DNA from: Azotosporobacter soli
Lineage (GTDB): Bacteria > Bacillota > Negativicutes > SG130
Assembly (NCBI RefSeq): GCF_030542965.1
Contig: NZ_JAUAOA010000030.1
Span: 1 to 35,402, forward strand
DNA: 35,402 nt
Reading direction: 5' to 3'
Shown one piece after another: positions 1-35,402 of this stretch; the first letter of the stretch is position 1; every line of letters starts with the position of its first letter. Position numbers and translations under genes: made by a program. Below the pieces are notes generated by a model. That model was given only the letters and a program-made list of their open reading frames with translations, had not been told where the DNA came from and searched no databases.

Positions 1-12
1 CAGACCGTCGAC

Positions 13-48
13 AAAATGCACTTTACGCAAAGCGTAAGGTGCATTTTT
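13..48 (-). terminator. Terminator hairpin of the transposase gene
   Basis: Arms AAAATGCACTTTACGC (13-28) and GCGTAAGGTGCATTTT (32-47) pair with about one mismatch across a 3-nt loop. A-runs and T-runs on both sides would let it work in both directions. It overlaps the last codons and the stop of the transposase gene. It is almost the same sequence as the flagellin terminator at 11342-11377. Confidence 0.8.
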
Positions 49-1480
49 CAATTTCAGTTATCCAATTTTCACTGCAAAAACGCAGTTTTTCGAAAAAACG
101 TTGAAAAACAGGCGGTAATATACCCCTGCGTTTCTTCCAGGTCGCCAGTTTTTTCAGATTCATGCATGCAAAAGTAAGCGTCACCTGCATTTTCACTTTC
201 TGCAGGCCACGCAGTTGCGTATAGCGCATTGCATGCTTTTCTTTTGCATCTGCAAAGACACGCTCAATTGTTTGCGAGCGCAATTTGTAAATATCGCGAT
301 ATATCGGCATGTGCCGATACTCATCAGCAAGTTCCAGATAGGATTCCCATACATGCCTTTGGACTTGCTTTTGATGCGCTTTGCTCTGCGTGCATTGCTC
401 TAAATGCGGACACACTTTGCATTGTTTTGCATCGCTTTTATATTCTTGATATCCTTCACGATTCGTCGTACTGTAGCCAAGCGCCTGGTTGCCAGGGCAA
501 ATCATGCATTCATAATATTCATCATATACGTATTCATATTTCTTGAAGAACCCTTCTTTTGTCATAGGACGCTTGTAGGGAACGACAGGAATTCGGCCAC
601 TGTCGATAATTTGTTTCATAATCCAGGGCGTTTTGTAGCCCGCATCGACGGCAACGGTTTCGGTTTCAGGGAAATAACTGACGACTCGTTCATACAGTTC
701 ATCAAACAATCGACTGTCATTAACATTGCCCGCTGCGACTTCGTATCCTAATATGAAGTTATGCCGGTCACAAGCCGTGTTGGTTACGTAGGCAAAGCAT
801 TTTTCATGCTCGCCTTTATGAAACAAGCCGCTTTCCGGATCCGTCGTACTTTGCGTGATGGTTTTACCTTGCGGCGGATTTTCATCGTCGTCTTTATCTT
901 TTAACCGTTTCTTGCCATGGTTTTCGCGATCGGCTTGAATTTCCGCATTCAGTTCATCTTGATATTGCTTGGCCGGAATCGGCACAAACACTTTTGCGCT
1001 TTTCTTTTTGTTGGCTCGTGCTTTGATATGGGTTCCGTCAATGAATACGGAACTTGCATCAATGAAACCGCAGTTTACTGCTTCGTACAGGATGCGCATA
1101 AAGATCCGCTCAAACACATCGCTTCCTTGAAAACGCCGGGTATAATTCTTGCCGAAGGTTGAAAAGTGCGGGACTTTTTCGGTAAGGCCGTATCCGATAA
1201 ACCAGCGGTAAGCCATATTTACTTCAATTTCTTTCATGGTTTGACGCATGCTACGAATGCCGAACAGGTATTGAATCAGTACGATCTTAAACAGACTCAC
1301 CGGATCAATTCCTGGTTTGCCTCGTTCGGAGTCGCTATATAAACCGTCGACTTCGTCGTAGATGAAGCGAAAATCGATGGCTCGTTCAATGTCTCGTAAT
1401 ATATGATCTTTCGGTACTAAATCTTCTAAGCAGAAGAATTCAATTTGGCTTTGTTGACTTCGATCTTTTTTCTCGTACAT
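23..1480 (-). CDS. IS1182-family DDE transposase
   Basis: This 485-residue protein catalyses movement of the surrounding element. The N-terminal part has the family pattern: VPKDHILRDIERAIDF, then GKPGIDPVSLFKIVLIQYLFGIRS, then AYRWFIGYGL. Candidate catalytic acidic residues lie in FIDGTHIKA, AVDAGYKT and RSQTIERVFADAK, the DDE arrangement of an RNase H-fold transposase. A CxxC-type cluster (CMICPGN, CKVCPHLEQC) is also typical of the family. The reading frame is intact. GGGAGTGATTTT precedes the ATG at a normal distance. The stop codon (23-25) lies inside the terminator hairpin of the element. The gene is probably functional, but activity cannot be judged from sequence. Confidence 0.93.
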   Translation of the reverse strand: MYEKKDRSQQSQIEFFCLEDLVPKDHILRDIERAIDFRFIYDEVDGLYSDSERGKPGIDPVSLFKIVLIQYLFGIRSMRQTMKEIEVNMAYRWFIGYGLTEKVPHFSTFGKNYTRRFQGSDVFERIFMRILYEAVNCGFIDASSVFIDGTHIKARANKKKSAKVFVPIPAKQYQDELNAEIQADRENHGKKRLKDKDDDENPPQGKTITQSTTDPESGLFHKGEHEKCFAYVTNTACDRHNFILGYEVAAGNVNDSRLFDELYERVVSYFPETETVAVDAGYKTPWIMKQIIDSGRIPVVPYKRPMTKEGFFKKYEYVYDEYYECMICPGNQALGYSTTNREGYQEYKSDAKQCKVCPHLEQCTQSKAHQKQVQRHVWESYLELADEYRHMPIYRDIYKLRSQTIERVFADAKEKHAMRYTQLRGLQKVKMQVTLTFACMNLKKLATWKKRRGILPPVFQRFFEKLRFCSENWITEIEKCTLRFA

Positions 1481-1485
1481 AAAAT

Positions 1486-1525
1486 CACTCCCGCTAATGA
1501 TTTTATCATATCATTAGCGGGAGTG
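1486..1525 (-). promoter_or_regulatory. Inverted repeat that can hide the transposase ribosome site
   Basis: CACTCCCGCTAATGA (1486-1500) is perfectly complementary to TCATTAGCGGGAGTG (1511-1525) across a 10-nt loop. In the transposase transcript, the arm next to the gene contains the GGGAGTG ribosome site. A transcript entering from outside the element would carry both arms and fold. One starting near the loop would carry only the arm with the ribosome site. This resembles the protection described for IS10 and IS200. The role is inferred; the repeat itself is seen directly. Confidence 0.6.
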
Positions 1526-1544
1526 GAGTTTTGTCTACAGTCTG

Positions 1545-1585
1545 AAAACAGGGATTGTCTTTTTATATAAGACAATCCCTGTTTT
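1545..1585 (-). terminator. Terminator after the chemoreceptor/STAS operon
   Basis: AAAACAGGGATTGTCT (1545-1560) pairs perfectly with its complement at 1570-1585. The hairpin lies 15 bp beyond the STAS gene stop and ends in a T-run on the minus strand. It starts at the very next base after the IS right end. Confidence 0.85.
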
Positions 1586-1599
1586 ACTTTTAACCAATT

Positions 1600-1878
1600 T
1601 TATAAGGGAACGCCAAACGAGCTACGAAGGCGCACCTTATCCAAAATCACAGCCATCGGCTGCGACATTCCCTGTAGTACCAATTCCCCGCCCTGCTTTT
1701 GCAAGCGCCGCTGCGTCATGACCAGCACGCCGAGTCCGACGGCGTCGACCGCATCGACTCGGCTGCCGTCGGCGATAATTTTTTTCACGCCCGGCGCGAC
1801 CAATTGCAAAAACGCATTGCGCGCCTGCGTCGCGTTTCTGCCGCTAAAATCAGGCGGCAACATAATATGCTCATTCAT
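1600..1878 (-). CDS. STAS-domain protein, anti-sigma-antagonist-like
   Basis: The 92-residue product is a single STAS domain, the small fold used by anti-anti-sigma factors such as SpoIIAA and by some chemotaxis and lipid-transport proteins. The core motif reads VDAVDAVGLGVLVMTQRRL. In classical antagonists this place reads D-S-S-G, and the first serine is phosphorylated by a kinase. Here that serine is alanine, so classical phosphorylation control seems impossible. The start at 1878 is preferred over upstream ATGs (1884 and 1923) because GAGGGGG then sits about 8 nt away. The gene follows the chemoreceptor gene by 16 bp, so the two are probably cotranscribed and the protein may act with the receptor. 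A toluene-tolerance Ttg2D/MlaB-type role is less likely, as no ABC genes are near. Confidence 0.75.
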   Translation of the reverse strand: MNEHIMLPPDFSGRNATQARNAFLQLVAPGVKKIIADGSRVDAVDAVGLGVLVMTQRRLQKQGGELVLQGMSQPMAVILDKVRLRSSFGVPL

Positions 1879-1894
1879 TTTCATTTCCCCCTCT

Positions 1895-3766
1895 TCAAGC
1901 CACAGCTTGATTATTTTTCTCACGTAGCGTCGCCTCTATCGTATTACGAACCGTCTCCGGTGCGTCTGGCAGATGAAACCCTGCCACGGCCTGGCCAAGC
2001 TGTTCCGCCAATTCGCGATTTTCTTCCGTGCCAGCTGCCAAGACCGCAACGCTGCTCCGGTTCGTCTGCAATAACTCCGCCAAATCATCCGCGCGGTTTA
2101 CGCTGTTGTCGATCACATTGGCCAGCGAATCAATCAATTCAACGATTGCATCCGATTGCGCCACCTCTTCCGTCGTCACACTGACGATGTCTTCAATATC
2201 TTCGACCGTATTCGCCACCGCCTGTAAAATATTCGACAACGCATCGCCAGCCTGCGTAACAATCGTCGTTCCTTGTACCACCTCGCCGCCGTATTCACGC
2301 ATCATATCGGCAACCGCCTTGCTGCTGTCCGTCATTTGCCTGATCAAGGCCGCAACCTGAGCCGCGCTGCCGCTCGACAGTTCCGCCAGCTTGCCAATTT
2401 CAAGCGCGACCACGTTAAAACCACGTCCCGCTTCACCAGATCTGGCCGCTTCAATCGCCGCATTCAAACTGAGTAATTTTGTCTGCGATGAAATCGCCGT
2501 CATCGTTCGATTAATATCACTGATCCGTTTCGAGCACTCTTGTAAATTATCGACGAGTGTACGAGCGCCGTCGGTATGGCGATGCAGCTGTTCCATCCGG
2601 TTTACCGCCAGCGAAACGCGGTTTTGTCCCTCCATCGCCACTTCCCTTGTTTCCTTCGCGCGCTTGCCCGCATCTTGCGCCCGTTCCTTGGCCACGCTGA
2701 CCAGTGCCGACAATTCCAAGAGCGAACGCGCCACTTCGACCAACGTCTCCCGTCCCAACGCCGCATCGCCGCGTAACGCCTGCCCCGTTTCCGCGATGTT
2801 TGCCGATACCGTAGAGAGTTCCCCCACCGTTCCCTCAACCAGCTTGGCCGAATCCTGCACTTGACAGGCCGACTCAGCCAAATGTTGCACCAGGCCGCGC
2901 AAATTTTCCGTCATCACATTCACACCGTTAAGCAGTCGTCCCAATTCATCCTGCGTAGCAACGATCGCCAGCGAACCGCTCAGATCACCTTTTGCAACCC
3001 GTTCTACCGCTGTGGCCGTGCTACTAATCTGTTTCAGCAAACTGCGCAACAGCTTGACCGCCAAAACAGAACCTACTAGAATGCCCGCAGTCAAAAGCGC
3101 CAAAAACAGTTTCGCCCAATGGGCATGGCTGGCCTGCGCCGCTTCATATTCCGCCTTGGCCAATACTAATTCCAAATCGATCAGTTCCGACATTTGTACG
3201 GCAACCGGCTCAATGCTCGAATACAGTACTTCAATCATAAATCGGCCCAGTTGTTCCTTGTCTTCCTTCAGCAAAATCGTTTGCAGATTTTGGATTTCCA
3301 TACTGGCGATATTCATCTGCAGTTCGGCTCGAATCGCCGCTTGTTCTTCTTCGCCTGTACGCGGTTGTGCACGGTACGCTTGCCAGGCCGTCTGCAATTG
3401 ATTTTGCGCTTCCGTTACCCGCTGCCTGGCAACCGGCCAGCTTAAATTGCCGTTGCGCAGCTTATGACTGCTATCTACAATATTCACCGTATACAAATCC
3501 GATACCACTTTCAGTTGTCGCAGCGCAACAAGACGTTGGTTGTACATATCCACCAAGCGATCATTGGCTGTCTGCATCGCAACCAATCCAGCCAAACTGC
3601 CCGCCACCGCCAAAAAGGCCCACACGCCCAGCATCAGAATCAATTTTTCGCGCAGTCCCACTTTTCGCACAGTACCTCCGCTCCCCAAACGCTGTTTTAG
3701 CGTGAGCACTCGGTCGTGCCAGTCTTGCACCAATTCAACGAAACCGCGGACCATTTTTTCCTTCAT
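1895..3766 (-). CDS. Methyl-accepting chemotaxis protein
   Basis: This 623-residue membrane receptor should relay an outside signal to CheA/CheW. Membrane helix 1 is at about residues 41-64 and helix 2 at about 218-240. The periplasmic or extracellular part between them, about 155 residues and mostly helical, resembles a four-helix-bundle sensor (4HB_MCP type). A HAMP segment follows (about 240-295). The cytoplasmic coiled coil has the conserved tip [21 protein letters not shown], where most receptors read VVADE. No ligand can be assigned. The start at 3766 has AGGTGG upstream; the ATG at 3754 is also possible. A sequence ACCGATAA at 3835-3842 on this strand resembles a flagellar sigma -10 box, but no good -35 lies at the right distance. 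Confidence 0.93.
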
Positions 3767-3955
3767 ACTACCACCTATCATCTTGCAGCGTTGTGTCATC
3801 GCCTTCACTATACCATCCGCCAACATCGATTTGATTATCGGTTTGTTATCGTTTCGTAAACTTAGCAGTGGACGGTTATGGCTTATAATCCTTGCAAAAT
3901 ATTCCCTCTCTTCCTACTGAATTTCTTCTCATTCCTGTTTTTCATCGGATAAACG

Positions 3956-4001
3956 AAAACAGCCGGTAAAATGAAGTCCATTCATTCTTCCCGCCTGTTT
4001 T
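3956..4001 (-). terminator. Hairpin after the secreted-protein gene
   Basis: AAAACAGCCGG-type and AAAACAGGCGG-type arms pair with one mismatch, and AATGAA/TTCATT pair inside. It lies 25 bp downstream of the minus-strand gene at 4027. The T-tail is weak, so this is a probable rather than certain terminator. Confidence 0.55.
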
Positions 4002-4026
4002 GATTTACTTGATCATACCCCTGGCC

Positions 4027-4539
4027 TCAGCGAATGCTGTCCACTATTTTTCGGATAATCGGCCGCCAGTACGGCGTATCGCTGTCCGCACAGGCAAAGG
4101 CCATCATCTTGATGCCGCTTGGGCTTTTCACATAGACCAGATCGAGATTCATCACCCAGCCTTCCACCGTCATCTTGACAGCCCCGGTAGCGCCCGGCCA
4201 GCCATTGACGGTAATCGCCTTCGCTTCCTCGCTCTCGATAATATTGCTGCCCTTCGCCTTTTCATCAATCACCTGATTCAGGACAAACACCGGATCCAGC
4301 GCGCCGCTCTCAGGCAGATTCGCCGCCGCCAAAATCCGCAGCCCCCGCCAAACCGCGCCATCCTTGACCAGCAATTTATAATCCTTGCCGCCGCTCGGAT
4401 TGCCGCCTTCTTTCACCTGCACGGCATCGCCCAAATCCACCGTGCCAATTCCGGAAAAATCAACCGGCGCAGCTGCAACCGGCCGGCAAAACAATAGCAT
4501 GATCACCATCCCCAACAGTGCATAGCCTTTCTTTTGCAT
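4027..4539 (-). CDS. Small secreted protein of unknown function
   Basis: I do not recognise this 170-residue protein. The first 24 residues (MQKKGYALLGMVIMLLFCRPVAAA) form a clear Sec signal peptide with an AxA cleavage site. The mature part, about 146 residues, has mixed alpha/beta character (TVDLGDAVQVKEG, KDYKLLVKDG, AVKMTVEGWVMNLDLVYVKS, MMAFACADSD). A W-R-P-I-I-R-K-I-V-D-S-I-R helix at the end recalls small secreted sensor or stress proteins. The start at 4539 is chosen because GAAGGTGGG lies 7 nt upstream and it begins the signal peptide; the frame is open 30 codons further. It appears to be a single-gene unit, divergent from metNIQ. Confidence 0.65.
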   Translation of the reverse strand: MQKKGYALLGMVIMLLFCRPVAAAPVDFSGIGTVDLGDAVQVKEGGNPSGGKDYKLLVKDGAVWRGLRILAAANLPESGALDPVFVLNQVIDEKAKGSNIIESEEAKAITVNGWPGATGAVKMTVEGWVMNLDLVYVKSPSGIKMMAFACADSDTPYWRPIIRKIVDSIR

Positions 4540-4669
4540 ATGATTCCCACCTTCAACTGCTTTGCCTATTTTCACTTTCATATTAATGACTTTCACCATT
4601 TTTTGTAAAAACCCTTCTCCTGCCTCCATCTTCTACAAACGAAATAACGATGTCACAAAGCCATACACA

Positions 4670-4697
4670 TTGACAAAATAGTATTCTACTATAGAAT
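4670..4697 (+). promoter_or_regulatory. Promoter of metNIQ with overlapping operator-like palindromes
   Basis: TTGACA (4670-4675) and TAGAAT (4692-4697) are separated by 16 bp. Two perfect inverted repeats overlap the spacer and -10: ATAGTA-TTC-TACTAT (4678-4692) and ATTCTA-CTA-TAGAAT (4683-4697). A repressor bound here would block RNA polymerase. Which regulator binds is not known; it does not look like a SAM riboswitch arrangement. Confidence 0.6.
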
Positions 4698-4741
4698 TAT
4701 TGTATATAAAGTATTATTTTGTCATAATGTGGATTCCAGTA

Positions 4742-4770
4742 AGCCGCTATTCTTCGGCGGTATTTTTTTC
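4742..4770 (+). promoter_or_regulatory. Weak hairpin and T-run in the metN leader
   Basis: GCCGC (4743-4747) can pair with GCGGT (4757-4761), followed by seven Ts. A 5-bp stem with a 9-nt loop is short for a terminator. It might be an attenuator, but I see no riboswitch, T-box or leader peptide in front of it. Confidence 0.25.
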
Positions 4771-4811
4771 GACCATGGATAATACTGCAACAGGTAGAGG
4801 AGCGATAGCTT

Positions 4812-5789
4812 TTGATTGAAGTTGACAATCTGCAAAAATCGTATAGTGATACTCCGGTTTTAAAAAACATCAATCTGCGCATCGAAGCCGGTGAAATTTA
4901 TGGCCTTGTCGGTCGCAGCGGCGCCGGAAAATCGACGCTGCTGCGCTGCATTAACGGTTTGGAGCAATACGACGGCGGCGCGCTACGCGTCGAAGGTTTT
5001 GATATTCGCAGCCATAGCGAGAAAGAGATTCGCAATTTCCGCAAAAACATCGGCATGATCTTTCAACACTTTTCCTTGATGGAACGCAGAACGGTTTATC
5101 AGAATGTCGCCTTGCCGCTCGAATGCTGGGGCTATCCGTCTGCGGAAATCGACCGGCGCGTTAAAGAATTGCTCCGCTTAGTCGATCTGGAAGACAAGAT
5201 GTCCGAAAAACCGCGCGCATTGAGCGGCGGACAAAAACAACGCGTCGCGATTGCCCGCGCCTTGTCGCTTAACCCCAAAATTCTGCTCTGTGACGAAGCG
5301 ACGTCGGCCCTCGATCCGAAAACGACCTCCTCGATCCTTCAATTGCTGCGAAGAATCAATGAAACGTTCGGCATCGCCATCGTCGTCGTCACGCATCAGA
5401 TGTCCGTCGTACGCCAACTCTGCCATAAAGTTTCGATTTTGGAAGATGGCGAAATCACTGCGAGCGGCAGCGTCAGCCAGATTTTTCTTAACCAACCGCA
5501 ATCCTTGAAGAATTTGCTCGGCGACGAAGAAACGGAACTTTCTTTGACAAACGGCGCGCAAATAAAAATCAGCTATCAGGAAAATGACGCCAACAGCACC
5601 TGGCTCTCCGATATGGCGCGTACGCTTGACATCCACTTCGCCATTTCCCGCGCTTCACTGGAACCATACCGCGACGCCGTGCTCGGAACCATCGTCATCC
5701 GCCTTGACGAAACCCAGGTCTCCGCAGTGACGGCTTACCTGAGCAAGCTTGATGTAACCTGGGAGGTGATCCGTTCGGATGGAAAATGA
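4812..5789 (+). CDS. metN: Methionine ABC transporter ATP-binding protein
   Basis: MetN hydrolyses ATP to drive methionine uptake through MetI. The 325 residues match the family length. Walker A is GRSGAGKST (about 33-41), the ABC signature LSGGQKQRVAIARAL (about 138-152), Walker B ILLCDEATSALDP, and the switch histidine lies in VVTHQM. The last about 85 residues form the NIL (C2) domain that binds methionine and causes trans-inhibition in this family. The start codon is TTG at 4812, chosen because GAGGAG lies 9 nt upstream and the frame begins with the typical MIEV-NL. It overlaps metI by 11 bp, showing translational coupling. Confidence 0.93.
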   Translation: MIEVDNLQKSYSDTPVLKNINLRIEAGEIYGLVGRSGAGKSTLLRCINGLEQYDGGALRVEGFDIRSHSEKEIRNFRKNIGMIFQHFSLMERRTVYQNVALPLECWGYPSAEIDRRVKELLRLVDLEDKMSEKPRALSGGQKQRVAIARALSLNPKILLCDEATSALDPKTTSSILQLLRRINETFGIAIVVVTHQMSVVRQLCHKVSILEDGEITASGSVSQIFLNQPQSLKNLLGDEETELSLTNGAQIKISYQENDANSTWLSDMARTLDIHFAISRASLEPYRDAVLGTIVIRLDETQVSAVTAYLSKLDVTWEVIRSDGK

Positions 5790-6438
5790 ACTTTCGCGTC
5801 TCCTACTTCAAATCGTAGTCCCTGAACTGTCCCGCACGCTCTTTATGGTCAGCGTGTCTACGCTTTTGGCCACCCTGATCGGCACGCTGCTGGCGATTAT
5901 TCTGATTGTCACCTATAAAAACGGTCTTCAACCCAATCCTTACATTTATCAGTTTCTTGATACGATTATCAACATTGTCCGCTCGTTTCCCTTTATCATT
6001 TTGATTGTAGCGATCATCCCGTTCACCCGAGCCATCATCGGCACCTCGATCGGCGAAAAAGCCGCTTTAGTGCCCCTGACGCTCGCCGGTGCGCCTTTTA
6101 TCGCACGAATTATCGAGAGCAGTCTGCGCGAAGTCGATAAAGACTTGATTGAAGCGGCAAAATCCTTCGGCGCCAGCAAAAGGCAAATCATTTTTAAGAT
6201 CATGCTTCCCGAAGCGTTGCCGTCGATCATTTCCGGCATTACGCTGGCCGTCATTGCAATTCTAGGCTGCACTGCGATGGCCGGCGCTGTCGGTGCGGGC
6301 GGGCTCGGCGCTGTGGCAATCACTTACGGTTATGCCAATTTTGATAATACCGTTATGTATGGGACCGTGTTTGTCCTGATTATCCTCGTTCAGCTCTTGC
6401 AGGCAGCAGGAAACTTTTTCTACAAGATATTAAAATAA
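5779..6438 (+). CDS. metI: Methionine ABC transporter permease
   Basis: MetI is the membrane channel of the methionine importer. The 219-residue protein has about five hydrophobic segments, starting with TLFMVSVSTLLATLIGTLLAIIL. The EAA loop that touches MetN reads IEAAKSFGASKRQIIFKIMLPEALPSI (about residues 124-150). Length and order fit the family. The start overlaps the end of metN, and metQ follows after 26 bp. No oddities seen. Confidence 0.93.
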   Translation: MENELSRLLLQIVVPELSRTLFMVSVSTLLATLIGTLLAIILIVTYKNGLQPNPYIYQFLDTIINIVRSFPFIILIVAIIPFTRAIIGTSIGEKAALVPLTLAGAPFIARIIESSLREVDKDLIEAAKSFGASKRQIIFKIMLPEALPSIISGITLAVIAILGCTAMAGAVGAGGLGAVAITYGYANFDNTVMYGTVFVLIILVQLLQAAGNFFYKILK

Positions 6439-6464
6439 GCAATATGAAATGGAGTGTTCTACTG

Positions 6465-7298
6465 ATGAAACTGTTAAAACAATCGACCCTATTCCTTCTG
6501 ACTTTCCTTCTCTTCGCCCTGCTGATCGGCGGTTGCAGCAATCAGGCGAAAGAAACATCCCCCGCCTCCGGACAGGAAAAGAAAAGCATTACCGTGGGAA
6601 CCTCGCCGATATTTAAAGATATTCTTGCAGCGACCAAAGAAGAATTCGACAAAGATGGTTACACGCTGAACGTCAAGATATTTGACGATCTGGTCACGCC
6701 AAATATTGCGCTGCAAGAAGGCAGCGTCGACGTCAATTATTATCAGCACGAACCCTACCTGAACCAATTTAACCAGAACAAAGGTACTACGCTCGTTAAA
6801 TACGGCAACGGCACGTTAAAATATTTCATGGGAATTTTCTCGAAAGAAGTCAGCAAGCTGGCCGATTTGAAAGACGGCGCAACTGTCGCCATTCCGAACG
6901 ATCCCAGCAATCGAGTCCGTGCGCTCAAGGTTTTGCAAAGCAACTCACTGATCAAACTGAAAGACGATGTTGCTTCGCCGACAAAATTGGATATCACGGA
7001 AAATAAAAAAAATCTGCAAATTGTCGAAATGGATATCATGAAACTGGTCAGTTCCTTAGATGACGTGGATGCAGCGACCATCAACTCGATCATCGCCGTG
7101 CAAGGCGGCGTCGACCCTAAAACGGCGCTGGCTCTTGAAGACAACGGCGAAAGCGACAAATTCGCCATCATTGTTGCCGTAAAAAAAGGCGCCAACAATG
7201 AAAAATCCGCCGAGCGCCTGACCAAAGCGTTGCAGTCGGATCGAGTCAAAAATCTCTTAGAAGAAAAATATAAAGGCGCGATTGTTCCGCTGTTCTAA
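6465..7298 (+). CDS. metQ: Methionine-binding lipoprotein (NlpA family)
   Basis: MetQ captures methionine outside the membrane and passes it to MetNI. The 277-residue precursor begins with a lipoprotein signal, and the lipobox LIGGC places the lipid-bearing cysteine at about residue 23. The mature part carries the family pattern: ITVGTSPIFKDIL near the start, NYYQHEPYLNQFN, AIPNDPSNRVRALKVLQ, and a final IVPLF. The ATG at 6465 is preferred to 6444 because GGAG then lies about 10 nt upstream and the signal peptide is of normal length. Methionine is the expected ligand from operon context; closely related proteins can bind other small amino acids. Confidence 0.92.
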   Translation: MKLLKQSTLFLLTFLLFALLIGGCSNQAKETSPASGQEKKSITVGTSPIFKDILAATKEEFDKDGYTLNVKIFDDLVTPNIALQEGSVDVNYYQHEPYLNQFNQNKGTTLVKYGNGTLKYFMGIFSKEVSKLADLKDGATVAIPNDPSNRVRALKVLQSNSLIKLKDDVASPTKLDITENKKNLQIVEMDIMKLVSSLDDVDAATINSIIAVQGGVDPKTALALEDNGESDKFAIIVAVKKGANNEKSAERLTKALQSDRVKNLLEEKYKGAIVPLF

Positions 7299-7314
7299 AA
7301 ATAATTCACAACGC

Positions 7315-7357
7315 AAAAAGAGGACTGCCAGATTCATTTTGGTATTCCTCTTTTTTT
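7315..7357 (+). terminator. Terminator of metNIQ
   Basis: AAAAAGAGGA pairs with TCCTCTTTTT, with CCA/TGG inside, and a run of seven Ts ends it. It lies 17 bp after the metQ stop. Confidence 0.85.
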
Positions 7358-7507
7358 CTTCTTTTTCTACAATATATGCTTTCCGTTTCATCATGTGTTT
7401 TTTCCTTTCATAAATACTAAACACTATTTTAATAATCGCTTTGTATAATGCTAAATAAGCATTAATATCTTACCATTCTACTCATTACTATAGGGAGCGT
7501 GATATCT

Positions 7508-7783
7508 ATGAAAACCAACCTGATTGATTTCTCTCAATTTCATTCTGCTCAAAAATTGTCTATTGATACCGATGCTGCTAAACACTACTTTTTGAATGAA
7601 GTTCTTCCATATGCCAGCAAGACGAGCCTTGAGCGGCTCATTATTGCAAATCAATCCAACGACTCCACAATCGTGCATCAAGAAATGATGCGGATTTTTA
7701 TCGAATCGCAATTAACACGTCCAGAAACGACGGCTCCAAACAGCTTAGAAGCATTCTTCACAGCTTCACCTTCGTCTATATAA
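7508..7783 (+). CDS. Small protein of unknown function upstream of csrA
   Basis: I do not recognise this 91-residue protein. It has no signal peptide or membrane segment. The middle is helical and acidic/polar (DAAKHYFLNEVLPYASKTSLERLIIANQ). The C-terminus (PETTAPNSLEAFFTASPSSI) looks disordered. The ATG at 7508 has AGGGAG about 10 nt upstream; the GTG at 7499 is too close to that site. It lies about 90 bp before csrA, in the same direction, and is probably in the same transcription unit. It is not FliW, the usual CsrA partner, which is larger and beta-rich. A TATAAT at 7444-7449 may be part of its promoter, without a clear -35. Confidence 0.6.
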   Translation: MKTNLIDFSQFHSAQKLSIDTDAAKHYFLNEVLPYASKTSLERLIIANQSNDSTIVHQEMMRIFIESQLTRPETTAPNSLEAFFTASPSSI

Positions 7784-7872
7784 GCAAGCTCTTTTCTTTC
7801 ATATTTAATTAAAACTAAATACAATCATGAGATGATAGGATGAGTAAAATTAGTTTCATAGGAGGAAGCGCC

Positions 7873-8052
7873 ATGCTGGTATTAGGTAGAAAAGCGGGTG
7901 AATATGTAATGATCGGAAAAGACATCATGGTCAAAGTTGTTAAAAGCACTGAAGGTGATTTGCGGTTGGCAATTGACGCCCCTCGCTCTTTTCACATTCT
8001 TCGTGGAGAATTGTATGAAGATCACGAATCATGTCTTCTTGAAAACCAATAG
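7873..8052 (+). CDS. csrA: Carbon storage regulator, RNA-binding translational repressor
   Basis: CsrA is a small dimer that binds GGA motifs in mRNA leaders, typically hiding ribosome sites. In Gram-positive bacteria it represses flagellin translation. This 59-residue protein starts MLVLGRKAGEYVMIGKDI, and continues to APRSFHILRGELYED. Residues needed for RNA binding in known CsrA proteins are present: Leu4, Arg6 and Arg44. The true start is 7873, with AGGAGG 7 nt upstream; the frame is open 11 codons further. No fliW is seen next to it. The flagellin leader downstream contains five GGA motifs. Confidence 0.93.
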   Translation: MLVLGRKAGEYVMIGKDIMVKVVKSTEGDLRLAIDAPRSFHILRGELYEDHESCLLENQ

Positions 8053-8094
8053 TCTACGATCTTCTCTTTCCTCATAGACAAGGAGGTTTTTTGC

Positions 8095-8475
8095 ATGACG
8101 GCAAAGCTTATTTTGTTTCCATCCCTGAAAGAAAGCAGCATTGAAGAAACACCGCGAGAAACCATTACAAATGTTCTGTTTGAATACTTACAAGAAATTT
8201 CAACCGACAATGATTTTATCCATTACATTTCTAACCGGATGACGGAGTTTGTCTTGCGCTACGCCAGCCGTTCTTATACCCCTGTTGTAAAAATGGATTT
8301 TCCATCCTATCTTTCCACCCAAGATGCCGAATCACTACTAGCGGCAATCGATGAAACGATTCAGAGCGCTTCTAACGAAATGAATCAGCTATTAAAACAA
8401 ATAATTATCGAACGCCTTCAATTTGAAATTGATATTTATCGATCGACTGCTCCATCCTTCTCCCGGATTAAGTAA
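8095..8475 (+). CDS. Protein of unknown function downstream of csrA
   Basis: I do not recognise this 126-residue protein. It is soluble and mostly helical: an N-terminal part (RETITNVLFEYLQEISTDNDFIHYISNRMTEFVLRYAS), a short beta-like stretch (YTPVVKMDFP), then a long helix (DAESLLAAIDETIQSASNEMNQLLKQIIIERLQFEIDIY). AAGGAGG lies 8 nt before the ATG. It starts 42 bp after csrA, so it is likely cotranscribed and may concern CsrA or flagellar control. That is inferred only from position. Confidence 0.65.
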   Translation: MTAKLILFPSLKESSIEETPRETITNVLFEYLQEISTDNDFIHYISNRMTEFVLRYASRSYTPVVKMDFPSYLSTQDAESLLAAIDETIQSASNEMNQLLKQIIIERLQFEIDIYRSTAPSFSRIK

Positions 8476-8526
8476 TTTTTCATCTTCCTCTCAAATTTCG
8501 CACCACTAATTAATGCTTTCTAAAAT

Positions 8527-8574
8527 AAAAGCGTCGCACCTTTAAAGGAATCCTTTATCGGTGTGACGTTTTTA
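8527..8574. terminator. Bidirectional terminator between the csrA operon and a response regulator
   Basis: GCGTCGCACC pairs with GGTGTGACGT, with a second TAAAGGA/TCCTTTA pairing inside. A- and T-runs flank it. It serves converging genes ending at 8475 and 8606. Confidence 0.85.
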
Positions 8575-8605
8575 TTATTACTTGACTACTTGACGTATCT
8601 GATCT

Positions 8606-9322
8606 TTACGATGTAGCCGAATGCGCCGACGCAAGCACACCCTTTGCCATGGCCATATTGCTGCATTTTTGCAAATAATATCCCATCCCTCGTACGGTCT
8701 TTATATTGAGCAAGTCAATTTTCTTACGCAGATAATGGATATAAATATTGATTGTGCTCTCTTCTGCATAGGAATTATAGCCCCATACCTTTTCAATAAT
8801 TCTCTGCTTTGTTACTACCTGCCCCTGATTCCGTATCAGAAGTTCTAAGATTTGCGCTTCTTTTAGAGTTAACTGAATTACCATGCCGTTTTGAGTAACC
8901 TGCGCTCGCTGCGGATCAAAAACCATCTCTCCTATTGTCAGAACATTGTTGACGATTTCTGTATTTCTTCGCCGCGCTAACGCTTGCAATCGTGCGACCA
9001 GCTCCACATTAGAAAATGGTTTGACTAAATAATCGTCGGCTCCCGCATTTAATCCTTCTGCCCTGTCATTGGGCGTATCTTTTGCCGTCAAAAAAATAAT
9101 CGGGGTATTGAACCCTAGTTTTCTAAATTCTTTGAGCAAAGACAATCCATCTAAACCAGGCAACATTCGATCCAGAATAATAATGTCGTAAACATTCGTG
9201 CAGGCCATTTCAATACCGATCTCACCGTCATTGGCAACATCGACAACAAATCCATTGTGTTTCAACAAATACGCTAGTGCATCCGCTAACTTCAGCTCAT
9301 CTTCGATTAACAGTATTTTCAC
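8606..9322 (-). CDS. OmpR/PhoB-family response regulator
   Basis: This 238-residue DNA-binding regulator has a receiver domain (1-115) followed by a winged-helix domain (about 128-222). The likely phosphorylated residue is Asp51 in IIILDRMLPG. The acidic pocket is ED at 7-8, and the conserved lysine lies in DYLVKPF. The DNA-binding part reads LTLKEAQILELLIRNQG...VWGYNSYAEESTINIYIHYLRKKID...VRGMGYYL. About 20 extra residues (CSNMAMAKGVLASAHSATS) extend past the usual end. No histidine kinase gene is adjacent, so it is an orphan here. A repeat in its upstream region (9394-9410) could be its own binding site. Target genes are unknown. Confidence 0.88.
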   Translation of the reverse strand: MKILLIEDELKLADALAYLLKHNGFVVDVANDGEIGIEMACTNVYDIIILDRMLPGLDGLSLLKEFRKLGFNTPIIFLTAKDTPNDRAEGLNAGADDYLVKPFSNVELVARLQALARRRNTEIVNNVLTIGEMVFDPQRAQVTQNGMVIQLTLKEAQILELLIRNQGQVVTKQRIIEKVWGYNSYAEESTINIYIHYLRKKIDLLNIKTVRGMGYYLQKCSNMAMAKGVLASAHSATS

Positions 9323-9393
9323 TACAACACCTACTTGGCCACAACCTTGTGTAAATTATCCATCCTTAGATAATCTACATTCTGACATAACTT

Positions 9394-9410
9394 TATTAAA
9401 CTTTTATTAA
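9394..9410 (-). promoter_or_regulatory. PhoP-box-like direct repeat upstream of the response regulator
   Basis: On the minus strand TTAATA occurs twice, separated by 5 bp (11-bp period). This is the spacing bound by PhoP/OmpR-family dimers, and TTAATA fits the Bacillus PhoP repeat. It sits between the regulator and flagellin genes, about 72 bp before the regulator start. Self-regulation is inferred. Confidence 0.45.
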
Positions 9411-9488
9411 ATTTCAGCTTAATCATAGCGTAATTTGCAAAATAATAAATGATTATATATTTTTTTGTAAAACACGCCATTTTATTAA

Positions 9489-9516
9489 TAAACACTAAAT
9501 AATTCGCCGCGAATAT
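9489..9516 (+). promoter_or_regulatory. Candidate flagellar-sigma (sigma-28/sigma-D) promoter of flagellin
   Basis: TAAA (9489-9492) and GCGAATAT (9509-9516; 6 of 8 to GCCGATAT) are separated by 16 bp, close to the normal 15-16. Position upstream of flagellin supports it; the -10 is imperfect. Confidence 0.45.
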
Positions 9517-9533
9517 CTTAGTAAGAAAAGACT

Positions 9534-9633
9534 AAGGAGTGATGCTATGCAGCGAACAGCAAACGATATCTAAATTATTTGAAGCCCTAGGATGCATGGA
9601 AGCTACTTTTTAAAAATCAAGGAGGAATTTATT
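9534..9633 (+). promoter_or_regulatory. Flagellin mRNA leader with GGA motifs and a tiny leader ORF
   Basis: Five GGA triplets start at 9536, 9590, 9598, 9621 and 9624. The last two form the flagellin ribosome site. GGA is the core of CsrA binding sites, and csrA is encoded 1.6 kb upstream. AAGGAG at 9534-9539 also lies 7 nt before an ATG (9547) that opens a nine-codon frame, MQRTANDI and stop (9571-9573). Another frame from 9542 runs 23 residues, but its start is too near the ribosome site. CsrA binding and translation of the leader frame are inferred. Confidence 0.5.
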
Positions 9634-11331
9634 ATGTCGTTAGTAATCAGCACAAACATGTCCGCATTAAACACCACCAATCAGTTGAATAAGAACAGCT
9701 CGCTCATGAATTCATCGCTGCAAAAACTCTCTTCCGGTTATTCCATCAATAGTTCGGCCGATAACGCGGCTGGCCTGTCGATCTCCGAAAAAATGCGTGC
9801 GCAAATTCAAGGCCTCGACCAAGCCAGCAGCAACTCCCAAGACGCAATTTCGCTAGCACAAACAGCAGACGGCGCTCTGGATGAAACAACTTCTATTCTT
9901 AAACGCATGCGCGAATTGGCGGTACAGGCATCCACCGATTCATTGACGGATGATGACCGCTCGAACATCCAAGATGAAACGGATCAGTTGCGCCAGGAAC
10001 TTGATCGTATCTCCAACGATACCGAATACAATACCAAAAAACTCCTCAACGGCGACAGCGGCGCATCAACTGCCGTTTCAGGAACCAATTCCGCCGCAAT
10101 CGATACGGCGAACACAGTCGCCGGTAACAATACCGCTTCCGGCGTCTATACCGTAAACTACACTTCGGTAGCTACTGAAGCGACTACCGGCTTGGCCACG
10201 GCCTCCACTTCCGGTATTACCGCCGCAACAAGTACCATTTCCAGTTCGCTGACCGGCAGCTTTAGCATCAATGGAACCACCATCAACATCGAAAGCAGCG
10301 ATACGATCAGCGGGATCATGGAAAAAATCAATGATGAAACTTCCACGACCGGCGTAACCGCTACTTTGGATACGACGACAGCCGGCAACTATTTCATCAA
10401 GTTGACCGACAGCACTTATGGCAGCAGTTCCAGCATCACGTTAAAAGGTTCGAATGATCTGCTCGGAGCATCCGGCTTATTTAACGCCACTTCCAGCACC
10501 ACAGCCACAAGCGTCACGACGTACGGTACCAATGCCACCGGTACGATTAACGGTGCTACAGCAGTCGGTGAAGGAAACACGCTGAAAGCCTTCGATCTCA
10601 CCGTTTCCGGTGACGATGCAGCGCTCACTACTTTAGGCGGCACGGCAACCGCAACCGCAAATACCGCTTTTGACGCATTGGTAACAGCCATGAGCGCTTC
10701 CACCGGCGCCACTTCGGCCAGCGCAGACAAGTCAGCCGCCGCCGATTACAATACCGCGGTCGCTGGCGGCAGCGCCACTGCCATTGCCAAAGCCAAAGAA
10801 GCTTTGATTAAGCAGGCGGCAGCATCCGATGATGCGACAACCACAACTGACCTTACAGCCTATAAAGCGGCAACCGCAACGACTTTGGCCACCGCTGACG
10901 TAACGGTAGACGCATCCACTGCACTGACGTTCCAGGTAGGCGCAAACACCCACCAAAGCATGAGCCTCTCGATCGGCGACATGGATGCTAATGCCTTAGG
11001 CGTCGCTGGAACCGATTCCGACTCCGGTATTGATCTGACGACCGTTGATGCCGCATCCAGCGCAATCAGCGTAATCGATAAAGCCATCAAGAAAGTTTCC
11101 TCTGAACGCTCCAATCTCGGCGCGGTTCAAAACAGTCTGGAAAGCAACATTAATAATCTGGATACCGAAAGTGAAAATCTGACCTCTGCCGAATCCAACA
11201 TCCGCGATACGGATATGGCTTCCGAAATGTCTACCTACACAAAATTGAGCGTCATCACGCAAGCCGCCACCGCGATGCTGGCCAAAGCCAACCAGCAACC
11301 GCAGCAAGTTCTGACTTTGCTGCAAGGCTAA
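9634..11331 (+). CDS. fliC: Flagellin, the filament subunit
   Basis: Flagellin is exported through the flagellar core and polymerises into the filament. The 565-residue protein has conserved ends: N-terminal D0/D1 (about 1-140; KLSSGYSINSSADNAAGLSISEKM, DEXTDQLRQELDRISNDTEYNTKKLL region) and C-terminal D1/D0 (about 470-565, ending in ANQQPQQVLTLLQG). The centre is variable and rich in Thr, Ser and Ala. It holds a flagellin-IN-like segment (about 208-272) and an alanine-rich helical part (about 335-420). There is no cysteine. The ATG at 9634 is chosen because AAGGAGG lies 8 nt upstream; the frame is open 14 codons further. The gene stands alone with its own promoter and terminator. It is larger than Bacillus Hag (about 300 residues). 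Confidence 0.95.
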   Translation: MSLVISTNMSALNTTNQLNKNSSLMNSSLQKLSSGYSINSSADNAAGLSISEKMRAQIQGLDQASSNSQDAISLAQTADGALDETTSILKRMRELAVQASTDSLTDDDRSNIQDETDQLRQELDRISNDTEYNTKKLLNGDSGASTAVSGTNSAAIDTANTVAGNNTASGVYTVNYTSVATEATTGLATASTSGITAATSTISSSLTGSFSINGTTINIESSDTISGIMEKINDETSTTGVTATLDTTTAGNYFIKLTDSTYGSSSSITLKGSNDLLGASGLFNATSSTTATSVTTYGTNATGTINGATAVGEGNTLKAFDLTVSGDDAALTTLGGTATATANTAFDALVTAMSASTGATSASADKSAAADYNTAVAGGSATAIAKAKEALIKQAAASDDATTTTDLTAYKAATATTLATADVTVDASTALTFQVGANTHQSMSLSIGDMDANALGVAGTDSDSGIDLTTVDAASSAISVIDKAIKKVSSERSNLGAVQNSLESNINNLDTESENLTSAESNIRDTDMASEMSTYTKLSVITQAATAMLAKANQQPQQVLTLLQG

Positions 11332-11341
11332 TCTTAATTTT

Positions 11342-11377
11342 AAAATGCACTGTACGCATGGCGTACAGTGCATTTTT
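11342..11377 (+). terminator. Terminator of flagellin
   Basis: AAAATGCACTGTACGC and GCGTACAGTGCATTTT pair perfectly (16 bp) across ATG, followed by more Ts. It starts 10 bp past the flagellin stop. It matches the IS1182 left-end hairpin at 31 of 36 positions. Confidence 0.93.
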
Positions 11378-11425
11378 CTTTTGCTTGATTTCAAATTCTC
11401 GGCTCCATTTTTCAAAATATAAATC

Positions 11426-11465
11426 GAAGGGTGAAGCAACATTCCTCAATGTTGCTTCACCCTTC
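11426..11465. terminator. Long palindrome after fliS
   Basis: An 18-bp perfect stem (11426-11443 with 11448-11465) closes a 4-nt loop, CCTC. It lies 32 bp beyond the fliS stop, so it is probably the terminator of the flagellar operon on the minus strand. The T-run after it is poor on that strand. Confidence 0.7.
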
Positions 11466-11497
11466 CACGTCTTTTTGCATGAATACTGCATTCTATT

Positions 11498-11890
11498 CTA
11501 CTTTCCTACAACCGCTTTTTTACGCACTTGTTTCATTGCAGAAACCCAAGCTTCACGAAACTCAGTCAACAGTTTCTTCGCTTCCGCCAACTTATTCCGA
11601 TCTTTTTTCATATTGCCTTGAATCAAGCAATGCAAGATGTACTCATCGACAGCAAGCCAGTTTTTAGAAATTTCTTGCTTACGATCCGTCGTCAGCATAA
11701 ACTCACGCATGATATTTTGCGCCCGCAAATTCGCTTTATGCGCCTTTTCTACATCCTGCTTTTCAATCGCAACCATACTTTCCGTAATAAATCGAATAGC
11801 GCCGTCATAGAGCATTAACGTCAATTCTTCCGGCGACGCTGTCATAATCTGTTGTCTTTTATATGCATTCGCAGTATTTGCCGCATACAT
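11498..11890 (-). CDS. fliS: Flagellin export chaperone FliS
   Basis: FliS binds the C-terminal end of flagellin in the cytoplasm and keeps it unpolymerised until export. The 130-residue, all-helical protein starts MYAANTANAYKRQQIMTASPEELTLMLYDGAIRFI, the family hallmark. Length is normal. The ATG at 11890 has GAGGAGG 7 nt upstream; the ATG at 11896 is too close. It is the last gene of the flagellar operon and converges on flagellin, its client. Confidence 0.94.
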   Translation of the reverse strand: MYAANTANAYKRQQIMTASPEELTLMLYDGAIRFITESMVAIEKQDVEKAHKANLRAQNIMREFMLTTDRKQEISKNWLAVDEYILHCLIQGNMKKDRNKLAEAKKLLTEFREAWVSAMKQVRKKAVVGK

Positions 11891-11924
11891 AACCATTCCT
11901 CCTCTACGCTATTACTTTTTACCG

Positions 11925-12344
11925 TTATCCCTTTTCATTGATGAGGCGTCCCCGTGTCAGCACGGCCCACGACGTAACATATTGAGCGCGAACCTGTCTC
12001 TTCACGTTACGGCTTTTCAGCCGTCCGGACACGCTTGCTTTTTCAAGCGCTGCTTTTTGTAAAAGGTGACTGCTTGCCTGCATCAATCGAAGCTGTTTTT
12101 TTTCTATTTCCTCCTGCAGCAAAGCTGCCTCGCTTGTTCTTCGTTCCTCGCCGCAGTCTGCCAAGCGTTCTTCATTCTCCGTCAGTTCTAAAAACAATCG
12201 ATCATACTCTTTTAGCAGCCGAGGCAATCCTTTGATCGTTTCTTGTTGAATCGCCCAGCACTGCGTCGCCAGGTTCGCGGCAAGAGCCTCCAATATCTCT
12301 ATTTTATGCCGCAACAATCCAACTTTTACTTCCGCCTGCGCCAT
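11925..12344 (-). CDS. Coiled-coil flagellar protein, FliT/FlgN-like by position
   Basis: This 139-residue protein is nearly all helical, with heptad-like stretches (LLRHKIEILEALAANLATQ, LLKEYDRLFLELTENEERLADCGEERRTSEAALLQEEIEKKQLRLMQ). The C-terminus is very basic (SGRLKSRNVKRQVRAQYV). It lies between fliD and fliS, where many bacteria have fliT, an export chaperone for FliD. Size and helical content fit FliT or FlgN, but no clear signature is seen, so the name is not assigned. It starts 20 bp after fliD. No signal peptide or membrane segment. Confidence 0.6.
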   Translation of the reverse strand: MAQAEVKVGLLRHKIEILEALAANLATQCWAIQQETIKGLPRLLKEYDRLFLELTENEERLADCGEERRTSEAALLQEEIEKKQLRLMQASSHLLQKAALEKASVSGRLKSRNVKRQVRAQYVTSWAVLTRGRLINEKG

Positions 12345-12364
12345 ACCGACTCACCATCCCAACT

Positions 12365-14347
12365 CTAGCTACTGGAGGTGTACGAAGATAACGCAGAAAG
12401 CTTGGTATTCATCGTACTGATATACGTCTCCAGCGCAGAATATTTTGTATATAACTTATCTTCATAATCATCTAGGCGGTCACTTTCATCATCAATCTGC
12501 TCGCTATATTTATCAATTAATGTCGTCAGATTATTATCCGTATCCGAAGAATCCTCCGTCGTCCCGGCGATCTCAATCAGCAGCCCTTTGTTGCCTGAAC
12601 TGTCTGCAACGGTAGATATGTTCTTTGCAATGATGTCATAAAAGCGATAGGCAATGCCTTCTTCTTTATAACGCGTGCTAAGCTGGCTCGCATTTAAACT
12701 GCGAACAATCCCGGTCGTCCCCAGCGAAGCCGTTTTGCCGGAGGAAGTGGTGTATGTGGATGATGCCTGCTGCGTGAATAATTTCATCACCGCTTCCGGA
12801 TTACTCGCAATCGCCTCTTCTAACGTCGATTCGTCAATCGACAGTTTTCCGTTTTCTGCATAATCATCGCTTGCGGTGATCCCAATGCTGGAAAGACTGC
12901 TTGATTGCCCCGAAATCGAATCCGCTAATGCATTGCGCAGATTGCTCAAAAAACTGGTCAGCGTCGAATCGCCCTCCAGCAACCCGACTTTTGCTTTTGT
13001 TTCCCAACTGGTAATTTCATCATCGGTCATGTCTGCTTTTTGGTCATCCGTAAGAGCCGGATAATCAGAGTCCGCCGTTTCATCCAGCGCGTCATTGATC
13101 GTTTCCATCAAGGTATTGTAGTCATCGACGAAATCCTTGAGCAGATCGTAAACGCCGCTGCTGTCTTGCGTGACGCTGACTGTATCTGCGGTTGAAGAGC
13201 AAGAGGAAGACGTCGTCGTTGTGTCGGTAGTGGTTGTTTTATTTAATGTGTAGGTAACGCCATCAACAGTCACTACATTCGTACTTCGGACATAGCGTTG
13301 ATCATCAATTACGACAATCGAGTCTTTTCCGTCCGTTTGCGTCGTCAACAGCGCCGATATGAAATTGCTGCTTCCGCTGTCAGCGGCAACCAACGAACTT
13401 CCCGCCCCCGTATCATCGGCAGTCAATGCCAGCTTTCCCGTCGTAGAATTGTAAGTCATCGTAGCTCCCGCTGATGACTTATTGATTTCGGACATCATAT
13501 CCGACAAGGTTTCGTCTTCATCAAATGAAAAAGAAACGCCATTGATTGTCATATTAAGATATCCATTATCGAATGTTAATGCATTGCCCGAATTCAATTG
13601 ATCCGCAATGCTGGACAAAGTATCCGAAGTGCTCAACCGATTGGAAAGAACGCCGCTGCTTGTGAATCCAAGATCCGTCAGGCCGCTGTCGCTCGACGAC
13701 GCGGCACTGACCGAAATCGCCTGAACGCCCGAATCTGCGGATGTAATCGTCAAATAGCCTGAAGAGTTTTCGCTGACAGTCACCTTGCCTTCCCCAACAG
13801 CATCGTCGATCGCGTCTTGCAGCCCATCGACATCCTGGGCTGTCATATTATCCAAATCCACCGTATAATCCGTACCGTCAAGCGTCAAAACAAAACTTTC
13901 ACCGCTGAGACTGCTGTAATCCGGCGTTGTCGCTCCTTGGACATCTTTTGTGATACCGCTTCCGCTGAGACTGGCATTTGTAGCCAACTGACACACTTCA
14001 ACCGTATGACTCCCGGCCTTGGCAGTGCTGGACGCCGTTACCGCAACCGCCGACGAAGTGCTGGTCGCAGCATATTGCAAAAAATTCTTTGAGCTTAACA
14101 GACTCGTCGATGAAGACACATTAAAATATTTGCTGCTAAAATCCTGAATATCCGTAATCATCGTACGGTACGCAGTTTGCTTCCATTCCGCCGTTTGCTC
14201 TTTTTGCGTAAGCTTATTGTATTTCTTCGCCCGTTCTGCAAGCATCAACTGATCGACAATCCCGTCCACATCCAAGCCGGACGCCAAACCTGTGATCCGC
14301 GTCGTTCCATTAACCGTGGTCGTAGATATACTGCTGCTTGAAGACAT
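12365..14347 (-). CDS. fliD: Flagellar filament cap protein (hook-associated protein 2)
   Basis: FliD caps the growing filament and helps fold flagellin at the tip. The N-terminus (TRITGLASGLDVDGIVDQLMLAERAKKYNKLTQKEQTAEWKQTAYRTM) is the family signature. The C-terminus (EQIDDESDRLDDYEDKLYTKYSALETYISTMNTKLSALSSY) forms the usual coiled coil. A hook-IN-like segment (LNMTINGVSFSFDEDETLSDMMSEINKSS) lies near residues 260-290. At 660 residues it is longer than most homologues (about 450-500), with extra Ser/Thr-rich central domains. GAGGAGG lies 7 nt before the ATG. It starts 14 bp after flgL. Confidence 0.93.
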   Translation of the reverse strand: MSSSSSISTTTVNGTTRITGLASGLDVDGIVDQLMLAERAKKYNKLTQKEQTAEWKQTAYRTMITDIQDFSSKYFNVSSSTSLLSSKNFLQYAATSTSSAVAVTASSTAKAGSHTVEVCQLATNASLSGSGITKDVQGATTPDYSSLSGESFVLTLDGTDYTVDLDNMTAQDVDGLQDAIDDAVGEGKVTVSENSSGYLTITSADSGVQAISVSAASSSDSGLTDLGFTSSGVLSNRLSTSDTLSSIADQLNSGNALTFDNGYLNMTINGVSFSFDEDETLSDMMSEINKSSAGATMTYNSTTGKLALTADDTGAGSSLVAADSGSSNFISALLTTQTDGKDSIVVIDDQRYVRSTNVVTVDGVTYTLNKTTTTDTTTTSSSCSSTADTVSVTQDSSGVYDLLKDFVDDYNTLMETINDALDETADSDYPALTDDQKADMTDDEITSWETKAKVGLLEGDSTLTSFLSNLRNALADSISGQSSSLSSIGITASDDYAENGKLSIDESTLEEAIASNPEAVMKLFTQQASSTYTTSSGKTASLGTTGIVRSLNASQLSTRYKEEGIAYRFYDIIAKNISTVADSSGNKGLLIEIAGTTEDSSDTDNNLTTLIDKYSEQIDDESDRLDDYEDKLYTKYSALETYISTMNTKLSALSSYTSSS

Positions 14348-14361
14348 TTTCTCGCCTCCTC

Positions 14362-16062
14362 TTAGGTAATATAATCAATTAACGTTTTCGAAATGACCTT
14401 CGCCCCCACTGACAAGGACGCCTCATAGCAATATTCCGCACTGCTCACTTCCGTTGCAGCGGTAGCCAAATCCACCTGTTCGTTATCGGTCATATATCCC
14501 GTATATGCCGTATATGCATCATCCAATTTATCCGACACCGCATCGACTTCATCCATACGTGCGCCAAGCGTGGATTGCGCAAACGTCAAACGATCCAAGT
14601 CCGCTGAAAATTCATCGATCAAATCGCTGATTGACATGGTCTGGGTACTGACCGTCACCGTTCCTGTCGAATCGACGCTGGCCGTTTTATAAGTTGTGTC
14701 ACCTTGAAGCGCCAGCAACAACTTTGAAAAAGTGTCGAACAGATTGTTCTCGGCACCCTCGCCCACTGCATCTTGGCCTTCAATATTCACCGTGACTTGC
14801 GTACTAAATCCGATATTATAATTAATGCTCTCCGCTGCTGTTCCATACGTGGAAACCGCGGAAGATAACGTATCCGAAAGAGTCTGCTCCGCCGTCGAAG
14901 CATCCGCTACGGTCGTTGTCCCGCCATACGTCGTGACGGCATCTGCCAATGAATCCGACACGCTCTTTGCCGCTTTCGCCGCCGCTGCGAGCGACGAACT
15001 CGACGGATCCGCAGTAGCAGCTGCGGCTGCGGTATTATAATCGGCCAATGCCGTAGCAGCCGCAGCCGTCAATGTCGTCGTACCGCCGTATGCCGTAATT
15101 GCCGTCGTTAACGAGGCTGCAGACGTCTTCGTCTTGGTCGCCAGCGTCGCCAATGCCGTTGTTCCCTTCCCGTCGCTCACACAATCCGCCAGAACATCCT
15201 TTACCGTTTCCATCGCCGTGCTTGCCGAACTTAGCATTGCCGCTCCGCCATAGGTAGAAGCCGCCGTATTCAAGGTGTCATAGATGCTTTGGGCCGCCGT
15301 TGCGGCATCCGTCAGCGTCGTATTCGTTGCATCGGCAGCGGCCGCAGTCGCAGCTGCCTCATACGCCGCTTTCGCACTCGCCGTTGCGGTCGACAACGTT
15401 GTGGTTCCTCCATACGTCGTAATGGCCGTCGTAATATTTTCATACGCCGTTTTGGCCTTTGCCGCTGTAGTATTAATCGTAGCGTTGCTTTCGTACGCCT
15501 CATCTTCATTCATACTGTAGAACGATATGAGATCCGAGTCGGAAACATCCGCCGAAACAACGCCGCCCAGACTCAAATAAGATCCTTTGTACGTAATCGT
15601 ATCGCCGATATCGCTGGAAACCGTTTTATACGGCTCTTCACTTGTGCTGTAGCCGCCGAAAATATAGCGTCCGGCATAGCTTGTATTCATAATTGAAACG
15701 GCTTGATCCCGCAGTGTTTCAATCGCATCTGCAATTGTCGCCAAATCCGATTCACTATTGGTATCGTTTGCCGCTTTGGTTGTCAGCTCCTTCGCACTCG
15801 CTATCACGTCACTCAGCTGACTTAGCGCATCATCCGTCGCTTTCTGCCAATTCCCTGCAGCATCCGCAGCATCCTGTGATTGTTTGATTTGTGCAACATA
15901 GCTGCGATAACTTACAGCGCGGGTTGCCACGACCGGATCATCGGAAGCCAATTGAATTTTTTCTTGCGAAGAGGCGGCCTCGTTGGCTTTGGCCAATCGA
16001 TTGGCGGCTTTCGTAATATTTCGCAGGGCGTTGTCTGAAATCATGCTGTTGGTAATCCGCAC
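14362..16062 (-). CDS. flgL: Hook-filament junction protein FlgL with a large repeat insertion
   Basis: FlgL joins the hook to the filament. From a GTG start at 16062 the protein reads MRITNSMISDNALRNITKAANRL, the classic N-terminus; AGGAGG lies 7 nt upstream. A TTG at 16068 would add two residues but fits less well. It has 566 residues, against about 300 in most homologues. The N-terminal part (1-185, including SIMNTSYAGRYIFGGY) and the C-terminal part (about 415-566) are normal. Between them is an Ala/Thr-rich insertion (about 190-405) of eight 27-residue units with recurring YGG turns. The insertion should lie in the outward-facing D2/D3 region. It starts 11 bp after flgK. Confidence 0.92.
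   Translation of the reverse strand: MRITNSMISDNALRNITKAANRLAKANEAASSQEKIQLASDDPVVATRAVSYRSYVAQIKQSQDAADAAGNWQKATDDALSQLSDVIASAKELTTKAANDTNSESDLATIADAIETLRDQAVSIMNTSYAGRYIFGGYSTSEEPYKTVSSDIGDTITYKGSYLSLGGVVSADVSDSDLISFYSMNEDEAYESNATINTTAAKAKTAYENITTAITTYGGTTTLSTATASAKAAYEAAATAAAADATNTTLTDAATAAQSIYDTLNTAASTYGGAAMLSSASTAMETVKDVLADCVSDGKGTTALATLATKTKTSAASLTTAITAYGGTTTLTAAAATALADYNTAAAAATADPSSSSLAAAAKAAKSVSDSLADAVTTYGGTTTVADASTAEQTLSDTLSSAVSTYGTAAESINYNIGFSTQVTVNIEGQDAVGEGAENNLFDTFSKLLLALQGDTTYKTASVDSTGTVTVSTQTMSISDLIDEFSADLDRLTFAQSTLGARMDEVDAVSDKLDDAYTAYTGYMTDNEQVDLATAATEVSSAEYCYEASLSVGAKVISKTLIDYIT
14848..15495 (-). repeat. Eight degenerate 27-codon repeats inside flgL
   Basis: In the protein, tyrosines of TYGG or TYGT motifs fall at 217, 271, 325, 379 and 406 (steps of 54, 54, 54, 27). 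Leu, Ile or Val falls every 27 residues from 196 to 385. Two unit types alternate: one starts YGGTTTL, the other starts with Asp or Gly-rich turns such as DATNTTL or DPSSSSL. That gives 648 bp, 8 x 81 bp. DNA identity between units is low, so this is an old protein-level repeat. Confidence 0.8.
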
Positions 16063-16073
16063 ATGCAACCCTC

Positions 16074-17585
16074 CTAATCATTGACCATATTAATGGTGCT
16101 ATCATAGATCTGGCTCCAGGTCTTCACCGCTGCCGCCGATGCATCATACGCCGATTGATATTTCGTCAGGTTAACCGTTTCCTCATCGCTTGAAACGCCT
16201 GACACCGATGAACGACTGGTATCAATGTAAGTAACAAGCGTACTTTTACGGTCATATTGAGTTTGCGTATACGAACTGCTCGTACTTAGATCCGCAATGA
16301 TATTATTGTAGCTCTCCGTCACGGTTGAACTTCCTGAAATATCAAGATCCGTACAAATACTGATAATGTCATTGAGATTTTCGTTATTTCCCTCCTCGCC
16401 ACTGATGGAGGCACAGGCGATCAGGTCGGCGTCGTCCTGCACGTCTTTGCTTAGAGAAATATTGGCTGCCGTAATGTTTTTATAGACGGCCTGCGTATCC
16501 GTTCCGCTCGCCATCAAATCCTCCGATGATAAGTCTTCATAGGAAAAAAAACGAATTCCGGTTGTCTCTGCATCATCAATCCCTGCCCCGTCAGCATGCC
16601 CGCTGTACGAAGTCGCTCCTACCGTGATCCCTTCATTAAATGCCTGTGCGAATGACCGTGCAAATTCATTGAGCTGATTGATATAGTAGGGAATCCCTTT
16701 ACTTTCATCCGAAGAGCCATCCCGTATTTCAAGATATCCGCTAATTGAGCCGCTATCTCCTACTGCGAAATCTTCACCGGAATCAGACCAACGAATCCCA
16801 TACATGCCATACTGCGCGCTTGTAGTATCGGTAACCGTGTAGCACTCTAACGCGTTTGCCTCTTTGCCGCTCACCAACGTACCGTTCTTGGTATTAATGG
16901 TAAACGATCCGTTCTCTTCGCTAACTACGCTAATGCCTACCAAGCCGGAAAGTTTATCGACCAACGCATCTCTTTGATCCTCCAGTTCATTGGTAGATCC
17001 GCCGACTGCTTTTGCCAGCGAAATTTGCCCGTTCAAATCGGCAATCCCCGCTGCATAATCATTGATCTGATCTACTGCCGTACTGACTTCCGTGTTCAAA
17101 TCACTGCGCAATTGCGTCAATTCCGTCGACGCATTATTGAGCGTCGAACAAAATGATTCTGCCGCTCCCAGCACCGTTTCACGTACGGAACTATCACTGC
17201 TATCCGTGGATAAGGTGCTCAGCGCCGTCGTGAAAGTATTTAATGCGGTACTGATGTAATCGGTATCGCTGGCGCCGAAATAGCTCTCAATTTCAGTCAG
17301 GTAGGTCGATTTTGCTTCCAGTGCGCTGGAAGCGCTGTTCTCTTGCCAGTATTTCTGATCCAAACGAAAACTTCGTACACGGTCAACGGAAGTCACTTCC
17401 GTTCCGCCGCCAACCAGGCTGCTGCTATAAACAGCCGCCGGACCTATGGATGTCTGGGTTGCTAATTGGCGCGAATATCCGGTCGTATCAATATTGCTCA
17501 TGTTATTTGTCGTCACATTTAAGCCGACTTGACTGGCAGCTAATCCTCGCGCTGCAATGCTAAGTCCCATAAATGTCGATGCCAT
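16074..17585 (-). CDS. flgK: Hook-associated protein 1
   Basis: FlgK is the first junction protein laid on the hook. The 503-residue protein starts with the flagellar rod/hook motif LAASQVGLNVTTNNMSNIDTTGYSRQ, close to the ANNIANxNTxGYSRQ pattern. The middle has the FlgK pattern NDYAAGIADLNGQISLAKAVGGSTNELEDQRDALVDKLSGLVGI. The end (GVSSDEETVNLTKYQSAYDASAAAVKTWSQIYDSTINMV) is the C-terminal helix domain. GGAGG lies 7 nt before the ATG. A second FlgK-like gene lies directly upstream. Of the two, this one keeps the more canonical N-terminal motif. Confidence 0.9.
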   Translation of the reverse strand: MASTFMGLSIAARGLAASQVGLNVTTNNMSNIDTTGYSRQLATQTSIGPAAVYSSSLVGGGTEVTSVDRVRSFRLDQKYWQENSASSALEAKSTYLTEIESYFGASDTDYISTALNTFTTALSTLSTDSSDSSVRETVLGAAESFCSTLNNASTELTQLRSDLNTEVSTAVDQINDYAAGIADLNGQISLAKAVGGSTNELEDQRDALVDKLSGLVGISVVSEENGSFTINTKNGTLVSGKEANALECYTVTDTTSAQYGMYGIRWSDSGEDFAVGDSGSISGYLEIRDGSSDESKGIPYYINQLNEFARSFAQAFNEGITVGATSYSGHADGAGIDDAETTGIRFFSYEDLSSEDLMASGTDTQAVYKNITAANISLSKDVQDDADLIACASISGEEGNNENLNDIISICTDLDISGSSTVTESYNNIIADLSTSSSYTQTQYDRKSTLVTYIDTSRSSVSGVSSDEETVNLTKYQSAYDASAAAVKTWSQIYDSTINMVND

Positions 17586-17597
17586 ATTATTCCCTCC

Positions 17598-19094
17598 TTA
17601 CCCGATGTCTTCAATCAATCCCGCCAAAAGACTGTCCACCGTGCTCATGACCCGGGCACTCGCAGCATACGCATTCTGAAGTTTGATCATATTCGCGGTT
17701 TCTTCATCTACAGAAATTCCTGAAATGCTCTGCCGTTGGTTAGCAACGCTTTCCGTCAGTGCTTCTTGCGTTTTATAGTTGTTGCTGGCTTCATCTCCCG
17801 TTGTCCCGATCCAACTTGTCAGCGCTGCGTAAAATCCGGTAATATCGTTTGCAATCCCGCCGTAGCTGTAACACTCTTCACTGGCCAGCTCTAAGATTTG
17901 GTTCGCAATTGTATTGTCCCCATCATCACTGCTGGATGCGGTAACCAGTTTTTCCGGATCGTCCACCAGGTTCGGATTCACCTTTATGTTTGTGATGCTT
18001 AAGGGTTTACTGGAATCAACGACCGTAAAAAACGCCTCTCCCGCTTCGCCCTCGCCGTCCACACCCGATGTCGCCAACGTATTGATTTTGTCCGCCAATG
18101 TCGTAATCAACACATTGAGCGCCTGCCGCATGTTCGTAATCGAACTGCTGGCATCCGTCGAAAAATCATACGGCAAGCTGGCGGAATCAATATCTTCATA
18201 ACCACTTTGATCCGCATCTTCCAGATACGCGGCAATGCTGCCGCTGTTAACCGCCACCTTGCAATCAATGTCTGCCCGTTTCACTGTTAACGGATCACTT
18301 GTTGTTCCCGTTCCGTCTACCTCTAACGCATACGAATCACGTCCATCCACAATCGTAATGCTTCCAATGGATACTTGAATCGTATTATTCATTTGCGTTA
18401 CATTGATATTCGCCAACGATGACATTTCGTCCAGCAAGGCGTCTCTTTGGTCTCGCAAATAAGTCGCTTCACTGCCATTTGCTTCCGCACTGCTGATCTG
18501 TCCATTCAAATCGGCAACTTGCGACGCAAGGTCATTGAGGCTGTCGACGCCCTCCTTCACGCCGCTTACAGACTCTTGTTGCAGTTGTTGAAGCTGGCTG
18601 TCGATGCTCGTAAGCATCTCTACCAAGGATGTTCCCGCAGAAATAACGCTGGTACGGCTGCTTTCCGTACTCGAGTCAACCGACACCGTTTCCCATGCGG
18701 AAAAAAAATCAGTGATTTCCTGCTGCAATCCAACCGAATCCGACGTTGATTCCGAATCTGTCGCATCCGAACTGGCTTCATACTCCGTCAGCACCTGATC
18801 AAGATACTGCAAATTACCGCTTTTCACTGAATAATAGGTGGAACTGGAGTTTTGCGTTCGATAAACCTTGTCCATTAACGATTCTCTCGCCCGGGTAATG
18901 GAAGCCAAACTGACCCCGTCACCGGTAAAAGAGCCTGACTTTTGCACGGTATCCATTTCCACGCTTGCCGTTCGAACCCGCGAGGCGCCTGCCGTATTTA
19001 CATTTGCCAAATTGCTGCTGGTGGTGGCCAAAGCCGTCTGATTCACATACAACCCCGTATACGCGATGCTATATGTACTAAACGTTGAGCTCAT
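17598..19094 (-). CDS. Second FlgK-family hook-associated protein
   Basis: This 498-residue paralogue shares the FlgK layout: N-terminal YVNQTALATTSSNLANVNTAGASR, middle LNDLASQVADLNGQISSAEANGSEATYLRDQRDALLDEMSSLANI, and C-terminal GISVDEETANMIKLQNAYAASARVMSTVDSLLAGLIEDIG. The usual GYSRQ after the Asn motif is replaced by GASRV. It could be the true FlgK with the downstream gene a variant, or both may be used, for example as two layers of the junction. Only 12 bp separates the two genes. GGAGGAG precedes the start. It begins 19 bp after flgE. Confidence 0.88.
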   Translation of the reverse strand: MSSTFSTYSIAYTGLYVNQTALATTSSNLANVNTAGASRVRTASVEMDTVQKSGSFTGDGVSLASITRARESLMDKVYRTQNSSSTYYSVKSGNLQYLDQVLTEYEASSDATDSESTSDSVGLQQEITDFFSAWETVSVDSSTESSRTSVISAGTSLVEMLTSIDSQLQQLQQESVSGVKEGVDSLNDLASQVADLNGQISSAEANGSEATYLRDQRDALLDEMSSLANINVTQMNNTIQVSIGSITIVDGRDSYALEVDGTGTTSDPLTVKRADIDCKVAVNSGSIAAYLEDADQSGYEDIDSASLPYDFSTDASSSITNMRQALNVLITTLADKINTLATSGVDGEGEAGEAFFTVVDSSKPLSITNIKVNPNLVDDPEKLVTASSSDDGDNTIANQILELASEECYSYGGIANDITGFYAALTSWIGTTGDEASNNYKTQEALTESVANQRQSISGISVDEETANMIKLQNAYAASARVMSTVDSLLAGLIEDIG

Positions 19095-19113
19095 AAGCGC
19101 TCCTCCTCAAACC

Positions 19114-20469
19114 CTAGCTTTTCATATTGATCAGCGATTGCAGCATTTCATCCGCAGTAGAGATTACTTTTGTATTGGCCTGATACGCGCGTTGCGCAAT
19201 CATCAGATTCGTAAATTCTGAAGCCAAGCTCACGTTGGACATCTCTAAGGTGCCGGAGCTTAATGAACCGGTACCGCCGCTGCCGGCGGTCGTGTAAACG
19301 GGATCGCCGGAGTTATTGCTGCTGGAATACAGACTGCTCCCGGTCTTCTCCAGACCCGAAGCGTTACTGAACGTTGCCAATGCCAATTGCGCAATCGTCT
19401 TCTTTTGATCATTGCTGTAACTCACCACGATCGATCCGTCTGTCGATACGGACCAACTTTCCATCGTTCCTGCCGCATACCCATCCTGTGTGAAAGAAAG
19501 GCTGCTGGCATCCGACGAACTGGTCGTGCTGGCATTCGTGCTCGTCAATCCGCTAAAATCGAGTGTTGCGCTGAAAGCTGCCGTAGAGCCGTCAGTCGGC
19601 GTAATCGTCAGAGAAGAAGACGTCGTAAAAGTGTCCGTCCCCACCGTTCCGGAAACAAGATTTCCATCCGAATCAAAAGCGATATATCCGCTGGACGGAC
19701 TGATCGTCGCGCTATCGCCGCTGACTTCATAGTACCAACTGGTCGTATTAGTCGTAGCATCCACATAGCATTTTTTGAAATTGAGTGTTGCCGTATAGTC
19801 ATTGCCTTGTGAATCATACACTTTTACCGTTGCCGTCTTATCAAACTCGGTCGGGGTCGTACCAATGCTCGTCAATGCCGTTGCCGTCGTAGCGGCCGTA
19901 TCGCCGGAGTCCAAATAATTCCCGCTTGTGCTTGCGCTATTCAAACTGATCGCCGTCGTCGTTTTCGCCGGCATGCTGGTATCGGAATATACGTTGATTT
20001 TCACTGGCGTGTTATTCGTCGTGACCGTCGTGTTGCCGGAAGCATCCGTCGTACTGAGCCAGCCGCAAACCTCATAACCATTAATATTGAGATTTCCATC
20101 ATCATCTACGCTCAGTTCTCCATTGCGGGTATACAGATAACTGCCTGAACTTCCTTGTACCACCAAATATCCGTCGCCGCCAATGGATACGTCCGTTTCA
20201 ACGCCTGTCGTTTCCGTGCTCCCCACTGTCGTATTCGTATTCGTCGCCGCTACGCTTACGCCAGTACCAATCTGCTTTGCATTTGTTCCGCCGCTTGTTG
20301 AGCTAGATCCCGAAGCAGAACTAAGCGTTTGACTCAACAGATCACTAAAACTGACGGATTGCGACTTATACCCGGTTGTGTTTACATTGGAAATATTGTT
20401 TGAAATTACATCCAGAGCCGTCTGTTGCCCTTTTAATCCCGACACTGCGGTATACAACGATGCCATCAT
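19114..20469 (-). CDS. flgE: Flagellar hook protein
   Basis: FlgE polymerises into the flexible hook. The N-terminus (MASLYTAVSGLKGQQTALDVISNNISNVNTTGYKSQSVSFSDLLSQTL) and C-terminus (GTLEMSNVSLASEFTNLMIAQRAYQANTKVISTADEMLQSLINMKS) match FlgE and the wider rod/hook family. At 451 residues it fits FlgE rather than rod proteins FlgF or FlgG (about 260). GAGGGGG lies 9 nt before the first of two adjacent ATGs, which decides the start. It starts 55 bp after flgD, its assembly cap. Confidence 0.92.
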   Translation of the reverse strand: MMASLYTAVSGLKGQQTALDVISNNISNVNTTGYKSQSVSFSDLLSQTLSSASGSSSTSGGTNAKQIGTGVSVAATNTNTTVGSTETTGVETDVSIGGDGYLVVQGSSGSYLYTRNGELSVDDDGNLNINGYEVCGWLSTTDASGNTTVTTNNTPVKINVYSDTSMPAKTTTAISLNSASTSGNYLDSGDTAATTATALTSIGTTPTEFDKTATVKVYDSQGNDYTATLNFKKCYVDATTNTTSWYYEVSGDSATISPSSGYIAFDSDGNLVSGTVGTDTFTTSSSLTITPTDGSTAAFSATLDFSGLTSTNASTTSSSDASSLSFTQDGYAAGTMESWSVSTDGSIVVSYSNDQKKTIAQLALATFSNASGLEKTGSSLYSSSNNSGDPVYTTAGSGGTGSLSSGTLEMSNVSLASEFTNLMIAQRAYQANTKVISTADEMLQSLINMKS

Positions 20470-20524
20470 AGGAAAATTCCCCCTCGTTATTTTTTATTGA
20501 CGCTAGCCGATTTATACGTTGTTT

Positions 20525-20935
20525 TTACGATGTTGCTCCGACCACCGATATGGAATCTAAGCTGACATTGGTTCCGTCAATATTTACATATGTAGTGCCG
20601 TTGGAAATAGTTACGTAACCCACAGTACCTTGTGCCGTCGTTGAATCTCCCGAAGAATCCGTTGTCGAATATGTCACGGTTTGTCCAATTAAGCTATATG
20701 CATTTCCGCTGTTTACCGCCGAATAAATGTTTGACAGTTGTGACAGTGAGCTAATCGTAGCCATTTGACTTACATATTCCGTTGCACTGACAGGATCTGA
20801 CGGATCCTGATACTGTAATTCTGCCGCTAAAATTTGAAGGAACGAATCTGTATCTAATGTAGTCGAACCCGTAGAACTCGTTGTGCTTGACGAAGTAGTC
20901 GAGGAAGTCGATGTGGTTGATGATATTGTACTCAT
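20525..20935 (-). CDS. flgD: Hook assembly cap protein
   Basis: FlgD sits at the tip of the growing hook and guides FlgE assembly. The 136-residue protein has a Ser/Thr-rich start (about 1-28) followed by the core DTDSFLQILAAELQYQDPSDPVSATEYVSQMATISSLSQL. The remaining 70 residues form a short beta-rich domain. The length matches short FlgD forms of Gram-positives (about 140). The ATG at 20935 is set by AGGAGG about 7 nt upstream; the frame is open 16 codons further. It is the first visible gene of the operon; no fliK or flgN is seen upstream, where a terminator and an IS remnant lie instead. Confidence 0.9.
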   Translation of the reverse strand: MSTISSTTSTSSTTSSSTTSSTGSTTLDTDSFLQILAAELQYQDPSDPVSATEYVSQMATISSLSQLSNIYSAVNSGNAYSLIGQTVTYSTTDSSGDSTTAQGTVGYVTISNGTTYVNIDGTNVSLDSISVVGATS

Positions 20936-21029
20936 TGTTATCCCTCCTGAAATTGTCGGTATTTCTTTCCCCAAGTATCGCAAAACACTATTTACTACTG
21001 ATTAATAAAAGTCTAAATACAAAATAAAT

Positions 21030-21058
21030 AAAACCACCTTTTATTCAAAGATGGTTTT
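21030..21058 (-). terminator. Terminator after the HD-GYP gene
   Basis: AAAACCACCTTT pairs with AAAGATGGTTTT with one wobble pair, and a T-rich stretch follows on the minus strand. It separates the HD-GYP gene from the flgD operon. The IS remnant lies between it and its gene. Confidence 0.75.
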
Positions 21059-21242
21059 AACTATAGACAAAATGAACTTTTCACAAAGCATACGATGCAT
21101 TTTGCCATTCCTGTTATCCAATTTTCTATACCTAGTTCCCTGTATCTCGGGTACGTTCAATGTCTTTCCTGGTATGATCTTTTGATAGTAGCTCTTCTAA
21201 ACAGAAGAGTTAGCTCTGACTTTGTTGACTTCGATCTTTTTA
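21057..21242 (-). mobile_element. Internally deleted, decayed copy of the IS1182-family element
   Basis: Bases 21066-21126 align without gaps to 10-70 of the intact element (shared GACAAAATG near the start and TTATCCAATTTTC at the end). Bases 21157-21242 align without gaps to 1386-1471, the start of the transposase gene (shared TTTGTTGACTTCGATCTTTTT). About 1.3 kb between is missing, and the right inverted repeat is not seen. Many substitutions show it is old. Confidence 0.85.
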
Positions 21243-21247
21243 CCATT

Positions 21248-22498
21248 TTAAAAATACCGTTTTATCAGCAGCGCCAATTCCTCTTCCAGCTCCGTTTCGT
21301 TTGCTGCGCTGAATTTCTCATGCAGTTCCTGCGCAATTGTCAAAAAAACTTGGAGCAGCAACGGATCAAAATGCGTCCCTTCACCCTCGCGCATAATCTC
21401 TAACGTTTTTTCAAGGGAAAAGGCTTTTTTATAAGGTCGCTGCGAAGTCAGCGCATCAAATACGTCAACAATCGCAAATACGCGCGCGCCGAGCGGAATG
21501 TCGTCGCCGCGCAAACCGTCCAGGTACCCGCTGCCGTCGTATTTTTCATGATGATAGCAAACAATTTCCTTCGCCGCATTCAGCCACGAAGATCGTTTAA
21601 TGATATCAACGCCGTGCTGGGTATGCGTCTTCATCACGCTGAATTCTTCCTCGCTTAGTTTTCCGTTTTTCAGTAAGATCGTATCGCTGATGGCAATTTT
21701 ACCAACATCATGCAAAAAAGCGCCTTTGATCCATTCAATGACCTGACTGGCCGGAACCTGCAATCTTTCCGCCAGATAAATCGCATAGATCGTAACCCGG
21801 TAATTATGGGCATGCGTGTCGCTGTCCCTTTTGGCAATCGCACCGCCCAGAACATCGAGCACTTCCAGATTGGCTCGCAGCAAGCCTCTGGAGTACTGAA
21901 TCAAGTCGCGGTTTAAAGCCAGAAAAATCGGATACATCGCCAATGTCGTTCCCAGTACGATCATCACGACCAGGAACAACGACCAGACGACCTGCTTTTT
22001 GATTTTGCCGACCACTGCTTCATCTACGTGATACACGCCTTCAAAATGACCGACATACTCTCCGCCGTGATTGATCAACGGGACAAACACTTGCAAAAAT
22101 AGGCCTTCCGGAATTTGTTGCTTTTCATACCAGATGTTGCGGCTGACCGTTGCAGCATGTCCTTTTTCCTTCAGGCGCTCCTCGATGGACTGGCTGCCGG
22201 GTCTGACTGCCTCAAGATATTTGTTTCCCTCCTGGTCATATAACTCGGCAATCAAAAAATTCCGCTGCGTCATTTCCGTCATTTTTTCGTGCAGCAGCGC
22301 TTTGACTTGCTGTTGCAATGTTCCTTCGTGAATTGAACTTTCAACAAGTTTTTCCGATTCGGCTAATGCCAGCGATACGACCCATTCATCGATCTGTTCC
22401 ATCTCCAAATAATATACGACGCTGCCAATGATGCTCGATAGGATCAGCCAAGCGGCAAACAAATTTTTAAGCAGTTTCCGTTGATGTTTCCGCTGCAT
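21248..22498 (-). CDS. Membrane HD-GYP protein, probable cyclic di-GMP phosphodiesterase
   Basis: HD-GYP proteins usually degrade cyclic di-GMP, lowering its level and favouring motility. This 416-residue protein has a membrane helix at about 11-31, an outside sensor-like part (about 32-168), a second helix at about 170-195, then the HD-GYP domain. Metal-binding motifs are present: FLHDVGK (His263, Asp264), THTQHG, and HHEKYDGSGYLDGL (about 316-329). The signature proline of G-Y-P is leucine here. The gene starts 38 bp after the DnaJ-like gene. It lies next to the flagellar operon, but its own terminator separates them. The signal sensed is unknown. Confidence 0.88.
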   Translation of the reverse strand: MQRKHQRKLLKNLFAAWLILSSIIGSVVYYLEMEQIDEWVVSLALAESEKLVESSIHEGTLQQQVKALLHEKMTEMTQRNFLIAELYDQEGNKYLEAVRPGSQSIEERLKEKGHAATVSRNIWYEKQQIPEGLFLQVFVPLINHGGEYVGHFEGVYHVDEAVVGKIKKQVVWSLFLVVMIVLGTTLAMYPIFLALNRDLIQYSRGLLRANLEVLDVLGGAIAKRDSDTHAHNYRVTIYAIYLAERLQVPASQVIEWIKGAFLHDVGKIAISDTILLKNGKLSEEEFSVMKTHTQHGVDIIKRSSWLNAAKEIVCYHHEKYDGSGYLDGLRGDDIPLGARVFAIVDVFDALTSQRPYKKAFSLEKTLEIMREGEGTHFDPLLLQVFLTIAQELHEKFSAANETELEEELALLIKRYF

Positions 22499-22536
22499 AT
22501 AAACGCCTGCCTTTCATTTTTCGACGGCCCCTTGCT

Positions 22537-23481
22537 CTAGCTTTTACGCAACAACGCGATCTTCCGGTACAGCTCGACCTCCGCCGCACTCTGCCTGGCA
22601 GGCAGGTCAATCCGAATCGTAAGCAACAGGTTCCCCAGCCGCCCGTCTTTTCCTTTGAAGCCGCGCTCTTTCAGACGCAGGACTTGTCCGGCATGCGTTG
22701 CGGCATTAATTTTCACCTGCACCGTTCCGTCCGGCGTCGGTAAGGAAATTGCATCGCCGAGTACCGCCTGTTCCGGGTGAATCGTAAGCTCGCCTGTCAA
22801 ATCGAGTTCGCCCGTGACTTGCCACTTCTCATGCGGCGCAGCCTTGATGTGCAGCAGCAGATCGGCCGCTTGGCCCTGCGGCGATTTTTCCCCCAGCCCT
22901 TTTAAGCGCAGCACCGTGCCGGGCGGCGATTTAGGCGGAATGGTAACCGTAACTTTACGCATTGCCGTCCCCGTATCGATTTGAAACTCCTGCTCCGTGC
23001 CTCGCATTAAGGCTTCAAGCGGCAATTCAATCTCGGCCTCAATATTACGCGCCGGTCGCGCTTGCCGTTGCCGACGCAACATCTCATGTACGTCATACGG
23101 ATCTTGCGTTTGGCCGTGCCTTGCCGTACGGCCAAAGGCATCGCCGCCGAAAAAGGCCGCAAAAAAATCGCTAAAACCGTCCATATCTTCCATATGCATC
23201 GTTTGGCGCTGCGTTCTCTGGCGTTCATACGCTTGTTGCGCCGCTGCGCCATTTTGCCAATCGCGACCGAGGCGATCGTATTCGGCTCGTTTGGCCTTGT
23301 CGCTCAGCACTTCATGCGCTTCATTGATCTGCTTGAATTTTTCATCAATTTTTTTCTTGTCCGGCCCTTTGTACAGATCGGGATGATACTGCTTTGCCAG
23401 TTTGCGGTATGCCGTCTTTATTTCCTTGTCACTGGCCGTCTTCGCAACGCCGAGCACGGCATAATAATCGATGAATTCCAT
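22537..23481 (-). CDS. DnaJ-type co-chaperone, CbpA-like
   Basis: This 314-residue J-domain protein should stimulate DnaK ATPase and hand over unfolded proteins. The J domain (about 4-70) starts [33 protein letters not shown] and contains the essential HPD. A short FFGG-containing linker follows. Two C-terminal substrate-binding domains follow (about 145-310; [31 protein letters not shown]). There is no zinc-finger CxxCxGxG region, so it is CbpA-like rather than DnaJ. The start at 23481 has AGGTG 6 nt upstream; two codons further up (23487) is possible. The open frame continues to 23820 but overlaps the divergent regulator and is not coding there. Confidence 0.9.
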
Positions 23482-23616
23482 TCCCATCACCTGCCGCATC
23501 TTTTTCCATATATAGGGTTTCTCCTTGCGTAAGCTAAAACCCTTTTGCCGCGTTCCTTTATCTTGCAGGAGTCTGCTAAAATAACGCGAATTTAAGTTGC
23601 GAGGTGAACTTATGCC

Positions 23617-24315
23617 ATGGCACAGACTAAAATTCTGATTGTCGATGATGACGTTGACATCAGTGAAATTATCCATACGTATCTGACGAAATACGATTTT
23701 TCCTGCCAGCAGGCGTATGATGCTGCGCAGGCGTTGCGTCTGGCACGGGAATATTGTCCGGATCTTTTGATCCTCGATGTGCAGTTGCCCGGCGCAAGCG
23801 GCATTGACGTTTGCCGCCAATTGCGCCAGGAAACAGACGCGCCGATTCTGTTTCTCAGTTGTTTAGGCGAAGAGCAGGACAAAATTTCCGGCCTCGAAGC
23901 CGGCGGCGACGATTATATCGCCAAACCGTTCAGTTTGGGCGAATTGCTGGCTCGCGTAAAAGCCGCGCTCCGACGCAGCGGTCTGCCGGAAACGGCGACC
24001 GCCGTACGCAAGCACATCCTCTCTTTTCCCGGCTTGACGATCGATCTCGTCAATTCACAGGCCGTCGTCGATGAAACAATTATTGATCTGCCGCCGATGG
24101 AGTTTCAGCTTTTGTCGCGCCTGGCGCGCAACCCGGGCTGGACCTACAGCAATGAGCAGTTATTCTCGCTCGTTTGGGGCAGCGAAAGCATCGACACGCG
24201 AACGGTCGCGGTTCATATTAACCGTCTCCGCAAAAAGCTGGAGCAAAACGCAGCCAAACGCGAATATATTCTTACGGTCTGGGGCAAAGGTTATAAATTC
24301 AACGATCAATTGTAA
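23617..24315 (+). CDS. OmpR/PhoB-family response regulator
   Basis: This 232-residue regulator has a receiver (1-118) and a winged-helix DNA-binding domain (about 130-230). Asp54 in [10 protein letters not shown] is the likely phosphorylation site, with DDD at 10-12 and the lysine in YIAKPF. The effector domain reads [31 protein letters not shown]...[15 protein letters not shown]...[15 protein letters not shown] lies 9 nt before the ATG. It is divergent from the DnaJ-like gene. The nearest histidine kinase gene ends 334 bp away in the opposite direction, with a small zinc-ribbon gene between. That kinase is the most likely partner, but the pairing is inferred. Confidence 0.88.
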
Positions 24316-24360
24316 AAATAGAGGGCTGACATTTTCAAAAAATGTCAGCCCTCTATTTTT
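24314..24360. terminator. Strong bidirectional terminator
   Basis: AAAAATAGAGGGCTGACATTTT (two stretches, 24314-24335) and its complement form a perfect stem of about 20 bp, with A- and T-runs at the ends. It serves the regulator ending at 24315 and the zinc-ribbon gene ending at 24359, whose stop codon touches it. Confidence 0.93.
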
Positions 24361-24568
24361 ACTGCATTGCTTTCTTAAATACATAGCCGCAATTGTTGCA
24401 GCGTAAACGCGTCGCATCATATTCCGTAACATCAATCGCGCCGCATTTTGGACATTCGATCGCCGTCTGGCTGATACCGCTCCAGGCGATTGCAGGTTCC
24501 CATATCGTAACGCTGCCCAACAGCAGCCATGCGAGCAGCATAGATGTTACGCAATATTTCAGTTTCAT
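24359..24568 (-). CDS. Small exported zinc-ribbon protein
   Basis: This 69-residue protein starts with a hydrophobic signal or anchor (MKLKYCVTSMLLAWLLLGSVTIWEPAIA), followed by a zinc ribbon: CPKCG, 16 residues, CNNCG. The cysteines would bind one zinc ion outside the membrane. The function is unknown. The start at 24568 puts AGGGG about 9 nt upstream and begins the signal sequence; the frame is open nine codons further. It lies 80 bp downstream of the histidine kinase gene and may be cotranscribed with it. Confidence 0.65.
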   Translation of the reverse strand: MKLKYCVTSMLLAWLLLGSVTIWEPAIAWSGISQTAIECPKCGAIDVTEYDATRLRCNNCGYVFKKAMQ

Positions 24569-24648
24569 CCTTCGCGTCCCCTTTCGCCTGACCATCTGCC
24601 GTTTGTTACAGTATAGTCGAATTTGGATGACGCGATTTTAAACAAATT

Positions 24649-26655
24649 TTAAACTTTTTCAATTTGACTGCAAGGCAGCGTAATGCAAATCGTACAGCCT
24701 TTTTCAACACCCGTGTCTACCCATATCTCACCCTGATGCGCCATAATAATTTCTTTTGTAATCGCCAGTCCCAAGCCGCTGTGCTCAGCCGGATTCGTTC
24801 GCGCTTCATTGCCCCGATAAAAACGCTCAAAAATATTTTCGACATGCTCAGGCAAAATTCCCACTCCGGTGTCGGCGACTTTTAACAGCACCCGGTCCTG
24901 TGCCGCCAAAGCAGCGCTGATTTCGATTTGCCCGCCTGCGTCGGTATGGGCTGTCGCATTGGAAATCAAATTAAGAAAAGCCTGTTCCAAACGTTCCGCA
25001 TCGCCGCTCACTTGACAACCCTGCGGCAGATCGACTTTGCATGTCAGAACGACTCCGGCATGCTCGACGTCAAATACATGATTTTGAAAAATTGTCTCCA
25101 CCAGTTCTGCCAGGGCAATCGGCTTCATTTCAAAACGCCCTTGTTGGGCTTCCATTTTGCTCAACTCGAACAGCTCCTGAATCAATCGATTCAGCCCCAG
25201 CATTTTAGTATGGATGCGCTGCAGATAACTGCGCTGCGTGGCAGGCGATTCAATGATGCCTTCCAGTAACAGTTCCGCATGCCCAAGCACTGACGTGACC
25301 GGCGTGCGCAAATCATGCGAAATATTGGCCAATAAGCGGCGGCGTGCCGTTTCCATCTTCTGCAGTTGCTCGGTACGGCGTTCGACCATTTTTTCCAGCC
25401 CCAGCGAATATTCCTCAACCTCATGCTGCAGACGGAAAAAACGGTTAGCTAATTCCCAAATGCTGATCAGGACAAATACCATCAACCCCCACATCGAAGG
25501 GTTGGGCGGTAGTTTAAGATCGGCAGCCACAACTTCCATAATTCCGCTAAACATGGCGATGCACGCAGCAAAAATAATGACGCGTCCTTCTTTTTGCCCC
25601 TGCATTAATTTATAAGTCAGATAAACCATACCGATGCAGCTGGTAAAAAGCTGCAATGCCTTATTGAACATATTCTCCGCGAATCGCCAAAACTGGACAT
25701 CATGATACGCCAGCAGCAGCAGGCTCATGAAAACGGCGCAAAAAAGCGTCGCATTGCTATAGGCTTCAAACAGCTTTTCGCTCCTGCTTTCTTTTGACCG
25801 ATCCGGATTGCGAAACCGCTCATAAGCAAAACGAGTAAATGCCGGTACGATAAAAAATGAGGCGATATGAAAGAGAACTACGTCCCACGGCCCTTCGATG
25901 CCGACGATATAACGCCACTGCGTCGTATAGTATGTATAGACACCAATACTGATGCATCCGAGACCAAAATATAACTGATCCTTTTCGCGTTTCTGTTTTA
26001 AATAAAACGCCAACGCAGCCATACCGATTAAAAAGTAAATGCCGCTAAAAACAAGCGCCGTATCTTCACTGCGAATCAATTCCTTTATCAAAGAAACATA
26101 ATCGCCGATGCATACCGGATCGTTATAAATGCCGCCTAAATCATAAAAGCCCGCTTGTACCCTGACCGCAATCAGATTATAACCGCCAAAATGCAGTCTG
26201 CTATCCGGCAACTGATAAATTCGTATCTTTTGATGATTTAAGGACATCGTCTCGACAATGCCGCTGCGGCCAATCGAATAGCCATTGATAAACACTTCCT
26301 CAGCCGTTGCAATCTTGCCGAGGCGCAGCGCCAAATTATAGAGCGGTTTATCCGCCGGCAGGTAAATCCATTTTCGATACCACACTGTCCGTAGGTTTGG
26401 CAGACTATCCGCTAAATTAGACGGCACTTCCGTCGTTTGCCAGGCGGAATCATCATAGTTCGTATCTTTGTATTCCGCCTGATCTTCCTGGCTAATTTTC
26501 CAATCCCCTCTTAAGATTGTCCGACTGTAATCGGTTACCCTCTCAGCCTCGGGATGTTCTTGCCCCTGCGCGTCGCAAACTGCGCCGCCGAGCCCAACGA
26601 AGAACAGGCAAAGTAAGATGAAAAAGGTTCGGCTATGCTTCAAGCGCACATGCAA
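24649..26655 (-). CDS. Sensor histidine kinase with a 7TMR-DISM sensor part
   Basis: This 668-residue kinase should sense an outside ligand and phosphorylate a response regulator. A signal peptide (about 1-30) precedes an extracellular beta domain (about 40-190) that resembles the jelly-roll carbohydrate-binding fold near GH2 enzymes (DSAWQTTEVPSNL, VWYRKWIYLP, VFINGYSIGRSG). Seven membrane helices follow (about 195-405), the 7TMR-DISM layout, then a coiled coil, the HisKA domain with NISHDLRTP (His447), and the ATPase domain (NLISNATAH, DTGVGIL, GLGLAITK). It overlaps the tRNA nucleotidyltransferase gene by 23 bp, so the two are translationally coupled. The likely partner is the regulator at 23617. 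The ligand is unknown; a sugar is possible but unproven. Confidence 0.9.
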   Translation of the reverse strand: MHVRLKHSRTFFILLCLFFVGLGGAVCDAQGQEHPEAERVTDYSRTILRGDWKISQEDQAEYKDTNYDDSAWQTTEVPSNLADSLPNLRTVWYRKWIYLPADKPLYNLALRLGKIATAEEVFINGYSIGRSGIVETMSLNHQKIRIYQLPDSRLHFGGYNLIAVRVQAGFYDLGGIYNDPVCIGDYVSLIKELIRSEDTALVFSGIYFLIGMAALAFYLKQKREKDQLYFGLGCISIGVYTYYTTQWRYIVGIEGPWDVVLFHIASFFIVPAFTRFAYERFRNPDRSKESRSEKLFEAYSNATLFCAVFMSLLLLAYHDVQFWRFAENMFNKALQLFTSCIGMVYLTYKLMQGQKEGRVIIFAACIAMFSGIMEVVAADLKLPPNPSMWGLMVFVLISIWELANRFFRLQHEVEEYSLGLEKMVERRTEQLQKMETARRRLLANISHDLRTPVTSVLGHAELLLEGIIESPATQRSYLQRIHTKMLGLNRLIQELFELSKMEAQQGRFEMKPIALAELVETIFQNHVFDVEHAGVVLTCKVDLPQGCQVSGDAERLEQAFLNLISNATAHTDAGGQIEISAALAAQDRVLLKVADTGVGILPEHVENIFERFYRGNEARTNPAEHSGLGLAITKEIIMAHQGEIWVDTGVEKGCTICITLPCSQIEKV

Positions 26656-27778
26656 TCGCCTTCACCTGCCGTTCGCGCAGCCATACGCCGATTTCTCGTC
26701 CGCGCAGTTGCGGCGGCAGAACCTCCGCACGCACGGCCTGCTGCATCACCGCTTTCAGTCCTGCAAGTTCCGGTATCGAAAGCGCGCCAGCCTTTGCAAT
26801 ACAATCAAAATCAGCCGCCTCGATTGCACCTCGTCCTAATCGGATAAGCGCTGTCACAATGGTTTCCGCGTCCGGCTGCGCCAACAGCTTCGCCAATTGT
26901 CCGACAGTTATAGCGCCTTCCAGCCAATCCCCCGGCAGCGTCATCCGCTTATTCCATTTTTCCAGCTCCTCTTGCGGCAACGTCAGGCCAAAGCTGGCAA
27001 AACGCACCTTTAGTGATGAAGTCTGCGTCGCCGTCGCGTCGAGCAGCTGTAAGGCACGCTCCCGTTCGCCCCTGCCTAATGCCGCTAATTCGCCAAACGT
27101 GACCGGCAACAAATGCGCCTCATCCAACACGCGAAAAAAACGCGCCGGCTCTGCCGCCTCGCTCAACGCCTTTGTCAGTTCTGCCAGCATCCGTTCCACC
27201 GGTTCATCTTTCAATTCCTCTGCTACCGTCGCTGCCAGTGCAAGCGTCCTCGGCTCCACCGTAAAGCCGAGCCGCGCCGCCTGACCTGCCAGACGCAGCG
27301 CACGAATCGGGTCTTCGGAAAAATGTTCACTCGTTGCGCGCAGGATTCCCCGTTCGATGTCCTCCCGACCGCCGTATGGATCAATGATTGCGCCGCTCAA
27401 ACAATCCATCGCCATCGAGTTGATCGTCGTATCACGTCGAAATAAGTCCTCTTCAATCGTGACCTTCGGTTTCGAGGATACTTTAAAGCCCAAATAACCC
27501 GGGCCTACTTTACGTTCTGTGCGGGCAAACGCAACTTCACATTTGACGCCGTCAACGGTCAATAAAAAAACCGGAAACGATTTACCGCATTCCTTGGCTT
27601 CAGGAAATAATTCTTTAAAATTCTTCTTTACCATCCCGGTCACGCAAAAGTCAATATCCTTAGCCGGTAAGCCGCGCAGCGCATCGCGTACACAGCCGCC
27701 AACCCGGTATAAACGTCCTCCCTGCGCCGCAACGGTCTCTGCCAACGTCCGTTCACTCAGTTCCAGCGTGTCTCCCAT
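26633..27778 (-). CDS. cca: tRNA nucleotidyltransferase (CCA-adding enzyme) family
   Basis: This family adds or repairs the CCA end of tRNA, or acts as poly(A) polymerase. The 381-residue protein has the class II signature LYRVGGCVRDALRGLPAKDIDFCV (GG at 27-28, catalytic Asp41 and Asp43), then EEDLFRRDTTINSMAMD and the flexible-loop/nucleotide-recognition region DPIRALRLAGQAARLGF. The C-terminal half is helical and less conserved. CCA adder, A-adder or poly(A) polymerase cannot be told apart here. The ATG at 27778 has AGGTGG about 5 nt upstream. A TATAAT at 27821-27826 on this strand may be its -10. It is followed, with overlap, by the sensor kinase, an unusual partner. Confidence 0.87.
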   Translation of the reverse strand: MGDTLELSERTLAETVAAQGGRLYRVGGCVRDALRGLPAKDIDFCVTGMVKKNFKELFPEAKECGKSFPVFLLTVDGVKCEVAFARTERKVGPGYLGFKVSSKPKVTIEEDLFRRDTTINSMAMDCLSGAIIDPYGGREDIERGILRATSEHFSEDPIRALRLAGQAARLGFTVEPRTLALAATVAEELKDEPVERMLAELTKALSEAAEPARFFRVLDEAHLLPVTFGELAALGRGERERALQLLDATATQTSSLKVRFASFGLTLPQEELEKWNKRMTLPGDWLEGAITVGQLAKLLAQPDAETIVTALIRLGRGAIEAADFDCIAKAGALSIPELAGLKAVMQQAVRAEVLPPQLRGREIGVWLRERQVKAIACALEA

Positions 27779-28117
27779 TCCTGCCACCTACTTCTTTCCC
27801 ATTCATCATTTGTCTATTGTATTATATTCCCGCAAAAAAAAGAACATCCTACAGCATAAATCGCCGCCGGACATCCCTCCTTCTTTCGCTCATTACTCTT
27901 TAATGAAGCCTCTGTATCGCACCTGCCGCAAAGATACGCTTCGCACCGGATAAATTTCCTCTTCGTTTTTAGTATAGCAAACGCTGTCGCTTTTGTTTTT
28001 AAACAATCGTTAAACTTTTACGCCATAGTCCCTTGCCTATTTAACATTGCCGCGCAATGCGATATACTTAAGATAATTATACATTTTCTCCCATTTTTAT
28101 TTTAAGGAGGAAAACTT
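27779..28117. other. Intergenic region between cca and the lipoprotein gene
   Basis: This 339-bp region separates two divergent genes. It holds a possible -10 (TATAAT, minus, 27821-27826) for cca and a good plus-strand promoter at 28041-28068. Open frames in it are short and have no credible ribosome sites. I see no RNA gene. Confidence 0.5.
28041..28068 (+). promoter_or_regulatory. Promoter of the LolA-like lipoprotein gene
   Basis: TTAACA (28041-28046) and TATACT (28063-28068) are separated by 16 bp. The spacer holds a small inverted repeat, ATTGC-CGC-GCAAT. A ribosome site AAGGAGG precedes the gene at 28118. Confidence 0.55.
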
Positions 28118-28777
28118 ATGCGTAAATTATTTCTCTTGCTCACATCGCTCAGTTTGCTTCTTCTCTTTGCCGGTTGCGGTGGCGACGCAAAGAAAGCGGA
28201 GCCGACTTCCGCCGCGCCTGTTGCCAAAGAAGAAAGTCTGGATTCGATCTTTCAAAAATTTAAAGCGGTCAAAGGCTGGAGTTATGACATGACGACCACC
28301 ATCAACGGCAAAAAAATGATGGACGCTTCGGTCTGGTTTGCCCCAGACAAGCTTCGCATGGAATTCAGCGTCGAAGGGAAAAAAATGGTTACCATTCAAG
28401 ACGGTGAATTCACGTATATGTACGATCCTGGCGAAAAGACCGCGATGAAGATTTCCAAGCAATCTGCGTTGGCCGGTCAAAAAACAAAAATAGACAAACC
28501 GGATAAATTCCAGCAAATTCCTGTCCCTGATTGGAAGGTACTTGAAACGGTAACCTATGACGACGTTCTCTGCCGTGTCCTCGAATTCACCGATGCCTCT
28601 AGCGGCGATAAAATGAAAATGTGGCTGCGCGTCGATTATGGCGCTCCGCTACGCATGGAACTGACGCCTAAATCAGGCAATGAAGCGATCGTTCAGGAAT
28701 ACAAAAACATGAAGTTCGATCCGATTCCAGCCGATAAATTTCAATTGCCGAGCGGCGTCGAAGTCATGAGTTTTTAA
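28118..28777 (+). CDS. LolA-like lipoprotein
   Basis: This 219-residue protein begins with a lipoprotein signal and lipobox (LLLLFAGC, lipid-bearing Cys about 20). The mature part looks like a LolA/LppX-type half-barrel that binds lipid chains: ASVWFAPDKLRMEFSVEGKKMVTIQDGEFTYMYDPGEKTAMKI, then VLEFTDASSGDKMKMWLRVDYGAPLRME, the paired strands typical of that fold. Its task may be lipid or lipoprotein handling at the cell envelope, or envelope-stress sensing. The assignment rests on strand patterns only. AAGGAGG lies 8 nt upstream. It is a single-gene unit with its own promoter and terminator. Confidence 0.7.
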   Translation: MRKLFLLLTSLSLLLLFAGCGGDAKKAEPTSAAPVAKEESLDSIFQKFKAVKGWSYDMTTTINGKKMMDASVWFAPDKLRMEFSVEGKKMVTIQDGEFTYMYDPGEKTAMKISKQSALAGQKTKIDKPDKFQQIPVPDWKVLETVTYDDVLCRVLEFTDASSGDKMKMWLRVDYGAPLRMELTPKSGNEAIVQEYKNMKFDPIPADKFQLPSGVEVMSF

Positions 28778-28804
28778 CGTCAGGCGCAGCTTGTATTCTT
28801 GGCA

Positions 28805-28863
28805 AAAAAGACTGCATCCGCACGGCGCAGTGGTAAGCGCGTGCGGATGCAGTCTCTTTTTTT
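28805..28863. terminator. Strong bidirectional terminator
   Basis: AAAAGACTGCATCCGCAC pairs with GTGCGGATGCAGTCT, with GCGC/GCGC pairing inside and long A- and T-runs outside. It ends the lipoprotein gene and the converging MFS gene. Confidence 0.93.
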
Positions 28864-28868
28864 CAACA

Positions 28869-30041
28869 TCAATTGGCGATTTTCTCTGCCCACTCCGGCA
28901 ACACGGCTTTAGGACTCCGATCCAGACTGACGATACCAATCGCCAAGACTAGAAAAGCCGCCAGATAAGGCGCTGCCGGAGTGATATTTTCCGCCATGAT
29001 CCCCGCCGTCACCGGCGCCAAGCCTGCTCCCAGCCAACGGACAAAATTATAGGCGCTGGAAGTAATATTGCGAGGATAAGGCGACAACTCCATCGTGTAT
29101 GTCGTGAACAAGGAATTGCTCACGCCGCAGAACAAGCCTGATGCGATGATCAACGCCAATTGCAGCGCTTTGTCCTGACTAAAGTAAATGCCGCTGACGC
29201 TCAATGCGAATAAGAGCAAGGCTCCGCTAATGATCTGCACTGAGGAAAACTTACGTTCCAGCATATGCGACAGTTTCGCAGAGCCGGCTGCCAGCATCAT
29301 CCCCCAGCCAAAGAACACCCAGCCCAGTTCCATTGCCGACAGTTGCAGAAAAAGCGGCGAATACGCCAAGACAGTAAAAAATGCATAATAGTAAAGCATG
29401 GAAACAAGCGCCACACGCAAGAAAGGACGGTAGCGTAGCAAAACCAGCAAATCCTTGCTGCCATGCGAAGTCGCTGCAGATTTCTTTTCTTGCACAGGAG
29501 GCTTTACGAAACGCCAAACGCACAGACAGGCTAAGGCTGCCAAGAGGCTGGTCGCTGCAAACGGATAGCGCCAGCTTGCTTCGCCCAATACGCCGCCCAA
29601 GAGCGGGCCCACCGCCATGCCAAGACCGACCGCCGCTTCAAATAAACCGATCGCTTCCGTGACAGAACGTGAAAAGCGGATCATGATTGTCATTGCACAG
29701 GCGAAAAACATCGCGTTGCCCAACCCCCACGCAGCGCGAAACCAAGACAGCTCGACGATTGAATGGGCTAAGGCGCAAAAAAGGCTGGCCAGACAAACCA
29801 CAAACAAGCCGCTGGTCAGCACCGGCTTTTCCCCGAAACGATTGGCGGCAATGCCCGCGGGCAGCATCATGAATGCCATCGTAAAGATGTATGCGGTAAA
29901 CAGCATTTCCACTTCCCAGTGGCGCGCCCCAATCTGTTTCGCTATGATCGGCAGCAACGGGTCGACGACGCCGATGCCCATAAAGGCAAGAAAAGTGGCC
30001 GCAGCCATCACATACAGACTTTTTTTTGAATACGGTTCCAT
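28869..30041 (-). CDS. MFS transporter, drug/arabinose-efflux-like
   Basis: This 390-residue protein has about twelve hydrophobic segments, the normal size for the major facilitator superfamily. The N-terminal half contains FMGIGVVDPLLPIIAKQIGA (helix 1, as in multidrug exporters), the loop ANRFGEKPVLTSG that stands in for the family GxxxDRxGRR motif, and GLGMAVGPLLGGVLGE near helix 5 (antiporter-type motif C). It probably exports a small molecule using the proton gradient. The substrate is unknown. The start at 30041 has GGAG 8 nt upstream. A LysR regulator gene is divergent, 139 bp away, and likely controls it. Confidence 0.87.
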   Translation of the reverse strand: MEPYSKKSLYVMAAATFLAFMGIGVVDPLLPIIAKQIGARHWEVEMLFTAYIFTMAFMMLPAGIAANRFGEKPVLTSGLFVVCLASLFCALAHSIVELSWFRAAWGLGNAMFFACAMTIMIRFSRSVTEAIGLFEAAVGLGMAVGPLLGGVLGEASWRYPFAATSLLAALACLCVWRFVKPPVQEKKSAATSHGSKDLLVLLRYRPFLRVALVSMLYYYAFFTVLAYSPLFLQLSAMELGWVFFGWGMMLAAGSAKLSHMLERKFSSVQIISGALLLFALSVSGIYFSQDKALQLALIIASGLFCGVSNSLFTTYTMELSPYPRNITSSAYNFVRWLGAGLAPVTAGIMAENITPAAPYLAAFLVLAIGIVSLDRSPKAVLPEWAEKIAN

Positions 30042-30120
30042 TACCATTTCTCCTTTTATCCGTTCATTATTCTTTGACGAAACTTCATCGTACCGTTAGA
30101 ATTATATACAATAAGCTTTT

Positions 30121-30133
30121 ATATTAATAATAT
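30121..30133. promoter_or_regulatory. Possible LysR operator in the divergent region
   Basis: ATATTA-A-TAATAT is a perfect inverted repeat of the T-N11-A type favoured by LysR regulators. It lies between the divergent MFS and LysR genes in a very AT-rich stretch, so chance is a concern. Confidence 0.35.
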
Positions 30134-30180
30134 TTATTTAATTTATTTTCCATACTTTTTTTCATATGAAAGGAGTTTTT

Positions 30181-31059
30181 ATGGATCTACGAAAATTAAA
30201 GTATTTTCTCGCCGTAGCCAATGAAGGACAGATTACACGGGCCGCCAGCCGGCTGAACATGGCTCAGCCTCCTTTGAGTCAACAACTCCGCCTGCTGGAA
30301 GAGGAACTCGGTGTGCGCTTATTCCACCGCGGCAGCCGCAGCATCGATCTGACGGAGGCAGGCCAGCTTCTCAAAGAACGGGCCGAGCAGGTTTTCGAAC
30401 TGCTCGACGTAACGACAAAAAATCTTAAAGACATTCATCACGGCGACAGCGGCGCGTTGACCATCGGCACCGCCGCTTCCTTCGGCGTCACCGTCCTGAT
30501 GGATCATATCAAAACCTTTCACCGCCTGCATCCTCGAATCAGCTATCAGCTTTGGGAAGGCGACACGATTCGCATTCTCGAACTATTGGAAAGCCGCGTC
30601 ATCGAAATCGGCTTCGTTCGTTCTCCGGTCAACGATGCACAATATGAATCGTTGCCGCTCGGAACCGACTCCCTGCTTGCCGCCATCCATGAAGATTTTC
30701 TCCCTCTGCTGCCGAATTCTTCAGAACCGCTTACCTGGCACGATTTAAACAGCTTACCGATCGCCACGCACCGGCGTTTGGAAGCCTTGATCACTCCCCC
30801 TTGTTTAAAGCACGGCTTTGAACCTCAGATCCGTTGTTTGGTCGATGATGTCCGTTCCCTTTTGGTCTGGGCCGAGTACGGCATAGCGATCGCCATCATT
30901 CCCGGTTCGGCCAAAGATTTAGCGCCGACCTCCAAAATCCACTATCGCCCTTTGCTCGAACCGCAAATCGAGTTGTCGCAGCGCATTGTCTGGAAAAAAG
31001 ATCATTATCTCTCGGCCGCAACGCGTCTCTTTCTCGAGTCGATACAAGGCGGCCAATAA
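30181..31059 (+). CDS. LysR-family transcriptional regulator
   Basis: This 292-residue protein has the LysR helix-turn-helix at its start: MDLRKLKYFLAVANEGQITRAASRLNMAQPPLSQQLRLLEEELGVRLFHR (about 1-50). The effector-binding domain fills about 90-290. Length is normal. GAAAGGAG lies 5 nt before the ATG at 30181, which decides the start against the ATG at 30166. Regulators of this family usually control a divergent neighbour, here the MFS exporter. The inducer cannot be read from sequence. The stop codon lies within the shared terminator hairpin that follows. Confidence 0.91.
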   Translation: MDLRKLKYFLAVANEGQITRAASRLNMAQPPLSQQLRLLEEELGVRLFHRGSRSIDLTEAGQLLKERAEQVFELLDVTTKNLKDIHHGDSGALTIGTAASFGVTVLMDHIKTFHRLHPRISYQLWEGDTIRILELLESRVIEIGFVRSPVNDAQYESLPLGTDSLLAAIHEDFLPLLPNSSEPLTWHDLNSLPIATHRRLEALITPPCLKHGFEPQIRCLVDDVRSLLVWAEYGIAIAIIPGSAKDLAPTSKIHYRPLLEPQIELSQRIVWKKDHYLSAATRLFLESIQGGQ

Positions 31060-31100
31060 GGAAAACCCGCGTAGCAATTGTGCTCGCGGGTTTTCCTTAT
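31056..31100. terminator. Shared terminator holding both stop codons
   Basis: ATAAGGAAAACCCGCG (31056-31071) and CGCGGGTTTTCCTTAT (31085-31100) pair perfectly. The TAA of the LysR gene (31057-31059) and that of the converging gene (31097-31099) both lie in the stem. Confidence 0.9.
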
Positions 31101-32122
31101 CCTCCTATTTCCTTTAACAAAGCATCCAACCTCTTTTGTTGTTCGGCTCGCGCCATTGGCAAACCATATAAATGACAGTCAAGCACATCGGCGTCCTTGA
31201 CGATTTCTTCGAGCGGCGTACCGACGCTGCTTTTGCTGCTGTGTTCACGCACCGCGGCCGCAATCATTTCATTTTCCGCTGCGCTGAAGCTTGCACATTG
31301 CCGCAAAAATTCTTTCACCGGTTCATAGCCGTTCGCCGCATGATCCCTCTGCCGTCCGGTCAGCATCCGGCCATAGTCGTGCACCGCGCAGGCGATTCCT
31401 GCCAGTTCCAGATCTACGCCGCGCCGCAGTGCCAGGATCTGTCCTGTTCGTGCACAGCTAGCCAGATGAAGACGTTCCCAGTTCAGCGTCTCATCGCGTT
31501 CCATCTTCTCTTCTTCCAGTTTATCAAGCAGCAGCAATAGCCGCTCCTGCACCGCCAACAGTCGTTCCATCGGCATCGCCTGCCTTTCTTCCTGCATTTT
31601 CATGCGCACCACTTCCCATTCTTTCAGTTTTCGCGGCAATCCGATCGCATTAGCCGGACTGCTTGAAGTCAATTTGTAAAAACGGATCTGCTTAAATGCT
31701 TCAAAGCCGATCTGACGTCGAAAGGTCTCATAGGCTTTAGCGCCGTTAAAAAAGACATGCTGAATGCCGGGATAGCGCGCAAATAAAGCGGCAAAATCAT
31801 TCGTCTTTGCATCCGCCAAAGTCGCATCCTCGCTGCCATTCTCCTTTTGAAGGCATCTTTCAATCACATCCCAGAGCGCAATGCCCTGCGCACCGACAAA
31901 CGAAAGTTTTTCTGCATAACTGCTTTGCGCGACAGAAATCGTTGCGCCAAACAGCGTAAAGATGATTTCCCAAAAATGATTGCGCGGATTCGCGTAATAT
32001 TGCCTCTGTCGGCGTGATTCCGCACCGGGCATTGAGCCAAGGATCAAGATTTTCGCCCGTTCATCGCAAACCGGAGGAAAACTGCTTACTTCTTCCAACC
32101 TCACTTTTTTTGACATAGGCAT
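31097..32122 (-). CDS. Hypoxanthine-DNA glycosylase fused to an HD phosphohydrolase domain
   Basis: The 341-residue protein joins two enzymes. Residues 1-175 are a uracil-DNA-glycosylase superfamily domain of the hypoxanthine-DNA-glycosylase/Mug type: LILGSMPGAESRRQRQYYANPRNHFWEI (27-53) and LTSSSPANA (151-159). Such enzymes remove hypoxanthine (deaminated adenine) from DNA; the Asn in YYANP matches the residue reported as catalytic in the family. Residues about 205-341 are an HD domain with His219, HD at 248-249, REH (His294) and DADVLD, the pattern of metal-dependent phosphohydrolases acting on nucleotides. A charged linker (176-205) connects them. The frame is intact. It overlaps the upstream VRR-NUC gene by 22 bp; GGTGA lies 9 nt before the ATG. 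Fusion of these domains is unusual in my knowledge. Confidence 0.85.
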   Translation of the reverse strand: MPMSKKVRLEEVSSFPPVCDERAKILILGSMPGAESRRQRQYYANPRNHFWEIIFTLFGATISVAQSSYAEKLSFVGAQGIALWDVIERCLQKENGSEDATLADAKTNDFAALFARYPGIQHVFFNGAKAYETFRRQIGFEAFKQIRFYKLTSSSPANAIGLPRKLKEWEVVRMKMQEERQAMPMERLLAVQERLLLLLDKLEEEKMERDETLNWERLHLASCARTGQILALRRGVDLELAGIACAVHDYGRMLTGRQRDHAANGYEPVKEFLRQCASFSAAENEMIAAAVREHSSKSSVGTPLEEIVKDADVLDCHLYGLPMARAEQQKRLDALLKEIGG

Positions 32123-32475
32123 TTTGCAAAATCACCACACAACGCTTGTACGTCTTCCACCGAGCGCGCCACAATATAGGTACCGCCATGCGCTTCAATC
32201 TCGGCCCGAAAAGCTTCCTGGTCGGCCGACAACACGCCATGCGGCGTCTTCACTTCAATATAAACCGTTACGCCATCCTTGATGGCGGTAAGATCACTTA
32301 AGCCGCGATGGCTACCCAATGTCTGCTGATGGCGAACAACGAACCAACCGTTCCAACGCAGACATTCCCGAATTGAGTTCTGGATTTCCGCTTCCTTAGG
32401 GCCGCGGCGCATTGCAGCGGCATTTTTCGTTTTTTGACCGCATAACTGTTCAAATTCACGTTCCGTCAGTCGCAC
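32101..32475 (-). CDS. VRR-NUC domain nuclease
   Basis: The 124-residue protein is a stand-alone VRR-NUC domain, a PD-(D/E)XK nuclease type also found in FAN1 and in phage proteins. Motifs are complete: PKEAEIQNSIRECLRWNGW (Glu28/30, Gln32), GLSDLTAI (Asp61), TVYIEVKTPHG (Glu74, Lys76) and DQEAF (Gln86). It probably cuts structured or damaged DNA; small versions are common in phages, where they may resolve branched DNA. The start is a GTG at 32475 with GGAGGAG 5 nt upstream; the frame is open 22 codons further with no ribosome site. It overlaps the glycosylase gene that follows, so the two are made together. Confidence 0.83.
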   Translation of the reverse strand: MRLTEREFEQLCGQKTKNAAAMRRGPKEAEIQNSIRECLRWNGWFVVRHQQTLGSHRGLSDLTAIKDGVTVYIEVKTPHGVLSADQEAFRAEIEAHGGTYIVARSVEDVQALCGDFAKCLCQKK

Positions 32476-32550
32476 GTTGGCTCCTCCATTTTCATTTCTT
32501 TCATATTTTATAACTGTACCATGTAATCGCCAGCAAGACAAGGCAGCAGC

Positions 32551-33342
32551 CTAGTCCTTTTGATACAAGGCGCGGTGTCGTTTGATTTCAGCGAGCAGAT
32601 CCGTACAGTCGCCCATCGCCTTGCCATCGGCTGCGGCAACCGCTACCTCGGCAGAAACAACACCCTCTTCGCGCTCAATCGTTTGCAGTATATTTCCCAG
32701 GAAATCAATCACTCTGCTTTCGCCGCGAAATCTCATTGCAGCGTTTTGATAAATCTCTTCCCCTGTAGCATTGGCAACTACGACGAAGGCCTTGTTTTCA
32801 ATGGCCCGAACCCGCATGATCTGCATCGTGTCCGGACTGCTGATCAACGCCGTCTGGCAGATAATTTGCGCGCCGCGCAGCGTAAGCTCTCGTGCGCTTT
32901 CCGGAAACCATGCATCAAAGCAAACCAGCACGCCGACTTTGCTGCCCATAATGTCAAAGACGACGCTCTCCTCTCCCTGCGAATACCAGCGTGCATCGAA
33001 CTCCGTCAAATGGCGTTTGCGCTGCTTGCCAAGATAGCCTTGCGGGCCGACGACCACTGCACTCAAGTAAAGCTTATCCGCTTCTTCCTCCAGCACACAG
33101 CCGATAATGTGGCAGTCAAATTCACTTGCCATCCGGCAAAGCGCCTGCGTTGTTTCTCCCTGCGGCACTGATTCCGCCATGCTTTCCGCTTCCGCACGAT
33201 CGGCAAAGAAGTAACCCGTCGCAAACAATTCCGGCAGAACGGCCAGATCCAAACCCTGCCCTTCCAACATGCGCCGCACCTTTTGCAGATTGGCCTTCTT
33301 ATCCCGCTTAACAATATCAATCTGTACTGCAGCTATTTTCAT
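32551..33342 (-). CDS. Carbon-nitrogen hydrolase, nitrilase superfamily
   Basis: This 263-residue protein has the nitrilase catalytic triad: Glu38 in AVLPELFATGY, Lys109 in KQRKRHL, and Cys141 in VGVLVCFDAWFPE. Members cleave amides or nitriles, for example omega-amides of glutamine-derived acids or N-carbamoyl compounds. Length fits the single-domain amidase branches (about 260-280). The exact substrate is unknown. The start at 33342 has GAGGGG 6 nt upstream; the frame is open seven codons further. The VRR-NUC gene follows after 75 bp, perhaps in the same transcript. Confidence 0.85.
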   Translation of the reverse strand: MKIAAVQIDIVKRDKKANLQKVRRMLEGQGLDLAVLPELFATGYFFADRAEAESMAESVPQGETTQALCRMASEFDCHIIGCVLEEEADKLYLSAVVVGPQGYLGKQRKRHLTEFDARWYSQGEESVVFDIMGSKVGVLVCFDAWFPESARELTLRGAQIICQTALISSPDTMQIMRVRAIENKAFVVVANATGEEIYQNAAMRFRGESRVIDFLGNILQTIEREEGVVSAEVAVAAADGKAMGDCTDLLAEIKRHRALYQKD

Positions 33343-33372
33343 CCATAACCCCTCACTTTTCATTTTTTATCA

Positions 33373-33406
33373 ATAAAAGAGGCTCCCAGACGGGAACCTC
33401 TTTTAT
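33373..33406 (-). terminator. Terminator after xpt
   Basis: ATAAAAGAGG pairs with CCTCTTTTAT, and TCCC with GGGA inside. It ends in a T-run on the minus strand. It separates xpt from the nitrilase gene, whose ribosome site lies 15 bp further. Confidence 0.8.
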
Positions 33407-33413
33407 AATCGCT

Positions 33414-33998
33414 TTATTTCGTGTCATCCTGCATGAAATTGACCCGGCCGTCGGAAAAAGAATGAATGCGGGCCAAAGATTCGAGGCGATAACCAGCTTT
33501 GCGGATTTTTTCGCATCCGGGTTGAAAGCTCTTTTCAATCACGATGCCAACGCCAACCACGTTGGCTTTCGCCTGTTCTACGATGTTGCACAGTCCAAGT
33601 ACCGCTTCGCCATTTGCTAAGAAGTCGTCAATGATTAAGATCTGATCGCCGTCAGCTAAAAATTCACTGGCCACCGTTACGCGATTGGTCTCTTTTTTGG
33701 TAAACGAATACACTTCCGCAGCATAGAGGTTCTCCTCCGTCACCGCCGACTTCTTTTTGCGGGCGAAAACGAGCGGAACATCGAGGTATAGCGCTGTCAT
33801 AAGCGCTGCAGCAATACCGGAAGCCTCGATCGTCAGCACCTTGGTCACCTTCGCATCTTTAAAGCGTTCGGCAAACTCACGGCCAATCTCTTTCATCAGT
33901 TCCGGCTCTATTTGATGATTCAGAAACGAGTCAACTTTCAACAGCGCATCATTGACTACTTTTCCATCTGTCATGATCTTCTTCTTAAGTAATTTCAT
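33414..33998 (-). CDS. xpt: Xanthine phosphoribosyltransferase
   Basis: Xpt converts xanthine and PRPP to XMP in purine salvage. The 194-residue protein matches the family length and sequence: MKLLKKKIMTDGKVVNDALLKVDSFLNHQIEPELM at the start, KVLTIEASGIAAALMTAL for substrate binding, FARKKKSA, and the PRPP motif ILIIDDFLANGEA (about 127-139). AGGAGG precedes the start. A promoter is likely at 34023-34051. In many Firmicutes a purine riboswitch precedes xpt, but none is visible here. Confidence 0.94.
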   Translation of the reverse strand: MKLLKKKIMTDGKVVNDALLKVDSFLNHQIEPELMKEIGREFAERFKDAKVTKVLTIEASGIAAALMTALYLDVPLVFARKKKSAVTEENLYAAEVYSFTKKETNRVTVASEFLADGDQILIIDDFLANGEAVLGLCNIVEQAKANVVGVGIVIEKSFQPGCEKIRKAGYRLESLARIHSFSDGRVNFMQDDTK

Positions 33999-34022
33999 GC
34001 TTGGCCTCCTGCTTACTAATCT

Positions 34023-34051
34023 ATTCTAAAGTGTAACATACTATTGGCCAA
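34023..34051 (-). promoter_or_regulatory. Promoter of xpt
   Basis: On the minus strand TTGGCC (34046-34051) and TAGAAT (34023-34028) are separated by 17 bp. The transcript leader would be only about 20 nt, too short for a riboswitch. Confidence 0.5.
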
Positions 34052-34076
34052 TCATTAAGTTAGATATAATAATCTT

Positions 34077-34099
34077 AAGGATAAGCACTGCTTATCCTT
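34077..34099 (-). terminator. Hairpin after the TerC-family gene
   Basis: AAGGATAAGCA and TGCTTATCCTT form a perfect 11-bp stem around one C. The AT-rich sequence TTAAGATTATTATA follows on the minus strand, a poor T-run. It lies 55 bp beyond the gene stop. Confidence 0.5.
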
Positions 34100-34154
34100 T
34101 CCCTCCTCAACGCAAAGCAAGCGAGCGCGCATCGTCTGATTGTTTCTCTTTCCT

Positions 34155-34862
34155 TTATGCGGCTTCCCTTTTAGCAGCCGCACTCGCCATTCGCCTCCGG
34201 ACGTAGCCGCAAGTCATCACGCCTAACGTTAAGCCAATCTGCAGCAGTAACGCATATCCTTGGAGAAACGCACCCAGCGATTTATCGCCAAGCATCAGCA
34301 TCGCAGCTGCATAGCCAAGAATGCCGGCTCCGGCATACATCGTAAAAGGAAAACGATCTAAGACTTTTACCAGCAGCTGTGCGCCGAAGACAACCATCGG
34401 AATGCTGGTCGCCAAACCAACTCCAATCAGCAAATATTTGTTATGCGGTACGGTTTGCGCAATCGCAGCAAGCGCCAGTACATTGTCCAAACTCATAATC
34501 AAGTCGGCAACTAAAATCACTTGTACGGCGCGTCGCAGAGAAAAGGCCGCTTCGCAATTCTCTTCTTCCTTCTTGCTGTCCAGCAGATGGATAGCAATCC
34601 ACAAGAGAGCAAGACCTCCGGCAAACTGCAGGTAGGGGATATTCAACATCATCGCCGCAATAAACGTAAGAATCACACGCAGTACCACCGCACCGGCACT
34701 TCCCCAAAAAATAGCCGTCTTGCGTTGATCGACCGGCAGATTTTTGCTCGCCATCGCAATAATCACCGCATTGTCCCCGCTCAGAATCAGGTTCAAAAAT
34801 AAAATACTACTTAACGCCATCAAAAACTCCGGACTGCTCACAATTAAAAACAATTCATACAC
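34155..34862 (-). CDS. TerC-family membrane protein, probable Mn2+ exporter
   Basis: TerC-family proteins of the YjbE/YkoY type export manganese. The 235-residue protein has about six or seven membrane helices, with the two repeat motifs LILSGDNAVIIAMASKNLP (about 24-42) and ADLIMSLDNVLALAAIA whose acidic residues likely bind metal. The start is a GTG at 34862 with GAGGGGG 8 nt upstream. The open frame runs 56 codons further, but that part encodes the riboswitch, not protein. Control by a Mn2+-sensing riboswitch directly upstream strongly supports the metal role. Confidence 0.88.
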   Translation of the reverse strand: MYELFLIVSSPEFLMALSSILFLNLILSGDNAVIIAMASKNLPVDQRKTAIFWGSAGAVVLRVILTFIAAMMLNIPYLQFAGGLALLWIAIHLLDSKKEEENCEAAFSLRRAVQVILVADLIMSLDNVLALAAIAQTVPHNKYLLIGVGLATSIPMVVFGAQLLVKVLDRFPFTMYAGAGILGYAAAMLMLGDKSLGAFLQGYALLLQIGLTLGVMTCGYVRRRMASAAAKREAA

Positions 34863-34893
34863 AATAAAGTCCCCCTCAAAGCTAAATACAATC

Positions 34894-35015
34894 AAAAAAA
34901 GCCCTGCCTCTCTTTTGAGGCAAGGTCTTGCAAACAAATTAGCCAGCACCGCCGGAGCCGTTAAGCCCGTATTGACGACATATGCCGTTAAGCTACTCCC
35001 CTTCGCTCTATTCAA
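34894..35015 (-). ncRNA. yybP-ykoY manganese riboswitch with terminator
   Basis: On the minus strand the hallmarks of the class occur in order: GAAGGGGAGTAGC (about 34996-35006), CGTCAATACGG, CCGGCGG, GTGCTGGC and GCAAGACCTTGCC (about 34918-34931). The first helix can form between GAGCGAAGG (35000-35008) and CCTTGCCTC (34917-34925) with a small internal mismatch. CCTTGCCTC can instead pair with GAGGCAGGG (34902-34910), making a terminator with seven Ts. Binding of Mn2+ should favour the first helix and turn the gene on. The match is by eye. Confidence 0.85.
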
Positions 35016-35028
35016 TTGCTCTTTAAAC

Positions 35029-35057
35029 ATAGTATCACAAATATAGGTTACTTACAA
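35029..35057 (-). promoter_or_regulatory. Possible promoter before the riboswitch
   Basis: On the minus strand TTGTAA (35052-35057) and TACTAT (35029-35034) are 17 bp apart. Both boxes match the consensus only partly; position just before the riboswitch supports it. Confidence 0.35.
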
Positions 35058-35198
35058 GTTCATTTCAAGCAAAGTTCTCACTATGTCCTTCATTTGAAGA
35101 CATTAAAAAGAACTGTATTGAACTCTTTATCTGGCAACTACCTCTGTTTTTTTTTACGCCCTTTCTGTCTTTGTGGTCCAAAGTGGTTCTGGACATAG
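35058..35198. other. Spacer between the rRNA operon and the TerC unit
   Basis: No gene is supported here. GTCCA and TGGAC (35176-35180 and 35190-35194) could form a small hairpin. The rest is AT-rich and featureless. Confidence 0.4.
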
Positions 35199-35236
35199 AA
35201 AAAGACCGTCTGCACATTCATGCAGACGGTCTTTTT
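35199..35236 (-). terminator. Terminator of the rRNA operon
   Basis: AAAAAGACCGTCTGCA and TGCAGACGGTCTTTTT form a perfect 16-bp stem just beyond the 5S gene. Confidence 0.93.
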
Positions 35237-35238
35237 AA

Positions 35239-35352
35239 CCGGCAACTCCCTATCCTCCCAGGCCGCTTCCAGCCAAGTACTTTCGGCGTATGTGGGCTTA
35301 ACTGCTGTGTTCGGTATGGGAACAGGTGGGACCCCACAGCCATCATCACCGG
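35239..35352 (-). rRNA. rrf: 5S ribosomal RNA
   Basis: On the minus strand the sequence carries the 5S landmarks: CCGGTGATGATGGC at the 5' end, GGGGTCCCACCTGTTCCCAT, CCGAACACAGCAGTTAAGC, and the complementary 3' end GGAGTTGCCGG. The length is about 114 nt. It is the last gene of an rRNA operon whose 23S should lie beyond the right edge. Confidence 0.95.
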
Positions 35353-35402
35353 ATACCAATTGCGCTGAATCCTTCATTTGCTGCGTTGCTGTCTGCGCTC
35401 CT

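Follow-up and report, generated by a model that had tools for sequence, protein, structure and literature searches.

CsrA of Gram-positive bacteria is understood mainly via its partner FliW. The accessible part of work on Campylobacter jejuni CsrA names V51, N55 and an intact helix around them as needed for FliW binding (PMC7829508), and a 2020 survey, in the portions available, describes one CsrA in most genomes and treats Pseudomonas and Legionella as a special case (PMC7366521). Our literature search, in which subscription journals were thinly covered, returned nothing on FliW-independent or tandem flagellin-linked csrA genes in Bacillota. The csrA gene of Azotosporobacter soli described here is a second, shortened kind of CsrA, not an ordinary csrA stripped of its partner. 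It lies in a window (the whole 35,402-nucleotide stretch of DNA analysed) that makes up the entire contig C30, one of 39 in a genome assembly of 3.78 Mb with a completeness of 98.5%.

ORF calls confirmed the arrangement given in the original prediction, with csrA between a 91-aa and a 126-aa protein in three consecutive plus-strand frames of 91, 59 and 126 aa (p91, csrA2 and p126, Table 1). The further claim that each has a good ribosome site is true of csrA2 (AGGAGG) and p126 (AAGGAGG), whereas the Shine-Dalgarno sequence of p91 (AGGGAG) is weak. An alternative GTG start of p91 lies at 7499, and a longer version of csrA2 from 7840 was judged less likely. Homologues of both small ORFs exist in other genomes, so that these are genes, not chance frames; csrA2 and p126, 42 bases apart, are probably one transcription unit. 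The hairpin that follows p126 folds at -30.2 kcal/mol (z -8.2). The response regulator between p126 and fliC2 is 76-79% identical in three relatives (G005, G102, G107), where it occupies the same position, and shows much stronger conservation than p126; a kinase gene was not seen next to it. In the flagellar cluster beyond fliC2 the fliT-like gene was named by position, having no family match, and two FlgK-like genes lie side by side (16074-19094), a doubling kept in several relatives. Only one FliF was found genome-wide, and the cluster looks like an alternative hook-filament module that would serve one kind of basal body. A transposase-like ORF at the contig end (23-1480), which we take to be of the IS1182 type, may be the reason for the contig ending there.

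Table 1. Features of the csrA2-fliC2 region and of the adjoining flagellar cluster in the window
Feature	Position	Strand	Description or basis
p91	7508..7783	+	91-aa helical protein, no known family; ORF, profile searches, homologues
csrA2	7873..8052	+	short CsrA paralogue, 59 aa, without FliW-contact motif
p126	8095..8475	+	126-aa helical protein, no known family
two-way terminator (probable)	8524..8576	.	strong hairpin with T-rich and A-rich ends, between p126 and response regulator
OmpR-type response regulator	8606..9322	-	PF00072 + PF00486; place conserved in relatives
possible sigma-28 promoter of fliC2	9489..9515	+	TAAA-N13-GCCG; pattern match
fliC2 leader	9516..9633	+	GGA at 9536-9538, 9590-9592, 9598-9600; Shine-Dalgarno GGA within 9621-9626
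fliC2, second flagellin	9634..11331	+	PF00669 + PF00700
fliS, fliT-like gene, fliD, flgL, two flgK-like genes, flgE, flgD	11498..20983	-	accessory hook-filament module

The absence of fliW noted in the original prediction was correct for the window, where no FliW is encoded, and does not extend to the genome. Its proviso that fliW lies elsewhere was borne out by a genome-wide search with two matches, both on contig C2, so that csrA2 is not adjacent to fliW; loss of fliW as an explanation is ruled out by these two genes. The first is directly followed by an ordinary csrA copy of 77 aa (csrA1) in a cluster of the order flgM-flgN-flgK-flgL-DUF6470-fliW-csrA-flaG-fliD-fliS-fliC, and this csrA1-fliW pair would serve the main flagellin. 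The second (C2:272864-273211, in L002) sits apart from csrA1, and the genome also has two csrA genes. Each of the other 14 csrA2 genomes of the class has one fliW, and within the fetched flanks of csrA2 loci fliW was found in 13 of 76, there together with a separate csrA1. FliW (PF02623) was not among the Pfam matches of p91 or p126.

The window CsrA passes the Pfam model PF02599 (69.3 bits, cut-off 27), fails the NCBIfam csrA equivalog TIGR00202 (56.7 bits, cut-off 70.1) and is 39% identical to its own csrA1. A csrA2 profile built from five window-like copies, the window copy being one of the five, recovered 20 copies in 15 of 380 class genomes at 104-142 bits, with all other CsrA at 67 or less; the window copy scored 127.9 bits against at most 67 for canonical copies. 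A scan of GTDB with the same alignment, taking one genome per species and ignoring neighbours, returned 80 loci, of which 76 (L094-L169) were of the csrA2 type, from Sporomusa, Desulfosporosinus, Clostridium, Paenibacillus, Bacillaceae and others, and L170-L173 were excluded as non-csrA2.

These proteins end shortly past residue 50 (median 58 aa). L4, R6 and V/I42 are positions that we take to contact RNA; among 125 csrA2 copies, a set that is not independent because its searches overlap, the RNA-contact positions are kept as L/V4 in 125, R6 in 125, I/V42 in 123 and R44 in 123, with L4, R6, I42 and R44 all present in the window protein. The FliW-contact motif (hydrophobic-xxx-N plus a C-terminal extension) occurs in none of the same 125 overlapping copies, as against 32 of 41 other CsrA, own csrA1 included; of the nine without it, eight are short and csrA2-like and one is gammaproteobacterial. 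An N at position 58 of the window CsrA2 could match N55 given three inserted residues, in which case C replaces V/I51 and one residue only follows N58. A tree made without the region after residue 52 places 18 canonical and 64 short copies, the window's included, on the two sides of one branch (SH-aLRT 96), the 52 alignment columns leaving forks inside each side mostly unresolved. Sequence comparison thus shows csrA2 to be a separate paralogue group in which the RNA-binding core is kept and the predicted FliW-contact region lost, and we infer that CsrA2 is insensitive to FliW. Tandem csrA2 genes occur, for example in L099, L107, L110 and L121, and 41 of the 76 loci hold at least two copies, which raises the possibility of heterodimers. 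R6 is lost in the upstream tandem partners L151:6683-6844, L153:6595-6861 and L165:6663-6839 (MLVMQC..., MLVLQC...), which are possibly dominant-negative subunits.

A flagellin gene lies at most 900 bp downstream of csrA2 on the same strand in 67 of the 76 loci, as found by a scan that was blind to neighbours, and slightly farther away in four of the remaining nine (L097, L098, L101, L118). The linked flagellins are often long, with at least 600 aa in 32 of 67 (some run off the locus). The linkage of csrA2 to flagellin spans Bacillota. In some Clostridium loci a gene for a four-helix-type protein, presumably akin to the 23S rRNA intervening-sequence proteins, lies between csrA2 and the flagellin gene (L116:7473-7841, L118:7574-7936, L134:7450-7821). 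The link is looser in the window than in most loci: fliC2 begins 1.58 kb downstream, past p126, the terminator and an opposite-strand gene. In Sporomusa and soil Paenibacillus, by comparison, the arrangement is compact. Since the terminator-like hairpin parts csrA2-p126 from fliC2, CsrA2 would act on it in trans.

The leaders of the linked flagellins were studied as a set of 59, made up of 55 of the 67 (60-310 nt), minus L117 and L126, which lack an identified flagellin start, and with six manual additions (the window, L097, L098, L101, L103, L106); 46 were left after dereplication. GGA occurs in a hairpin loop in 47 of 59 leaders, compared with 13.6 in dinucleotide shuffles (maximum 22), and hairpin GGAs total 87 against 15.5 (maximum 25). 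All 59 leaders have a GGA in the Shine-Dalgarno region, a site that means little on its own because any GGAGG-type Shine-Dalgarno sequence contains GGA. A hairpin GGA is found within 67 nt upstream of the Shine-Dalgarno region in 34 of the 46 dereplicated leaders versus 10 of 154 upstream regions of other genes; the same count in fliW-linked leaders is 10/12 (own fliC1 not yet in the set). With each leader's hairpin picked for pairing near the start codon (that of L165 re-chosen by hand, and the window and L103 sites hand-placed), 231 of 258 stem cells pair, where redealing the 3' arms gives 161 on average and 177 at most, and each stem position shows four or five pair types. Most csrA2-linked leaders carry a conserved, covarying GGA hairpin, which forms a class apart from that of fliW/csrA1-linked flagellins. 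In all 13 fliW/csrA1-linked flagellin leaders (own fliC1 included) the site, picked in the same way, is CANGGAYG, with a tight stem closure at the loop, a form seen in only one of the 46 csrA2-linked leaders (Fisher 3e-12, uncorrected for kinship, as are the co-occurrence p-values); 33 of these 46 carry AA at -3 and -2. The two hairpin classes suggest that CsrA1 and CsrA2 read different sites, and which protein binds which class we infer.

Such GGA hairpins are also present upstream of csrA2 itself (57 of 117 regions), which suggests autoregulation. A strict intrinsic terminator lies between csrA2 and flagellin, inside 17 of the 46 leaders (L094-L169), and GGA is present at both the 5' arm and the loop in 16 of these 17, compared with 76 of 445 other terminators of the same loci. 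CsrA2 binding could block termination at such sites, or the terminator RNA could titrate CsrA2, making it a sensed terminator or a sponge RNA. Upstream of the GGA hairpin, the leaders of L094, L095, L096, L099 and L110 share a near-identical, phyla-crossing hairpin, TAATAAGCC-GAGTGGCCATGA-GGCTTGTTATA, which had no Rfam match in the loci searched. At gathering scores, Rfam gave no match in any leader in 10 of the 80 loci, its only two finds there, a group I intron and a c-di-GMP riboswitch, both belonging to L160; for positions 7300-9800 of the window it gave six matches, all far below gathering scores.

In the window itself, the fliC2 start was set at 9634 and not at 9592, as indicated by the leader and by relatives. 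The sigma-28 site of Table 1 was judged by position only, the count of the pattern over the window not being above chance. AAGGAG, CAYGGARG and GGAGGA are kept in all ten aligned leaders, that is, those of the window and nine relatives. At the same time, the window leader contains no strict hairpin, its GGA excess is weak (p 0.07) and it folds no better than shuffles, so the case for regulation in the window rests on relatives. We consider it reasonably probable that CsrA2 is the short paralogue of the accessory hook-filament module, with the main task of binding GGA sites in the fliC2 leader and repressing translation: it would bind two of them, one upstream and one in the Shine-Dalgarno sequence, and once bound would hold translation down. 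Most likely, csrA2 represses the second flagellin next to it without the involvement of FliW, with RNA binding, repression and target choice in the window predicted from sequence.

The two small genes fared differently with regard to a conserved linkage to csrA, which was not seen for p91 and was seen for p126. Neither protein has a match over cut-off in Pfam or NCBIfam, and kinship between them was not seen (hhalign probability 0.4%). Homologues of p91 were found in seven of 380 class genomes, six of those with csrA2, and it adjoins csrA2 in one of the seven, that of the window, which rules it out as a conserved csrA neighbour; its AlphaFold2 model, made from one sequence, has a mean pLDDT of 69. 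The 22 matches to p126 come from 20 of the 380 genomes, and in five genomes of three families (G000, G005, G102, G107, G031) the gene immediately follows csrA2. Four of these five have the order csrA2-p126-regulator-fliC2, and G031 has a second copy inside its flagellar cluster. Moreover, 11 of the 20 p126 genomes have csrA2, compared with 15 of 380 overall (uncorrected for kinship). These observations favour p126 as a replacement for FliW in this lineage, which would bind CsrA2, FliC2 or the two alternately and free fliC2 translation upon flagellin export. However, nine of the 20 p126 genomes are without csrA2, p126 otherwise occurs in unrelated contexts, and it is found in only two of the 76 csrA2 loci (L094-L169). 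Nor does its fold offer a match: the AlphaFold2 model, made from three sequences, has three helices (mean pLDDT 72, moderate confidence), its best Foldseek E value is 1.7 with no matches at E <=0.001, and the best VIA-align Z of 6.0 is by that program's own note uninformative for helical models. We regard such a replacement as unlikely. Being present in only two of 76 loci, p126 is not a general CsrA2 antagonist, and it is possible that it acts as a local partner of CsrA2, an alternative antagonist and not a general switch.

An ordinary FliW switch with the genes apart, the second FliW serving CsrA2, would fit a genome with two fliW and two csrA genes, and yet it appears very improbable, as the FliW motif is absent from CsrA2 and the single fliW of each of the 14 other csrA2 genomes means that a second fliW does not accompany csrA2. 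The missing strict hairpin of the window leader and the diverged C-terminus of the window copy could also be taken to mean that this CsrA2 is a decaying remnant with no function at fliC2. Set against this are its 66-71% identity to four relatives with the core residues kept and the GGA sites preserved in 10/10 leaders, and we hold decay to be quite improbable. Repression of fliC2 by CsrA2 can be extended, tentatively and with considerable doubt, to two insulated CsrA circuits with different RNA codes in many Bacillota. CsrA1-FliW would read the tight CANGGAYG hairpin on the main flagellin, and a FliW-blind CsrA2 the more open, often AANGGA-type hairpin on the second, often very long flagellin. 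Release of CsrA2 would fall to a factor other than FliW. This might be p126 in the present lineage; in others, heterodimers formed by tandem copies, or the terminator RNA with GGA that follows csrA2, might act instead. With a widespread paralogue of this kind linked to a second flagellin, the choice of filament may depend on a further post-transcriptional circuit, so far unstudied, and cultured strains allow two questions to be addressed: what acts as the switch of a FliW-blind CsrA, and how a cell keeps the targets of its two CsrA proteins distinct.

More than one CsrA per genome, with a possible division of labour, is likewise known from the Rsm/CsrA paralogues of Pseudomonas and Legionella, and a flagellin-linked second CsrA in Bacillota does not figure in the portions of the survey available (PMC7366521). 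With the Campylobacter jejuni CsrA-FliW system, as set out in the accessible part of that work, CsrA2 has the RNA-binding core in common, and differs from it in being without V51, N55 and the surrounding helix (PMC7829508). The Hag-FliW-CsrA system of flagellin homeostasis in Bacillus subtilis, in the portion of the paper available, likewise links CsrA to flagellin genes and has leader GGA sites both upstream and in the Shine-Dalgarno sequence (PMC6529632). Unlike its counterpart there, CsrA2 carries no FliW-contact motif, and its gene neighbours a second flagellin instead of fliW; the csrA2-linked leaders also have an upstream site of another class.

Follow-up and report, generated by a model that had tools for sequence, protein, structure and literature searches.

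A tandem array of eight 27-residue units in the D2 region of an accessory FlgL from Azotosporobacter soli

The hook-filament junction protein FlgL (HAP3) is known with a variable D2 region from Salmonella, Xanthomonas, Legionella and Campylobacter. Solved hook-filament junctions contain a ring of 11 FlgL subunits below the filament, with D2 exposed (PMC12221982). This region differs between species: the FlgL of X. campestris carries an extra domain between its D1 halves and the D2 of Xanthomonas FlgL is a beta-sandwich (PMC6155364), and that of C. jejuni is bulky (PMC12221982). Among flagellins, the giant ones contain tandemly repeated domain-extension regions (PMC6248924). We analyzed a stretch of 35,402 nucleotides from Azotosporobacter soli (hereafter the window) encoding a FlgL whose D0/D1 ends match those of the family and which, like the X. 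campestris protein, has an extra domain between the D1 halves. In contrast to the Xanthomonas beta-sandwich, however, the insert within D2 is here an array of 27-residue units, each predicted to form a helix, and the C. jejuni D2 is not reported in PMC12221982 as an array of this kind. Giant flagellins resemble the window FlgL in having a tandem duplication within the exposed central part of an axial protein with the flagellin fold, and in both cases one must ask how repeats in tandem fit into an out-and-back fold. In their case the repeat is a whole domain that thickens the filament and the carrier is the filament flagellin (PMC6248924), whereas here the repeat is a single 27-residue helix at the junction only, the carrier is FlgL and the flagellin is encoded by a separate gene (9592-11331, forward strand, 579 residues, Pfam Flagellin_N and Flagellin_C). 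Although variation of FlgL D2 and tandem repeats of giant flagellins are already known, the array itself seems undescribed; our literature search found no account of repeats in FlgL, nor of accessory axial gene sets like the one around flgL in Negativicutes.

The flgL gene lies at 14362-16062 on the reverse strand and encodes 566 residues from a GTG at 16062. This is the likely start, with AGGAGG seven bases upstream, and it reproduces the residue numbering of an earlier note on this DNA in which the repeats had been proposed; a TTG at 16068 is an alternative possible start. The product was identified by the family model TIGR02550 (flagellar hook-associated protein 3; 3.5e-53, 181.3 bits against a cut-off of 127.2), and both flagellin-like helical halves are present. 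The N-terminal D0/D1 half (residues 4-140, 15643-16053, reverse strand) matches Pfam Flagellin_N at 9.6e-19. The C-terminal D1/D0 half (residues 489-563, 14374-14598, reverse strand) gives a Flagellin_C match of 0.0065, under the cut-off of 23 bits, but Flagellin_C was recognized in each of the eight aligned relatives (at best 2.5e-6) and the TIGR02550 match in the genome search also spans this half. The predicted core of the window FlgL gave its best structural alignment with solved FlgL (5yti, Z 11.8, 183 residues aligned at 4.1 A).

Between these halves, eight 27-residue units could be delimited as the earlier note had claimed; in a Leu-first register they occupy residues 196-411 (14830-15477, reverse strand). 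The span given previously, 14848-15495, had the right length of 216 residues but was offset by six. With numbering from the GTG, the Tyr of the YG turns falls exactly at 217, 271, 325, 379 and 406, and the series I/L/L/L/L/L/L/V exactly at 196, 223, 250, 277, 304, 331, 358 and 385, as had been read. All on the reverse strand, unit 1 (INTTAAKAKTAYENITTAITTYGGTTT, residues 196-222, 15397-15477), unit 2 (LSTATASAKAAYEAAATAAAADATNTT, 223-249, 15316-15396), unit 3 (LTDAATAAQSIYDTLNTAASTYGGAAM, 250-276, 15235-15315), unit 6 (LTAAAATALADYNTAAAAATADPSSSS, 331-357, 14992-15072) and unit 7 (LAAAAKAAKSVSDSLADAVTTYGGTTT, 358-384, 14911-14991) were found both by a self-trained profile and by a unit profile built only from FlgL of other genomes. 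This second profile matched half of unit 5 (LATLATKTKTSAASLTTAITAYGGTTT, 304-330, 15073-15153), found unit 8 weakly (VADASTAEQTLSDTLSSAVSTYGTAAE, 385-411, 14830-14910) and did not find the degenerate unit 4 (LSSASTAMETVKDVLADCVSDGKGTTA, 277-303, 15154-15234), which is supported by its spacing, the self-trained profile and a predicted helix. With the relatives' profile, only units 1, 3, 6 and 7 score above the best of 1000 shuffled arrays. The periodicity itself was significant at 27 and 54 in a self-alignment with shuffled controls, the check that the earlier note had suggested: BLOSUM62 self-similarity over residues 185-415 in TTG-start numbering (183-413 from the GTG) peaked at offsets of 27 (z 8.6), 54 (7.1), 81 (6.9) and 108 (10.6); for shuffled sequences the best z had a 99th percentile of 3.9.

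The proposal that two unit types alternate in a 54-residue super-repeat had to be abandoned. Alternation would make even unit offsets outscore odd ones, and no significant excess was found when the unit order was permuted (p = 0.23). A four-unit (108-residue) relation was favored in the same permutation test (p = 0.019), and relatives with six units are mostly ordered A-Y-Y-A-Y-end and not A-Y-A-Y. The array is old and shows no recent expansion, since Tandem Repeats Finder detected no DNA-level tandem repeat in it and its units are only 32-60% identical in DNA. No second occurrence was found in the same genome with the array profile.

Units from eight proteins, 48 in all, mostly share Leu at position 1 (46 units), Ala at positions 8 (44) and 18 (45), and either Leu or Ala at position 15 (45). 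The array is rich in Ala, Thr and Ser (62% together; A 29%, T 23%) with few charged residues, and the turns between units are of a TYGGTTT or an ADPTNTT type. The conserved positions fall roughly on one helix face, with a marginal hydrophobic moment at 95-105 degrees (p = 0.06). AlphaFold2 predicts for each unit a helix of about 21-24 residues followed by a short turn, both in full-length FlgL and for the array alone, in agreement with the one helix per unit anticipated in the earlier note. In full FlgL these predicted helices span residues 196-217, 223-243, 248-271, 277-299, 304-325, 331-351, 356-379 and 385-406, with an array pLDDT mostly of 70-91 that falls to about 50 mid-array, near residues 290-310. 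Of the antiparallel helical spike that had been envisaged, the helices are thus predicted, but their antiparallel packing is unsupported: pTM was 0.35 for full FlgL and 0.53 for the array alone, so that the models do not fix tertiary packing, confidence dips mid-array and no good fold match was obtained. Using the array model (pTM 0.53), a Foldseek search of PDB structures gave no match at E under 3, VIA gave no Z above 5.8 and viral structure models gave no confident match; PDB and Pfam sequence searches found no convincing relative of the array. Designed helical repeat proteins and up-down helical bundles are likewise built from helix-turn units that do not vary in length and pack through small residues, but they have no sequence relation to the array and the structural matches are weak (best Z 5.8 over 61 residues).

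The insertion site was mapped by comparison with a 70%-identical FlgL from an uncultured Selenomonadales MAG (L043/L012) that has no array. This protein reads YESSGAQNINYNIGF where the window FlgL has YES, about 216 residues and then ESINYNIGF, giving clean insertion bounds at YES (192) and INYNIGF (413). The array therefore sits between the two flagellin-like D1 halves, that is, in the D2 region, and FlgL can do without it, since L043 has none. Its location in the exposed D2 region, as put forward in the earlier note, is well supported by this comparison and by the published junction structures. We can only infer the exact insertion loop, because the beta strands of the D2 base beside the array were modeled at pLDDT below 50.

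The array profile detected the array in 12 of 380 Negativicutes genomes, which represent Sporomusa as well as several other families, and gave no match in the Bacillota genomes sampled outside Negativicutes. Searching named genomes with the window protein alone gave no match; Sporomusa was found when an alignment was used instead. All carriers are FlgL proteins that belong to an additional hook-junction-cap-filament gene set, with the array at the same site as in the window FlgL. Four units are present in L013 and L044, six in L010, L011, L014 and L042 (Sporomusa malonica), eight in the window, S. ovata, S. silvacetica and Sporomusa sp. KB1, and eleven in MAG CTSoil_079 (L040). Between relatives, copy number mostly changes by whole units. 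We considered that unit number might necessarily be even, with the array ending where it began; this fits 4, 6 and 8 but is broken by the 11 units of CTSoil_079. In two Sporomusa species (L041 and L045, units 5-6 of the array) one unit has just 20 residues owing to a seven-residue deletion that spans a turn, which shows that the 27-residue length is not strictly invariant.

The window flgL is a paralogue within an accessory axial gene set (11498-20983, reverse strand) that comprises, in transcription order, flgD, flgE, flgK (copy 2), flgK (copy 1), flgL, fliD, a gene for a 139-residue protein and fliS, with the flagellin gene adjoining. flgL adjoins flgK and lies upstream of fliD and fliS, and Sporomusa as well as other relatives keep the order flgE-flgK-flgK-flgL-fliD-unknown-fliS. 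The tandem flgK genes (16074-17585 and 17598-19094, reverse strand) are an old pair, since their products are about 30% identical to each other and each is about 54-67% identical to its own counterpart in Sporomusa and other relatives; they could form a two-layer FlgK junction. The 139-residue charged protein (11925-12344, reverse strand, between fliD and fliS) is 33-39% conserved in relatives, has no Pfam and no convincing NCBIfam match and is perhaps an export chaperone. Taking window 9592-20983 together with contigs C2, C7 and C30 of the genome (G000), the genes for hook, junction, cap and filament are present in a second complete set. The genome encodes another FlgL and FlgK on contig C2 but a single FlhA, and 12 relatives likewise have one FlhA with three to seven FlgK matches; the accessory set therefore looks like an additional flagellar exterior sharing one export gate. 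Other proteins of the set vary as well. In relatives, FlgE, encoded upstream of flgL (about 1-1880 of loci L039-L045), appears to carry after residue about 275 one to three beta-like repeats of about 70 residues, with the pattern SNVSVGT..GTYTVTVTGTSG..YTVTL..DGT and copy number judged by eye; the window FlgE (19114-20469) has no such inserts. FliD of L044 (6421-8604) and L045 (6723-8909) matches the window FliD in segments that overlap or are interrupted, which suggests that the middle domains of this FliD contain an internal duplication or an insertion.

In a FlgL tree built with the array left out of the alignment, array carriers and the arrayless L043 form one clade with 100/100 support, to which the array is restricted. 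L043 is nested among the carriers, and the clade requires two changes, in the simplest case a single gain of the array and a single loss. For collinear orthologous arrays, dN/dS was 0.12-0.46, compared with 0.12-0.26 in the flanks, and in some pairs the array value reached up to 1.8 times that of the flanks. These ratios indicate that the array sequence is constrained, under purifying selection that is somewhat relaxed, and the unit consensus is retained over at least five families.

These observations bear on whether the array has any specific job. An exposed D2 loop might tolerate any foldable insert, units then being gained and lost by drift in a near-neutral expansion. The arrayless L043, with flanks 70% identical and a position among carriers, fits this view, as do copy numbers of 4-11 without fixed parity and the variation of loops in FlgE and FliD from this gene set. 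The dN/dS values and the consensus shared by at least five families show, on the other hand, selection for a folded array, even if such selection could be solely against misfolding; on balance we regard near-neutral expansion as possible but rather unlikely. Alternatively, the helices might be displayed as an adhesive array that binds a surface, a partner cell or a protein, with copy number tuning reach or affinity. This would agree with the exposed location, the variable copy number and the repeated inserts of FlgE in relatives, as if outer surfaces had diversified. It appears doubtful given units so rich in Ala, Thr and Ser with so little charge, conservation that lies in the likely packing face and the turns with no evident binding patch, an expected number of merely about 11 copies per flagellum and no match to an adhesin family. 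That an Ala/Thr-rich low-complexity sequence only seems periodic, as its strong compositional bias and large HMMER bias corrections might suggest, is refuted by composition-preserving shuffles, which never came near the observed periodicity, and by the orthologues, with their almost invariant Leu at unit position 1 and whole-unit copy-number changes in most comparisons.

We favor, with a probability of roughly 0.55, the reading in which the array is a helical-repeat domain in the solvent-facing D2 of FlgL that forms an outward-facing collar at the hook-filament junction and serves in bracing or shielding. Each unit would be one Ala/Thr-rich helix with a short turn, and neighboring helices would probably pack via the conserved Leu-Ala-Ala face (positions 1, 4/5, 8, 15 and 18). 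By analogy with solved junctions the array would be exposed and, assuming as many FlgL subunits as in the Salmonella junction, namely 11, would build an 11-fold helical collar around the hook-filament joint of the flagellum made by the accessory set. Such a collar might brace or shield the junction sterically instead of binding a partner. Against this reading count the low pTM of the array model, the poorly modeled D2 base, the marginal hydrophobic face, the array pairs that evolve faster than their flanks and a copy number that, ranging from 0 to 11, calls for no set geometry.

More broadly, and quite speculatively, in some Negativicutes the accessory set may build an alternative flagellum exterior via the shared export gate, with two FlgK layers and a FlgL ring bearing a size-adjustable helical collar. 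If this were true, a junction with two FlgK layers and an adjustable FlgL collar would be an architecture not previously described. Independently of this, the array shows that the exposed domain of a low-copy junction protein can grow or shrink by single-helix units. The natural copy-number series of 0, 4, 6, 8 and 11 offers a test of what FlgL D2 does, and the finding points to genomes that combine one flagellar export gate with several hook-junction-filament sets and a conserved tandem flgK pair.
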